DNA of 50,514 nt. Origin: Elusimicrobiaceae bacterium. GTDB taxonomy: Bacteria > Elusimicrobiota > Elusimicrobia > Elusimicrobiales > Elusimicrobiaceae. Each line of letters starts with the position of its first letter. Positions within the stretch are counted from its first letter, which is position 1. Location: contig JAFQAA010000021.1 in NCBI GenBank assembly GCA_017417005.1, positions 1-50,514 on the forward strand. Reading direction: 5' to 3'. The notes under the pieces were generated by a model, which made no database searches, was not told where the DNA came from, and was given only the letters and a program-made list of their open reading frames with translations. The position numbers and the translations under genes are program-made. Positions 1-50,514 of the stretch are shown here, piece after piece.

Positions 1-218
1 GATTCTTCCTCTGGTTCAAAAGTGGCAGCTTTATCTAATTTAATAGTTAAATCAAACGGAGTAGCAAAAGAAACTTTTTTTGCCGGCTCTTGAAAAGTGG
101 CAAAAGGGGCAATTTCTTTTTGCTCTGATAGTTTATTTTGCTCTTCTAAACTAACTTCCTGCGCAAAAGCAAAATTTGCGCAAACTAAAAATAAAAAGAA
201 AGATAAAAACTTTTTCAT
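1..218 (-). CDS. Secreted protein, N-terminal fragment (runs off left edge)
   Basis: The reading frame starts at ATG 218 and stays open to the window edge (about 72 codons). It begins MKKFLSFFLFLVCANFAFAQ, a signal peptide with a positive start, a hydrophobic core and an AFA-type cleavage site, followed by an acidic, Glu/Gln-rich stretch. Its ATG overlaps the stop codon of the upstream DUF58 gene (ATGA), so the two are probably translationally coupled. In MoxR-DUF58 operons the next gene is often a secreted or membrane-anchored Bat-type protein; that identity is inference, because only the first 70 or so residues are visible. Confidence 0.75.
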   Translation of the reverse strand, partial: MKKFLSFFLFLVCANFAFAQEVSLEEQNKLSEQKEIAPFATFQEPAKKVSFATPFDLTIKLDKAATFEPEEE

Positions 219-1090
219 ACCCCTAACTTCCTTGAACGCTGTTTAAAAAATTTTATAACCGGATCTAAAGTATTTTTAGATGCGTCAATATTTATATAAT
301 CTACCCCGCTTAATTTAAAAAGATTTAAAGCGGAAGATAAAACCTCTTTTCTTGCTTGGATAATTTGCTTTAAAGAAGCAGAACTTAAAGCAAGGCTTGC
401 ACCGGTTTCCAAATCTTCCATTTGAATTAAGGCCGGCAGATTGGGGAACTTAAACTCTAAGGGGTCTTCAATAAGAACCGGTATTAAATCAAATTTACGC
501 GCGGCTAGTTTAAAAGACCTTTCGTAATTCTCGTCAAGAAAATCGGAAATAAAAAGCAAAATACCCTGTCTTTTAATAAGCCTTATTAAAGTGCTTAAAG
601 CTAGCGAAATATCCGTATTCTTCCTTTTTGGTTCAAAGGCCAAAAGTTCTCTAATAATCCTTAAAACATGCCTTTTGCCTTTGCGGGGCGGGATATAAAG
701 TTCCACCTTATCGCTGAAAAGTAAAAGCCCCACTTTATCATTATTTTTTATGGCAGAAAAGGCAAAAACAGAAGCCAGTTCAATAGCGGCCTGCGCTTTT
801 AAATTGCCTTTAGAGCCAAAATACTCAGAAGCGGAAACATCACAAGCAATAATAACGCTGAGTTCTCTTTCCTCATTAAATTTTTTAACATAAGTGTTTC
901 CGGTTCTAGCTGAAACATTCCAATCAATAGAGCGGATATCATCGCCGGCGATATATTGGCGCACTTCGGCAAATTCTATACCCTGGCCTTTAAACACGCT
1001 AAGATACTGCCCGGCAAAAGTTTCCCGGACCAGTTTGCCTGTTTTAAATTCTATTTGGCGAACGCGTTTTAAAATATCGGAAGTCTGCAT
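215..1090 (-). CDS. DUF58 domain protein (VWA-like fold)
   Basis: 291 residues, the usual size for DUF58 proteins that pair with MoxR ATPases. Residues 34-62 carry the family block GQGIEFAEVRQYIAGDD followed by RSIDWN. A metal-ion-dependent adhesion motif DVSAS sits at 84-88, as in von Willebrand A folds. No signal peptide or membrane segment is visible, so it is probably cytoplasmic. The gene lies 24 bases after moxR and overlaps the next gene by 4 bases, forming one operon. A GGGGG ribosome-binding site precedes the ATG. MoxR and DUF58 proteins are thought to act together as chaperones or assembly factors for partner proteins; the target here is unknown. Confidence 0.88.
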   Translation of the reverse strand: MQTSDILKRVRQIEFKTGKLVRETFAGQYLSVFKGQGIEFAEVRQYIAGDDIRSIDWNVSARTGNTYVKKFNEERELSVIIACDVSASEYFGSKGNLKAQAAIELASVFAFSAIKNNDKVGLLLFSDKVELYIPPRKGKRHVLRIIRELLAFEPKRKNTDISLALSTLIRLIKRQGILLFISDFLDENYERSFKLAARKFDLIPVLIEDPLEFKFPNLPALIQMEDLETGASLALSSASLKQIIQARKEVLSSALNLFKLSGVDYINIDASKNTLDPVIKFFKQRSRKLGV

Positions 1091-1097
1091 AAAGCCC

Positions 1098-1118
1098 CCT
1101 AGGTCCTTAAAAAATTAA
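1098..1118 (-). promoter_or_regulatory. Small hairpin at the moxR stop and DUF58 leader
   Basis: On the minus strand CCTTAATTTTTTAAGG forms a 6-bp stem with a T4 loop. The moxR TAA stop lies inside it, and AAGGACCTAGG follows directly, just before the DUF58 ribosome-binding site. It may tune expression between the two genes. The GGACCTA core also occurs at 8276-8282. Confidence 0.35.
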
Positions 1119-2098
1119 GGAACTTCTATCGTTGCAAATATTTTTGTAATAATTTCCTGGGGGGTAATATTTTCGGCTTCGGCTTCGTAAGTTCTAAGGA
1201 TGCGGTGGCGCAAAACATCCGGGCCGATTTCTTTGATATCTTCCGGAGTCACATAACCGCGGCCCTCTATAAAGGCCAAGGCTTTTGCTGCCTGGGTTAA
1301 ATAAATTGAAGCACGCGGGCTTGCGCCATATAAAATATAAGGGGCAAGACTTTCAAGCTTATATTCTTTGGGGTTTCTGGTAGCAAAAACTAAATCAACG
1401 ATATAGTTTTTAACTTTTTCATCCACATAAATACTATCTGCCACTTGGCGCGCGCGCAAAATTGCATCTATGGTAATTTTGCTTTCCACTTGCGGTTTTG
1501 CGGCAACGGACATTCTTTCAAGAATAAGTTTTTCTTCTTCTTTAGAAGGATAACTTACTTCAAGTTTTAACATAAATCTATCAACCTGGGCTTCGGGCAA
1601 AGGGTAAGTGCCTTCTTGCTCAACAGGGTTTTGGGTTGCAAGAACCATAAAAGGTTTGGGGAGTTCATAAGTTTTATCGCCAATAGTTACCTGGCGTTCC
1701 TGCATGGCTTCCAAAAGGGCGCTTTGCACTTTGGCAGGGGAGCGGTTAATTTCATCTGCCAAAACTAAATTAGCAAAAACAGGGCCTTGGCGCGGCGTAA
1801 AGGTGCCTTCCTTTGGGTTAAAAATTAAAGTGCCTGTAATATCTGCCGGCAGCAAATCAGGCGTAAATTGTATGCGGGCAAAACTTGCCTGCAAGGCTTG
1901 GGCAAGCGTTTTAACCGCCATTGTTTTAGCCAGTCCCGGCACACCTTCAAGAAGGATGTGTCCATCGGCAATTAAACCGATTAACATTTTTTCAATTAAA
2001 TCTTGTTGACCTACAATAACTTTGGAAATTTCTCTTTTTAAATCTTGCAGAAAAAGACCTTCCTGCTGAACTTTTTGATTTATCTCTGTGATATTCAT
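1115..2098 (-). CDS. MoxR-family AAA+ ATPase
   Basis: 327 residues from ATG 2098, chosen because GGAGGGG lies just upstream; an in-frame ATG 24 bases further up has no such site. Walker A GVPGLAKT is at about residues 52-59, Walker B LADE at 113-116, a sensor-1 ATQNP at 154-158 and a VDRF block after it, all typical of MoxR. The C-terminal lid ends in a conserved GASPRAS region. MoxR ATPases act as chaperone-like remodelers and usually sit before DUF58 and VWA genes, as here. It heads the minus-strand operon at the left edge. ATPase class is certain; the client is unknown. Confidence 0.93.
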   Translation of the reverse strand: MNITEINQKVQQEGLFLQDLKREISKVIVGQQDLIEKMLIGLIADGHILLEGVPGLAKTMAVKTLAQALQASFARIQFTPDLLPADITGTLIFNPKEGTFTPRQGPVFANLVLADEINRSPAKVQSALLEAMQERQVTIGDKTYELPKPFMVLATQNPVEQEGTYPLPEAQVDRFMLKLEVSYPSKEEEKLILERMSVAAKPQVESKITIDAILRARQVADSIYVDEKVKNYIVDLVFATRNPKEYKLESLAPYILYGASPRASIYLTQAAKALAFIEGRGYVTPEDIKEIGPDVLRHRILRTYEAEAENITPQEIITKIFATIEVP

Positions 2099-2111
2099 AA
2101 CCCCTCCGAAA

Positions 2112-2167
2112 AGAGCAAACAAAATTGCTCTAATTTAATAATATAGAATTTTTATATTAAAGTCCAG
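2112..2167 (-). promoter_or_regulatory. moxR promoter and 5' UTR hairpin
   Basis: On the minus strand CTGGAC (2162-2167), a 16-base spacer and TATATT (2140-2145) form a plausible promoter. The leader then contains AGAGCAA-N6-TTGCTCT (2112-2131), a 7-bp hairpin just above the ribosome-binding site. The CTGGACTTT -35 region also occurs in the promoter at 8305. Confidence 0.5.
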
Positions 2168-2224
2168 CCCTTTTTTGGGTTAGATATTTTGCATATACTG
2201 GGGCTTTTAAGAATTTTTTATTTT

Positions 2225-2233
2225 TGCTATAAT
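2225..2233 (+). promoter_or_regulatory. Extended -10 promoter of tRNA-Ser
   Basis: TGCTATAAT is a perfect -10 hexamer with a TGn extension, 18 bases before the mature tRNA 5' end. No good -35 is seen, which an extended -10 can tolerate. Confidence 0.55.
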
Positions 2234-2251
2234 AATATTATCCTTTTGTTA

Positions 2252-2339
2252 GGAGAGGTGGCCGAGTGGTTGAAGGCGCAGTCCTGGAAAGACTGTATAC
2301 TCCAAAAGGGTATCGAGGGTTCGAATCCCTCCCTCTCCG
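2252..2339 (+). tRNA. tRNA-Ser (anticodon GGA)
   Basis: 88 nucleotides. The acceptor stem GGAGAGG pairs with CCTCTCC and the discriminator is G. The anticodon stem CAGTC/GACTG encloses CTGGAAA, giving anticodon GGA, which reads UCC and UCU. The long variable arm typical of serine tRNAs (ATACTCCAAAAGGGTATC) is present, and the T arm GAGGG-TTCGAAT-CCCTC is intact. CCA is not encoded and must be added. A terminator follows directly. Confidence 0.97.
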
Positions 2340-2340
2340 A

Positions 2341-2378
2341 TAAATTTAAACCCCGCTTAATGCGGGGTTTTAAATTTA
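2341..2378 (+). terminator. Terminator after tRNA-Ser
   Basis: CCCCGC-TTAAT-GCGGGG flanked by TAAATTTAAA and TTTTAAATTTA makes a stem of about 16 bp with one bulge, followed by a T run. It is nearly symmetric and could work on both strands. Confidence 0.85.
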
Positions 2379-2379
2379 T

Positions 2380-2542
2380 GGGGAGTGGAGTGAAGCAAAC
2401 TGCTTTGCTTCATGTTGGGATTCGAAAGGCGGAGCGATGTTTTTGTTTGAGGTGCTTTTGCACCGAAAGGCAAAAACCGCGAGCCCGGGCTGGAGCAAAT
2501 TTCGTCAGAAATTTGACGAAAGCCGAATTCCCTCCCTCTCCG
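2380..2542 (+). repeat. Hairpin-rich element ending in a second tRNA-Ser 3' end
   Basis: No gene fits here. Three hairpins are visible: TGAAGCAAA-CTGC-TTTGCTTCA (2391-2412); GGTGC-TTTT-GCACC (2451-2464), with TTTTTG/CAAAAA outside it (2440-2445 and 2471-2476); and two mutually exclusive folds, CAAATTTC-GTCA-GAAATTTG (2496-2515) and TTTCGTCA-N6-TGACGAAA (2500-2521). The segment ends GAATTCCCTCCCTCTCCG, matching the tRNA-Ser 3' end (GAATCCCTCCCTCTCCG) except for one extra T. Its first bases GGGGAG can pair with CTCTCC at the end. A second terminator follows. It may be a tRNA-derived repeat, a small RNA or an attachment-site remnant. Confidence 0.6.
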
Positions 2543-2550
2543 TAAAATTT

Positions 2551-2576
2551 AAAAGCACCCTTTTGGGTGCTTTTTA
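2551..2576 (+). terminator. Terminator after the tRNA-Ser-like element
   Basis: AAAAGCACCC-TTTT-GGGTGCTTTTT, a 10-bp stem with a T run. Its flanks (AAATTTAAAA and TTTTTAATTTA) mirror those of the terminator after tRNA-Ser while the GC stem differs. Confidence 0.85.
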
Positions 2577-2635
2577 ATTTATAGTTGCAATAATTTGCCT
2601 ATTTTATGCGTTATTATAGCACAAGGAGGCAAGTT

Positions 2636-3385
2636 ATGAAAAAAAATATTTTTTTATTTTTAGGCATTATCAGTCTTATGGCGTGTGGCACTTTTGAGCA
2701 ACAAGCATTTAACTGGAGAGGCCAAAATTTTGATAATCTTGTTGTTAAATACGGGGTGCCAACTTCCCAATACACTTTACAAGATGAAAGTGTTGCTTAT
2801 TCCTTTGTAAAACCTTGCCAATATACCCAAGGCCAAGAAGAAGTTGTGGTGGTGGTAAATACAGATAACACTATATATGATATTTCTAATGTAAGCCGTT
2901 GCAGTTCCCCTTCTACAGAAATATATTATACGGAATATGTTACCACCCAACCAGTATATGTAAAAGGAAATAGACATAAAAGAACTCCGCCGCCACCTCA
3001 TCATGTTAATCCTAAACCGGCACCGGCACCTGCTCCAAAACCAAAACCTGCGCCTGCTCCTGCACCAAGACCAGCACCGGCTCCAGCTCCTGCACCCGCG
3101 CCTACATCTGCACCTACACCAGCTCCCGCACCAACGCCGGCTATTGTAAAAAATACAGCAAGTAAAAATCCGATAGTCAATAAACTTGTAGAGAGCGTCA
3201 ATAAGAAAGAGCAGGCTAAACAAGAAAAGCGCGAAGCCTCAAGCAAGGAGAACAAAGAAGGCGGAATATTAAAAAACATAAGTCAACAAAAAAATAATAT
3301 CCTTGCCAAAGCCGAAACAAAAAAGGAAAATTCAAATGATACTAAAACATCCAAGAAATCTATATTAAAGACATTAAAAAAATAA
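2636..3385 (+). CDS. Lipoprotein with Pro-Ala repeat stalk
   Basis: 249 residues from ATG 2636, which has AAGGAGG seven bases upstream; an earlier in-frame ATG at 2606 lacks one. The start MKKNIFLFLGIISLMACG is a lipoprotein signal with lipobox LMAC, so the protein should be lipid-anchored. A globular part (to about residue 115) is followed by a run of PAPAP-type repeats with Lys, Arg and Thr substitutions (DNA 3008-3145), then a Lys/Glu-rich tail. Such a rigid stalk could span the periplasm or hold a domain away from the membrane. I do not recognise the family. It stands alone between two terminators. Confidence 0.85.
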   Translation: MKKNIFLFLGIISLMACGTFEQQAFNWRGQNFDNLVVKYGVPTSQYTLQDESVAYSFVKPCQYTQGQEEVVVVVNTDNTIYDISNVSRCSSPSTEIYYTEYVTTQPVYVKGNRHKRTPPPPHHVNPKPAPAPAPKPKPAPAPAPRPAPAPAPAPAPTSAPTPAPAPTPAIVKNTASKNPIVNKLVESVNKKEQAKQEKREASSKENKEGGILKNISQQKNNILAKAETKKENSNDTKTSKKSILKTLKK

Positions 3386-3396
3386 AAATAGCATTA

Positions 3397-3440
3397 AAAA
3401 ACTACCGAAGTCTTTTTTAAAAAACTTCGGTAGTTTTTTG
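3397..3440. terminator. Bidirectional terminator
   Basis: AAAAACTACCGAAGT and ACTTCGGTAGTTTTTT form a long perfect stem with A runs on one side and T runs on the other. It lies between the convergent lipoprotein and flavodoxin genes and can serve both. Confidence 0.9.
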
Positions 3441-3452
3441 TTTAAATATAAT

Positions 3453-3929
3453 TTATTTTACAGAGTTTAGCCAAGTTTGTATATCTGCTGAACTTGCGGA
3501 GTTTAAAATTTTGCCTTCTTTGATAATAGTATCTTTGGCAACGCTCGGTTTTAAATGTTGCACGGCTTTGCCAAAACCGCTACCGCCGGAAGTGGCAAAT
3601 AAAATTATTGTTTTAGCGCTAAAATCGTGGGCTTCCAAAAAAGTGTTAATAATTGTCGGCGCGATATACCACCAAATAGGAAAGCCGAGATAAATAGTGT
3701 CATATTCCGCCATATTTAATGCGGTATCTTCAATTTCAGGCCTAAAGGAAAGGTTCTTCATTTCCATAGAACTGCGGCTTGATTTGTTCATCCAATCAAG
3801 GTCTGCCTCGGTGTAAGGCACTTTTGGTTTAATTTCGTAAATATCTGCTTTTGCTAGATCAGCAATTTGTTTTGCCACCTTTTCAGTTATACCGCTAGCT
3901 GAAAAATAAGCAACTAATTTTTTTGACAT
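3453..3929 (-). CDS. Flavodoxin-family protein
   Basis: 158 residues from ATG 3929; GGGGAG lies eight bases upstream, so the longer frame start at 3959 is unlikely. The N-terminus KLVAYFSASGITEKVA is the FMN-phosphate loop of flavodoxin-type proteins, and the YLGFPIWWYIAPTII block and the ATSGGSG loop are typical of the short flavodoxin-like group often seen in anaerobes. It is cytoplasmic and expected to bind FMN and carry electrons or act as an NAD(P)H-dependent reductase; the partner is not evident. It is transcribed alone, downstream of the MFS gene, from its own promoter. Confidence 0.88.
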   Translation of the reverse strand: MSKKLVAYFSASGITEKVAKQIADLAKADIYEIKPKVPYTEADLDWMNKSSRSSMEMKNLSFRPEIEDTALNMAEYDTIYLGFPIWWYIAPTIINTFLEAHDFSAKTIILFATSGGSGFGKAVQHLKPSVAKDTIIKEGKILNSASSADIQTWLNSVK

Positions 3930-3966
3930 ATTCTTTCTCCCCATTTTAAAAAATATCAATAAAATA

Positions 3967-3975
3967 TTTATACCA
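3967..3975 (-). promoter_or_regulatory. Extended -10 promoter of flavodoxin gene
   Basis: On the minus strand TGG-TATAAA gives an extended -10 about 37 bases before the ATG. No strong -35 is visible; the MFS coding end lies immediately upstream. Confidence 0.45.
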
Positions 3976-3980
3976 TATTT

Positions 3981-5153
3981 TTATTTAACTTTGCTTGCTA
4001 GATAAGCAAATAAACTTGCGGGTAAAACAAAAAATAAACTTAAAATAACTGCTATTTTTAAATTAAAACTATCTGAAACAAAACCTATAAGATAAGGCGA
4101 CATCGCATCGCCAAGGGCGTGAATAATAAAAACATTTAAGGCAAAAGCCATAGAGCGTTCTTTTAAATTTGTTAAATTAACTACACTTGCATTTAAAGGG
4201 CCGTTTTGCATAAAAACAAACATTATACTGATAATTAAAAAAGTAAAAAATAAAATTTTACTAGCCATCAAAAATGCCAAAAGCCCGAAAGGAAAAGCGA
4301 TTAAATAACTTAAAGTCGTTGTGTAAAAATAGCCGTTTTGGGTCTTTTTTTGCCATCTATCGCCAATAAAACCGCCAAGCAAAGTGCCAAGCGCGCCGGC
4401 TACAATTATAAGACCGCCAAAAATTGTGCCACTTGTTGCTACATTATAATTAAAATATCTGTTTAAAAAACTAGGCCCCCAGGCAGCAAGACCGCCCAAA
4501 GTAAAAGTGCCCATAGCCTGCGCTAAACAAACAAGAATAAATTTTTTATTTTTAAGCAAATTTAAGTAATTAGTAAAGGGCGGTTTTTCTTCCTTCTTTT
4601 TTGGCGTATCTTTTATGCCAAAATAAACAATAAACGCTAAAATTATGCCCGGCAAACCAAGAATAAAAAACGCAAGACGCCAACCATAAATTTTGCCTAA
4701 AACACCGCCTAAAAGATAGCCAAGCGCACTGCCAAGCGGCAAAGCTAAAGCAAATAAAGCAAGCACCCGCGCGCGAACTTGCGGGGCAAATTTTTCGGCT
4801 ATAAAAGAGGGGCAAACACTTGTAAAGCCCGATTCGCCAACACCAACCAAAGCGCGCGCAAAAACAAGAGCAAAATAATTTCTAATAAGAGCGCAAGAAC
4901 TTGTGGCAATACTCCACAAAAAAGCACCGAAAGCTATAATTTTTTGGCGGGGTGTTCTATCGGCAATATACCCTAAAATAGGTGCGCTAAACATATAAAC
5001 AAGCATAAAAGCACTGGCTAAAAAGCCAAGCTCTTTATCAGATAAAATTAAATCTTGTTTTATTAAAGGAAAAACGGCATATAAAACCTGCCTATCAATA
5101 TAATTAAGCAGATTTATTAAAGCAAGTATTATAAAAATATTGCGTGCTTGCAC
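3981..5153 (-). CDS. MFS transporter, Spinster-like
   Basis: 390 residues with about 12 hydrophobic segments. The first helix block LINLLNYIDRQVL, then LGFLASAFMLVYMFSAPILGYIADR and LVGVGESGF, match the Spinster (Spns) branch of the major facilitator superfamily. Eukaryotic members carry sphingosine phosphate or lysolipids; bacterial substrates are mostly unknown. The start codon is GTG at 5153 with AGGAAA upstream. It follows trmL by 11 bases and probably shares the adhE transcript. Transporter class is firm; the substrate cannot be read from sequence. Confidence 0.88.
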   Translation of the reverse strand: MQARNIFIILALINLLNYIDRQVLYAVFPLIKQDLILSDKELGFLASAFMLVYMFSAPILGYIADRTPRQKIIAFGAFLWSIATSSCALIRNYFALVFARALVGVGESGFTSVCPSFIAEKFAPQVRARVLALFALALPLGSALGYLLGGVLGKIYGWRLAFFILGLPGIILAFIVYFGIKDTPKKKEEKPPFTNYLNLLKNKKFILVCLAQAMGTFTLGGLAAWGPSFLNRYFNYNVATSGTIFGGLIIVAGALGTLLGGFIGDRWQKKTQNGYFYTTTLSYLIAFPFGLLAFLMASKILFFTFLIISIMFVFMQNGPLNASVVNLTNLKERSMAFALNVFIIHALGDAMSPYLIGFVSDSFNLKIAVILSLFFVLPASLFAYLASKVK

Positions 5154-5164
5154 TTTTTTATTTC

Positions 5165-5617
5165 CTATTTATGCAAAGTTTGGCGCAAGGCCTCGTATAA
5201 ACAAACGGCAGCTGATGTTGATAAATTTAAAGAACGCACCGGACCAGGTTGTTCAATTTTATAAAGTTGATCTTTATAAATTTTGTAAAGTTCTTTTGGC
5301 AGTCCGCAAGATTCACTGCCAAAAACCAAATAATCATCTTCCTTAAATCTTATATCCCAAAGATTTTTTTTGGCTTTTGTTGAAAAAAAGAATAAGCGCG
5401 AAGGGTCTTTAATTGTTGCTAAAAAATCTTCAAAGCACATATATCTTTTATATTTTAGTTTTGGCCAATAATCTAGCCCGCTTCTTCTGATTTCCTTTTC
5501 GTCCAGTTTAAAACCCAGTTTACCCACAAGGTGCAAAACGCTGTTTGTAGCCACGCAAGTTCTGCCGATATTGCCGGTATTAAAAGGAATCTCCGGATTG
5601 ATTAAAACAATGTTCAT
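5165..5617 (-). CDS. trmL: tRNA (cytidine(34)-2'-O)-methyltransferase
   Basis: 150 residues, the size of TrmL. The N-terminus MNIVLINPEIPFNTGNIGRTC is the family signature, followed by the SPOUT knot motifs YLVFGSESCGLP and IEQPGPVRSLNLSTSAAVCLYEAL. It is expected to methylate the ribose of the wobble base in leucine tRNAs using S-adenosylmethionine, acting as a dimer in the cytoplasm. The ATG overlaps the adhE stop by 4 bases (ATGA), so it is co-translated with a fermentation enzyme, an unrelated pairing. Confidence 0.93.
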   Translation of the reverse strand: MNIVLINPEIPFNTGNIGRTCVATNSVLHLVGKLGFKLDEKEIRRSGLDYWPKLKYKRYMCFEDFLATIKDPSRLFFFSTKAKKNLWDIRFKEDDYLVFGSESCGLPKELYKIYKDQLYKIEQPGPVRSLNLSTSAAVCLYEALRQTLHK

Positions 5618-8208
5618 AAAAGAGATTTTGGTTTTTCGCCGTAATAGGCCTTTGTAAAAATTTCCTTAATTTCGCTAACTAAGGGATAGCGCGCATTACC
5701 GCCGGTGCACTGGTCATCAAAGGCAAGTTCACTCATTTCATCTAGTTTGGCAAAAAACTCTTTTTCATCAATGCCATATTCTTTAATTGATTTAGGAATA
5801 TCAAGTTGCTCTTTAAGTTTTTCAATTTCCCTAACCAAAGCAGCAACGCGGCCATCTTTATCAAGGTCTTCGCCAAGGTGTAAAAACTGGGCAATTTTGG
5901 CATATCTTCCCTTTACAAAAGGATATTTATATTGAGGGAAAAGCCCTTGCTTTGTTGGTTTATCCGTGGCGTTAAACTCAATAATATAACTAATCAACAA
6001 AGCATTAGCCAGCCCGTGCGGCACATGGAACATACCGCCAAGTTTATGCGCCATAGAATGACATAAGCCCAAAAACGCATTGGCAAAAGCCATACCGGCA
6101 ATAGTTGCCGCGTAGTGCATTTTTTCCCTTGCTATTGGTGCTTCTGCTCCCTTGTCATAAGACTCTTTAAGATATTTAAAAATAAGTCTTAAAGCTTCAA
6201 GTGCCTGGCCTTCTGTAAAATTGGTTGACATTATGGAAGTGTAAGCCTCTATTGCGTGCACCATAACATCAAGGCCGGAATAAGCCGCAAGTTTTGGCGG
6301 CATATTCATAACAAAATCAGGGTCCACTATTGCCATATCAGGCGTAATTGCATAATCGGTTATGGCGTATTTTGTGTTTGTTCTTTCATCTGTAATAATG
6401 GTAAAAGGTGTTACTTCTGAGCCGGTGCCTGAGGTTGTGGGTATTGCCACCAAAACAGATTTTTTTGAACTATGGGGAATACTATAAATACGCTTTCTGA
6501 TATCCATAAATCTGGTGGCAATATCTTCAAAGGAAAGGTGCGGATTTTCGTGCATAAGCCAAATCATCTTAGCAGCATCCATTGGCGAACCGCCACCAAG
6601 ACCGATAAATAAATCAGGTTTAAAATTTTCCGTCATTTTTAAAGCAGAGTTTATTGTAGCAATATTTGGGTCCGGCAGGACACCACTGAAAACTTCAAAA
6701 GAAATACCCAACTTTTCAAGAACATCTGCCACTTTTTTAACATAACCGCAAGTTTCCATAGTTTTATCGGTTATAATTAAGGCGCGTTTTTTATCTTTAA
6801 GTTCGCTAAGTCCAATTTCCAGGGAACCGCGTTTAAAGTAAATTTTCGGCGGAACGCGATACCAAAGCATATTTTCGCGTCTTTGGGCAACAGCTTTAAT
6901 ATTTAAAAGGTGTTTTACACCGATATTTTCACTTACGGAATTACCGCCCCAAGAACCGCAACCAAGCGTAAGAGAAGGGGCAAGTTTAAAATTGTAAACA
7001 TCACCAATAGCCCCTTGGGAAGAAGGCATATTGATTAAAACGCGGCCTGTATGCATATATTTTTCAAAAAACTCTATATGCTCTTTATTTGTTTCTTCGG
7101 TATATAAAACAGAGGTATGGCCGGCGCCGCCAAGTTCAACTAAGGCCTCAGCCGTTTTTACAGCGTGTTTAAAATCGTCAGATTTATAGCAGGCAAGTAT
7201 GGGGGAAAGTTTTTCGTGCGAAAAAACTTCCTCCCCGCCGATTTTATCACATTTTGCAATTAAAATTTTTGTATCTTGCGGCACTTTTAAACCTGCCATA
7301 TCAGCAATTTTAAAAGCACTTTGCCCGACTATTGCGGAGTTTAATTTTACGCCGTCAGGCATAATGGTTTTTGCTAGAGAGGCTTTTTCCTTATCATTTA
7401 AAATATAGCAACCACGCAACTTAAATTCCGCCAAAACTTCTTCGTAAACTGGCGCGCAAATTATTATAGCTTGCTCGCTTGCACAAATAACGCCGTTATC
7501 AAAAGTTTTACTCATAATAACAGAACTTACAGCCATTTTAATATTGGCAGTTTCGTCAATTACCACGGGTGTATTGCCAGCACCAACGCCAATTGCCGGT
7601 TTGCCCGAACTATAAGCCGCGTGCACCATACCGGGCCCGCCGGTGGCTAAAATTAAATTGACACCCGGGTGCTTCATAAGAGCATCGCTTAACTCGGTAG
7701 AAGGGTTTTCTATCCAGCCGATAATATTTTGGGGTGCGCCTGCTTTAACGGCTGCTTCAAGCACAATTTGGGCTGCCTTGATAGTTGATTTTTTGGCTCT
7801 TGGATGGGGTGAAAAAATTATGCCGTTTCTTGTTTTTAAAGCAAGCAGAGATTTAAAAATTGCCGTAGAAGTTGGGTTTGTTGTTGGCACAACGCCGGCA
7901 ATAAGGCCGATAGGCTCTGCCACTTGGGCATAACCAAAGGAATCATCATCACTTATTACACCGCAAGTTTTTGTATCTTTATAATTGTTATAAATATATT
8001 CCGAAGCAAAGTGATTTTTAATAACTTTATCTTCCATAACGCCCATAGCGGTTTCTTCCACCGCCATTTTGGCAAGTTCTATTCTTGCGCGGGAAGCGGC
8101 AATAGCTGCTGCTTGAAAGATTTTATTAACTTTGCTTTGACTAAAAGTGCTATATTCTTTTTGTGCTTTTTTTACTTTTTCAACAATTAAATCAAGTTCT
8201 GCTGGCAA
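5614..8208 (-). CDS. adhE: Bifunctional aldehyde/alcohol dehydrogenase
   Basis: 864 residues, near the usual 860-890. The N-terminal half is a CoA-acylating aldehyde dehydrogenase with the active Cys in FDNGVICASEQ. The C-terminal half is an iron-dependent alcohol dehydrogenase with GGGSPMDAAK, DPDFVMNMPP and the His-rich iron site in LGLCHSMAHKLGG and FHVPHG. Together they reduce acetyl-CoA to ethanol with two NADH, the main redox outlet of many fermenters; the enzyme often forms filaments (spirosomes). The start is TTG at 8208, supported by AAAGGGGG five bases upstream. It heads the adhE-trmL-MFS transcript. Confidence 0.97.
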   Translation of the reverse strand: MPAELDLIVEKVKKAQKEYSTFSQSKVNKIFQAAAIAASRARIELAKMAVEETAMGVMEDKVIKNHFASEYIYNNYKDTKTCGVISDDDSFGYAQVAEPIGLIAGVVPTTNPTSTAIFKSLLALKTRNGIIFSPHPRAKKSTIKAAQIVLEAAVKAGAPQNIIGWIENPSTELSDALMKHPGVNLILATGGPGMVHAAYSSGKPAIGVGAGNTPVVIDETANIKMAVSSVIMSKTFDNGVICASEQAIIICAPVYEEVLAEFKLRGCYILNDKEKASLAKTIMPDGVKLNSAIVGQSAFKIADMAGLKVPQDTKILIAKCDKIGGEEVFSHEKLSPILACYKSDDFKHAVKTAEALVELGGAGHTSVLYTEETNKEHIEFFEKYMHTGRVLINMPSSQGAIGDVYNFKLAPSLTLGCGSWGGNSVSENIGVKHLLNIKAVAQRRENMLWYRVPPKIYFKRGSLEIGLSELKDKKRALIITDKTMETCGYVKKVADVLEKLGISFEVFSGVLPDPNIATINSALKMTENFKPDLFIGLGGGSPMDAAKMIWLMHENPHLSFEDIATRFMDIRKRIYSIPHSSKKSVLVAIPTTSGTGSEVTPFTIITDERTNTKYAITDYAITPDMAIVDPDFVMNMPPKLAAYSGLDVMVHAIEAYTSIMSTNFTEGQALEALRLIFKYLKESYDKGAEAPIAREKMHYAATIAGMAFANAFLGLCHSMAHKLGGMFHVPHGLANALLISYIIEFNATDKPTKQGLFPQYKYPFVKGRYAKIAQFLHLGEDLDKDGRVAALVREIEKLKEQLDIPKSIKEYGIDEKEFFAKLDEMSELAFDDQCTGGNARYPLVSEIKEIFTKAYYGEKPKSLL

Positions 8209-8239
8209 AAAAGCCCCCTTTAAAATGCTTCTATAATTT

Positions 8240-8268
8240 ATTATACAAAAATAGAATTAGGGAGTTAA
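8240..8268 (-). promoter_or_regulatory. adhE promoter
   Basis: On the minus strand TTAACT (8263-8268), a 17-base spacer and a perfect TATAAT (8240-8245) precede the adhE start by about 32 bases. The -35 is imperfect; a TG directly precedes the -10. Confidence 0.6.
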
Positions 8269-8272
8269 AACT

Positions 8273-8332
8273 AAAGGACCTACTTTAATCTAGGTCTTTT
8301 GGCCCTGGACTTTTTTCAATATGTGATATATA
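8273..8332 (+). promoter_or_regulatory. Upstream inverted repeat and promoter of the SpoIID-like gene
   Basis: AAAGGACCTA (8273-8282) and TAGGTCTTTT (8291-8300) form a 10-bp inverted repeat with one G-T pair and an 8-base loop. GGCC follows, then CTGGAC (8305-8310), a 16-base spacer and TATATA (8327-8332). The repeat sits between the adhE promoter and this one, where an operator for both could lie. A related element is at 15570-15637. Confidence 0.5.
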
Positions 8333-8366
8333 TTATATTTATGCGTAAACAAACAGAGGTTAAATT

Positions 8367-9470
8367 ATGAAAAAGATAACTTTATTTATGATAGCACTTT
8401 TGCTACTAAGCCCGGTTAAAGCAAAAGATTTAAAAGTTTTACTTGATTCAAGAAGGACTTTAGAAGAAATTACCTTTCTTGAAAATTATGCTATTGTGAT
8501 TAATAAAGACCACTACTATGGTCCTATAAGCAAAAACAATCGCTTAAAAGTGGAAATTGCAGAAGGCGGTAAAATACGCCTTTATCTAAGATATACCGAG
8601 AAAGATAAAAATGGAAAGGAACAATATAAATATAAAAATCTTGGCACAACCTCTGCCAGAATAGATATTGTGCGCGGTTTTGAAAATGGAATAGATTTTA
8701 CTAAAGTAATTAACCCTAAAAACCCCATATCTAAAAATATTGAGCCAAAATATCTTAATTTATCAAAACAGGCCCAAAAAAGCACGCCATTTTTTAGATA
8801 CAAAACCCATGACCTTTCCGGTTGGATAGAATATAGCGGTCCTTTATCTTTATTTGTAAGAGCCCAATCTAAAGATAGTTTTTATTTGGTTGAAACCATA
8901 CCCTTGGAAAAATATTTAGTCCAAGTTACTAACTGCGAAATGAGAATTGCCAAAAATATAGAAGCCTATAAAGCCCAGTCTATTTTGGCAAGAACTTTTG
9001 CCATACAAAAAATCAAAGAAAGACAAAATAAAACAAATTGGCTAAACTTTCAATTATTACCTGATGAGCGCGACCAGGCTTATATCTGTGAAATGAGAGT
9101 TAAAAACAATACTCCCCCCGATCAGGCAGTTAAAGATGCTGTAAAAACCACAAAAAATCTTGTGCTTGGCAAAAATAATGCTCTTTTAGAAATACATTAT
9201 TGCGCTTATTGCGGGAATTGTGCCTATTGTTCTACAACAAACCATTGTAAAACAAAAAACGGCATGGGCTCTTGCCAAAACGGCATTGCCTATTATAGCC
9301 GTCAAAAGGGCTATACCTATGAGAAATTATTAAAAAAATATCATCCGGATGCAAAAATTTATACCTATAATGAAAAAGACGGGCATTTGGCTAATAGTTC
9401 TATGGAATTGCAAAATGAGCTGGAGGATAATTTACGGGAAACTGAAAAACGCCTTCAAAAAATGATATAG
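8367..9470 (+). CDS. SpoIID/LytB-domain exported protein
   Basis: 367 residues with a signal peptide (MKKITLFMIALLLLSPVKAK). Residues from about 175 carry the SpoIID/LytB core: LEKYLVQVTNCEM, then IEAYKAQSILARTFAI and the family block FQLLPDERDQAY. SpoIID-type proteins cut or help cut denuded glycan strands of peptidoglycan. Where the family usually has a simple His/Cys region, this one has a dense cluster: H277, C279, C282, C285, C288, H293, C294 and C303, which looks metal-binding or disulfide-rich. GAGG precedes the ATG. A DD-carboxypeptidase gene follows 7 bases later. Domain assignment is good; enzymatic activity is unproven. Confidence 0.82.
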   Translation: MKKITLFMIALLLLSPVKAKDLKVLLDSRRTLEEITFLENYAIVINKDHYYGPISKNNRLKVEIAEGGKIRLYLRYTEKDKNGKEQYKYKNLGTTSARIDIVRGFENGIDFTKVINPKNPISKNIEPKYLNLSKQAQKSTPFFRYKTHDLSGWIEYSGPLSLFVRAQSKDSFYLVETIPLEKYLVQVTNCEMRIAKNIEAYKAQSILARTFAIQKIKERQNKTNWLNFQLLPDERDQAYICEMRVKNNTPPDQAVKDAVKTTKNLVLGKNNALLEIHYCAYCGNCAYCSTTNHCKTKNGMGSCQNGIAYYSRQKGYTYEKLLKKYHPDAKIYTYNEKDGHLANSSMELQNELEDNLRETEKRLQKMI

Positions 9471-9477
9471 TTTTTAT

Positions 9478-10155
9478 ATGAAAAAACTTTTATATTGCTC
9501 TTTTTTTGTTTTTATAGTTGCCTGTAATGTGCAAAATAAAAATGTAGAAATTCCGCAAAGCCAAAAACCAAGCTATTGCGCAAATTTTAGTAAAGAAATT
9601 TTAGACCTTTCTAAACAAGATCCTTATCTGTTTTATATAATTGATAAGAAACACCTTTTACCTGCCGATTATAACCCAACAGATCTAATAGGCAAGGGTA
9701 AATTTGCGGTTAGAAAACAAACCTATGAAGCCTTTAATCAAATGGCTAAAGAGGCCAAAAAAGATGGAATAAACTTATTTATTTTGTCAGGTTTTAGGCC
9801 CTATAAACGCCAGGAATATCTTTTTAACAGAAGTGTTAAAACTAAGGGCCAGGAACATGCCGATAAATATGTTGCTAGGCCTGGCACTTCCCAACACCAG
9901 CTTGGCCTTGCTATTGATATAAGTAGTGTAGAAGATAGCTTTGTTAACTCAAAAGAATATGCCTGGCTTAAAGAAAAGGCCTGTAAATATGGTTTTAGTT
10001 TGTCTTTTCCCCAAGGGCAAGAGGAAAAAACCGGCTATGCCTTTGAACCTTGGCATTACCGCTATATCACGCCGGAAGGCTGCCGCGTGCAAAAAGAATA
10101 CTTTAACGATAGTCAGGTAGATTTTTTAGCCGCTCTTAATACCTGCCTTAAATAA
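9478..10155 (+). CDS. D-Ala-D-Ala carboxypeptidase lipoprotein (M15/VanY)
   Basis: 225 residues. The start MKKLLYCSFFVFIVAC has a lipobox (IVAC, Cys16), so it is a lipid-anchored envelope protein. The zinc-peptidase core is complete: SGFRPYKRQ near 104-112, SQHQLGLAID with H140 and D147, and EPWHYRYI with H193. M15B enzymes remove the terminal D-Ala from murein stem peptides. It lies 7 bases after the SpoIID-like gene, matching a shared role in murein trimming. There is no Shine-Dalgarno; a TATAGT hexamer ends 6 bases before the ATG, partly over the previous stop codon. Confidence 0.93.
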   Translation: MKKLLYCSFFVFIVACNVQNKNVEIPQSQKPSYCANFSKEILDLSKQDPYLFYIIDKKHLLPADYNPTDLIGKGKFAVRKQTYEAFNQMAKEAKKDGINLFILSGFRPYKRQEYLFNRSVKTKGQEHADKYVARPGTSQHQLGLAIDISSVEDSFVNSKEYAWLKEKACKYGFSLSFPQGQEEKTGYAFEPWHYRYITPEGCRVQKEYFNDSQVDFLAALNTCLK

Positions 10156-10174
10156 AATTGCTAAAATAATATAT

Positions 10175-10447
10175 ATGATAACTTTACAAGAAATTAAAAA
10201 AACAGCAAAACTTGCCAAAATTGAGATAACCGAACAGGAAGCCCAACTCTATACCACGCAACTTAGCGCCGTCTTAGATTGGGTGGCAAAACTTCAGGAA
10301 ATTAAAACAGAGCCAGCCAACCAAACAGATCCCGCTTGCACTTACCAAAGGCCGGATATCCCTGTTAATTTTGAAGATGCCCCCGCTTTAAGTGCCGCTT
10401 TTAATGATAAAAAGGATAATTTTTTAAAGGTTAAAAAAGTTTTATGA
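10175..10447 (+). CDS. gatC: Asp/Glu-tRNA amidotransferase subunit C
   Basis: 90 residues, usual GatC length. The start MITLQEIKKTAKLAKIEITE and the later RPDIP block are typical. GatC stabilises GatA-GatB in the complex that converts misacylated Glu-tRNA(Gln) or Asp-tRNA(Asn) to the correct form. It overlaps gatA by 4 bases. gatB is not in the window and must lie elsewhere. TTGCTAAAAT puts an extended -10 seven bases before the ATG, with no ribosome-binding site. Confidence 0.93.
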   Translation: MITLQEIKKTAKLAKIEITEQEAQLYTTQLSAVLDWVAKLQEIKTEPANQTDPACTYQRPDIPVNFEDAPALSAAFNDKKDNFLKVKKVL

Positions 10448-11838
10448 AAACAGCCCGTCAAATACTAAAGGAAATTAAAGAAGGCAAAATAACTGCCGTG
10501 CAAGTTGTTGAGGAAAGTTTAAAAGTTATTAAAGAACTAAACCCCAAAATCAATGCTTTTTTGGAAGTTTTTGAACAAGAAGCCCTAAAAAAAGCAGCAG
10601 AAATTGATGCAAAACCTCTTGATAAAAGAGGCCGCCTGGCTGGTTTACCCATAGCTTTAAAAGATAATATCTTATACAAAGGCCATAAGGCCACTTGCGC
10701 AAGCAAAATGCTTGAAAACTTCGTCGCGCCTTATAGCGCAAGTGTAGTTGAAAAACTTTTAAAAGAAGATGCCATTATTATAGGCAGAACTAATATGGAT
10801 GAATTTGCTATGGGGTCTTCTAATGAAAACTTCGCCTTTGGCCCTGTTAAAAACCCGCATGATTTAACAAGAGTGCCCGGCGGTTCAAGCGGCGGCAGTG
10901 CAGCCGCTGTTGCAAGCGGTATGGTAAGCGTAGCCCTTGGCAGCGATACCGGCGGCTCTGTTAGGCAGCCAGCAGCTTTTTGCGGTGTTTGCGGCGTAAA
11001 GCCGACTTATGGCTCTGTTTCAAGATATGGCCTTGTTGCCTTTGCTTCAAGCCTAGACCAAATTGCCCCTATTACCCTTGATAGCAGGGATAATGCCTTT
11101 ATTTTAAATATCATAAGCGAGGAAGATAAAAAAGATTCCTCTTTTACAAAACCTTTTGAATTAAAAGAAGAAGATATTAAGAACTTAACCATCGGCATAC
11201 CAACTGATTTTTTAGCCGGCTTAAATGCTGAAATTTTAAAAGCCCTAAATAAAGCAAAAGAAGCTTTTATTAAACAAGGTTTAAAAGTTAAAGAAATAAC
11301 TTTGCCTTATGCAAAGTATTCTTCCCCCTGCTATTATATTTTGGCCGGCAGTGAAGCCAGCAGCAACCTTGCCCGTTTTGACGGCCTTAGATATGGCTAC
11401 ACCGATAAAACCGCCAAAGATTTAGAAGAAACCTACCTTAAAAACAGAGCAGCCTTTGGGCCGGAAGTTAAACGCAGAATTATGACCGGAACTTACTGCT
11501 TGGGTAGCGCCCACGCGCAAGATTATTATTTGCAAGCCCAAAAAGTGCGCCAAATAATAAAGGAAGATTTCAAAAAAGCCCTTAGCGAAGTTGATATTAT
11601 TTTATTGCCAAGCACACCTAGCACCGCTTTTAAACTGGGCGAAAAAATAAATAATATTTTAGAGTTATATTTAGCTGATTTATATACCGTACCTGCAAAT
11701 ATAGCCGGGCTTCCGGCTTTATCGGTTCCTTTTGGAAAAGATAAAAATAATTTGCCTATCGGCGTTCAACTTTACGGCAACTATTTTGAAGAAAACAAAC
11801 TTTACGCCCTTGCAAAAATTTTGGAAGAGGAGAAGTAA
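10444..11838 (+). CDS. gatA: Asp/Glu-tRNA amidotransferase subunit A
   Basis: 464 residues, slightly shorter than the usual 480-490. The amidase-signature catalytic set is visible: Lys in LPIALKDNI, the cis-Ser loop GGSSGGSAAAVASG and the nucleophile region GSDTGGSVRQPAAFCG. It releases ammonia from glutamine or asparagine and passes it to GatB, giving Gln-tRNA(Gln) or Asn-tRNA(Asn). The ATG overlaps the gatC stop. A Nudix gene follows with no spacing. Confidence 0.96.
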   Translation: MKTARQILKEIKEGKITAVQVVEESLKVIKELNPKINAFLEVFEQEALKKAAEIDAKPLDKRGRLAGLPIALKDNILYKGHKATCASKMLENFVAPYSASVVEKLLKEDAIIIGRTNMDEFAMGSSNENFAFGPVKNPHDLTRVPGGSSGGSAAAVASGMVSVALGSDTGGSVRQPAAFCGVCGVKPTYGSVSRYGLVAFASSLDQIAPITLDSRDNAFILNIISEEDKKDSSFTKPFELKEEDIKNLTIGIPTDFLAGLNAEILKALNKAKEAFIKQGLKVKEITLPYAKYSSPCYYILAGSEASSNLARFDGLRYGYTDKTAKDLEETYLKNRAAFGPEVKRRIMTGTYCLGSAHAQDYYLQAQKVRQIIKEDFKKALSEVDIILLPSTPSTAFKLGEKINNILELYLADLYTVPANIAGLPALSVPFGKDKNNLPIGVQLYGNYFEENKLYALAKILEEEK

Positions 11839-12273
11839 ATGTTTGCGGAATTTTCTTGCGGCGGAGTTATTTTAGAAAAAAACAAAGTCCTTCTAGTGCA
11901 AGTTAAAAGTATGAAGGGCCGCAAGATTTGGACTTTCCCCAAAGGTCATATAGAACAGGGCGAAACCCCCCGCCAAGCTGCTCTTAGAGAAGTGCTTGAA
12001 GAAACAGGCTACAAAGCCTCCATCGTAAAACCTCTTTTAAAAGTGCGTTATGCTTTTACTTTAAAAGGGCGCTATGTGCGCAAAGTGGTGCAATGGTATT
12101 TAATGAAGAAACTTGGCCGTATTGGCAAACACGACCCTTCCGAAATTTTGGCAATAAATTGGGTTTCCATAAACAAAGCAAAAGAAATGGTGGAATATCC
12201 CAGCGATAAGCGCCTACTTGAACTTGTTGAAGAAGAAAGCAATATAACAAAAGATTTAACTGAAGTTTTGTAA
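11839..12273 (+). CDS. Nudix hydrolase
   Basis: 144 residues. The Nudix box is complete: GHIEQGETPRQAALREVLEE followed by TGY, matching GX5EX7REUXEEXGU. Preceding KGRKIWTFPKGH is typical of the diadenosine-polyphosphate or (d)NTP-cleaning branch. It is cytoplasmic and needs Mg or Mn. The ATG directly abuts the gatA stop, with GAGGAG upstream. Substrate cannot be told from sequence; an ApnA hydrolase or mutator-type role are both possible. Confidence 0.92.
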   Translation: MFAEFSCGGVILEKNKVLLVQVKSMKGRKIWTFPKGHIEQGETPRQAALREVLEETGYKASIVKPLLKVRYAFTLKGRYVRKVVQWYLMKKLGRIGKHDPSEILAINWVSINKAKEMVEYPSDKRLLELVEEESNITKDLTEVL

Positions 12274-12308
12274 AAACACCCACAATAATAAAATTGTGGG
12301 TGTTTTTT
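12273..12308. terminator. Bidirectional terminator
   Basis: AAAACACCCACAAT-N6-ATTGTGGGTGTTTT is a perfect 14-bp stem with A and T runs on either side, between the convergent Nudix and ferritin-like genes. Confidence 0.92.
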
Positions 12309-12320
12309 AATAGCTGTTAT

Positions 12321-12821
12321 TCAATCAAGCATTGTTTCCATGTCATTTTTTATATCTTCAAGATCCTGTTCATGCTCGGTTTCTTCTTCCAAGATTTTAA
12401 CGGCAAGTTTATATGTTATGTCATCTTTACCGCGGGTATAATCAGCCAAGTCTTTATAAACATCTATGGCGCAACGCTCGCTTGAAATATTTTGCTCCAA
12501 AAGAGCCATAACATTTGAATCAAGCGGCTCAAAACAACCGCAAGTGCTTTTGTTAAGCCAAGCTTTTGGGCCGACAGGCACTGTTGCGCCAAGCTCCATT
12601 ATTCTTTTGGCTATTAAATTTGCATGTTCCAGTTCTTCTGTGGCGTGTTCTGTCATCTCATCTGCTAAATTTTTGCTTAAAATACCAACAGGAATCCTTG
12701 CCCCTTCCCAATATTGAATATAGGCAAGACACTCATCTGCATAAGCGCTTTGCAATTTTTCAACTAGTTCTTTTACATTAAGTCCTGATTGTTTTACTAT
12801 CTCTATGGATTTTTGACCCAT
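12321..12821 (-). CDS. Ferritin-like protein, possibly Dps-like thioferritin
   Basis: 166 residues folding as a four-helix bundle by pattern. Likely diiron ligands are E30 (helix A), E63 and H66 (ExxH, helix B), E115 (helix C) and E147 and H150 (helix D). Cysteines C94, C96 and C117 sit near the third helix, recalling the cysteine pair of the Dps-like (DPSL, thioferritin) group, which stores iron and removes peroxide in anaerobes. A bacterioferritin- or rubrerythrin-like role is the alternative; no rubredoxin domain is present. GGGGG lies just before the ATG. It is monocistronic with its own strong promoter. Confidence 0.82.
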   Translation of the reverse strand: MGQKSIEIVKQSGLNVKELVEKLQSAYADECLAYIQYWEGARIPVGILSKNLADEMTEHATEELEHANLIAKRIMELGATVPVGPKAWLNKSTCGCFEPLDSNVMALLEQNISSERCAIDVYKDLADYTRGKDDITYKLAVKILEEETEHEQDLEDIKNDMETMLD

Positions 12822-12854
12822 ATTTCCCCCTATTTTAATAAGATATATAATTAT

Positions 12855-12884
12855 TTTATATTATTTTTATTAAGACTTTGTCAA
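12855..12884 (-). promoter_or_regulatory. Promoter of the ferritin-like gene
   Basis: On the minus strand a perfect TTGACA (12879-12884) is followed after 18 bases by TATAAA (12855-12860), 33 bases before the ATG. It is one of the best sigma-70-type promoters in the window, fitting a highly expressed iron or stress protein. Confidence 0.7.
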
Positions 12885-12917
12885 TAGTATAACTCTAGCC
12901 CCTGTCTAGTTTTTTAG

Positions 12918-12923
12918 TATAAT
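12918..12923 (+). promoter_or_regulatory. -10 box of guaB
   Basis: TATAAT lies 20 bases before the guaB ATG, leaving a short leader that carries GAGG. No consensus -35 is present. Confidence 0.5.
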
Positions 12924-12943
12924 AAGTAAAAAGCCGAGGTCTT

Positions 12944-14020
12944 ATGGAAAATAAATTTTTAAAACAAGGTTTAACCTTTGATGATGTTTTGCTTGTGCCC
13001 CAATACTCAGAAGTATTGCCAAAAGAAGTTTCCCTAAACACAAATTTAACTAAAAAAATTAAACTTGCTATACCTTTAATGAGTGCAGGTATGGATACTG
13101 TTAGCGAATATAAAACAGCAATCAGCCTAGCCCAAGCAGGCGGCATTAGTATTATTCACAAAAATATGTCTATTAAAGAACAGGCCGAGCAAATTAAAAA
13201 AGTTAAAAAGCAAAATTTACTTGTTGGCGCGGCTATTGGCATTACACAAGATATGCTTGAAAGAGCCGAAGTTTTAATAAAAGCAGGGGTTGATATTTTA
13301 ACTATTGATACGGCGCACGGGCACTCAAAAGGCGTTATTGAAGCTGTTAAAAAAATAAAAAAGTATTTTCCTAAGACCCAAATTATCGCCGGCAATGTAG
13401 CAACACCCGAGGCGACTTTAGCTTTAATTAAAGCCGGTGCTGATGCCGTTAAAGTTGGTATCGGGCCCGGCGCAATTTGCACAACTAGAATTGTTGCCGG
13501 TGTCGGTGTGCCACAATTAACCGCTGTTTACGAGTGTGCAAAAGTGGCAAGAAAATATAAAATACCCGTTATTGCCGATGGCGGTATCAAATATTCCGGT
13601 GATATTGCAAAAGCCCTAGCTGCAGGGGCAAGTGTTTGTATGCTTGGCGGACTTTTTGCCGCAAGTTTGGAAGCCCCCGGCAAAAAAGTTGTTGTTAACG
13701 GCAAAACTTATAAACTTTATCGCGGTATGGGTTCAACGGCGGCAATGAAAGCCGGTTCAAGCGATAGATATTTCCAGCAAAACACAAAAAAACTTGTGGC
13801 CGAAGGCGTGGAAGGTATGGTGGAATGTAAAGGCTCTTTGCAAGATATTGTTTATCAACTTATCGGCGGGCTTCGCGCTGCTATGGGCTATTGTGGCTCA
13901 AAAGATTTAGAAACTTTTTATAAAAAAAGTCAGTTTATTCAAATTAGCTCTGCCGGGTTAAAGGAATCTCACCCGCACGATATTATTATTACTAAGAGCG
14001 AGGCTAACTATGCAAAATAA
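12944..14020 (+). CDS. guaB: IMP dehydrogenase lacking CBS domains
   Basis: 358 residues against about 490 for the usual enzyme. The catalytic barrel is complete: [10 protein letters not shown] at 10-19, active Cys179 in GPGAICTTR, the DGG phosphate loop and the flap motif YRGMGS. After about residue 89 the chain passes straight from the KKVKK region to LLVGAAIG, so the whole tandem CBS (Bateman) insert is absent with no sign of frameshift. The enzyme oxidises IMP to XMP with NAD, the first committed step to GMP. It overlaps guaA by 11 bases. Without CBS domains, nucleotide control through that module is lost. Confidence 0.95.
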
Positions 14021-15542
14021 TCTTGTTTTAATTGCCGATTTCGGCGGACAATATAACCAACTTATAGCTAGACGCGTGCGCGAGTTAAATATTTACTGCG
14101 AAGTTATCTCTTGGAAGAAAATTTATCAAGAAGCCAAGGTTCAAAAACCGCAAGCAATAATTTTTACCGGCGGACCTGCCAGTGTTTACGAGCAAAACGC
14201 CCCTAAAGTCCAAAAAGAATTATTTGACCTTAATATCCCCATTTTAGGTATTTGCTATGGTATGCAGCTACTGGCCCAAACGCTTGGCGGTAAAGTTGTA
14301 AGCCCCGATTTTAAAGAATACGGCAAAGTTGAGTTAATAAAAAAAGAAAATACAAAACTTTTAAATAATGTAGAAGAAAAAACTATCTGCTGGATGAGCC
14401 ACCGCGATTATGTTGAAACTTTACCAAAAGATTTTAAAATAACTGCACTAAGTAAGCAATGCCCGGCCTGTATTATTGAAAATGATACAAAGAAAATTTA
14501 CGGCGTGCAGTTTCACCCGGAAGTTGCGCATACTCAAGCCGGTATGCAAATTTTAAAAAATTTCCTTTATGATATTTGCCAAATAAAACCCACTTGGACT
14601 ATGCTTAATTATAAAGAAAATCAAATTGCCCAGTTAAAAGAAAACCTTAAAGATAAAAAAGTTTTATGTGCGCTTTCCGGCGGAGTAGATTCTTCGGTAG
14701 CGGCCCTTTTGGTGCATAAGGCAATAGGTAATAATTTAACTTGTGTTTTTGTGGACCACGGGCTGTTGCGCCATAAAGAAGGCGACGAGGTAGAAAATAT
14801 CTTTAAAAAGCGTTTTAAAATGAATCTTATTCGTGTTAACGCCGAAGAACGCTTTTTAAAAGTCTTAAAAGGTATAACAGACCCGGAACAAAAACGCAAA
14901 ATTATCGGTGCTGAGTTTATTAAAGTTTTTGAAGAAGAAGCGGCCAAACTTGGCAAAATTGACTATCTTTTGCAAGGCACAATTTACCCTGATGTTATTG
15001 AAAGTGGTACCGATACGGCAGAAGTTATTAAAAGCCATCACAATGTCGGCGGGCTACCAAAAAATATGCAATTTAAACTGCTTGAGCCTTTGCGCCTGCT
15101 GTTTAAAGATGAAGTGCGCCAACTAGGTCTTGAATTGGGCCTTGAAGAAGATTTAGTTTTTAGGCAGCCTTTCCCCGGCCCAGGTCTAGCCGTTAGATGC
15201 CTTGGCGAAATTACAAAAGAAAAACTTGAAATTATCCGCAAAAGCGATTTTATCTTTAGAGAAGAAATAAAAAAACATAATCTTGAACGCGCCATCTGGC
15301 AATACTTTGCTTTCTTGCCCAATATAAAAAGCGTTGGCGTTATGGGCGATTCAAGAACCTATTTCCATACAATAGGACTAAGGGCTGTAAACTCTCAAGA
15401 TGCTATGACTTGCGACTGGGCAAAAATACCTTACGAAGTTTTAGATATTGTTTCGCAAAGAATAGTTAGAGAAGTTAACGGCGTAAATAGGGTTATTTAT
15501 GACATAACCTCAAAACCGCCTGCTACAATTGAGTGGGAATAA
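14010..15542 (+). CDS. guaA: GMP synthase (glutamine-hydrolysing)
   Basis: 510 residues, standard length. The N-terminal class I glutamine amidotransferase has Cys82 in GICYGMQLL and the His-Glu pair in QFHPEV. The ATP-pyrophosphatase domain has the PP-loop LSGGVDSS near residue 220, and the C-terminal dimer domain ends in the usual PPATIEWE. It aminates XMP to GMP, using the product of the upstream guaB. The start lies inside the last codons of guaB, with GAGG six bases upstream, giving tight coupling of the two steps. Confidence 0.97.
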
Positions 15543-15569
15543 AATAAAACCTTAACAGCTAAAAAATTC

Positions 15570-15637
15570 TAGGCCAAAAGGCCTATTTTATCTTAGGTCC
15601 TTTGACCCTTGTAGATTATCTATAGAAACGCTATACT
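15570..15637 (+). promoter_or_regulatory. Upstream element and promoter of exported-protein gene
   Basis: TAGGCC-AAAA-GGCCTA (15570-15585) can form a hairpin; the overlapping AAAGGCCTA can instead pair with TAGGTCCTTT (15594-15603). GACCC follows, then TTGTAG (15609-15614), a 17-base spacer and TATACT (15632-15637), six bases before the ATG. The arrangement resembles 8273-8332: an inverted repeat abutting the -35. Part of it may also end guaA transcription. Confidence 0.5.
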
Positions 15638-15643
15638 TTTAGT

Positions 15644-16693
15644 ATGAAAAAATATTTAACAACAACCCTAGCAGTTATTTTTGCAGTAAATGCGCAAACT
15701 TTATTGTTTGCTAAGGAAGCTTCTAAAGAAGAACTTGCCACTAATTTTGAGCAATTATTAAACACAAAAGATTTTAGAAATCTTTTAAGCGACTCAGGAG
15801 CTATTGCTTTGGAAAAGATTTTACTTTCCCCTGAAGAAAGAGTTTATAATGATTTAACAAAATCTTTATCAGCGGAAAATAAAACCAAAACTTTTGAAGC
15901 AAATATTGATAGAGTAAATAAAAAAGCTTCTACCGATATGAAGTATGCCCAAGCTATGCCGGATGCTTATTATAAACTTTACACGGATATCGTTGCTAGC
16001 CCCAGCATAAGCCCTGATTTTAATTTAACTATGCCCCAACTACGCAAACTAATTTATGAATACCAGAATAAAATTATTGATTTATTAAAAGATACTTATG
16101 CTTTTAAAATTGAAAAGAAAAATAACCAAAACCTTACTTTATCTACTTATATAAATAAAGTAGTAAATAAGAATATCGCTTTGCTCGGCCAATATTATAA
16201 AGCAAATCCGGCTATTCCCCTTTACGATATTAATAAAGAAAAACCTCTGCCTGTTAATATAAAAAGCCACGAGGAGTGGCTTAGCCCTGAATATCACCAG
16301 GAATTATTAATTAAAATTGCCGCTTTAAGATTTATTGAAGCCAGTTTAAAAGTCGCTAAAGCAGGCTATACTTATGACTTTGCTTTATTTGATATCATCA
16401 GCCTTGCAAGAGAAAGCAAAACCCAAACACAAGTTTCTTTTAATAACGGCGTTTTAACCTTAACCTTACCACAAGAAGCCTATAAATATATTCCTTTTGG
16501 CACAAAACAATTAGTTAGCAGAGATGCCAAATTTATAACCGCCTTGCAAGAAATTGAAAAGAAAAAACAAAACCCTAACTATGATTTTGCAACCAAAAGA
16601 GATGCTACCAAACAAGGCCGCGGCCACGATTACGACCCAACAAAGCAACCCTCTATTTATGATTCCCCTTGGGGTTCAGGCAGCGTCCGATAA
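15644..16693 (+). CDS. Exported protein of unknown function
   Basis: 349 residues starting with a signal peptide (MKKYLTTTLAVIFAVNAQ to about residue 24). The mature part is rich in Lys, Tyr and helix-forming residues, with no motif I recognise. The C-terminus is polar and low in hydrophobic residues (GRGHDYDPTKQPSIYD and a Gly-Ser end), perhaps disordered. There is no lipobox or membrane segment, so it is probably periplasmic. It is transcribed alone from a promoter whose -10 is six bases from the ATG, with no ribosome-binding site. Function is unknown. Confidence 0.75.
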   Translation: MKKYLTTTLAVIFAVNAQTLLFAKEASKEELATNFEQLLNTKDFRNLLSDSGAIALEKILLSPEERVYNDLTKSLSAENKTKTFEANIDRVNKKASTDMKYAQAMPDAYYKLYTDIVASPSISPDFNLTMPQLRKLIYEYQNKIIDLLKDTYAFKIEKKNNQNLTLSTYINKVVNKNIALLGQYYKANPAIPLYDINKEKPLPVNIKSHEEWLSPEYHQELLIKIAALRFIEASLKVAKAGYTYDFALFDIISLARESKTQTQVSFNNGVLTLTLPQEAYKYIPFGTKQLVSRDAKFITALQEIEKKKQNPNYDFATKRDATKQGRGHDYDPTKQPSIYDSPWGSGSVR

Positions 16694-16704
16694 GTTTTAG
16701 AACT

Positions 16705-16733
16705 AAAAAGCCCTCTTAAAAAGAGGGCTTTTT
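16705..16733. terminator. Bidirectional terminator
   Basis: AAAAAGCCCTCTT and AAGAGGGCTTTTT form a 13-bp stem with a 3-base loop, between the convergent exported-protein and pgm genes. Confidence 0.92.
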
Positions 16734-16751
16734 ATTTGCAATAATTAAAAC

Positions 16752-18302
16752 TTACAAACTGAATATCTTTTTACCTTCATTAATTAAAGTTTCAAGATAC
16801 TCTTGGCTTTTAAAAGTTTCAGCGTAAAGTTTAATAATATTTTCCGTGCCGGAAGCACGCGCCAAAAGCCAGGAATCTTTTAAGTAAATCTTTATGCCAT
16901 CGCTGTCTCTAACGCGCAAAACTTCCTGCCCGGCAAAAGTTTTTAACTCGGCAAAATCTTGAGCTTTTAAGTTTTTAAATTTTTCTTTAATTTCTGCTTT
17001 TGCCGGACTATCAACACGGGTATAATAAGATTTGCCGTAAAGGGTAGTTAACTGCTCGTAAAGCCCTGCAATATCTTGTCCGGTAAAGCACATAATTTCA
17101 AGCAACAAACAAACGGCCAAAATGCCGTCTTTTTCCGTAACCCAGTTTGTTATAGACATACCGGCACTTTCTTCGCCAGCCATTAAAAGTTCTTTATTTA
17201 AAAGGCCATCAACAAAATATTTAAAGCCTACATTAACTTCTTCAATACCAAGGCCGTAATTTTGGGCAATTTTATCCATAAGCATAGTTGTGCCAAGGGT
17301 GCGCCCTGCTTTTTTTGGGGTATCTTTACCGGCGCGCCTTGCAAGATAGTCAAGCATAACGCATAAAGCGTGGTTTGGCGCAATTAGTCCGCCTTTTTTG
17401 GTTGCACAGCCAAAGCGGTCGCCATCAGGGTCGCTTGCGCCGGCAAAATCATAGTCCCCATTTTTAACAAGTTCAATAAGTGGCTTCATTGGGTATTTTG
17501 AGGAAGGATCCATCCTTATTTTGCCATCGTGGTCCAAGGGAATAAAATGAAAATCGGGGTTTTGCTCCGTCATAACCAAACGAACATTTTTAAGTTTATA
17601 ATGTTTTATAATTGCTTCATAAAAAGGCAGACTTGCCCCGCCAAGCGGCGTAATTGCAGCTTTAATATTGCTGTTTGCAATAACATCAAATTTTATTTTT
17701 TTACCAAGTGCTTTGATATAAGGGGTAATAATATCGCAATCTTCCACAAGGCCACTCTTACGGGCTTCCTCTAAAGAAATCTGTTTAATTTTAGTAGGAT
17801 TTTCTAAATAAAAATTAGCAAGTTCTTCAATTGTTTTTGTTAATACGCTTGAAGCCGGCCCGCCGTTTGAAGGGTTATATTTAAGGCCCATATCCTGTGG
17901 TGGATTATGGCTGGCTGTCCCGTTTAAAGCCGCGCAAACACGACCAGATAAAATTTCAAAGGAAAACACCGGTGTAGGCACTGCCATACTAGGCAAAACA
18001 ACTTTTAAGCCGTTTGCACTTAAAACACTGGCGCAAATTTCAGCGGTGGCGCGGCTCATTAGGCGCGTATCGCCGCCAACAAGAATTTTACCAAAAAGGC
18101 CTTCTTCTTTATGTAAAGTAGCAACGGCTTGGGCAATAGCACGCGCATGAGCTGCACAAAAACCCTGGCCTAGAGAACCTCTGTGGCCGGATGTGCCAAA
18201 TTTGACTTTTGCAATATTGCCTTTTGGCTCAAAAAAATCTTTTCTTAAAGTTTCTAAATCAATTTTTTCTTTACTTAAAGTGCCTGCTTTTTGATTAATC
18301 AT
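16752..18302 (-). CDS. pgm: Phosphoglucomutase
   Basis: 516 residues from ATG 18302, chosen for the GGGGG upstream; the open frame extends further up without a site. All four alpha-D-phosphohexomutase motifs are present: the phosphoserine loop TASHNPPQ, the metal loop DPDGDR, the sugar loop GEESAG and the phosphate loop RASGTE. VKFGTSGHRGS near the start matches the E. coli Pgm type. It interconverts glucose 1-phosphate and glucose 6-phosphate, linking storage and envelope sugars to glycolysis. Metal motif DPDGDR (E. coli Pgm has DPDYDR) leaves room for broader hexose specificity. Confidence 0.92.
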   Translation of the reverse strand: MINQKAGTLSKEKIDLETLRKDFFEPKGNIAKVKFGTSGHRGSLGQGFCAAHARAIAQAVATLHKEEGLFGKILVGGDTRLMSRATAEICASVLSANGLKVVLPSMAVPTPVFSFEILSGRVCAALNGTASHNPPQDMGLKYNPSNGGPASSVLTKTIEELANFYLENPTKIKQISLEEARKSGLVEDCDIITPYIKALGKKIKFDVIANSNIKAAITPLGGASLPFYEAIIKHYKLKNVRLVMTEQNPDFHFIPLDHDGKIRMDPSSKYPMKPLIELVKNGDYDFAGASDPDGDRFGCATKKGGLIAPNHALCVMLDYLARRAGKDTPKKAGRTLGTTMLMDKIAQNYGLGIEEVNVGFKYFVDGLLNKELLMAGEESAGMSITNWVTEKDGILAVCLLLEIMCFTGQDIAGLYEQLTTLYGKSYYTRVDSPAKAEIKEKFKNLKAQDFAELKTFAGQEVLRVRDSDGIKIYLKDSWLLARASGTENIIKLYAETFKSQEYLETLINEGKKIFSL

Positions 18303-18325
18303 AGTTATCTGCCCCCTTTCTTTTA

Positions 18326-18331
18326 TATAAT
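18326..18331 (+). promoter_or_regulatory. -10 box between divergent pgm and murB
   Basis: Only 37 bases separate the two start codons. TATAAT (18326-18331) lies eight bases before the murB ATG. The AT-rich core TATATAATATATTA also supplies -10-like hexamers on the minus strand for pgm, so the two promoters must overlap. Confidence 0.55.
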
Positions 18332-18339
18332 ATATTAAA

Positions 18340-19218
18340 ATGAGAACAAAAGAACAAGCACCTTTTATATACAAAAATATTTCTATGGCAGATTATACCA
18401 CCTATAAGACAGGCGGTTCGGCGGAGTTTTTTTGCCTGCCAAAAAATATTGAAGAAATAAAACAAGCCATAAACTTTGCAAAAGAAAATAACCTTGATTT
18501 TTATATTTTAGGGCTTGGCTCCAATATTTTAGTTGGTGATTTGGGCTTAAAAGGTCTTGTTTGTTGTTTAAAAGATTTTGAAGATATTAAAATAAAAGAT
18601 AATACTATTACAGCTTTAGCCGGCACGGCGCTTGATAAAGTTATTGCTACTGCTGTTTTAAATAATCTTGGTGGGCTTGAAAAACTTTCCGGCATACCGG
18701 GCAGCGTGGGCGGTGCTGTTTTTATGAACGCGGGCGCTTTTAACGGGGAAACTTGGCAAAATATCACAAGTGTAGAGGTTTTAAAAGACGGCCAAATTAA
18801 AACTATCAAAAAAGAGCAAGTTAAAGCAGAATACCGCAAAGTTAAAGGGCTTGAAAATTGCCTAATTTTAAGCGCAACTTGGGTCTTAACTACCCCCGCT
18901 GATAAAAATTTAAGGGAAGAAATTTTAGCAAAACGCAAACTAAAACAACCTTTAGAATATCCTTCCGCCGGAAGTGTTTTTAAAAGACCTCAGGGCGACT
19001 ACGCAAGCAGGCTAATAGATTTTTGTAATTTACGCGGGCTAACTATCGGTGGCGCACAAGTATCAACAAAACACGCTGGTTTTATTATCAATTACAATCA
19101 TGCAACAGCCCAAGATATCAGAAATTTAATGAAAGAAGTTCAAAAAATAGTTAAAGAAAAAACAGGTTTTTACTTGGAACTGGAACAGATACTTTGGGGC
19201 AATTTTAAAAAAAGTTGA
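18340..19218 (+). CDS. murB: UDP-N-acetylenolpyruvoylglucosamine reductase
   Basis: 292 residues, the size of type II MurB. FAD-binding motifs are visible: YTTYKTGGSAEFF, LGLGSNILVGD and GLEKLSGIPGSVGGAVFMNAGA. The catalytic region AGSVFKRP contains the Ser proton donor. It reduces UDP-GlcNAc-enolpyruvate to UDP-MurNAc with NADPH, the second committed step of murein synthesis. No Shine-Dalgarno is seen before ATG 18340; an internal ATG at 18388 lacks one too, so the first is kept. It ends at the -35 of tRNA-Asp. Confidence 0.95.
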   Translation: MRTKEQAPFIYKNISMADYTTYKTGGSAEFFCLPKNIEEIKQAINFAKENNLDFYILGLGSNILVGDLGLKGLVCCLKDFEDIKIKDNTITALAGTALDKVIATAVLNNLGGLEKLSGIPGSVGGAVFMNAGAFNGETWQNITSVEVLKDGQIKTIKKEQVKAEYRKVKGLENCLILSATWVLTTPADKNLREEILAKRKLKQPLEYPSAGSVFKRPQGDYASRLIDFCNLRGLTIGGAQVSTKHAGFIINYNHATAQDIRNLMKEVQKIVKEKTGFYLELEQILWGNFKKS

Positions 19219-19243
19219 CGAAACAAAAATAAAAAGATAAAAT
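19215..19243 (+). promoter_or_regulatory. Promoter of tRNA-Asp
   Basis: TTGACG (19215-19220), a 17-base spacer and TAAAAT (19238-19243) form a near-consensus promoter. The -35 overlaps the murB TGA stop codon. Confidence 0.75.
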
Positions 19244-19261
19244 AGATTTATAAAGATTTTA

Positions 19262-19337
19262 GGGGTCGTGGTGTAGCCTGGTCTAACACGCTGCCCTGTC
19301 AAGGCAGAGACCGCGGGTTCAAATCCCGTCGACCCCG
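19262..19337 (+). tRNA. tRNA-Asp (anticodon GTC)
   Basis: 76 nucleotides. The acceptor GGGGTCG pairs with CGACCCC, discriminator G. The anticodon stem CTGCC/GGCAG encloses CTGTCAA, giving GTC. The T arm has GGTTCAAAT. CCA is not encoded. Confidence 0.97.
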
Positions 19338-19345
19338 AAGTTTTA

Positions 19346-19377
19346 AAAACCACTCCCTTTAAGTGAGTGGTTTTTTT
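19346..19377 (+). terminator. Terminator after tRNA-Asp
   Basis: AAAACCACTC and GAGTGGTTTTTTT form a stem of about 10 bp followed by seven T residues, directly after the tRNA. Confidence 0.9.
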
Positions 19378-19430
19378 ATACCCCCTTGTAAAACTGATAC
19401 TAATTATTAATAATATAATTAGAGGTGTTT

Positions 19431-20972
19431 ATGGAAAAAAATAAAAAACAAACAAGCATAAAAGCTATTATGGCTATATTTGTTATTTTGATAATAGTTT
19501 TTCTTGCTTTACCTATAATTTTTCAAGAGGAAAAAACAGCTTTAGATAAGCTAAACAAACAACAAAAAGCTTTGCCTTTAAAAACGCAAAACCCTTTTAC
19601 CCATTATTTTAATTTATTCAAACAATTCTATACTCCTAAAAATAAAGAATTTAAAAAATTAAATAATAGCCTTCTAGCAAAAAAAGAGGCAGACACCATT
19701 AAGAATACTCAACAAAATACTTACCCCGCTGTTTCCGTTGCTAGTGCCGGGCAAACACAACCCCAGCAAGAAAACAATTATTACGAAGAAAACAAAAATT
19801 ATTCCGCTCAACCTTATATTGAACCCGAACAAAAGGAAGATACTTTTGTTCCGCAAGAACCTTTTGAAGATTTTCTTGTAGAAGGACTTTATGAAACTTC
19901 CCAGTTAGCCCCTATTGAAACAAAATTGCTAGCAAGAAAAAAAGTTTTTGATATTTTAACTCCAAAACCTTTTACCCTTTTACCCTCTACTAAAGAAATA
20001 GAAAAGACTTTAACAAATTCCTCTCCTTTACAAGTTAAAACAAATGCTCAGGAAAGCAAAACTATTCTGTTTAATGACAATAGCAATACAAACAAAATTT
20101 CCACTGCAGCTGGCAATTATATAAATGGCATTTTTAGTCCTTTTAGCAAAAATAATTCTGCCACTATGGGCAAAATAGATATAAACGGACTACCTTTTGA
20201 AACTCAATCAACTTTGGTGGCCTCAAGATTAAACACCATACACCATCAGAACTCTTCGGGTAAAAACAACAATTCTTCTCAGGGTTCTCAAAATAATGGA
20301 GAAAACCCAAAACCCCCTTTACCCCCAAAAGATACTTTTGATCCAACAAAATGGGAAACAGAAGTAAACACTTCTTGTGATATGGAAAAAATGTTAAACA
20401 CTGAGCAGCAAAATAATCTTGCAAAACAACCCGTTAAAATTGATACTTGCGACCCTGATATCAGCCAAAAACTAGCCAAAGTTAACGAAAAAATGCAAAA
20501 AGAACATCAGTTTTTAATTGTTTCTGGCAGATATAAAGGAAAAATAATGATACCGACAACCCTATCCCTACCGGAAAAAGTTTTAACTTCTATTGCAAGC
20601 GATGAGGAGGGTATTTTTACCCTTAATTTACCAAGAGAATTAAGAGGGAAACAATTTAGTAAAAATACAGAAAAAACGGAATTTAATTTTGTTTCTGCTT
20701 TAAAACCGGAAGTCTTTGAAAAACTTATGAAAGATGAAAAAACAATTCTTCTTTCCGTTGATACTCTAGATTTGTTAAAGCACCCGCAAAATACTATTTT
20801 AATACAAAGCGGCGAAATAGAAACTTACTTAGGTGCAGATAAAATTATAAAGGATATTAACAATTTCCCCACAAAACAAGCAGAAATTAAAAAAATGTTA
20901 AAACAAAAAGAAACGGAAGATAAAAAACAAAAAGCCCAAGATTTACAAAATAAAATAAACTCGGCAATATAA
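19431..20972 (+). CDS. Membrane-anchored protein of unknown function
   Basis: 513 residues from ATG 19431, which has AGAGGTG upstream; the GTG at 19425 is part of that site. A short basic start (KNKKQTSIK) precedes one transmembrane helix at about residues 10-30 (AIMAIFVILIIVFLALP), so the rest is probably periplasmic. The body is Lys, Asn and Gln-rich, with low-complexity polar linkers and a Pro-rich segment (PKPPLPPKDTFDP). The C-terminal 60 residues are charged and coiled-coil-like. No catalytic motif is recognised. It lies 4 bases before the malic enzyme gene and may head that operon. Confidence 0.75.
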   Translation: MEKNKKQTSIKAIMAIFVILIIVFLALPIIFQEEKTALDKLNKQQKALPLKTQNPFTHYFNLFKQFYTPKNKEFKKLNNSLLAKKEADTIKNTQQNTYPAVSVASAGQTQPQQENNYYEENKNYSAQPYIEPEQKEDTFVPQEPFEDFLVEGLYETSQLAPIETKLLARKKVFDILTPKPFTLLPSTKEIEKTLTNSSPLQVKTNAQESKTILFNDNSNTNKISTAAGNYINGIFSPFSKNNSATMGKIDINGLPFETQSTLVASRLNTIHHQNSSGKNNNSSQGSQNNGENPKPPLPPKDTFDPTKWETEVNTSCDMEKMLNTEQQNNLAKQPVKIDTCDPDISQKLAKVNEKMQKEHQFLIVSGRYKGKIMIPTTLSLPEKVLTSIASDEEGIFTLNLPRELRGKQFSKNTEKTEFNFVSALKPEVFEKLMKDEKTILLSVDTLDLLKHPQNTILIQSGEIETYLGADKIIKDINNFPTKQAEIKKMLKQKETEDKKQKAQDLQNKINSAI

Positions 20973-20976
20973 AACT

Positions 20977-22428
20977 ATGAAAATAAAAATAGATTTAAGT
21001 AATTTGGAAAAATGTTTACCCCAAAATATAAGCGCGCAAAAAAAAGACCAATTTAAAACTTTATTTTATTCTAAAATGGCCCTTTTAATGCACGAAATGT
21101 ATAAAGGCAAAATTACCAGCTTTCCCAAAGCTGCTTTTTGGGGGCCGGCCTGGCTTAATATTTGGTACACACCGGGCGTAAGCGCACCGACTTTAGCAAT
21201 AAAAAAACAAGAAGAAAAAGCTTATACTTTAACAAACCGCGCAAACAAAGTTGCCATCATCAGCGACGGAAGCAGAGTCCTAGGACTTGGCAACTGCGGT
21301 CCTAAAAGCGCTCTTGCTGTTATGGAAGGCAAAGCCCTTTTAATGAACCGCTTGGGGGCAATTGATGCTGAACCTTTATGTATTAATTCTCTTAATGAAA
21401 AAGGGCTAAACGACCCGCAAAAAATTATTGATTTTGCGCATATGATTAGCCCTTCTTACAGCGCAATTAATCTTGAAGATATAAGCCAGCCAAACTGCTA
21501 TAAAGTTTTAGACACCCTAAAAGAAACTTACCCCATACCCGTTTGGCACGACGATGCTCAGGGCACAGCTTGTATAACTTGCGCTGCTTTAATAAATGCT
21601 TTAAAAGTTGCCGGCAAAAAAATTGATAAAGTTAAAATAATTTTATTTGGTGCAGGAGCAGCAAACACAAGTATTGCCGCTTTTCTTTTAACTTTAGGGG
21701 CAGATCCCAAAAAGATGATTTTGTTTGATTCTAAAGGCCCTTTGCATAAAAATAGAACTGATTTAAAAAATAACCCTGCCTATTATAAACAATGGGGTTT
21801 ATGCCAAAAAACAAATTTTAAACAAATCAATTCTAAAGAAGAGGCTTTTAAAGAGGCTGATGTTTTAATTGCTTTTTCTAGACCGGGGCCTGATATTATT
21901 GCCCCGGAGTTAATAAAACTTATGGCAAAACGCGCAATTGTTTTTGCTTGCGCAAATCCCGTGCCGGAAATTTACCCAGAACAAGCCATAGAAGCCGGTG
22001 CTTTTATCGTTGGCACAGGCCGGGGCGATTTTGAAAATCAAATAAACAATTCCCTTTGCTTTCCAGGTATTTTAAAAGGGGTTTTACTTTGCGGAGCAAA
22101 AAAAATAACCGATACTATGGCCCTTGCAGCAGCAAAAGCAATAGCAAAAAGGGCGCAAGATACTACTTTAAACCGCCATCATATTTTGCCGGATAAAACC
22201 GATTTGGAAATTTACCCCTTGCAAGCAGCCGCTGTTGCTGCGCAAGCAAAAAAAGAAGGCCTTGCCACTATCAAAATTACCCCTAAACAAGTTTATACTC
22301 AAGTTAAAGAAGAACTGCTTTTTAGAGAAGAAATTAACAATCTATTAATTAAAAATAAACTTATAAAAAAACCTACCCAGAAATTAGTGCAGGCAGTTTT
22401 TGAGCAAACTTTAAAGGAAGTTTTATGA
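20977..22428 (+). CDS. NAD(P)-dependent malic enzyme
   Basis: 483 residues. Typical motifs are the catalytic tyrosine in WYTPGVS, the SDGSRVLGLGNCGPK loop, the metal-binding LEDISQPNC and WHDDAQGTA, the nucleotide fold ILFGAGAANTS and ACANPVPEI. It decarboxylates malate to pyruvate (or runs in reverse), making NAD(P)H. The length is longer than the 380-430 of short bacterial forms because of the extended C-terminus, and there is no phosphotransacetylase domain. It overlaps the fumarase alpha gene by 4 bases, so malate produced or consumed by fumarase is handled by a co-made enzyme. Cofactor choice is not decided by sequence. Confidence 0.93.
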   Translation: MKIKIDLSNLEKCLPQNISAQKKDQFKTLFYSKMALLMHEMYKGKITSFPKAAFWGPAWLNIWYTPGVSAPTLAIKKQEEKAYTLTNRANKVAIISDGSRVLGLGNCGPKSALAVMEGKALLMNRLGAIDAEPLCINSLNEKGLNDPQKIIDFAHMISPSYSAINLEDISQPNCYKVLDTLKETYPIPVWHDDAQGTACITCAALINALKVAGKKIDKVKIILFGAGAANTSIAAFLLTLGADPKKMILFDSKGPLHKNRTDLKNNPAYYKQWGLCQKTNFKQINSKEEAFKEADVLIAFSRPGPDIIAPELIKLMAKRAIVFACANPVPEIYPEQAIEAGAFIVGTGRGDFENQINNSLCFPGILKGVLLCGAKKITDTMALAAAKAIAKRAQDTTLNRHHILPDKTDLEIYPLQAAAVAAQAKKEGLATIKITPKQVYTQVKEELLFREEINNLLIKNKLIKKPTQKLVQAVFEQTLKEVL

Positions 22429-23264
22429 AAATTATAGAAGCAAAAAACATAACATCTCTTGTAAAAAAAATGTGTATCAAAGCCGCTCACGAGTTGCCTA
22501 GTGATGTTTTACTTGCTATTAAAAAATCACAAACAAAACAAAAAGGCCTTGCTAAATATTTAACTGCTTTGATGCTTGAAAATGCCAAAATTGCAAAAAA
22601 AGAACTTTACCCCCTTTGCCAAGATACAGGAACTTCCGTTTTATTTGTTGAAATCGGCACGGAACTCTTTATAAAAGGTAATATAACAAAGGCTATCCAA
22701 GAAGGCGTAAAACAGGGCTATAAAGAGGGGTATTTAAGAAAATCTATCGTACAAGACCCCCTTTTTAAACGCAAAAATACCAATGATAACACCCCAGCAA
22801 TTATACACTATTCTTTTAAAGAGGGCGATAAATTAAAACTTTCTCTTTTACTAAAAGGGGCCGGTTCTGAAAATAAAAGTGTGTTAAAAATGTTTGCCCC
22901 AAGCGCAACTATTAAAGATATAAAAGATTTTGTTTTATCTGCCGTAAAAACCGCCGGAGCAAGTGCTTGCCCGCCTTTTATTATTGGTATTGGTATTGGC
23001 GGAAATTTTGAACACGCAGCTCTTCTTTCCAAAAAAGCTTTGCTTAGAAAAATTAATAATTTTAACAAAAATAAACTTTACGCCGCCTTGGAAAAAGATT
23101 TACTTAAAGAAATAAATAAAACAAAAATCGGTCCGCAAGGGCTTGGCGGTAATATTTCTGCCTTAGGAGTTTTTATTGAAGAAGAGCCTTGTCATACGGC
23201 AAGTTTGCCTGTTGCCGTAAATATAGGGTGCCATGTTTCAAGACATATAACAGAGGTTTTATGA
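22425..23264 (+). CDS. Class I fumarate hydratase, alpha subunit
   Basis: 279 residues, matching the N-terminal domain of Fe-S fumarases and the TtdA subunit. Three cysteines suited to the [4Fe-4S] cluster are in place: C65 in LCQDTGT, C182 in ACPPFIIG and C269 in NIGCHVSRH. GAGSENKS is also conserved. It hydrates fumarate to malate together with the beta subunit that follows with a 4-base ATGA overlap. L-tartrate dehydratase is the close alternative; the malic enzyme neighbour favours fumarase. AAGGAAG precedes the ATG. Confidence 0.92.
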   Translation: MKIIEAKNITSLVKKMCIKAAHELPSDVLLAIKKSQTKQKGLAKYLTALMLENAKIAKKELYPLCQDTGTSVLFVEIGTELFIKGNITKAIQEGVKQGYKEGYLRKSIVQDPLFKRKNTNDNTPAIIHYSFKEGDKLKLSLLLKGAGSENKSVLKMFAPSATIKDIKDFVLSAVKTAGASACPPFIIGIGIGGNFEHAALLSKKALLRKINNFNKNKLYAALEKDLLKEINKTKIGPQGLGGNISALGVFIEEEPCHTASLPVAVNIGCHVSRHITEVL

Positions 23265-23767
23265 CTTATTTAAAAATGCCTTTAACTCTAGAAAAAATAA
23301 AAAATATAAAAGCCGGCTCGCAAATTTTTTTAAGCGGAACAATATTTTCTATGCGCGATAAAGCCCATAAAAAAATGGTGGAGGAAAATTTTTATCCTTT
23401 AAATTTAAAAAATCAAATAATTTTTTATATGGGGCCTTCTCCAACGAGACCCGGCCGTAAAAGCGGCAGTTGTGGACCTACTACCAGTGCCCGTATGGAT
23501 AAATGGACTCCCACTTTTATAAAAAAAACGGGTATAATTGGTATTATAGGCAAAGGGGAACGCTGCCAAGAAGTTAAAGCGGCTATGAAAGGCAAAGTTA
23601 TCTACTTGCTAGCCTTTGGCGGCCTTGGCGCCTTTTATGCAAAATGCGTAAAAAAAAGCGAAATTGTGCTTTTTAAAGAACTAGGCTGTGAAGCCGTTTA
23701 TAAACTTGAAGTTGAAAATATGCCCTTAATCGTGGCACAAGATATTAAAGGAGAATCTATTTTATGA
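23261..23767 (+). CDS. Class I fumarate hydratase, beta subunit
   Basis: 168 residues from ATG 23261, which overlaps the alpha stop and has AGAGG upstream; the open frame itself starts further up inside alpha and that part is not real. The block YMGPSPTRPGRKSGSCGPTT with SARMD is the signature of the C-terminal domain of class I fumarases and TtdB, and GIIGKGERC is also typical. It completes the enzyme with the alpha subunit. The stop overlaps the next lipoprotein gene (ATGA). Confidence 0.93.
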   Translation: MTYLKMPLTLEKIKNIKAGSQIFLSGTIFSMRDKAHKKMVEENFYPLNLKNQIIFYMGPSPTRPGRKSGSCGPTTSARMDKWTPTFIKKTGIIGIIGKGERCQEVKAAMKGKVIYLLAFGGLGAFYAKCVKKSEIVLFKELGCEAVYKLEVENMPLIVAQDIKGESIL

Positions 23768-24354
23768 ACAAAATTATATCTTTATCTTTATTATTAATTA
23801 CAGCTGTTTGCTTTAGTGCTTGCATAGGCTCTAATGCGCCAAGAAACGAAAAATCTTCCCAGGCAGAAGAAGCCTCCACTTATAACCGCTCTAAAAAAGC
23901 CAGCTATGAAAACAAATTAAGATATAGTGCTTTTGCTCCGTTTTTATACGAAGATAAATTTTATGCTTACTATTCTTTAGCCTATACCCCTTCTAACCCG
24001 GATAAACAAGGCTATAGCCAGGCCGTCTTAAAAAATGGTCCAAAAGCAGGGCAAACTATCCGCACAAAAAATATTATTTATAAAACTAAAGCCGCTAGCG
24101 CAGAAGATTTAAAGAAAGGCCAAGTTGTTTTGGTTAATCATTGGAACCCAAAAGAACTTGACGATAATGCCCGCATAGATATTTGGCGTAAAGGCATTGT
24201 TTATAATTTAGATGAAATAGATAAAGGTAAGGTTATGCTTGAGTTTCCCCACGATCAAAACGATTTTATGGCAACTAAAGAAACTTACCTTTTGCAAAAT
24301 ATTCGCCTTATTGTAAAACCTATTTTAAAAGACCCGAGGAATTTTATTGATTAA
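23764..24354 (+). CDS. Lipoprotein of unknown function
   Basis: 196 residues. MNKIISLSLLLITAVCFSAC is a lipoprotein signal with lipobox FSAC (Cys20), followed by an Asn/Ser/Glu-rich linker. The mature part contains KAGQTIRTKNIIYKTKAAS and ELDDNARIDIWRKGIVYNLDEID, which read like beta-rich structure but match no family I know. It overlaps the fumarase beta gene by 4 bases and the next barrel gene by 8, so it belongs to this operon. A periplasmic role with the barrel protein is likely but inferred. Confidence 0.8.
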   Translation: MNKIISLSLLLITAVCFSACIGSNAPRNEKSSQAEEASTYNRSKKASYENKLRYSAFAPFLYEDKFYAYYSLAYTPSNPDKQGYSQAVLKNGPKAGQTIRTKNIIYKTKAASAEDLKKGQVVLVNHWNPKELDDNARIDIWRKGIVYNLDEIDKGKVMLEFPHDQNDFMATKETYLLQNIRLIVKPILKDPRNFID

Positions 24355-25054
24355 GATGTTTAAAAAACTATTATATATTTTGCCTTTTATTTTACTTGGT
24401 AGCCCAACTTTAAATGCCACCCGGCTTGAGGAATATTTAATAGACACCCCTACGGCAAAAGTTGCCCCTATAAGAACTTTCTCTGCCACAAGCCGTATTT
24501 TTAGCGATGGGGGACTAGTTAGTTTTTTTACTTTTACCCCCTTTGATAGATTTTCCTTAGGAACGGCAATTACTTTGGAACATATTGTCGGCACTAATGA
24601 AGAAGATATAAAAATTTTACCCCCCTCTTTACAACTAAAATTTCAAATATATGACGGAAGCGAAACTTGGCCTATACTTGCTCTTGGCTTTAATAATCAG
24701 GGCTTTTATTATAATCACGACGAAGATAAATATTTGCAAAAAGCAAAAGGTTTATTTTTAGCAGCAACACAAGAAATCTATGTAGAAGGTTTAATAGCAA
24801 ATTACGGCTTAAATATAACCACCGATGGTTTTGAATTTGAAAAATTACACTCTTTTATTGCTTTAAATTATGACCTTACAAATTATTTGGATTTGATGCT
24901 TGAATGGGATAATATACGCTCTTTAAAAACCTCTCGCGTCAATACCGGACTTAGAGTGTATATAGCGGAGTTTTTTGCTTTAGATTTTGCCGTGCGTAAC
25001 TTAAATAATAAAGCAGAAAGAATTTTGCAAATAAAATATAATTACACTTTTTAG
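24347..25054 (+). CDS. Predicted outer-membrane beta-barrel protein
   Basis: 235 residues from a TTG at 24347, supported by GAGGAA five bases upstream; the ATG at 24356 is 14 bases from that site. A signal peptide (KKLLYILPFILLGSPTLNA) is followed by alternating hydrophobic and polar strands such as FDRFSLGTAITLEHI and WPILALGFNNQGFYY, and the chain ends YNYTF with a terminal Phe, the classic barrel signal. About 8-12 strands fit the length. No family is recognised. It shares the operon with the upstream lipoprotein and downstream HAMP and TolC-like genes. Confidence 0.75.
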   Translation: MIKMFKKLLYILPFILLGSPTLNATRLEEYLIDTPTAKVAPIRTFSATSRIFSDGGLVSFFTFTPFDRFSLGTAITLEHIVGTNEEDIKILPPSLQLKFQIYDGSETWPILALGFNNQGFYYNHDEDKYLQKAKGLFLAATQEIYVEGLIANYGLNITTDGFEFEKLHSFIALNYDLTNYLDLMLEWDNIRSLKTSRVNTGLRVYIAEFFALDFAVRNLNNKAERILQIKYNYTF

Positions 25055-25062
25055 GGGAATTT

Positions 25063-25491
25063 ATGGCACAACAAATACAAAGAAAAATTATTTTTATTAA
25101 AAAGAAATTCCAATTTAAGTTGGTGGCCTTTGTTATGCTGTGTGTTCTTTTTGCAACGGCTTTAATTACTTATGAATTTTTATCTCTCTTGCAAGATATT
25201 TTTGCAAAACATCCCGCCTTGCTGCAAAGTATTTTTGCCGAAGGCCCTTCTTTAATTATATTTTTCTTAATGAAAATAGCAATTTGTTTTATCATAATCT
25301 TACTTTTTACAGCACTTTTATCAAATAAAATTGCAGGGCCTATTTACCGCTTTGAAGAAGCCTTTAAACAAGTGGCAAAAGGCAATAAAAAAGTGCGCGT
25401 TGCCCTTAGACAAGATGATACCTTAAAAGATTTGGAAAAAGAATTTAATAATATGATGGATATTTTAGAAAATCCCGAGGAGAAAAAATAA
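25063..25491 (+). CDS. Stand-alone HAMP-domain membrane protein
   Basis: 142 residues. Two transmembrane helices (about 20-42 and 62-88) enclose a short loop, and SNKIAGPIYRFEEAFKQVAKG plus the following EFNNMMDIL form a HAMP linker domain. There is no kinase, cyclase or methyl-accepting domain after it, so the protein can sense or relay only through partners. Such short HAMP proteins are common but poorly understood. AGGGGA lies five bases before the ATG. Its stop overlaps the TolC-like start by one base (TAATG), so the two are coupled. Confidence 0.85.
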   Translation: MAQQIQRKIIFIKKKFQFKLVAFVMLCVLFATALITYEFLSLLQDIFAKHPALLQSIFAEGPSLIIFFLMKIAICFIIILLFTALLSNKIAGPIYRFEEAFKQVAKGNKKVRVALRQDDTLKDLEKEFNNMMDILENPEEKK

Positions 25492-26786
25492 TGAAAAAGT
25501 TTCTATTTTGTCTTTTGACTTTAGCTCTTACTTTAAGCACTTTTGCCCAACAATATAGAATTAAATATACCACTGATGATAAAGACCCCCTTTCTTTAGA
25601 AAACGCTATTCGCCTTGCTATTGAAAATAATTATCAACTCCTCTTAACCGAACAAGATGTTATTATTGCCGAGCAAAAAGTAAAAGAAGCAAAATTTTTA
25701 TATTTGCCGCGCATTAGTTTAAATGCCGGCGCAACTGCTTATAACTTGGATTATCCAACAATTATACCTGAAAGCCTTGGCATGCGTTTTATAACCCAAG
25801 AAGAAGGCCACGAAAATAAAGATTTATTTTTAGGGGCAGGCGTAAGCGCAATACAATATCTTTATACCGGCGGCAGAACCAGCAGCACCGTAAGCCTAGC
25901 TAAAGCGACTTTAAAGGAAGCCCTTAGCCGCTATGAAGCCGTTAAAAGCAAAACTATTTACGATGTAAAAGAAGCCTTTTTTAATTTACTTTTTTTACAA
26001 AAAAAGCAAGAACTTTTTAAGGAAACTTCAAATAAAATTTCAAAAACTTTAAATAAAAAAAACAACAAAGCTTGGGAAAATATTTTGGTTAAATCCGAAC
26101 TTGCAAAAATAAAAAGCAACCAAAATTTTATTAATGAAGAAATAAAAAATGCAAACTTAAATCTTTTAAAATCTTTAAACAAAGAACTTAATAATACTCT
26201 TGTCATACAGGGTGATTTTGAATTAACCCCCGTAGAAATAGATTTAAAGAAATTAAGCGTTTGGGCTATGGAATTTAGACCGGAACTTAAAAGTGCCCTT
26301 TACAAACTGGAAATGGATAATATTTCGGTTAATCTTTCTTTAGCAAGAAGATACCCTGATATTATGCTTGGTGCTTCTTATGAACGCTTAGGTTTAAATA
26401 ATATTAAAGATGAAAACATGCAACTTACCCTTGCTTTAAAACTGCCCTTAGGCTATGACTATGCAAGCCAACTTAAACAAAAAAGAGCAGAACAAAGACA
26501 AACTATTTTAAAGCAAGCCGAGATTGAAGATCAAATACGCATAGAAGTATCCCAAGCATACAATAAACTTGTATTTTGGCAGGAAGAAGCCCAAAACCGC
26601 CAAAAAACTTGGGAAGATTTAAGCAGAGATATCTTGAACTTAAACTTAAACGAGATGTCTAAAGAAGAAATTGTTAAAGTTTATGATTATTATTACAAAG
26701 CAGGGGTGGAATATTTAGACGGCATACGCCAGCATAAACTTGCTATTGCAGGGCTTGAACTTGCCGTAGGACAAGATATTCGCTAA
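25491..26786 (+). CDS. TolC-family outer-membrane factor
   Basis: 431 residues with signal peptide MKKFLFCLLTLALTLSTFAQ. Two repeats of the outer-membrane efflux domain are visible: SLENAIRLAIENNYQLLLTEQDV and, in the second half, WAMEFRPELKSALYKLEMDN, each followed by long coiled-coil helices. The YLPRISLNAG and YPDIMLGASY strands are typical. It should form a trimeric channel across the outer membrane and periplasm. No membrane-fusion protein, RND or ABC pump is encoded nearby; its neighbours are a HAMP protein and a patatin. GAGGAG precedes the ATG. Confidence 0.92.
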   Translation: MKKFLFCLLTLALTLSTFAQQYRIKYTTDDKDPLSLENAIRLAIENNYQLLLTEQDVIIAEQKVKEAKFLYLPRISLNAGATAYNLDYPTIIPESLGMRFITQEEGHENKDLFLGAGVSAIQYLYTGGRTSSTVSLAKATLKEALSRYEAVKSKTIYDVKEAFFNLLFLQKKQELFKETSNKISKTLNKKNNKAWENILVKSELAKIKSNQNFINEEIKNANLNLLKSLNKELNNTLVIQGDFELTPVEIDLKKLSVWAMEFRPELKSALYKLEMDNISVNLSLARRYPDIMLGASYERLGLNNIKDENMQLTLALKLPLGYDYASQLKQKRAEQRQTILKQAEIEDQIRIEVSQAYNKLVFWQEEAQNRQKTWEDLSRDILNLNLNEMSKEEIVKVYDYYYKAGVEYLDGIRQHKLAIAGLELAVGQDIR

Positions 26787-26792
26787 AAAATA

Positions 26793-27737
26793 ATGAAGAA
26801 ACTATTTTTATGTTTGTTTACTTTAGGTTTGGCCTTGAACTCTTTTGCTTTAACCACCAAAGAGGAAGATACTTTATTGCGTGATTTTTTATGGCACGAA
26901 TTTATTTTACTGCCTAAAGATAAAAGACCTAAAATCGGCATTACGCTTTCTGCCGGTGGGTTAAGAGGTTTTTCGCATATAGGCTCTATGGAAGTTCTTA
27001 TGGAAAGTGGCCTGCCGGTTGATTATATGACGGGGACTTCTATGGGCTGTATAGTTGGCGCCTTATTTAGTGCAGGCGTAAGCCAAGAACGCATGCATAA
27101 ACTTGCAAGCGATATGCCGATATCTGCCCTGTCAAGCGATTTAACTTTGGTTGGTGCAATAAAATATATCTTTGATGATAAACTTTTTTCTTCGCAAAAA
27201 TTCCAAGATTTTATTGATAATGAAGTAGGCGGAGTTTATTATGAAAGTTTAACTATTCCTTTTGCCTGTGTCTCAGCTGATATTAAAACAGGCGAAAAAA
27301 TCGTTTTTGATAGCGGGCCCGTAGCAAGAGGCGTTAGAGCGAGTATGAACTTGCCAGGTATTTTTGCACCTGTTGAATATAGGCAAAGATATCTTGTGGA
27401 CGGCGGTGTGGTTGATTATATGCCCGTTGATATCGTGCGGGAAATGGGAGCAGATTGGGTTTTGGCAATTTTTGCTTTGCCTGATTATTCCAAAAATGTT
27501 CCTTCCACAATTATGGGTTATGTTTTAAGAACGGCAGATTTAAGAGGAGCTTATTTAACAACCAACTCCGAAAAAAGCGCAAACTTTGTTATTGCCGCAA
27601 GAGTGGGCGATATAAAAGCTATGGATATAAAAGAAACTTTAACCGCTGTTGATTTGGGAGCAAAAGCAACTATAAAAGATCTTGCTGCCATGCAAGAAAA
27701 TTTGCTTTTGTTTAGTGTTGATTATGTGTTTAAATAG
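26793..27737 (+). CDS. Patatin-like phospholipase
   Basis: 314 residues with a signal peptide (MKKLFLCLFTLGLALNSFA). The patatin catalytic dyad is complete: oxyanion loop AGGLRG at 54-59, nucleophile Ser83 in GTSMG and Asp203 in DGG. The arrangement resembles RssA-type bacterial patatins but with an export signal, so it should act on lipids in the periplasm or at the outer membrane. It follows the TolC-like gene by 6 bases and its 3' end overlaps the TPR gene by 14. It lacks the C-terminal barrel of PlpD-type proteins. Confidence 0.92.
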   Translation: MKKLFLCLFTLGLALNSFALTTKEEDTLLRDFLWHEFILLPKDKRPKIGITLSAGGLRGFSHIGSMEVLMESGLPVDYMTGTSMGCIVGALFSAGVSQERMHKLASDMPISALSSDLTLVGAIKYIFDDKLFSSQKFQDFIDNEVGGVYYESLTIPFACVSADIKTGEKIVFDSGPVARGVRASMNLPGIFAPVEYRQRYLVDGGVVDYMPVDIVREMGADWVLAIFALPDYSKNVPSTIMGYVLRTADLRGAYLTTNSEKSANFVIAARVGDIKAMDIKETLTAVDLGAKATIKDLAAMQENLLLFSVDYVFK

Positions 27738-28689
27738 AATTATTATTTTTATTCCCTTTTTATTTTTGGCTTTAAATGCCAATGCCCTTTTTGGCTTAAA
27801 AGATAGAAGCGAACAAAAAGAACAAATCGCTAAAGCGCGTGAGGCCTTTGCCGCCGAAAATTACCCCCAAACCATTAAATTAATGAAAGAATTTACCTTG
27901 AAAGATGCCCCCAAAAGAAGAATAAAAAGAGCCTATGTCTTAATTGCAGATTCCTATATAGCTATGGAAGAATACGATAAAGCAATGCTAACTTTAAGCG
28001 AAGCTTTGGAGTTTTACCCAAAAGATAATGATTTGCGCTTAACTTTAGCAGAAGTTTATTATATTTGTGATTTAAACTCCAGAGCCATAGAAGAATATCA
28101 GAAAGTTCTAAATCAAGACAAAAACAATTCTAAAGCAATTTTAGGCCTTGCCCAAGCAATGTTAAAGGAAGGGTTTTACAGCAAAGCCTGCCAGTATTTC
28201 AAAAGATATATTGAGTTAACAAATTCTGACTCAGCAAATGTTTATTATAATTACGCCCAAAGCAATTATATGGCTAATAATTTTGAAGCAGCACTTGAAT
28301 TAGCTTTAATTTCCTTAGAACAAAAATCTCTACCGGATACAAAACTTTTAATTGCAAAAATTTATAAAAGCCAAGGCAATCTTGAAAAAGCCTTTTTAAC
28401 TATCCGCGATGCCTGGCTTATGGATATAAATAGAGAAGATATCTATTTAACTTATGCCCTTTGGACTGCTTATGATAAAGCTAAAGCCCCTCAAGGTTTG
28501 GAAATGGCGAAAGACTATTTAAAAGCACACCCACAAAACCGCCTTGCTTTATTTATAAAATTTATTGCTTATACAAGACTTAACGAAGATAAAAAAGCTA
28601 AAGAAACCTTAAAAGAAATAAGTGCTTTAAAAGGAAAAGGCTTTACCAGCACCTTGGCAGATAAACTCCTTGAAAATACAGCTAAATAG
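27724..28689 (+). CDS. Exported TPR protein
   Basis: 321 residues from ATG 27724, chosen because a signal peptide (MCLNRIIIFIPFLFLALNANA) starts there; the open frame begins earlier inside the patatin gene. At least five tetratricopeptide repeats are readable, for example YDKAMLTLSEALEFYPKDND, SRAIEEYQKVLNQDKNNSKA and LEKAFLTIRDAWLMDINRED. TPR arrays are protein-binding scaffolds, here periplasmic or tethered. It is the last gene of the envelope run. It probably assembles or senses partners from the same operon; that is inference. Confidence 0.85.
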   Translation: MCLNRIIIFIPFLFLALNANALFGLKDRSEQKEQIAKAREAFAAENYPQTIKLMKEFTLKDAPKRRIKRAYVLIADSYIAMEEYDKAMLTLSEALEFYPKDNDLRLTLAEVYYICDLNSRAIEEYQKVLNQDKNNSKAILGLAQAMLKEGFYSKACQYFKRYIELTNSDSANVYYNYAQSNYMANNFEAALELALISLEQKSLPDTKLLIAKIYKSQGNLEKAFLTIRDAWLMDINREDIYLTYALWTAYDKAKAPQGLEMAKDYLKAHPQNRLALFIKFIAYTRLNEDKKAKETLKEISALKGKGFTSTLADKLLENTAK

Positions 28690-28721
28690 TATTTACTCTA
28701 GGCAGAAAAATATAAAAATGA

Positions 28722-28727
28722 TAAAAT
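28722..28727 (+). promoter_or_regulatory. Promoter of tRNA-Gln
   Basis: TGA-TAAAAT is an extended -10, with TAGGCA (28699-28704) at a 17-base spacing as a weak -35. It lies 21 bases before the tRNA. Confidence 0.5.
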
Positions 28728-28748
28728 AAGAGTAAGAGATATTTTTAT

Positions 28749-28819
28749 TCCGGGATGGTGTAATGGTAGCACAAGCGCCTCTGGAGCGTTTAGCCTAGGT
28801 TCGAGTCCTAGTCCCGGAG
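28749..28819 (+). tRNA. tRNA-Gln (anticodon CTG)
   Basis: 71 nucleotides. The acceptor TCCGGGA pairs with TCCCGGA, discriminator G. The D arm GTGTAATGGTAGCAC is typical of glutamine tRNAs, and the anticodon loop CTCTGGA gives CTG, reading CAG. The T arm is TAGGTTCGAGTCCTA. CCA is not encoded. A T run follows at once. Its charging would need the GatCA(B) complex if no GlnRS exists. Confidence 0.95.
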
Positions 28820-28858
28820 TTTTTTTATTTTTATATTAGTTTTAATCGTAAGATAGTT

Positions 28859-28888
28859 AACTTCCCCAACTAAAAAGAGGGGAGTTTT
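28859..28888 (+). terminator. Probable terminator
   Basis: AACTTCCCC and GGGGAGTT pair with one bulged T and an 11-base loop, followed by TTTTATTTTAT. It separates tRNA-Gln from murI. Confidence 0.6.
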
Positions 28889-28966
28889 ATTTTATCCTAA
28901 TCAAAATAAACGACAAGACATTTATAATAAAGTTGTTTCTATCTTTTTTGAGAGATTTTATTTATG

Positions 28967-28972
28967 TATAAT
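28967..28972 (+). promoter_or_regulatory. -10 box of murI
   Basis: A perfect TATAAT ends seven bases before the murI ATG; no ribosome-binding site lies between. The predicted transcript would begin at or next to the start codon. Confidence 0.55.
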
Positions 28973-28979
28973 TATTTAT

Positions 28980-29777
28980 ATGAAAAAAGCGCAAAATTCT
29001 ATCGGTATTTTTGACTCAGGCCTTGGAGGGCTTACAATTTTAAAAGAAATCCGCCGCGCTATGCCAAGAGAAAATATTATCTATTTTGGCGATAGTGCCC
29101 ATGTGCCTTACGGCTCTAAATCAAAAGAAACAGTTAGCCAATTTTCGCTTGATATCGCAAAATTTTTGGAATCAAAAAAAGTTAAACTAATTTTAGTTGC
29201 CTGCAACACGGCTTCTGCCTTGGCCTTATCCACTTTACAAAAGCATATTTCCGTTCCAATTTTAGGGGTTATTACGCCGGGCGCAAAAGCGGCAACAAAA
29301 ACAAAAACCAAAAATATTTTTGTTATCGGCACCCGTGCAACAATTAAGAGTGGGGCTTACGCAAAAGAAATAAAAAAAATAGATGCAAAAGCAAATATCA
29401 AACAAATTGCCTGCCCGCTTTTTGTGCCTTTGATAGAAGAAGACCTTGCTGATGATAAAATAACAAACCTTGTCATAAAAAAATATTTAAGTGAAGTTAA
29501 AAAATTTGGTCCTTGCACTTTGATTTTAGGTTGCACCCATTATCCCGTTATCAAAAAAAATATTGCAAAATTTTTGCCAAAAGCCGTTTTGGTAGATTCC
29601 GCAAAAGAAATTACAAAAGAAGCAAAGTTATTGCTTGAAAAAGAAAATTTACTAAATAAAACAGGCAAAGGCAAAATTGAACTTTTTGTAAGCGATAGTC
29701 CAAAAAATTTTGCCGAACTTGCCAAAAGAATTTTAGGTTTTAATATAAAAGCAAAGGAAATAAGGTTTTATATATGA
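28980..29777 (+). CDS. murI: Glutamate racemase
   Basis: 265 residues, standard length. Signature IGIFDSGLGGLTILKEI is at the N-terminus, and both catalytic cysteines are present in VACNTASALA and LGCTHYPV. It makes D-glutamate for the murein stem peptide. It overlaps pgeF by 4 bases (ATGA). The upstream -10 box touches the start codon region, so the mRNA may be leaderless. Confidence 0.96.
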   Translation: MKKAQNSIGIFDSGLGGLTILKEIRRAMPRENIIYFGDSAHVPYGSKSKETVSQFSLDIAKFLESKKVKLILVACNTASALALSTLQKHISVPILGVITPGAKAATKTKTKNIFVIGTRATIKSGAYAKEIKKIDAKANIKQIACPLFVPLIEEDLADDKITNLVIKKYLSEVKKFGPCTLILGCTHYPVIKKNIAKFLPKAVLVDSAKEITKEAKLLLEKENLLNKTGKGKIELFVSDSPKNFAELAKRILGFNIKAKEIRFYI

Positions 29778-30481
29778 AAAGAATTTACGACGACGAAAGA
29801 ATGCTTGAAGCCGGCTTTATCGGTGGCACTTTATCAAAAGATTTTGGCAATGCACGCAACCCCGAAATTGCTAAACAAATTTTTAAAGATTTAAATTTGC
29901 CCGCAGATAAAATACTTGGTTTGAAACAAGAACATACAGATACCATTATTTCTATTACCACCGAAGCCGAACTTGCCAACTATAAAAAACAACAAGAACC
30001 TATTGCTGATGCCTGGCTACTCGGTTTAAATAATCTTGGGGCTATGATTTTAACGGCTGATTGTGTGCCTTTATTTTTGTGGGATGAAAGTGGCAAATAT
30101 ATTGGACTTGCCCACTGCGGTTGGCGCGGAATTGTTAAAAAACTACCACAAAAACTTGCGCGTTTAATTAAAGAAAAAGATAAAAACGCAAAACTGCTTG
30201 CCTATATCGGCCCGCATATTGAAAAATGTTGCTTTGAAGTAAAAGAAGATGTGGCAAAAAATTTTTCCCCGGAAAGTATTATTAAAAAAGAGGGCAAAAT
30301 TTTTGTAGATTTAACCAAAGAAATTGTTTTGCAACTTATGCAAGAAGGGGTTGACCCATTAAAAATCAAACGCGGTTGCCACTGCACCTGCACTTGCTGC
30401 AACGCACAAGACTTCTTTTCTTATAGACGCACAAAACAAAAAGATAGTTTAATGAGTTTTATATATAAAATTGGCCGCTAA
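29774..30481 (+). CDS. pgeF: YfiH/PgeF-family protein (LACC1-like)
   Basis: 235 residues. The zinc-site motifs of the family are visible: the His in KQEHTD, the Cys in TADCVPLFLWD and the His in LAHCGWRG. C-terminal CTCTCCNAQDFFSYRR is also typical. Bacterial members act on purine nucleosides and at least one cuts mis-incorporated L-Ser from UDP-MurNAc intermediates; older annotation calls them multicopper polyphenol oxidase. Pairing with murI supports a murein quality-control role. The 3' end overlaps dapF on the other strand by 23 bases. Confidence 0.9.
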   Translation: MKRIYDDERMLEAGFIGGTLSKDFGNARNPEIAKQIFKDLNLPADKILGLKQEHTDTIISITTEAELANYKKQQEPIADAWLLGLNNLGAMILTADCVPLFLWDESGKYIGLAHCGWRGIVKKLPQKLARLIKEKDKNAKLLAYIGPHIEKCCFEVKEDVAKNFSPESIIKKEGKIFVDLTKEIVLQLMQEGVDPLKIKRGCHCTCTCCNAQDFFSYRRTKQKDSLMSFIYKIGR

Positions 30482-31268
30482 AAGCTTTATTAACAGGGCC
30501 AGCCATTAAAATTTCGCCATTTTTATTTTCTATTTCAAGCGTGCCGCCCGGCATAATAATTTGGGCTTTATTTGACGATAAACCCTTTTTATAGGCAGCC
30601 GCTAAAGTAGCGCAAGCGCCGCTACCGCAAGCCTGGGTAATGCCTGCGCCGCGTTCCCAAACGCGCATAAGTATTTTACCAGAGTTTACAATTTGCGCAA
30701 ACTCAACATTTGTTCTGTTAACAAACAAGGGATTATTTTCTACCAAAGGGCCAAGTTTGGCTAGCTCAATTTTGCTGACATCTTCCACAAAAAACACAGC
30801 GTGAGGGTTGCCCATAGAAACACCGCAAGCACTCCGCCCGGGCAAAAGATCAGTTAAATTTAAAGTATCTTTTTCCTCGACTAGTCCAATCCCCTGCCAA
30901 CTAAAATCAGGCGCACCCATATTAACACTTATTTGCTCTTTCTTGTAGGCTTTTAGCAGTTTAGAGCCAGGCGCTTCAATAAGAACTTCTTTTTTAGAAG
31001 AATCTTCTTCAAAAAGTAAACTTGCAATGCAACGCGTGCCGTTGCCACAAGCGCCGGCGCTAGAGCCATCGCCATTATAAATTGCCATTTTAATATCGGC
31101 AATTTTTGATTTTGTTAAAATAAAAAGTTGGTCAAAACCGATACCTGTTCTGCGGTTTGCAATTTTGGTTATTTCCTGAGCGGTCAAAGTTATAACTTTT
31201 TCTCTTGCATCAATAACAACAAAATCATTGCCAAGGCCATCCATTTTGATAAAGGGAATAGTTCTCAT
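30459..31268 (-). CDS. dapF: Diaminopimelate epimerase
   Basis: 269 residues. The two catalytic cysteines are in ACGNGTRC and [10 protein letters not shown], and [15 protein letters not shown] opens the protein as usual. It converts LL- to meso-diaminopimelate, the cross-linking residue of murein and precursor of lysine. It overlaps dapL by 4 bases, giving two consecutive steps in one transcript. Its end runs 23 bases into pgeF, which is read in the opposite direction. Confidence 0.96.
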
Positions 31269-32443
31269 AATTTTTTAATACGCTCCAAAGCTTTTAAGGT
31301 ATTTTCGCGTGAGCCAAAGGCAGTTAGTCTAAAATAGCCTTGCCCGCCCGTGCCAAAACCGCTGCCCGGAGTGCCGACAACAGCACATTTATTTAATAAC
31401 TCGTCAAAAAATTGCCAGGAATCTTTGCCAACTTCTAGCCAGATATAAGGGGCATTATCCCCGCCGTAAACTTTAAATTTTTTGCCAAGTTCTTCTTTGA
31501 TAATTTTGGCATTTTGCATATAATAAGAAATCATTTCTTTTATTTCTTTTTGCCCTTCAGTAGTGTAAATTGCTTCAGCGGCTCTTTGAACGATATAGGA
31601 CACTCCATTAAATTTAGTAGTATGGCGACGCCTCCATAACGGATTTAAGCTAACTAAACCTTTTTTGCTTTTGCCTTTAAGCTCTAAAGGCACAACCATA
31701 TAAGCGCACCTAAGCCCCGTAAAGCCTGCCGTCTTAGAAAAAGAGCGTATTTCTATTGCTACTTCTTTTGCCCCCTCAATTTCATAAATAGAGCGTGGCA
31801 GGGAAGAATCTTGGATGTATTCTTTATAGGCACTATCAAAAATTATTAAAGAATTATTTTTCTTTGCATAAGCAACCCAGGCCTTTAAATCTTTATGAGT
31901 TAAAACACTGCCTGTTGGGTTATTGGGTGAACATAAATAAATTATATCTGCTTTTTCCGTAGGAATTTGCGGAACAAAATTATTTTGAGCTGTGCAAATA
32001 AGTTTATCTATTTTACGCCCAGCCATAATATTAGTATCAAGATAAACAGGGTAAACAGGATCGCAAATAAGAACGCTATTATCAGAAGATAAAATTTCCT
32101 GAATATTTGCGACATCACATTTTGCCCCGTCTGAGACAAAAACTTCTTCTTTAGATAAATTAATACCCAAAGGTTTATAATCGCCTTCAATAATAGCGTT
32201 TAGTAAAAAATCATAGCCTTGCTCTGGGCCATAGCCGCGGAAAGTTTCTTTTTGTCCCATTTCGTTAGCTGCTTTAAGAAGAGCCTTAACACAAACTTGC
32301 GGCAGCGGTAAAGTTACATCGCCAATACCAAGTGAAATTACCTCTTTGCTTGGATTATTCTTTTTGAACTCGGCCACTCTTTTTGCTATCATAGGGAATA
32401 GATAGCTTTGTTCTAAATTAAGATAATTATCATTTATATTCAT
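31265..32443 (-). CDS. dapL: LL-diaminopimelate aminotransferase
   Basis: 392 residues, class I/II aminotransferase fold. The PLP-binding lysine is in [16 protein letters not shown], and [12 protein letters not shown] with [10 protein letters not shown] fit the DapL family rather than aspartate aminotransferases. DapL makes LL-diaminopimelate from tetrahydrodipicolinate in one step, bypassing the succinylase and acetylase routes. It is known from plants, Chlamydiae, spirochetes and various anaerobes. Its ATG lies only 19 bases from the divergent SGNH-lipase ATG. Confidence 0.93.
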
Positions 32444-32462
32444 AACAATAGTATATAAATTT
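32444..32462. promoter_or_regulatory. 19-base divergent promoter region of dapL and SGNH lipase
   Basis: Between two outward-facing ATG codons lie only 19 bases. On the minus strand TATACT (32450-32455) is six bases from the dapL ATG. On the plus strand TATATA (32452-32457) is five bases from the lipase ATG. The two -10 boxes overlap, so only one polymerase can open this site at a time, and both transcripts would be leaderless or nearly so. Confidence 0.55.
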
Positions 32463-33053
32463 ATGAAGAAAATTTTTATAGTTTTATTTTTGTTTTATTT
32501 TTGCGCTTGCGCAAAAGAGGAAATTACCAATTACCCCGCTAAACCAGGCCCGATTGTTGCTTTTGGCGATAGTATAACTTATGGCTACGCGGTTAAAGCT
32601 GAAGAGACTTACCCCGCTTTGCTTGAAAAAATATGGAATAGGGAAGTTATAAATTTAGGTGTTTCGGGCGATACTTCCGTAATGGCTCTTGAAAGGAAAG
32701 AAGAACTTAAAAATTTGGGCCCCTCTTTTGTTTTAATTGAACTTGGCGGAAATGACTTTTTAAAAAGAGTGCCACGCGAAAGAACAAGACAAGCCCTTGA
32801 AGAGCTTGTTGATTACGCCCACACGCTTGGTGCTGTTGTTGTAATGGTTGATACCGGCGGGCACGGGCCTATGGATACCTACACAAAAATAAATAAACAA
32901 ATTGCCAAAGAAAAGAAAACTTTATATATTAGCGGTATTATGAACGGCATTTTTACCGATAGAAGTTTAAAAGCAGATACTATACATCCAAATGCTGCCG
33001 GACATAAAATTATTGCTGAAAAAATAGATAAAGTTTTAAAAAAATATCTTTAG
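32463..33053 (+). CDS. SGNH/GDSL hydrolase, probable lipoprotein
   Basis: 196 residues. [20 protein letters not shown] looks like a lipoprotein signal with an atypical lipobox (FCAC, Cys16). The SGNH blocks are complete: Ser37 in FGDSITYG, the Gly block LGVSGDTS, the Asn in LGGNDFL and the Asp-His pair in [10 protein letters not shown]. This matches the TesA/arylesterase group (lysophospholipase L1-like). It acts in the periplasm or on the outer membrane. Its end overlaps the convergent zinc-ribbon gene by 4 bases. Confidence 0.9.
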
Positions 33054-33355
33054 AAAAGAGAGCCTGATAAAAGACCGCTATAAAGATCTGTTATTTCTTT
33101 AACTGCAACATAAAATTTATAGCAAAATATTATAGAAATAAGAGTAATTAAAACGGCATTTATTATTTTAACTATTTTATTTTGATAAGGTGATTTATAT
33201 AAAAACCACAAGCAAAAAGGACCAATTATAAAAAGCAGTATCCACACGCCCCACATTTTATAATACCAAGCAATATGGCTGCCCTGGCCCGCGCCACAAA
33301 AACGGCAATAATTATCCGTATTATCAATTTCTTTTGTGCAGTTATAGCAAATCAT
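33050..33355 (-). CDS. Zinc-ribbon membrane protein
   Basis: 101 residues. CYNC (3-6) and CRFC (17-20) form a short zinc ribbon at the N-terminus, followed by two or three hydrophobic segments (WGVWILLFIIGPFCLWFLY and IINAVLITLISIIFCY). Such zinc-ribbon membrane proteins are widespread and uncharacterised. The ATG overlaps the rel stop by 4 bases, so it is co-translated with rel. No function is assigned. Confidence 0.75.
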   Translation of the reverse strand: MICYNCTKEIDNTDNYCRFCGAGQGSHIAWYYKMWGVWILLFIIGPFCLWFLYKSPYQNKIVKIINAVLITLISIIFCYKFYVAVKEITDLYSGLLSGSLF

Positions 33356-34794
33356 AAATCAATACCACGCGCTCTTAAAGAAACCTTTATTTTTGAACGA
33401 GCCCGCGCTGTTCTAGCGGCTTCTAGCCATTGTTTTGAAGGTAAAACATTTTTGCGGGTTTGCACGGTGCAAATATCGCCACTTTTTAACTCACTATTCA
33501 TTTTAACCATTTTGCCGTTAACAAGGGCTCCTGCATAGTGATCGCCTATTTCAGTATGAATACTATAAGCAAAATCAAGCGGGGTTGCATGTTCGGGCAG
33601 AACTTTAACTTCGCCTTTAGGCGTAAAAACAAAAATTTGGCTTAAATTTATATCGGTTTGGAAACTTTCAATAAACTCTCTAGGGGCAGTTAAATCGCGC
33701 TGCCACTCTATCCACTGGCGGATCCAGTTTAATTTTTCGTCAAAGTGGGGATCTTCTTTTGTGCCAAGTTTATATCTCCAATGTGCCGCGATGCCATATT
33801 CGCAAGTGCGGTGCATTTCTTCGGTTCTTATTTGAACTTCAATTAACTGACCTTCATAAAAAACGGTTGTATGTATGCTTTGATACATATTCATTTTTGG
33901 CATAGCAATATAATCGGTAAAAGTGCCACTAACCGGTTTAAAATTAGCATGCAAAGCACCCAAAGCTCTATAACAATCAAGTTTATTTTCCGTTATAATA
34001 CGCACGCCAAGCAAATCTTGTATTTGTTCAAAAGAAATATTTTGCTTAGTCATCTTTCTAAAAATAGAATAATAATTTTTTACCCTTGAAAGTAAGCGGT
34101 GCGGTATTTGTTCTTTTACTAAAACCTTATCTAAATTGTTTTTAAAGGAAAGCAAAATTTTATCTAAACTTTCAGATCTCTTGGCAACGCCGGCAACTAA
34201 GTTTTTATATTCTTCGGGCTGAAGATATTTAAAAGATAAATCTTCCAGTTCGTTTTTTAAACTAAACATCCCAAGGCGCTGGGCCAAAGGCGCATATAAA
34301 TTAATTGTTTCTTGGGCTTTTTCTATGCGGCGTTTAGGAGCAAGAGCATCAAGCGTTTTCATATTATGGGTTCTATCGGCAAGTTTAATTAAAATTATGC
34401 GCATATCGTGGGAAACAGCAATCAACATTTTGCGCCAATTTTCCATAGTTTGTTCATCATTAGAAGTATTTTCAAGCTTATCAATTTTTGTAAGGCCTTC
34501 CACCATCAAGGCAATTTCTTTATTAAAGTTTTTTTCAATATCTTCAACAGATGTCGGAGTATCTTCAACGGTGTCATGTAGCAAAGCTGCGCAAATTGTA
34601 TCAATATCAAGTTTATGTTCAAGCAAAATTAAAGCGACTTCACAGCAATGCATAAAAAAATCTTCGCCTGTAAGGCGTTTTTGGCCTTTATGGGCGCTTT
34701 GGGCAAAGTTATAGGCCTTCTCAATTAAAGAAGTATCTTGAGTTGGGTTATAAGTTTTAAAACCTTCTAAAATTCGTTTAAGATAATCTTGCAT
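33352..34794 (-). CDS. Short (p)ppGpp synthetase/hydrolase (Rel), no C-terminal control domains
   Basis: 480 residues against 700-750 for full Rel/SpoT. The HD hydrolase site is intact (H49, HDTVEDT at 73-79, ADRTHNM near 140). The synthetase domain is present (DLLGVRII near 261-268, IEVQIRT, AAHWRYK), and a TGS domain follows (about 385-450). The helical, zinc-finger and ACT domains that bind stalled ribosomes are absent. The charge motif RXKD (bifunctional) or EXDD (RelA) is replaced by TFTD at 292-295. It should at least hydrolyse ppGpp; synthesis and its trigger are open. It lies three bases after lpxB. Confidence 0.88.
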   Translation of the reverse strand: MQDYLKRILEGFKTYNPTQDTSLIEKAYNFAQSAHKGQKRLTGEDFFMHCCEVALILLEHKLDIDTICAALLHDTVEDTPTSVEDIEKNFNKEIALMVEGLTKIDKLENTSNDEQTMENWRKMLIAVSHDMRIILIKLADRTHNMKTLDALAPKRRIEKAQETINLYAPLAQRLGMFSLKNELEDLSFKYLQPEEYKNLVAGVAKRSESLDKILLSFKNNLDKVLVKEQIPHRLLSRVKNYYSIFRKMTKQNISFEQIQDLLGVRIITENKLDCYRALGALHANFKPVSGTFTDYIAMPKMNMYQSIHTTVFYEGQLIEVQIRTEEMHRTCEYGIAAHWRYKLGTKEDPHFDEKLNWIRQWIEWQRDLTAPREFIESFQTDINLSQIFVFTPKGEVKVLPEHATPLDFAYSIHTEIGDHYAGALVNGKMVKMNSELKSGDICTVQTRKNVLPSKQWLEAARTARARSKIKVSLRARGIDL

Positions 34795-34797
34795 AAT

Positions 34798-35946
34798 TTA
34801 TTTAGAATGGAAAACCTCCCCTAAAACAACTTCTGCTGTTCTTTTGGCTACTCCGGGTAAACCCAAATGTTCCCTTATAGCTGCCATATTCCTTTTCATA
34901 GCAATAAATTTTTTTTGAGTTTCCAAAACAAAAAGCGTTTCTTTTGCAATATTTTCCGCTGTGGCGTGGTTTTGGATAAGCTCTTTTACTACTTGCTGTT
35001 TACGCAAAATATTTACAAGCGAAATATAAGGCACTTGTATAATAAGCCTTGCAATAAAGTAAGTTATCCAGGAAGTTTTATAAACAACCACCATAGGTAG
35101 TTTTAAAAGAGCATTTTCCAAAGTTGCCGTGCCGGAACAAGTTATAATAAAATCCATAGTCTTTCTGACTTTATAATCTTGTTCGCGGATAATTTCAAAA
35201 TCTTTATTTTTGCCGCCGATATGGTTTAGTAAGGTTTCATCGCTAACTTCCGGCACGGCAAACAAATAGGCTTTTGCATTGGGCAAAGTTTTTTTGATTT
35301 CTTTAAAAGCCTGCCAAAAGAGTTTTGTATGTTTTTCAATTTCTCCTGGGCGGCTACCGGGCATCATACCAATTTTAAATTCCGCCTTTTTATTTTCCTT
35401 AAAAGTTGTTTCTAAAGGCTCGGGCATAGTATCAAGCAAAGGATTACCTAAGAAAATAGCATCACCGCCAAGTTCCGTATAAATCTTCTTTTCAAAAGGG
35501 AAAATAACAATCATCTTTTTTGCCATTTTGACAATTTTTTTTGCGCGGTATTTGCGGCTTGCCCAAACTTGGGGGCAGACATAATAGTAAACCGGTATTT
35601 TGCGCTCGTAAGCAGCTTGCATCACGCGGCTGTTAAAGCCAAAAAAATCTGTTAGAACAACACAATCGGGCTTTTGTTTATCAAAATAATCTTTTACCAT
35701 ACTAAGTAAATCAAGCCAGGTAAAAATTTTTCTAATAGGTTCAACAAAGCCGCTTGCCCCTTTTGCTACCATATCGTATAAAAAATTATCGCTTTGAACT
35801 TTCATCCTTTGCCCACCGATAGAATCAAGCAAAATACTTGGGGAAAGAGTTTTTAACTCTTTCATCAAATTAGAAGCGTGAACATCGCCGGAAACATCCC
35901 CAGCGCAAAAGAAAATTCTATTTTGTTTTTGTATTTCCTGTATCAT
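34798..35946 (-). CDS. lpxB: Lipid-A-disaccharide synthase
   Basis: 382 residues from ATG 35946, chosen for AGAGG seven bases upstream rather than the earlier frame start. FFCAGDVSGDVHASNLMKEL matches the N-terminal AGExSGD block of LpxB, and MMPGSRPGEIEKH plus SGTATLENAL are the glycosyltransferase GT19 motifs. It joins UDP-2,3-diacylglucosamine and lipid X into the lipid A disaccharide at the inner membrane. This proves an LPS-type outer membrane. It follows a Gfo/Idh/MocA gene by 42 bases. Confidence 0.94.
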   Translation of the reverse strand: MIQEIQKQNRIFFCAGDVSGDVHASNLMKELKTLSPSILLDSIGGQRMKVQSDNFLYDMVAKGASGFVEPIRKIFTWLDLLSMVKDYFDKQKPDCVVLTDFFGFNSRVMQAAYERKIPVYYYVCPQVWASRKYRAKKIVKMAKKMIVIFPFEKKIYTELGGDAIFLGNPLLDTMPEPLETTFKENKKAEFKIGMMPGSRPGEIEKHTKLFWQAFKEIKKTLPNAKAYLFAVPEVSDETLLNHIGGKNKDFEIIREQDYKVRKTMDFIITCSGTATLENALLKLPMVVVYKTSWITYFIARLIIQVPYISLVNILRKQQVVKELIQNHATAENIAKETLFVLETQKKFIAMKRNMAAIREHLGLPGVAKRTAEVVLGEVFHSK

Positions 35947-35988
35947 TTTAACCTCTTTAATGCCATAAATTTGCAAGGGCTGGTTTTA

Positions 35989-36945
35989 TTATTGTTCCTT
36001 TATATTATAACACTCAATTTTATCAATAATAGCTAAAGCCACTTGCAAGGCTTGGGCCCCTTTTTCGCCGCTAGGGGCAGGGGTTTTATGGTTTTTAATA
36101 CAATCAGTAAAATGCAAAATTTCAGAAGTCATGGGTAGCTGCTTTTCCACCTGGGGAAAAATAACTTCCACATCTTCAAGAGTTTTAACTACCGGCGTTT
36201 TTTTGCGGTAAATTTTAACTCTTGCGTTCATAAAATCTACTGATATATAGGCATCTTTTTGATATAAATTCATATATCTTGCCTTTTCAAAACTTGCGCG
36301 GCTGGCCGTTAAATCTGCCACGCAACCATTTGCAAATTTAAGGCGGACATTTGCCATATCTTCATAATTAGATAAAGCACTAAGACCCAAAGCTTCAATA
36401 CTAACAACTTCGCTTTTAAGCATTGTTAAAAGCAGGTCAATATCGTGTATCATTAAATCTAAAATAACCCCAACGCTTGCAACCCGCGGGTCATAGGGCC
36501 CCATACGCTTAATAGCAATAAATTTTGGGTCTTTAATATATTTAAAAGCCTCAACAACAGCGGGGTTAAATCTTTCAATATGGCCAATTTGTAAAAGCAC
36601 ATTATTTTGTTTAGCTGCTTCAACAAGTTCTCTAGCCTGTTGCATAGTGGAAGCAATAGGCTTTTCTAAAAGGGTATTCTTTTTTTGGCTTAGGCAATAC
36701 ATACCAATTTCGTGATGTAGCGGCGTTGGCGCGGCAACGATAACGGCTTCAATATCTTTTAGCATTTCTTTATAATCGCTATAGGGTTTGCAGTTATATT
36801 CTTTAGCAAGAGCAGTTGCTCTTTCAAAATTATTATCACAAACGCCAACAAGCTCAACTTCACTTAAAGTTGATAAGGTGCGGGTATGAAAAGTGCCAAT
36901 TCTGCCTGCCCCGATTACACCAAATTTTATCTTTTTATCAGTCAT
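35989..36945 (-). CDS. Gfo/Idh/MocA-family oxidoreductase
   Basis: 318 residues. GVIGAGRIGTFHTRTL is the NAD(P)-binding start, LLEKPIA the family EKP motif, and MIHDIDLLL the HD region of the substrate domain. Such enzymes act on sugars or sugar nucleotides. Its place just before lpxB recalls GnnA, which oxidises UDP-GlcNAc at C3 for the 2,3-diamino lipid A of some bacteria; no partner aminotransferase GnnB is in the window, so this remains a suggestion. AGAGG precedes the ATG. Confidence 0.88.
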   Translation of the reverse strand: MTDKKIKFGVIGAGRIGTFHTRTLSTLSEVELVGVCDNNFERATALAKEYNCKPYSDYKEMLKDIEAVIVAAPTPLHHEIGMYCLSQKKNTLLEKPIASTMQQARELVEAAKQNNVLLQIGHIERFNPAVVEAFKYIKDPKFIAIKRMGPYDPRVASVGVILDLMIHDIDLLLTMLKSEVVSIEALGLSALSNYEDMANVRLKFANGCVADLTASRASFEKARYMNLYQKDAYISVDFMNARVKIYRKKTPVVKTLEDVEVIFPQVEKQLPMTSEILHFTDCIKNHKTPAPSGEKGAQALQVALAIIDKIECYNIKEQ

Positions 36946-37017
36946 ATAATGCCTCTCTAAAAGTTATTATAGCAAAAATGCCAACCTTACGACTAACCTT
37001 TTAGTATTCTTTTATTA

Positions 37018-37023
37018 TATAAT
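37018..37023 (+). promoter_or_regulatory. -10 box of ndk
   Basis: A perfect TATAAT ends six bases before the ndk ATG with no ribosome-binding site between them. Confidence 0.55.
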
Positions 37024-37029
37024 GGTTAT

Positions 37030-37473
37030 ATGGAAAAAACTTTAATCTTAATTAAACCCGATGCCATTAGTAAAAAACTTACCGGCATTATTATTGATAG
37101 AATTGAACACCTTGGCCTTGATATGAAAGCCGCCAAGGTTGCCTTTGTTAGCGAAGAAATTGCAAAAGAACACTATGCAAACCTGGCAGGCAAGCCTTTT
37201 TTACCAAGCGTAATCAGTTTTATGCGCGGCGATTTTAACGGCATTAAAGACCACCGAATTTATGCCTTTGTATATGAAGGCGAAAATGCTGTCTCTAAAG
37301 TGCGCGCAGCTCTTGGTGCAACGGATCCTGCTAAAGCAGAACCTTGGACTATCCGCGGTGCTTTTGGCTGCTTTAAAGACGGCGTTATGCAAAACTGCGT
37401 GCACGCTTCCGGCACACCAGAAGAAGCCTTACGCGAAATTAATATTTGGTTTAAACCTGAGGAAGTTTTATAA
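37030..37473 (+). CDS. ndk: Nucleoside-diphosphate kinase
   Basis: 147 residues, slightly long. TLILIKPDA, the Arg residues of VRAALGATDP and TIRG, and the active His125 are present. The usual NxxHGSDS loop reads NCVHASGT, so the Gly and Asp around the catalytic His-Ser are changed. It transfers phosphate from ATP to other NDPs. The stop overlaps the next start by one base (TAATG). Function is likely retained since the phosphoryl-accepting His remains. Confidence 0.93.
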   Translation: MEKTLILIKPDAISKKLTGIIIDRIEHLGLDMKAAKVAFVSEEIAKEHYANLAGKPFLPSVISFMRGDFNGIKDHRIYAFVYEGENAVSKVRAALGATDPAKAEPWTIRGAFGCFKDGVMQNCVHASGTPEEALREINIWFKPEEVL

Positions 37474-38297
37474 TGAGAAAGTTTATATTTCTCTTAGTTT
37501 TAACTTTGCTTGCGCCTTTTACTTTTGCGCAAAGCGAAGTTAGTTGGAAAACAGCAGACAACTGGGATATTAAAGGAACCTTTTTAGCCTCTAAAAACGG
37601 CAAAATGGTTATACTTCTGCACGATCTTGCAAGAACAAGAGAAGATTATAAAAACTTTACCAAAAGACTTGAAAATGAGGAATTTGGCTATCTTGCCTTT
37701 GATTTACGAGGCCATGGCAAAAGCACAAATCTTGGCAGCTATGCCAATTTCAAAAAAACCGGAACCGATAATGAGTTTAACCAAATGGTGCGTGATGTTG
37801 AAGGCGCAATAACTTTTTTAAACAGCAAAGGTTATCAAACGGAAGATATTTTTATTATCGGGGCAGGCCTGGGCGCAAATGTAGCAGCAAAAGCCGTGGG
37901 ATTAAACCCTCAAATTGCAGGTCTTGGCCTTTTAACACCGGGGCTTAAAACAAGGGATGTTTTATCTATGGGTGGAATAAAGATGTATAAAAACCCCGTT
38001 ATGATTGCCGTTGGTTCAATAGACAGAAAACCTATGATGGAAGCAAACTTGCTTAGAAATGCGGCTTTTCTATCTTCGGGGCAAGGTAAAGTTTTATTTT
38101 TAACCGCTTATGAATTTGCCGGAACAAAGATGCTTGATCGCTATTTAACTAACAATGTTATAACCTGGCTTAAACACCCCGCTTTACCGGAAGTTTTACC
38201 GGACATACCGAACTTGGAAGAAAATAAAACAGCAGAAATTAATTATTCTGAAGAAAAAGAAGAAATCATTAATTTAGGAACGCCAAGCGTTTTATAA
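37473..38297 (+). CDS. Exported alpha/beta-hydrolase-fold protein lacking the nucleophile
   Basis: 274 residues with signal peptide MRKFIFLLVLTLLAPFTFAQ. The fold is clear from VILLHDLARTREDY, LAFDLRGHGKST and IIGAGLGANVAAKA. The nucleophile elbow, normally GxSxG, reads GAGLG at 130-134, placing Gly where Ser, Cys or Asp should be at 132. The protein therefore is probably not a standard hydrolase and may be a binding or scaffold protein, or use another residue. It lies between ndk and murQ in one tight operon, which suggests an envelope or murein-linked role. Confidence 0.82.
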   Translation: MRKFIFLLVLTLLAPFTFAQSEVSWKTADNWDIKGTFLASKNGKMVILLHDLARTREDYKNFTKRLENEEFGYLAFDLRGHGKSTNLGSYANFKKTGTDNEFNQMVRDVEGAITFLNSKGYQTEDIFIIGAGLGANVAAKAVGLNPQIAGLGLLTPGLKTRDVLSMGGIKMYKNPVMIAVGSIDRKPMMEANLLRNAAFLSSGQGKVLFLTAYEFAGTKMLDRYLTNNVITWLKHPALPEVLPDIPNLEENKTAEINYSEEKEEIINLGTPSVL

Positions 38298-38298
38298 A

Positions 38299-39177
38299 AT
38301 GCCAAATTTAAGCGAAACAGAAAAAATAAATAAAAACACCGCTAGTTTACATACCCTTACCTTAGATAAGCAAATTGATTTAATGAATAAAGAAAATTTG
38401 CGCTCTGTTTTGTGTCTTAAAAAAGCAAAAACTTCCTTAAAGGAAGCAATTAATTTAGTGGCAAAAACTTACCTGGAAAAGAAAACAATTTTATTTATGG
38501 GGGCCGGCACCAGCGGACGCCTTGGCATTTTGGAAGCAGCTGAACTGCCCCCCACTTTTAGCACTTTACCAAAAGATTTTAAAGCCCTTATTGCCGGCGG
38601 AAACAAGGCCGTTTTTAAAGCCGTTGAAGGCGCCGAAGACAGCACCGAGCAAGGCTCAAAAGATTTTTTAAAAAATATTAAAAACCTTGGCGCGCTTATA
38701 ACTATTGCCGCTAGTGGCAACACGCCTTATATTCAAGGGGCTTTAAAAACGGCAAAACAAAAAAAAGTGCCAACAATTTTAATAACTTCAAATAAAAATG
38801 CAAGTAAAGAAAATGCGGATATTTTTGTTTTTCTTGATACCGGAGCAGAGTTTATAAGCGGTTCTACCCGGCTAAAAGCAGCCAGCGCGGCCAAATTTGC
38901 CTTAAATATGATTACCACTCTTGCTATGGCAAAATGTAATAAAGTTTATAAAAATTATATGGTTGATGTTAAAGCAACTAATACAAAATTAAAAGCGCGT
39001 GCTACGCGCTTAATTGCTTTAACTTTAAATATTTCAGAAGAAAAAGCAAAAATTTTAGCCCAGAAAACAAATTATAAAGTTAAAGAAGCAATTTTGCTTG
39101 GCAAAGGTAAAAAAAATTATAAAACCCTGCTAAAAAAATATAAAGGCAATTTGGAGGCCGCTTTAAATGATAAGTAA
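38299..39177 (+). CDS. murQ: N-acetylmuramic acid 6-phosphate etherase
   Basis: 292 residues. MGAGTSGRLGILEAAELPPTF is the SIS-domain signature of MurQ, and the C-terminal helical domain ends in a UBA-like segment (ARATRLIALTLNISEEKAKILA). It removes the lactyl ether from MurNAc-6-phosphate, giving GlcNAc-6-phosphate, so wall sugars enter metabolism. It precedes anmK with an 11-base overlap and nagZ after that: three steps of murein recycling in order. The ATG follows the previous stop by one base. Confidence 0.95.
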   Translation: MPNLSETEKINKNTASLHTLTLDKQIDLMNKENLRSVLCLKKAKTSLKEAINLVAKTYLEKKTILFMGAGTSGRLGILEAAELPPTFSTLPKDFKALIAGGNKAVFKAVEGAEDSTEQGSKDFLKNIKNLGALITIAASGNTPYIQGALKTAKQKKVPTILITSNKNASKENADIFVFLDTGAEFISGSTRLKAASAAKFALNMITTLAMAKCNKVYKNYMVDVKATNTKLKARATRLIALTLNISEEKAKILAQKTNYKVKEAILLGKGKKNYKTLLKKYKGNLEAALNDK

Positions 39178-40234
39178 AAACACGCTTGCCCTTGGTTTAA
39201 TGAGCGGCACTTCTGCAGATGGCTTAACTATTGCCGCTTTAGATCTAAAAGAAAAAACTTGCTTTTGCCATAAAACCTATAAATACCCAAAAACTTTGCA
39301 AAAAGAAATTTTAAATGCCGTCAATTTTACTGCCCCAAAACTTAGCAAACTTGATTATGCTTTAGGCAGATTATATTTAACTTTAACAAAAAAATTTATA
39401 AGAGAATTTAAGTTAAAAAATATTAAAGTTATCGGTTGCCACGGGCAAACAATTTGCCACAGCCCAAAAGATAAGGCAACTTTGCAAATAGGGCAAGGCA
39501 CTTTTCTAGCAAAAGGATTAAAAATACCTGTAGTTAATAATTTTAGAGCCGCTGATCTTGCCCTTGGCGGTCTTGGCGCCCCTTTAATGCCTATTTTTGA
39601 TAGGGAATTTTTTAAAAATTCCAGGCCTTTAATATTGCTTAACCTTGGCGGTATTGCAAATTTTAGTTTAGTCGGTAAAAATCTTAAAACTTTTGGTTTT
39701 GATATCGGCCCGGCCAATGCTTTAAGTGATACGGCAATAGCTCTTTTAACCCGCGGCAAAAAAACTTTTGATAAAGAGGGTTTGCTTGCCGCAAAATATC
39801 TGCCGGATATTAACTATGCAAAAAAACTTGCAAAAAATTTTACACCTGAAAAGATAGGCCTTTCCCTAGATAAAAATACTTTTGGCATAAATTTTTTAAA
39901 TAAATATTTCCCGCATTTACAGGAAAAAGATATTGCAACCTTAAATTATTTTACTGCTTTACTTATAAGTGAAAACCTTAAAAAATTTGTGCTTAGTAAA
40001 TACAAAATTGATACTCTTGCCCTTTCCGGTGGCGGAATATTTAATAAAACTTTAATTGCCAATTTGCAAAACTTAACGCAACTTGATATCATAAACACTA
40101 TACAGCTTGGCTTAGAGCCAATGGCAAAAGAAGCTTTAGCAATGGCCTATTTTGCCTGGCAAACAATAAATTTAAACCCACTTAGTTTAGCAAACAACAA
40201 AAAAACTATCTTGGGAGAGATTATTTTGCCATGA
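39167..40234 (+). CDS. anmK: Anhydro-N-acetylmuramic acid kinase
   Basis: 355 residues, usual length. GLMSGTSADGLTIAALDL is the ATP-binding start, and GCHGQTICH, LNLGGIANFS and FDIGPANAL are family motifs. It opens and phosphorylates 1,6-anhydroMurNAc to MurNAc-6-phosphate, the substrate of the upstream murQ. GGAGG lies nine bases before the ATG, inside the end of murQ. The stop overlaps the nagZ start. Confidence 0.95.
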   Translation: MISKNTLALGLMSGTSADGLTIAALDLKEKTCFCHKTYKYPKTLQKEILNAVNFTAPKLSKLDYALGRLYLTLTKKFIREFKLKNIKVIGCHGQTICHSPKDKATLQIGQGTFLAKGLKIPVVNNFRAADLALGGLGAPLMPIFDREFFKNSRPLILLNLGGIANFSLVGKNLKTFGFDIGPANALSDTAIALLTRGKKTFDKEGLLAAKYLPDINYAKKLAKNFTPEKIGLSLDKNTFGINFLNKYFPHLQEKDIATLNYFTALLISENLKKFVLSKYKIDTLALSGGGIFNKTLIANLQNLTQLDIINTIQLGLEPMAKEALAMAYFAWQTINLNPLSLANNKKTILGEIILP

Positions 40235-41646
40235 ATATAAATCGTCTTATATACCCGGGGTTTTGGTTCGGTAAAAGTAGCCGGGAAGAAGCCCTTAAAC
40301 TTGCCCGCCAGGGAGTTGGCGGCTTTTGCATTTATAACGGCACTTCCGGCGAAGTTAAAGATTTAATTGAAGAATTAAGAGCCAATGCCCCACATCAATT
40401 ATTAATTTGCTGTGATTATGAATACGGCCTTGGCCGTTGGCATAAAGATATGCCCCTGCTTGCTTCAAATATATCTATTGGAGCAACAGATAGGGAAGAC
40501 CTGGCCTATAAAAAAGGTTATATAACCGCAATTCAAGCGCGCGCTTTGGGCGTTGATTGGGTTTTTGCCCCTGTGGTAGATTTAGCGCAAGAACCAAATA
40601 ACCCAATTGTAAACACTCGCTCTTTTGGGGCTGACCCACAAAAAGTAGCCCGTCTTGCCCGCTCTTTTATGATAGGGCTTGAAGACGGCGGCTGCTTAAA
40701 CACTTTAAAACATTTCCCGGGACACGGATCTACAACTATTGATTCCCATTTGGCGATGCCTGTTTTACAAAAAGATTTTAAATTACTTGAAGAAGAAGAC
40801 CTTTTGCCTTACAGACAACTTATAACAAGGGCTGATTCCATTATGGTAGGACACTTAAATATACCGGCTTTGGATAAAAAATTGCCGGCTTCCTTTTCTC
40901 CAAATGTAATACAAAATTATTTAAGACAAAAAATGCACTATAAAGGTTTAATTATAACTGATGCTCTTGTTATGAAAGCTATTGGCCCGCTAGACCCGCT
41001 GGATGCTTTTAAAGCAGGGGCGGATATTTTGCTTTGCCCAAGCGAACCTTTGCTTTTGATAGAAACTTTGCAAAAAGTGGCAAAGGAACACCCCCTTCGC
41101 GCGCAAGAAGCTTTAAGCCAACAGGAAAAACTTATTTCAAAACTTGCCACTTTAATACCAATACCTTGCAAAACCGATACTCCGGCAAAGCAATTAAATA
41201 CCGATATCGCCACCAGCTGTCTAGTTCAAAAAGGTTCTTTTAATATTAACAAAGGCGAAAGTGTTTATTATTTTGAAGCGGAAACTTACCCCGATACTAA
41301 CTGGCGGGCAAAAACTTTTCTTGCCGAGTTAAAAAGCAAAGGCGTTTTTGTAGAACCTTACACTGAAGAAATTAAAAATAAAAAAATAGTTATTGCCACT
41401 TATTCTAACTATGCGGCTTTTAGCGGGCAAATAAATTTTACTAAAGAACAAAAAAAATTAATTCAAAAAGCTATCAATAATAATAAGGAAAATATTCTTA
41501 TTTCTTACGGCAGCCCTTTTGTAGATAAAGATTTAAAAAACCTGGCTTCCTTTATAATGGCCGGCTCGGCCGGGGCAGAATTTGAAAAGGCCACAGCCGA
41601 AATTATACTTGGTAAATTGCAAGCTAAAGGCAAAATGCCTTTTTAA
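40231..41646 (+). CDS. nagZ: Beta-N-acetylhexosaminidase, GH3
   Basis: 471 residues, longer than the 330-380 of simple NagZ. KHFPGHGSTTIDSH (160-173) carries the His-Asp acid/base pair unique to NagZ-type GH3 enzymes, and Asp244 in TDALVM is the nucleophile. The last 130 or so residues form an added C-terminal alpha/beta domain. There is no signal peptide, so it acts on imported muropeptides in the cytoplasm, freeing anhydroMurNAc (for anmK) and GlcNAc. It closes the murQ-anmK-nagZ set. Confidence 0.93.
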   Translation: MNINRLIYPGFWFGKSSREEALKLARQGVGGFCIYNGTSGEVKDLIEELRANAPHQLLICCDYEYGLGRWHKDMPLLASNISIGATDREDLAYKKGYITAIQARALGVDWVFAPVVDLAQEPNNPIVNTRSFGADPQKVARLARSFMIGLEDGGCLNTLKHFPGHGSTTIDSHLAMPVLQKDFKLLEEEDLLPYRQLITRADSIMVGHLNIPALDKKLPASFSPNVIQNYLRQKMHYKGLIITDALVMKAIGPLDPLDAFKAGADILLCPSEPLLLIETLQKVAKEHPLRAQEALSQQEKLISKLATLIPIPCKTDTPAKQLNTDIATSCLVQKGSFNINKGESVYYFEAETYPDTNWRAKTFLAELKSKGVFVEPYTEEIKNKKIVIATYSNYAAFSGQINFTKEQKKLIQKAINNNKENILISYGSPFVDKDLKNLASFIMAGSAGAEFEKATAEIILGKLQAKGKMPF

Positions 41647-41650
41647 TTGC

Positions 41651-41656
41651 TAAAAT
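41651..41656 (+). promoter_or_regulatory. -10 box of ispH
   Basis: TTGCTAAAAT (hexamer TAAAAT, TGn extension) ends seven bases before the ispH ATG. The same ten bases precede gatC at the same distance. Confidence 0.55.
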
Positions 41657-41663
41657 ATATTAT

Positions 41664-42530
41664 ATGAGTGAAGAGAACGATATTATTATTGCCAAATCTG
41701 CCGGCTTTTGCCCGGGCGTTAAAAGAGCTATTGAGTGCGTTTTAGAACTTGAAGAGCAAGGCAATAAACCAATTTACACCATAGGTCCACTTATTCATAA
41801 TAAACAAGTAACAGATAACCTTGAATCTAAAGGCATAAAAGCCATAGAAAGTTTAACTGAAGCAAAAGATAAAAAAGGTGTTTTAGTTATACGAGCGCAT
41901 GGCATTACACCTGCTTTTCAAAAAGAAATAATGAATTTTGGGATGAAAGTAGTTGATGCCACTTGCCCGCTTGTTAAAAAAGTACATAATGTTATTGAAA
42001 AATATGCAAAACAAGGTTATGATACTATTATTGTAGGCGATAGTAAGCACGCAGAAGTTATCGGTCTTATGGGATATACTCAAGGCAAAGGCCAAGTTGT
42101 CGGCAATATAGAAGAAGCCAAAAATCTACAAAATTTTGAAAAAGTTAATATCGTATCACAAACAACCCAAAAGGAAGCAACCTTCCTTAAAATTGCCGGT
42201 ATCATTAAACAAAAAGCAAAAGTTTGCAATATTTCAAATACTATTTGCCACCCGACAAAACAAAGACAAACCGAAACAACTAAATATGCAAAAGATGCCG
42301 ATTTGGTGGTGGTAGTCGGCGGGCATCACAGCGCAAACACAGCGCGACTTGCAAAACTTTGCTCTGATTTATGCAAAAATGTTATCCATGTGGAAACTTC
42401 TGAAGAAATTAACAAAGATATAATTATTAACAGCAAAAAGATTTTTATTACGGCCGGGGCTTCAACGCCTATCTGGCTTGTAGAAGAAATAGCAAACTAT
42501 ATTAAAGACCTAAGGGAGAAAAGCAAATGA
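41664..42530 (+). CDS. ispH: 4-hydroxy-3-methylbut-2-enyl diphosphate reductase
   Basis: 288 residues. The three [4Fe-4S] cysteines are in AGFCPGVKRA, DATCPLVKK and NTICHPTKQRQ. It performs the last step of the non-mevalonate isoprenoid route, giving IPP and DMAPP. Isoprenoids are needed for the undecaprenyl carrier of wall synthesis. It overlaps pfkA by 4 bases. No ribosome-binding site is seen before the ATG. Confidence 0.96.
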   Translation: MSEENDIIIAKSAGFCPGVKRAIECVLELEEQGNKPIYTIGPLIHNKQVTDNLESKGIKAIESLTEAKDKKGVLVIRAHGITPAFQKEIMNFGMKVVDATCPLVKKVHNVIEKYAKQGYDTIIVGDSKHAEVIGLMGYTQGKGQVVGNIEEAKNLQNFEKVNIVSQTTQKEATFLKIAGIIKQKAKVCNISNTICHPTKQRQTETTKYAKDADLVVVVGGHHSANTARLAKLCSDLCKNVIHVETSEEINKDIIINSKKIFITAGASTPIWLVEEIANYIKDLREKSK

Positions 42531-43627
42531 GTATTGCAAGAATTGGTATCTTAACTGCCGGCGGCGATTGCCCAGGCTTAAATGCCGTTGTGCGCGCTGC
42601 CACAAAACACGCTTTAAAAAATAATATTGAAGTTTTTGGTTTTAAAAACGGCTTTGACGGCCTTGTAAAAAACCAATATATTATTTTGGATGATAAAATA
42701 GTTTCCGGTATCTTAACTAGAGGTGGCACAATTTTGGGAACAAGCAACCTGGCAAATCCTTTTAACTATACTTTACCGCCACTTGCAAGCCCCGAGGAAC
42801 CAAAAGATTTATCTTCTATGGTTTTGCATACTCTTAAAACAAACAGAATTGATGCTTTGGTTGCTATAGGCGGGGATGGGACTTTATCAATGGCAAGCAA
42901 ATTTATAGATATGGGCGTAAAAATTATCGGAGTGCCAAAAACTATTGATAATGATTTAAGCGCGACTGATTTTACCTTTGGTTTTGATTCTGCTTTAGCT
43001 GTTGCAAGCGAGGCTGTGGATAGAATACACACCACCGCAGAATCGCACCACAGGGTTATGATTGTTGAAACTATGGGGCGTTATGCCGGGTGGATAGCCT
43101 TGCGCTCGTGCATTGCAGGCGGCGGCGATATTTGTTTGATACCGGAAATCCCCTATAATATCAATGTCGTTGCAAAAGCCATAGAAGACAGACAAAGAAA
43201 AGGCAAAACTTTTAGTATCATTGTTGCAGCTGAAGGGGCCGTTGATGAATCAGGCAAAATGGCCGTTCAAAAGAAGGTGGAAGGTTCTACTGACCCCATA
43301 CGCCTTGGCGGTATCAGCGGAATAATTGCCGCCCAAATTGAAAAAATGTTAAATGTAGAATGCCGCGTTGTTGTTTTAGGCCACTTGCAAAGAGGCGGCA
43401 CCCCAACTGCTTTTGATAGATGGCTTGCCACCCGCTTTGGCGCAAAAGCCGTTGATTTAATTTTAAAGGAAGATTTTGGCAATATGGTTGCCTTACGCGG
43501 AACAGATATTGTTAGCGTGCCAATAAAAGAAGCCGTTTCAAAACTAAAAAAAGTTGACCCAAACGGCCAGGAAGTTAAAACTGCTTTAGAAGTTGGCACA
43601 AGTTTTGGTTCCCCCACTTTGGGTTAA
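42527..43627 (+). CDS. pfkA: 6-phosphofructokinase (group III type)
   Basis: 366 residues. LTAGGDCPGLNA, GGDGT (115-119) and PKTIDND (137-143) are the phosphate-donor and substrate motifs. At the two deciding positions this enzyme has Gly118 (G104 in E. coli, the ATP type) and Lys138 (K124, the pyrophosphate type), the mixed pattern of group III enzymes, which are mostly ATP-dependent. It makes fructose 1,6-bisphosphate in glycolysis. Several allosteric residues of the short E. coli enzyme are not recognisable. GGGAG precedes the ATG. Confidence 0.93.
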   Translation: MSIARIGILTAGGDCPGLNAVVRAATKHALKNNIEVFGFKNGFDGLVKNQYIILDDKIVSGILTRGGTILGTSNLANPFNYTLPPLASPEEPKDLSSMVLHTLKTNRIDALVAIGGDGTLSMASKFIDMGVKIIGVPKTIDNDLSATDFTFGFDSALAVASEAVDRIHTTAESHHRVMIVETMGRYAGWIALRSCIAGGGDICLIPEIPYNINVVAKAIEDRQRKGKTFSIIVAAEGAVDESGKMAVQKKVEGSTDPIRLGGISGIIAAQIEKMLNVECRVVVLGHLQRGGTPTAFDRWLATRFGAKAVDLILKEDFGNMVALRGTDIVSVPIKEAVSKLKKVDPNGQEVKTALEVGTSFGSPTLG

Positions 43628-43654
43628 AATTTCAAATAAAGGAAGAAGATTTTT

Positions 43655-44404
43655 ATGGAAAGAATTAGTAAAGAAGAATTAATTTTTGGTTTACACTCCT
43701 TTAGAGAAGATCTTAAAAAAAAAAAACGCCAGGTTAGCGTTCTTTATATCGTGGCAAATAAAACTGCTTCTAAACAAGTAGAAGAAGTTATACGCCTTGC
43801 AAAAGCCGGTAATGTAAAAATTAAATCTTTAGAACTAAGACTTATGGATAATCTTGCTTCCGGCGGAAACCACCAGGGCGTTATTGCAAAAGCAGAACCG
43901 ATAAAAGCTATGCGTTTATCTAATGCTATTTATGAAGCGCAAAATAATAAAAAAGAACTTTGGCTTGCCGTTGATGAAATAACCGATCCGCAAAATTTAG
44001 GTTCACTTTTAAGAAGCGCAGCCTGCCTTGGTTTTACTACCATACTTTTGCCAAAACACAGAACAGCTGGCATAAATGCAACCGTGCATAAAGTTGCCTG
44101 CGGTGCTGTTGAAAAATTAAGAATTGTGGAAGTTTCAAACTTAAACAGCGCTTTAATTGATTTAAAGGAAGAAGGCTTTTGGGTTTACGGCGCTGATATG
44201 GATGGCAAAAGCATTGTTAATTTTGATTATGCTTACCCGGCGGTTTTAATTGTCGGTTCAGAAGGAACAGGCATACGCCAGAAAACTTTGGAACATTGTG
44301 ATGAGGTTATAAGTATCCCCCAAAAAGGCGGAGTCAGCAGTTTAAATGCGGCGGCTGCCGGCGCAATTATTATGTATGATATGTTTGCCAAAAGTCTAAA
44401 GTAG
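43655..44404 (+). CDS. RlmB/TrmH-type RNA 2'-O-methyltransferase
   Basis: 249 residues. The N-terminal RNA-binding domain starts IFGLHSFRE, followed by the SPOUT catalytic domain with DPQNLGSLLRSAACLGF, VGSEGTGI and SLNAAAAGAII. This is the layout of RlmB, which methylates G2251 of 23S rRNA, although other TrmH-family targets are possible. AAAGGAAGAAG lies upstream. The TAG stop coincides with the end of the repeat at 44402-44596. Confidence 0.88.
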   Translation: MERISKEELIFGLHSFREDLKKKKRQVSVLYIVANKTASKQVEEVIRLAKAGNVKIKSLELRLMDNLASGGNHQGVIAKAEPIKAMRLSNAIYEAQNNKKELWLAVDEITDPQNLGSLLRSAACLGFTTILLPKHRTAGINATVHKVACGAVEKLRIVEVSNLNSALIDLKEEGFWVYGADMDGKSIVNFDYAYPAVLIVGSEGTGIRQKTLEHCDEVISIPQKGGVSSLNAAAAGAIIMYDMFAKSLK

Positions 44405-44596
44405 TTTTACTTCGGCTTTTTGGTAAATTTTAATTTTTTTTAAACTTCGGATACTCGGGATTGCCATCCCCTCGCGGTATACCTTGTTTAAAAAAACGCT
44501 TTTTCTAAAAGAAAAAGTTAATTAAAATTTACTCAAAAATCCTCGTAAAACAATTTGCTCTATATAATCTTATCTAAACGCAAAATCCTTGCAAAA
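44402..44596 (-). repeat. Structured inverted repeat, copy A
   Basis: On the minus strand it begins at 44596 with a 24-base stretch identical to 48998-49021 and ends AAAAGCCGAAGTAAAACTA, identical to 49101-49119. Nested inside are GTAAATTTTAATT/AATTAAAATTTAC (44423-44435 and 44520-44532), TTTTTTTAAAC/GTTTAAAAAAA (44435-44445 and 44486-44496), GGATAC with GTATACC, and the core hairpin GGGAT-TGCC-ATCCC (44457-44470). A further hairpin CTTTTTCT-AAA-AGAAAAAG is at 44499-44517. Its edge coincides with the stop codon of the rlmB-like gene. No open reading frame of note is inside. It may end transcription for both convergent genes. Confidence 0.8.
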
Positions 44597-44634
44597 CCCA
44601 TCTTTTTGACACAAATAAATAAAATATACGATTT

Positions 44635-45375
44635 TTACACGCCTTTTGGCAGGCGGTCAGATAAAATTTGCGGAAGTTTGGCTGCCTCAATTTTTGTTTG
44701 AACCGCCTTAATATCATAAGGTAGGCGAAGCAACCTAAAAGTGTATTTTTCCGTGTCAAAAATACCAAAAGAGGCACGCGGGTTTGTATCGCGCGGCTGG
44801 CCGATAGAGCCGGGGTTTATCATATATCTAACACCGGGCATAAGTTTTATACTAACATCTCTGCCGTAAAAAACATCAATTTGCGGGATATGGCCTTCGC
44901 GATAACTCATAATAAAAGGCACATGGCTATGCCCCACAAAACAAATATTACCTTGCCACTTTGGCAGGTTCATAATAAACTGCTCCGGCGTTAAAAGATA
45001 ATCGCGGTAAGGATCGTTAAAAGAACCATGCACCATAGCAAAATGTGCGCCCTGATATTCTTTTAAAAATTTAGAAATAAATTTTTTGCTTTTGGCAGTT
45101 ATATTTTTAGCTGTAAATACCATTGCTTTGCTTGCATATTCGCTAAACCAACGGGAAAAGTCTTTATTAAACAAAGCAACATCGTGATTACCCATTACGC
45201 TGGTCAGATTTTCCAACTTCATTAATTCTCTTGTGCATTCTTCTGGGTTGGGGCCATAGCCCACTAAATCACCGCAAAAAGCATGGGCGTCAACTTTAAG
45301 TTCCTGCATTTTTTTTAAGCAGACAATTAGGGCCTCATAGTTTGAATGTATATCTGAAAATATAGCATATTTCAT
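44635..45375 (-). CDS. Metallophosphoesterase
   Basis: 246 residues. The calcineurin-like motifs are in order: DIHSN, GDLVGYGP, GNHD, the middle His in MVHGS and GHSHVPF, so both metal sites are present. The layout matches YfcE-like phosphodiesterases, but the substrate is unknown. It is cytoplasmic. It follows smc by 20 bases on the same strand, with AAAGGG before the ATG, and likely shares its transcript. Confidence 0.9.
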   Translation of the reverse strand: MKYAIFSDIHSNYEALIVCLKKMQELKVDAHAFCGDLVGYGPNPEECTRELMKLENLTSVMGNHDVALFNKDFSRWFSEYASKAMVFTAKNITAKSKKFISKFLKEYQGAHFAMVHGSFNDPYRDYLLTPEQFIMNLPKWQGNICFVGHSHVPFIMSYREGHIPQIDVFYGRDVSIKLMPGVRYMINPGSIGQPRDTNPRASFGIFDTEKYTFRLLRLPYDIKAVQTKIEAAKLPQILSDRLPKGV

Positions 45376-45395
45376 ACAAAACCCTTTTTTAAAAG

Positions 45396-48300
45396 TTATG
45401 CGGCGGAAGAGGCCTCAACAAGTTGTTTTGTTTTAGCATCTTGCTCTTTTAAATTTAAGGATAAAATTTTTGAAACACCGCTTTCTTCCATAGTGACACC
45501 ATACAACATTTGGGCAGCTTCCATAGAGCGTTTGTTGTGGGTAACAACGATAAATTGCGTCTTGGCGGAAAATTCCTTTATCAAATTAACAAAGCGTTCC
45601 ACATTGGCTTCATCTAAAGGGGCGTCCGCTTCGTCCAAAATACAGAAAGGCGAAGGGCTATGCGTAAAGAAAGCAAACAGCAAAGACACCGCCGTTAAGG
45701 CCTTTTCCCCGCCGGACATAGCAGAAATATTTAAAAGTTTCTTGCCGGGAGGTTGAGCGATAATTTCTATACCGGTTTCAAGTAAGTTTTCAGGGTCGGT
45801 AAGTTTTAGCTCCGCTTCGCCGCCGCGGAAAAGGATTTGATATATCCTCTTAAAATGCGTGCGCACTTGGTCAAAAGTATATTTAAAGTTTTCTTTTGTA
45901 GTGGCATTAATTTTGGCAATAGCGGCCTTTAAATCTTTTTTAGCATTTTGCAAATCTTCAATTTGCTTTTTTAAGAAATCATTGCGTTGGGTTAGAGCAT
46001 CGTATTCTTCAGGCGCGGTCATATTAACAGCACCCATATTTTCAATACGCTTGCGCATCATTTTAACCCTTTCAAGATCAACAGACTTGCCTTCGCACTT
46101 CATTTGGGCTTCCTGGGGTGTGGTGTTCCAAGATTCAAGCAAAGTGTTAACAATAGCTGTTTTTTGACGGCGGTGGTTGGTTAAATTGTTTTCTAACTCT
46201 TGCGCTTTTAAAGCAAGCTGACTAGAGCGGGTTTTGTTTTTGTTTAAAGCGGAAAGTTTACTATCATAATCGGCTTTTAAAACATTTAAATCGCCCCTCA
46301 TTTTATTTTCGGCTGTTTCAAGGGCGGCAAGATTATCGCGACAGGCGGCAAGTTTGGCTTGGGAAGTTAGTTTTTCTTCCTGCAAGGTTTTTATTCTTGC
46401 TTCAGCGGCGGTTGTTTCTTGCGTGCGTTTGGTTTTGGCTTCTAGCAAAGTTGTTTGCTCGCCGGAAGTGGTTTTATAGTCCAGTTCAATATTATTCTTT
46501 TTTATTTTGATTTCGTATAATTTGCTGCTGGCTTTTTCTATTTCCACTTTTAAGGTTTGTTCTTCCTGCTCTAAAGCGGTTCTTTTGGCGCGCAGGGCCT
46601 CGTGTTCTTTTTTAGCTTCTTCGTGCTGGTTATTAAGGGCGTTTAACTCCTCTTTAAATTTTTGCACTTGGGCTTTGCGCTTTTCCACGCGGTCTAAAAT
46701 TTCTTGTTTATTATTAACAATTTGCTTGCTTGCCTGCTCTAAATCTGTAAAAAGTCTTTGTTTATTATTTAAGTTATTTTGCAGGGAGTTTAAAGCAAGG
46801 GCTTCTTCCTGGAATTTATTTCTTGCGGTTTTAAGCAAGTCTTCGGTTCTGGCAAGGTCGTCAATATTTTTAAGAGTTTGTTTTGTTAGATCTTCTTGCT
46901 CTTGGTTTAATTCTTTAAGTTCGGCCTTGGCAGATTCTTCCTTGCCCCAGTAGGCTTCCGGCGATTCTATACCCACCGCACCGGCGGAAAGCCAAAAACC
47001 GCAATTAATACGGCCTGCTTCTGCTTTTGCATTGCCTAAAATATAATTAACTAAGGGGCGCAAATTATCCACGCAAGTTATTTTGGCCATCAAATCTTGG
47101 CTTGCGGTATTTGTGTTTTGGGGAACGGCATTTAAAAGGATAAAGCGGCATCTTGTTTTGCCGTTTTGTTTTAAAATTTGCTCTGCCTGATTAAAAGCGT
47201 TTTCATCTTGACATACAACGGAATCAAGGTATTTGCCAAAGGCTTCTTCAAAAGCAAGTTCTAAAGATTTATCAAATTTAAGGTGCTTTCTTAAAGTGCC
47301 CATTACACCGGGAATTTTGGTATCTTCCACAAGTTTTGTGCCAACCCAATAAGGATTATTTTTGCCCTGAGTTTGTATCATTTGCATTTTGGTATTAAGG
47401 GCGGCTTGCTTGGTTTTTAAAGTTGTTAATTTATCGTTAAGTTCTTGTTTTTGGGTTTGGAGTTTTTGTCTTTGTTCTTCTAAATTATGTTGTTCGGTGC
47501 GGAGTTTTTCCACTACCTGTTTTTTAGTTTCAAGGGTGTTTTTAAGAGTTTCAAGTTCTCCTTTAACTTCTTCCAGTTGCACTTTTTGGGCTGTTAAGGA
47601 ACGCTCAAGGTTAATTAAATTATTGTTTTCGTGCTGGGCGGCAGATTCCTCAAGGGCGATTTTGCCGCTTAACTCCATTTCCTTATGGGTAAAGCCCATT
47701 AAATTATTGGTTGCTTTTTCAAAATCTTGACGGACTTTTAAAATTGCCTGCTCGCTGGCGGAAACTTGCTCGTATTTTCTATTATATTCCTGCTGGGCCG
47801 GTTCTAGCTGTTGGGAAATTTCTTCAAGTTTCTTTTTTAAATTTTCAAGGGCGGGTTCAATTTCGCCTAGTCTGCTTAAACTTAAAGTTTCTTCCGAAGC
47901 AAAAGTTTTAAGGCGGGCCTGGAGTTCCTGGGCCATATTTTCGCAATTTTGTATTGCGCCTTCTAAAAGACCGATTTGGTATTTATCAGCGGCGATTTTT
48001 TCGCTAAACTCGCCTAATTCTTTTTGTTTGTGGGTTAAGTTTAAATCTAAAGCGGCGGTTTCGCCTTCGGCCGCGCTGATAGCGCTTTGTAAATCTTCTT
48101 TTTCTTTTAAAATAGGTTCTAGTTCGGCCGCGATTTTATTTATTTGTTCTTCGTGTGTTTTAATATTTTCAAGGCACAAAATAATTTCGCTTTCTTTTAG
48201 TTCTTCGCGGTATTTTTGGTAAAGGCGCGCTTTTCTGGCTTCGCTATCAAGTTTTTTAATTTGCTCTTCAAGCAGGGCTAAAGTATCACTCAAACGGGCA

Positions 48301-48863
48301 ATATCCATATCCACTCTTTCAAGGCGGCGCACGGCCTCATCCCTTTTTGCTTTATATTTGGAAACGCCGGCAACTTCTTCAAACATTTCTCTTCTTTGTT
48401 CCGGGGAGGCTTCTAACATTTGGTTAACGGAACCCTGGTCAATAATAGCGTATCCTGCCCCGCCGATACCGGTATCTAAAAACATTTCCCTAATATCTTT
48501 AAGACGGCAAGGCACGCGGTTTAAAAAGTATTCGCTTTCCCCCGAGCGAAAGATTTTGCGTGAAACGGTTACCTCATTAAATTCCACCGGCAATTTGCGC
48601 GAAGTATTATCAAAAATCATATTGACTTGCGCCATATTTAAAGGCGCGCGTTTTTTTGTGCCGTTAAAAATTATATCTACCATAGAGCCGGAGCGAAGGG
48701 CTTTCCAAGACATCTCACCAATACACCAACGCACAGAATCTATAACATTTGATTTGCCGCAACCATTTGGCCCGACTATACAAGATACGCCCGGTTCAAA
48801 ATTAAGGCGCATTTTATCTGCAAAAGATTTAAAACCGATTATTTCAATTGCTTTAAGATACAT
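45396..48863 (-). CDS. smc: Chromosome segregation protein SMC
   Basis: 1155 residues from ATG 48863 (MYLKAIEIIGFKSFADK, the standard SMC start); an upstream in-frame ATG adds 11 unlikely residues. Walker A GPNGCGKSN is at 31-39, and the signature SGGEKAL and Walker B FCILDEADAPLD are near the C-terminus. Two long coiled coils flank a hinge at about 510-640 (SMC hinge with NPYWVGTKLV, then GVMGTLRKHL). Dimers with ScpA and ScpB extrude loops and separate chromosomes. scpAB are not in the window. The neighbouring intergenic region holds repeat copy B. Confidence 0.97.
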   Translation of the reverse strand: MYLKAIEIIGFKSFADKMRLNFEPGVSCIVGPNGCGKSNVIDSVRWCIGEMSWKALRSGSMVDIIFNGTKKRAPLNMAQVNMIFDNTSRKLPVEFNEVTVSRKIFRSGESEYFLNRVPCRLKDIREMFLDTGIGGAGYAIIDQGSVNQMLEASPEQRREMFEEVAGVSKYKAKRDEAVRRLERVDMDIARLSDTLALLEEQIKKLDSEARKARLYQKYREELKESEIILCLENIKTHEEQINKIAAELEPILKEKEDLQSAISAAEGETAALDLNLTHKQKELGEFSEKIAADKYQIGLLEGAIQNCENMAQELQARLKTFASEETLSLSRLGEIEPALENLKKKLEEISQQLEPAQQEYNRKYEQVSASEQAILKVRQDFEKATNNLMGFTHKEMELSGKIALEESAAQHENNNLINLERSLTAQKVQLEEVKGELETLKNTLETKKQVVEKLRTEQHNLEEQRQKLQTQKQELNDKLTTLKTKQAALNTKMQMIQTQGKNNPYWVGTKLVEDTKIPGVMGTLRKHLKFDKSLELAFEEAFGKYLDSVVCQDENAFNQAEQILKQNGKTRCRFILLNAVPQNTNTASQDLMAKITCVDNLRPLVNYILGNAKAEAGRINCGFWLSAGAVGIESPEAYWGKEESAKAELKELNQEQEDLTKQTLKNIDDLARTEDLLKTARNKFQEEALALNSLQNNLNNKQRLFTDLEQASKQIVNNKQEILDRVEKRKAQVQKFKEELNALNNQHEEAKKEHEALRAKRTALEQEEQTLKVEIEKASSKLYEIKIKKNNIELDYKTTSGEQTTLLEAKTKRTQETTAAEARIKTLQEEKLTSQAKLAACRDNLAALETAENKMRGDLNVLKADYDSKLSALNKNKTRSSQLALKAQELENNLTNHRRQKTAIVNTLLESWNTTPQEAQMKCEGKSVDLERVKMMRKRIENMGAVNMTAPEEYDALTQRNDFLKKQIEDLQNAKKDLKAAIAKINATTKENFKYTFDQVRTHFKRIYQILFRGGEAELKLTDPENLLETGIEIIAQPPGKKLLNISAMSGGEKALTAVSLLFAFFTHSPSPFCILDEADAPLDEANVERFVNLIKEFSAKTQFIVVTHNKRSMEAAQMLYGVTMEESGVSKILSLNLKEQDAKTKQLVEASSAA

Positions 48864-48980
48864 AATGGGGAAATTCCTATAAAAAATTAGGCACAAAAGG
48901 CCCTATTTATATCATACTAAATTTAAGGGGGTTTATAAAGAGAAAAAAACATAAAAAGCTATCAAAAGTTTTGCGAGGAA

Positions 48981-49119
48981 AAAAGCCGAAGTAAAATTTT
49001 TGCAAGGATTTTGCGTTTAGAGTAGGCGTGAGGAGCGAAGTATATCACGAGGGGGTGGCAACCCCGTATATACGAGCGACGAACAACGCACTATAAACGC
49101 AAAAGCCGAAGTAAAACTA
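48981..49119 (+). repeat. Structured inverted repeat, copy B
   Basis: The segment starts with AAAAGCCGAAGTAAAA (48981-48996), which recurs at 49101-49116 as a direct repeat 120 bases away. The 24 bases 48998-49021 equal copy A in reverse. TTTTGCGTTTA (49009-49019) pairs with TAAACGCAAAA (49094-49104), TAG-GCGT with ACGC-A-CTA, GTATAT with ATATAC (49040-49045 and 49068-49073), and the tip is GGGGT-GGCA-ACCCC (49052-49065). The far edge coincides with the stop codon of the gene at 49117. It lies upstream of smc. The rest of the gap (48864-48980) is AT-rich with a TTTTGCGAGGA motif and nothing else clear. Confidence 0.8.
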
Positions 49120-50514
49120 GTTTTCTTGTTTGGATATGGACATCATCAGCTTTATGCGGTTAACCTGATTAGTTTCGCTTGCACCGGGGTCATAATCAAC
49201 GGCAATAATATTGGCACTGGGATAGCGTTTTTTGATTTCTTTGATAAAACCTTTGGCAATAATGTGATTTGGCAAGCAGCCAAAAGGTTGCACGCACAAA
49301 ATATTGCGAACGCCGGCTTCCAAAAGCTCCACAATTTCGGCGGTCAAAAGCCAACCCTCGCCGGCCTGATGGCCTAAAGAAGCAATACCGCGCACTTTTT
49401 TGCGCAGTTTTTTAAAAGAACCGAAAGGCTCAAAATGTTTAGATAATTTTAAACCGATACGCTGTGGCAAACGGAACATTTCCACCACAAAAAGACCAAG
49501 ACGGCTAAATAAACTATCTTTTAATTTACCCGTTAAATAGCGGTGGCGGAAAATATGATCATAAAAACCATATAAAATGAAATCTAAAAGACCGGTTATA
49601 ACAACTTCGCCGCCTTCTTGCTCAATAATTTGACCGGCATTATTGTTGGCATCGGGGTGGTATTTAAGCAAAATTTCCCCCACTATACCGACACGCGGTT
49701 TTCTTTTTTGGCGTTTAAGGGGTATTCTGTCAAAATCTTTTATCATCGCAAAAATATTATAAACAAAGGTAAATAAATTGCCGTTTTTAATATTTTTGTG
49801 AATACGCGGCAGCCATTTTTGTTCTAAAGCATCTGTGGCACCTTTTTCCTTTTCGTAAGGGCGCATACGACAAGTAAGGGCAAGCAAAGTATCGCCGTAG
49901 CAACCAAGCATTAAAATACGCAAGAAAACTTTGCGCCCCGGCGCAAAACCGGTATTGGCTTTTTTACCACTTACATTTAAAGCAATAACAGGAATATGAG
50001 CTAAATTACACTGGGCAAGAGCTCTTCTAAGTAGCCAAGTATAATTTGACGCGCGACAACCGCCGTTAGTTTGGGAAATAAGCAAGGCAATTTTATGGGT
50101 ATCGTAGTTGCCCTCTTGTATGGCTTTTAGTAATTGGCCTATAACAACAATAGCCGGGTAGCAAACATCATTATTAACATGTTTTAGGCCAAGTTCAATA
50201 GCTTCTTTACTTACATGGGGCAGTTGCACAAGTTTATAGCCTTCACTAGAAAAGACATCTTCCATAAATTGAAAATGTAAAGGCGACATTTGCGGCACTA
50301 AAAGGGTGTGGGTCTTTTTCATTTCCGGGGTAAAGGTGGCAAAATTTTCTTGCTCATTTTCACTAGAACAATAATCTTTTGGCTGTCTATCACGCATAGC
50401 GGCCAAGAGTGAGCGTATGCGTATTTTGGCCGGGCCGAGATTATCGCCTTCGTCTATTTTTATTTGGGCATAAAGGCGGCCTTTATTGCTGACAATTTCT
50501 TCGGTTTGGTCTGC
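49117..50514 (-). CDS. C-terminal part of a BcrAD/BadFG-DUF2229-type 2-hydroxyacyl-CoA dehydratase family protein
   Basis: The frame is open to the window edge (465 residues visible, N-terminus missing). Conserved cysteine motifs are NNDVCYPAIVV, NGGCRASNYTWLL, MLGCYGDTLL and CVQPFGCLPNHI, as in the C-terminal region of the very large (about 1,400 residue) fused activator/dehydratase-like proteins of anaerobes. These join an ATP-dependent activase (BcrAD type) to a DUF2229 and a HgdB-like Fe-S domain. Their reaction is not established. The downstream repeat overlaps its TAG stop codon. Confidence 0.85.
   Translation of the reverse strand, partial: ADQTEEIVSNKGRLYAQIKIDEGDNLGPAKIRIRSLLAAMRDRQPKDYCSSENEQENFATFTPEMKKTHTLLVPQMSPLHFQFMEDVFSSEGYKLVQLPHVSKEAIELGLKHVNNDVCYPAIVVIGQLLKAIQEGNYDTHKIALLISQTNGGCRASNYTWLLRRALAQCNLAHIPVIALNVSGKKANTGFAPGRKVFLRILMLGCYGDTLLALTCRMRPYEKEKGATDALEQKWLPRIHKNIKNGNLFTFVYNIFAMIKDFDRIPLKRQKRKPRVGIVGEILLKYHPDANNNAGQIIEQEGGEVVITGLLDFILYGFYDHIFRHRYLTGKLKDSLFSRLGLFVVEMFRLPQRIGLKLSKHFEPFGSFKKLRKKVRGIASLGHQAGEGWLLTAEIVELLEAGVRNILCVQPFGCLPNHIIAKGFIKEIKKRYPSANIIAVDYDPGASETNQVNRIKLMMSISKQEN

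Follow-up and report, generated by a model that had tools for sequence, protein, structure and literature searches.

Behind the tRNA genes of Elusimicrobiota and Patescibacteria we find a family of short, folded DNA elements, apparently undescribed so far, and we put the chances as even that these are non-autonomous mobile elements for which the 3' end of a tRNA gene is the attachment site. Mobile elements are normally tied to fixed ends or to a fixed attachment site; the ends of this element follow its target, with one core accompanied by antisense and sense copies of whichever tRNA adjoins it. If these arms arise on insertion, they would represent a new way of choosing and matching a target, with relevance to programmable insertion, and if the element is instead a host RNA, it would make up an unannotated class of tRNA-linked RNA, frequent in two phyla of which little has been cultivated. 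In both cases, a family of hundreds of strongly covarying members, missing from Rfam 15, can now be tested.

The window, by which we mean the whole 50,514-nt stretch analysed (contig JAFQAA010000021.1), comes from an Elusimicrobiota genome and holds one such element as a non-coding segment of about 160 nt (2380-2542), 3' of a gene for tRNA-Ser(GGA). All features described here lie on the forward strand. The host tRNA (2252-2339), called by ARAGORN and by the Rfam tRNA model with 60.4 bits, carries C56 of its T-loop at 2322, and at this nucleotide begins the first copy of a direct repeat, recognized by repeat analysis, that runs through the tRNA 3' end and terminator 1 (2322-2379; stem CCCCGC/GCGGGG at 2351-2356/2362-2367). 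The element opens with a partial antisense copy of the 3' strand of the tRNA acceptor, GGGGAGTGGAG (2380-2390), assigned from an inverted-repeat match and a family statistic. It continues with a paired hairpin, H1 (2390-2413), defined by window repeats and the family alignment and enclosing an invariant AACTGCTT with the loop CTGC (2398-2405), and with an antisense copy of the 3' half of the T-stem and T-loop, GGGATTCGAA (2417-2426), 10 nt that are 100% complementary to 2320-2329. The core that follows consists of two domains, both delimited by alignment, covariation and a covariance model: the first (2427-2486) combines a covarying stem, an invariant GTTT...AAGGC internal loop and a variable hairpin, and the second (2487-2523) is a covarying hairpin with a GTCA loop at 2504-2507. 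Next comes the tRNA 3' end in sense orientation, copied from C56 to the end with one extra T (2524-2542); according to repeats, fold and covariance model it pairs with the antisense arms. Repeat analysis places terminator 2, with the stem GCACCC/GGGTGC, at 2545-2582 as part of the second direct-repeat copy; it belongs to the duplicated target. One repeat unit measures 203 bp (2380-2582), as shown by comparison with an empty site.

An earlier note, made from the sequence alone, had reported that the end of tRNA-Ser recurs 203 bp further on with one extra T, and this is borne out by a 54-nt repeat (D1, 2326-2379 against 2529-2582) that is 76% identical and includes both terminators. It was also right that the two terminators share AAATTTAAA flanks around different stems (CCCCGC against GCACCC), both of which are fully paired. 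The strongly folded segment that it described between the copies has a predicted energy of -73.9 kcal/mol over 2380-2543, with z = -6.05 and none of 200 shuffles as good, and in this fold the initial GGGGAG does pair with the duplicated tRNA end like an acceptor stem. The stretch 2382-2542 scores 129 bits (E = 1.4e-36) against the family covariance model, the window copy being among the 57 sequences used to train it.

Two further observations concern the surroundings of the window element. The two terminator copies at its locus (2342-2379 and 2545-2580), and likewise those at L066, are unlike in their stems, yet every change on one side is fully compensated on the other; wobble intermediates are lacking, as in the element. 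Directly downstream, positions 2637-3385 encode a putative lipoprotein, conserved in genome G006, which is short and contains a long stretch rich in Pro and Ala (PAPAP).

The guess of a tRNA-linked repeat family, one of several offered in the note, has proved correct, with independent copies following tRNA genes at hundreds of loci; the search it had proposed, behind other tRNA genes of this and other genomes, found them across nearly all isotypes in the two phyla. In the window genome itself, segments akin to this one stand after genes for tRNA-Val, tRNA-Ser (three), tRNA-Leu (two) and tRNA-Met (one). With a 101-nt query from the core, 45 of 60 relatives gave matches at E <= 1, chance-level ones included, and the strong matches fell mainly within the same family as the window genome. 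At the loci fetched from relatives, the element stands about 50-60 nt 3' of the tRNA, on the same strand and at many isotypes, in some cases in tandem at 190-210 bp. A degenerate DNA pattern run over GTDB genomes picked out at least 118 stretches. Among the matches listed, almost all belong to Elusimicrobiota and Patescibacteria, the latter including Moraniibacteriota, Kaiserbacteria, Lloydbacteria, Campbellbacteria, Saccharibacteria and others, and a tRNA lies upstream of most. Some pattern matches are false positives, among them L115, L146, L172, L175, L178, L196 and L220, and the covariance model found no match in the seven genomes of other groups from which these come.

Covariance model R1 detected the element in 100 of the 248 Elusimicrobiota genomes sampled, and covariance-model searches detected it in 37 of 287 sampled from Patescibacteria. 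The highest count, 28 matches, was reached in the 0.9-Mb genome of the patescibacterium G259, whose copies adjoin about 18 different tRNA genes at the loci inspected. The distribution is patchy, and near-complete genomes of the same genus, G001, G008, G012 and G017 among them, are without the element in the covariance-model search. Phage, plasmid and E. coli sequence collections gave no match, and IMG/VR gave one real match, L224 (UViG_3300033463_005745); the element there adjoins genes resembling UDP-glucose epimerase and serine acetyltransferase, and that end of the contig looks chromosomal, not viral. In Rfam 15, searched both at E <= 1 and at the gathering threshold, only tRNA and weak or tRNA-overlapping matches appeared and no family fits the element, and a search of openly accessible journal papers found no description of it.

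The anatomy seen in the window recurs in 156 tRNA-adjacent copies. The tRNA, usually with its terminator, is followed by the antisense acceptor 3' strand, H1 with the invariant AACTGCTT, the antisense T-stem and T-loop, the core with its GTTT...AAGGC motif and GTCA-loop hairpin, the sense tRNA 3' end and often a copy of the terminator. The direct repeat begins at C56 in most loci, with peaks 18, 19 and 21 nt before the tRNA end. Moreover, the arms are specific to the neighbouring gene: the longest match of the antisense T-arm averages 8.35 nt to its own tRNA and 4.62 nt to other isotypes, the corresponding values for the antisense acceptor part are 5.10 and 3.30 nt, and none of 2000 permutations equalled either result. 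Among the Patescibacteria loci, an antisense match of at least 9 nt occurs downstream of 32 of 48 tRNAs and upstream of none of the 48, and all but one of the downstream matches lie 48-79 nt past the tRNA. In Elusimicrobiota copies the antisense site is split by H1, whereas some copies in Patescibacteria, such as L325 at tRNA-Arg(CCT), lack H1, and their antisense to the tRNA 3' end runs unbroken for 16-18 nt.

Near-identical cores occur at different tRNAs, each with a different H1 and different arms, and the arms of H1 can be wholly unlike between such copies and yet perfectly paired. The nearest core in another genome sits at a different tRNA in 82 of 101 comparisons; the 19 that share a tRNA, against 4.7 expected, point to a weak tendency of lineages to stay with one tRNA. 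Within a genome the copies vary, with a mean core identity of 0.72, and are therefore not the product of a recent burst. Both observations weigh against mobility. A second core type in G259 (L327 at 1700-1900, L334, L337, L338, L340 and L342) leaves H1 and the antisense arm unchanged and has the body GAAAAGGTTCTCCC...GGGAAACCTATACTG...CGTAG; the arms apparently occur with cores of more than one family.

Several loci depart from the common plan. Two loci, L182 and L198 (in Patescibacteria and a further genome), have an H1 lengthened to a perfect palindrome of about 20 bp made from the immediate upstream sequence, and lack the antisense T-arm. At L163 (Kaiserbacteria; reverse complement, ~7580-7830), the tRNA-Glu ahead of the element is cut short in the T-arm, an intact tRNA-Glu lies just downstream, and the antisense arm of the element fits the altered flank. 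Intact elements with no adjoining tRNA are found at L214 (3767) and at L097, whose arms fit tRNA-Asp, which would be consistent with loss or relocation of the tRNA. Finally, tRNA-like sequences with an extra D-arm hairpin stand beside intact tRNAs in G259 and G258 (L339 for tRNA-Thr, L349 and L352 for tRNA-Lys), and either tRNA copies that have been disrupted or a different kind of insertion into tRNA genes may account for them.

Evidence for the fold comes from an alignment of 57 sequences (A1), the window copy included, and a structure of 39 pairs. Here 94.5% of the cells pair, two-sided changes are seen in 31 of the 39 pairs, and cells with a double change number 557, compared with 67-94 in a control with partners slid. 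G-T pairs account for 1.1% in the element and 6.2% in the tRNA stems of the same loci, about 5.6-fold fewer (Fisher p ~1e-14), and outnumber A-C pairs 22 to 6 (p = 0.004). The tRNA-sense strand is the better folder in 57 of 57 sequences, a difference in folding energy of which a composition-matched control accounts for about half. From this we infer that the fold belongs to the tRNA-sense strand and tolerates little wobble, which would suit single-stranded DNA, or arms copied from each other, better than ordinary RNA.

Part of this evidence could also be expected of a host-beneficial structured RNA tied to tRNA genes, one that selection maintains and that gene duplication and horizontal transfer have spread; as a cis element or as a sponge, for example, it might affect the 3' maturation, the stability or the termination of tRNAs. 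The intact structure with compensatory changes at orthologous loci, the better folding of the tRNA-sense strand, the terminator copy after the element, its position behind many tRNAs in some Patescibacteria and its antisense to the tRNA 3' end all fit such a role, whereas the depletion of wobble relative to tRNA stems, the terminator that usually stands between the tRNA promoter and the element, and the gaps among near-complete genomes of one genus do not. Furthermore, the family shows what mobile repeats typically show, namely empty sites that are precise, tandem arrays and solo-H1 remnants, and we consider a host RNA unlikely. A tRNA-derived small RNA with its own terminator, also guessed in the note, is a possibility; the second terminator belongs to the duplicated target.

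Arms copied from each other are also central to the idea that the family is a mutational by-product, in which DNA palindromes near tRNA genes undergo repeated correction and duplication through template switching but are not truly mobile, and quasi-palindrome correction copies one arm onto the other. This would explain why changes in the helices come as perfect two-sided replacements, wobble intermediates being almost absent, why terminator stems likewise change in compensated form (in the window and at L066) and why some H1 arms are extended perfect palindromes of the flank (L182, L198), but not why invariant loops and core motifs are common to two phyla, why the same core occurs at many isotypes or why single units are precisely present or absent. 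As an account of the whole family we think it improbable; quasi-palindrome correction may be how the arms adapt.

Comparisons of orthologous loci show such single units directly. At the window locus, genome G002 (L246) has an empty site in which the tRNA and terminator are followed by the flank TTGCAATAATTT, which in the window comes after terminator 2. G006 carries the same insertion as the window, in decay, and G007 a different, partly deleted copy, so that the outcome which the earlier note had named as refuting it, absence from close relatives or an assembly artefact, does not hold; G005 has tandem units at tRNA-Ser(GGA). In another genus, two loci at tRNA-Leu(GAG), L372 of G284 and L375 of G192, are identical at 192 of 200 upstream positions and differ in length by exactly 189 bp, that is by one unit with a duplication of about 53 bp that extends from the T-loop to just past the T-run of the terminator. 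The note's further guess of an integration footprint thus stands, insofar as a filled site has one unit more than an empty one, together with a target duplication.

Among 103 scored duplications, 29 end within -4..+9 of the end of the T-run, 24 inside H1 and 14 close to the 3' end of the tRNA; another 22 reach into a second unit. Tandem arrays with a unit spacing of 190-210 bp are present, as are mixed-subtype states and solo-H1 remnants (L382, L388), and the structure is kept intact at orthologous loci. Gain and loss look alike in the filled and empty pairs: an empty site may go back to a later loss across the direct repeat and need not be a pre-insertion state, and G192 plausibly lost its unit when the duplicated stretches recombined.

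If the family is mobile, the tRNA-sense strand would become single-stranded and fold, its antisense and sense arms making a helix that reproduces the sequence of the tRNA T-arm and acceptor. A recombinase or strand-transfer reaction would join the folded strand at the T-loop, and the arms would be copied from the target upon insertion or corrected against it later, so that each copy would bear ends that match the tRNA beside it. The long duplications would then recombine with each other and so produce tandem arrays, precise empty sites and solo-H1 remnants. The matching arms require explanation under every model, be it copying at insertion or later correction. In its most far-reaching form, the proposal describes 'chameleon' mobile elements of Elusimicrobiota and Patescibacteria that find tRNA genes by base pairing and have their ends rewritten from the target at each insertion, with any tRNA usable; this we put forward tentatively, as a possibility somewhat short of probable.

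The element has no gene and would therefore be mobilised in trans or by host functions. Our leading candidate, unproven and chosen purely by analogy, is a tyrosine recombinase of the T-loop or Xer type acting on a folded strand whose arms recreate the tRNA sequence, because the C56 breakpoint lies in the 7-nt T-loop and complete and partial tRNA copies occur together. Strand exchange by class II tRNA integrases has been proposed to take place in the T-loop (PMC1762012), and integration into tRNA genes usually leaves one complete and one partial tRNA copy (PMC9897764). In a general PF00589 search, extra tyrosine recombinases did not track copy number and XerC/D-like genes were found everywhere. 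No recurrent mobile gene was seen near the element, recurring neighbours being only housekeeping or pilin-like. A Y1 (HUH) transposase was rejected as the driver, since Y1_Tnp (PF01797) does not correlate with the element and is missing from the high-copy genomes G022, G024, G026, G027, G029 and G033.

Reverse transcriptase was rejected on the same ground of no correlation with copies: RVT_1 is patchy and missing from carriers that include G005, G006, G007 and G010, an absence that in draft genomes is not absolute. This bears on a retroelement-like cycle, in which the antisense copy would be a primer-binding site for the tRNA 3' end, the duplication of tRNA 3' end and terminator would be LTR-like, and cDNA would be inserted at the end of a terminated tRNA transcript. 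The layout of repeat, tRNA-antisense site, body and repeat is as such a cycle predicts, the unbroken antisense stretches in some Patescibacteria copies would serve as primer sites, and duplications often stop at the T-run of the terminator. However, many carriers are without a reverse transcriptase domain, the site is split by H1 in Elusimicrobiota, and depletion of wobble is unexpected for RNA; we also know of no tRNA-primed, LTR-like retroelement in bacteria. A cycle of this kind appears quite unlikely to us.

Returning to integration as the preferred reading, the closest comparison is with the islands and phages that integrate into tRNA genes by T-loop (class II) integrases, such as Ms6, which share with the family the T-loop breakpoint and a partial copy of the tRNA 3' end past an intact tRNA. 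In both, the identity block or direct repeat starts in the T-loop, here at C56 in most loci; for scars of tRNA integration in general, the block begins in the anticodon loop or the T-loop. Ordinary remnants of large islands or prophages (attR scars) would also show one complete and one partial tRNA copy and an identity block that starts at the T-loop, which is what integrative elements leave (PMC9897764; PMC1762012). That reading is already contradicted by the conserved, structured core, and units of 190-210 bp in tandem copies without integrase or cargo, together with an antisense copy and a terminator duplication that are not part of att scars, make it highly improbable. Islands and phages encode an integrase, whereas these units have no ORF, integrase or cargo; unlike them, the element is only about 200 bp long, has a covarying two-domain fold, contains an antisense tRNA copy, duplicates the terminator and is found at nearly all isotypes.

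Other known systems share individual features. MITEs and palindromic repeats, among them Correia elements, Rickettsia palindromic elements and REP/BIME, are likewise short, non-coding, multicopy, hairpin-rich and probably mobilised in trans, but the present element is strictly linked to tRNA genes. A MITE has fixed terminal inverted repeats in common with an autonomous transposon, whereas the inverted copies here are those of each locus's own tRNA end, and its target-site duplication is about 2-10 bp, against about 53 bp in the comparison of L372 with L375. The partner of REP/BIME, RAYT, is a Y1 transposase, a domain missing from high-copy genomes of our element. Integron cassettes with attC, and CTXphi-type sites, resemble the family, in our reading, in a folded single strand that could be the recombination substrate, in the conservation of its structure but not its sequence and in tandem units; however, attC has RYYYAAC/GTTRRRY boxes at its stem ends, a pair that inspection of the conserved columns of A1 did not reveal, and the element differs from cassettes in having no ORF and in inserting in tRNA T-loops.

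LTR retroelements with a tRNA primer-binding site have the same succession of repeat, tRNA-antisense site, body and repeat, but the element is bacterial and has no linked reverse transcriptase, its antisense site is usually split by a hairpin, and its repeat is the local tRNA end plus terminator. Structured non-coding RNAs of Rfam, such as group I and II introns, T-box and tmRNA, also have strongly covarying folds, yet no Rfam 15 model matches the element above threshold. Comparison of sequences suggests that the family may be counted as a new kind, since it differs from each known kind compared in at least one of the defining features tested.
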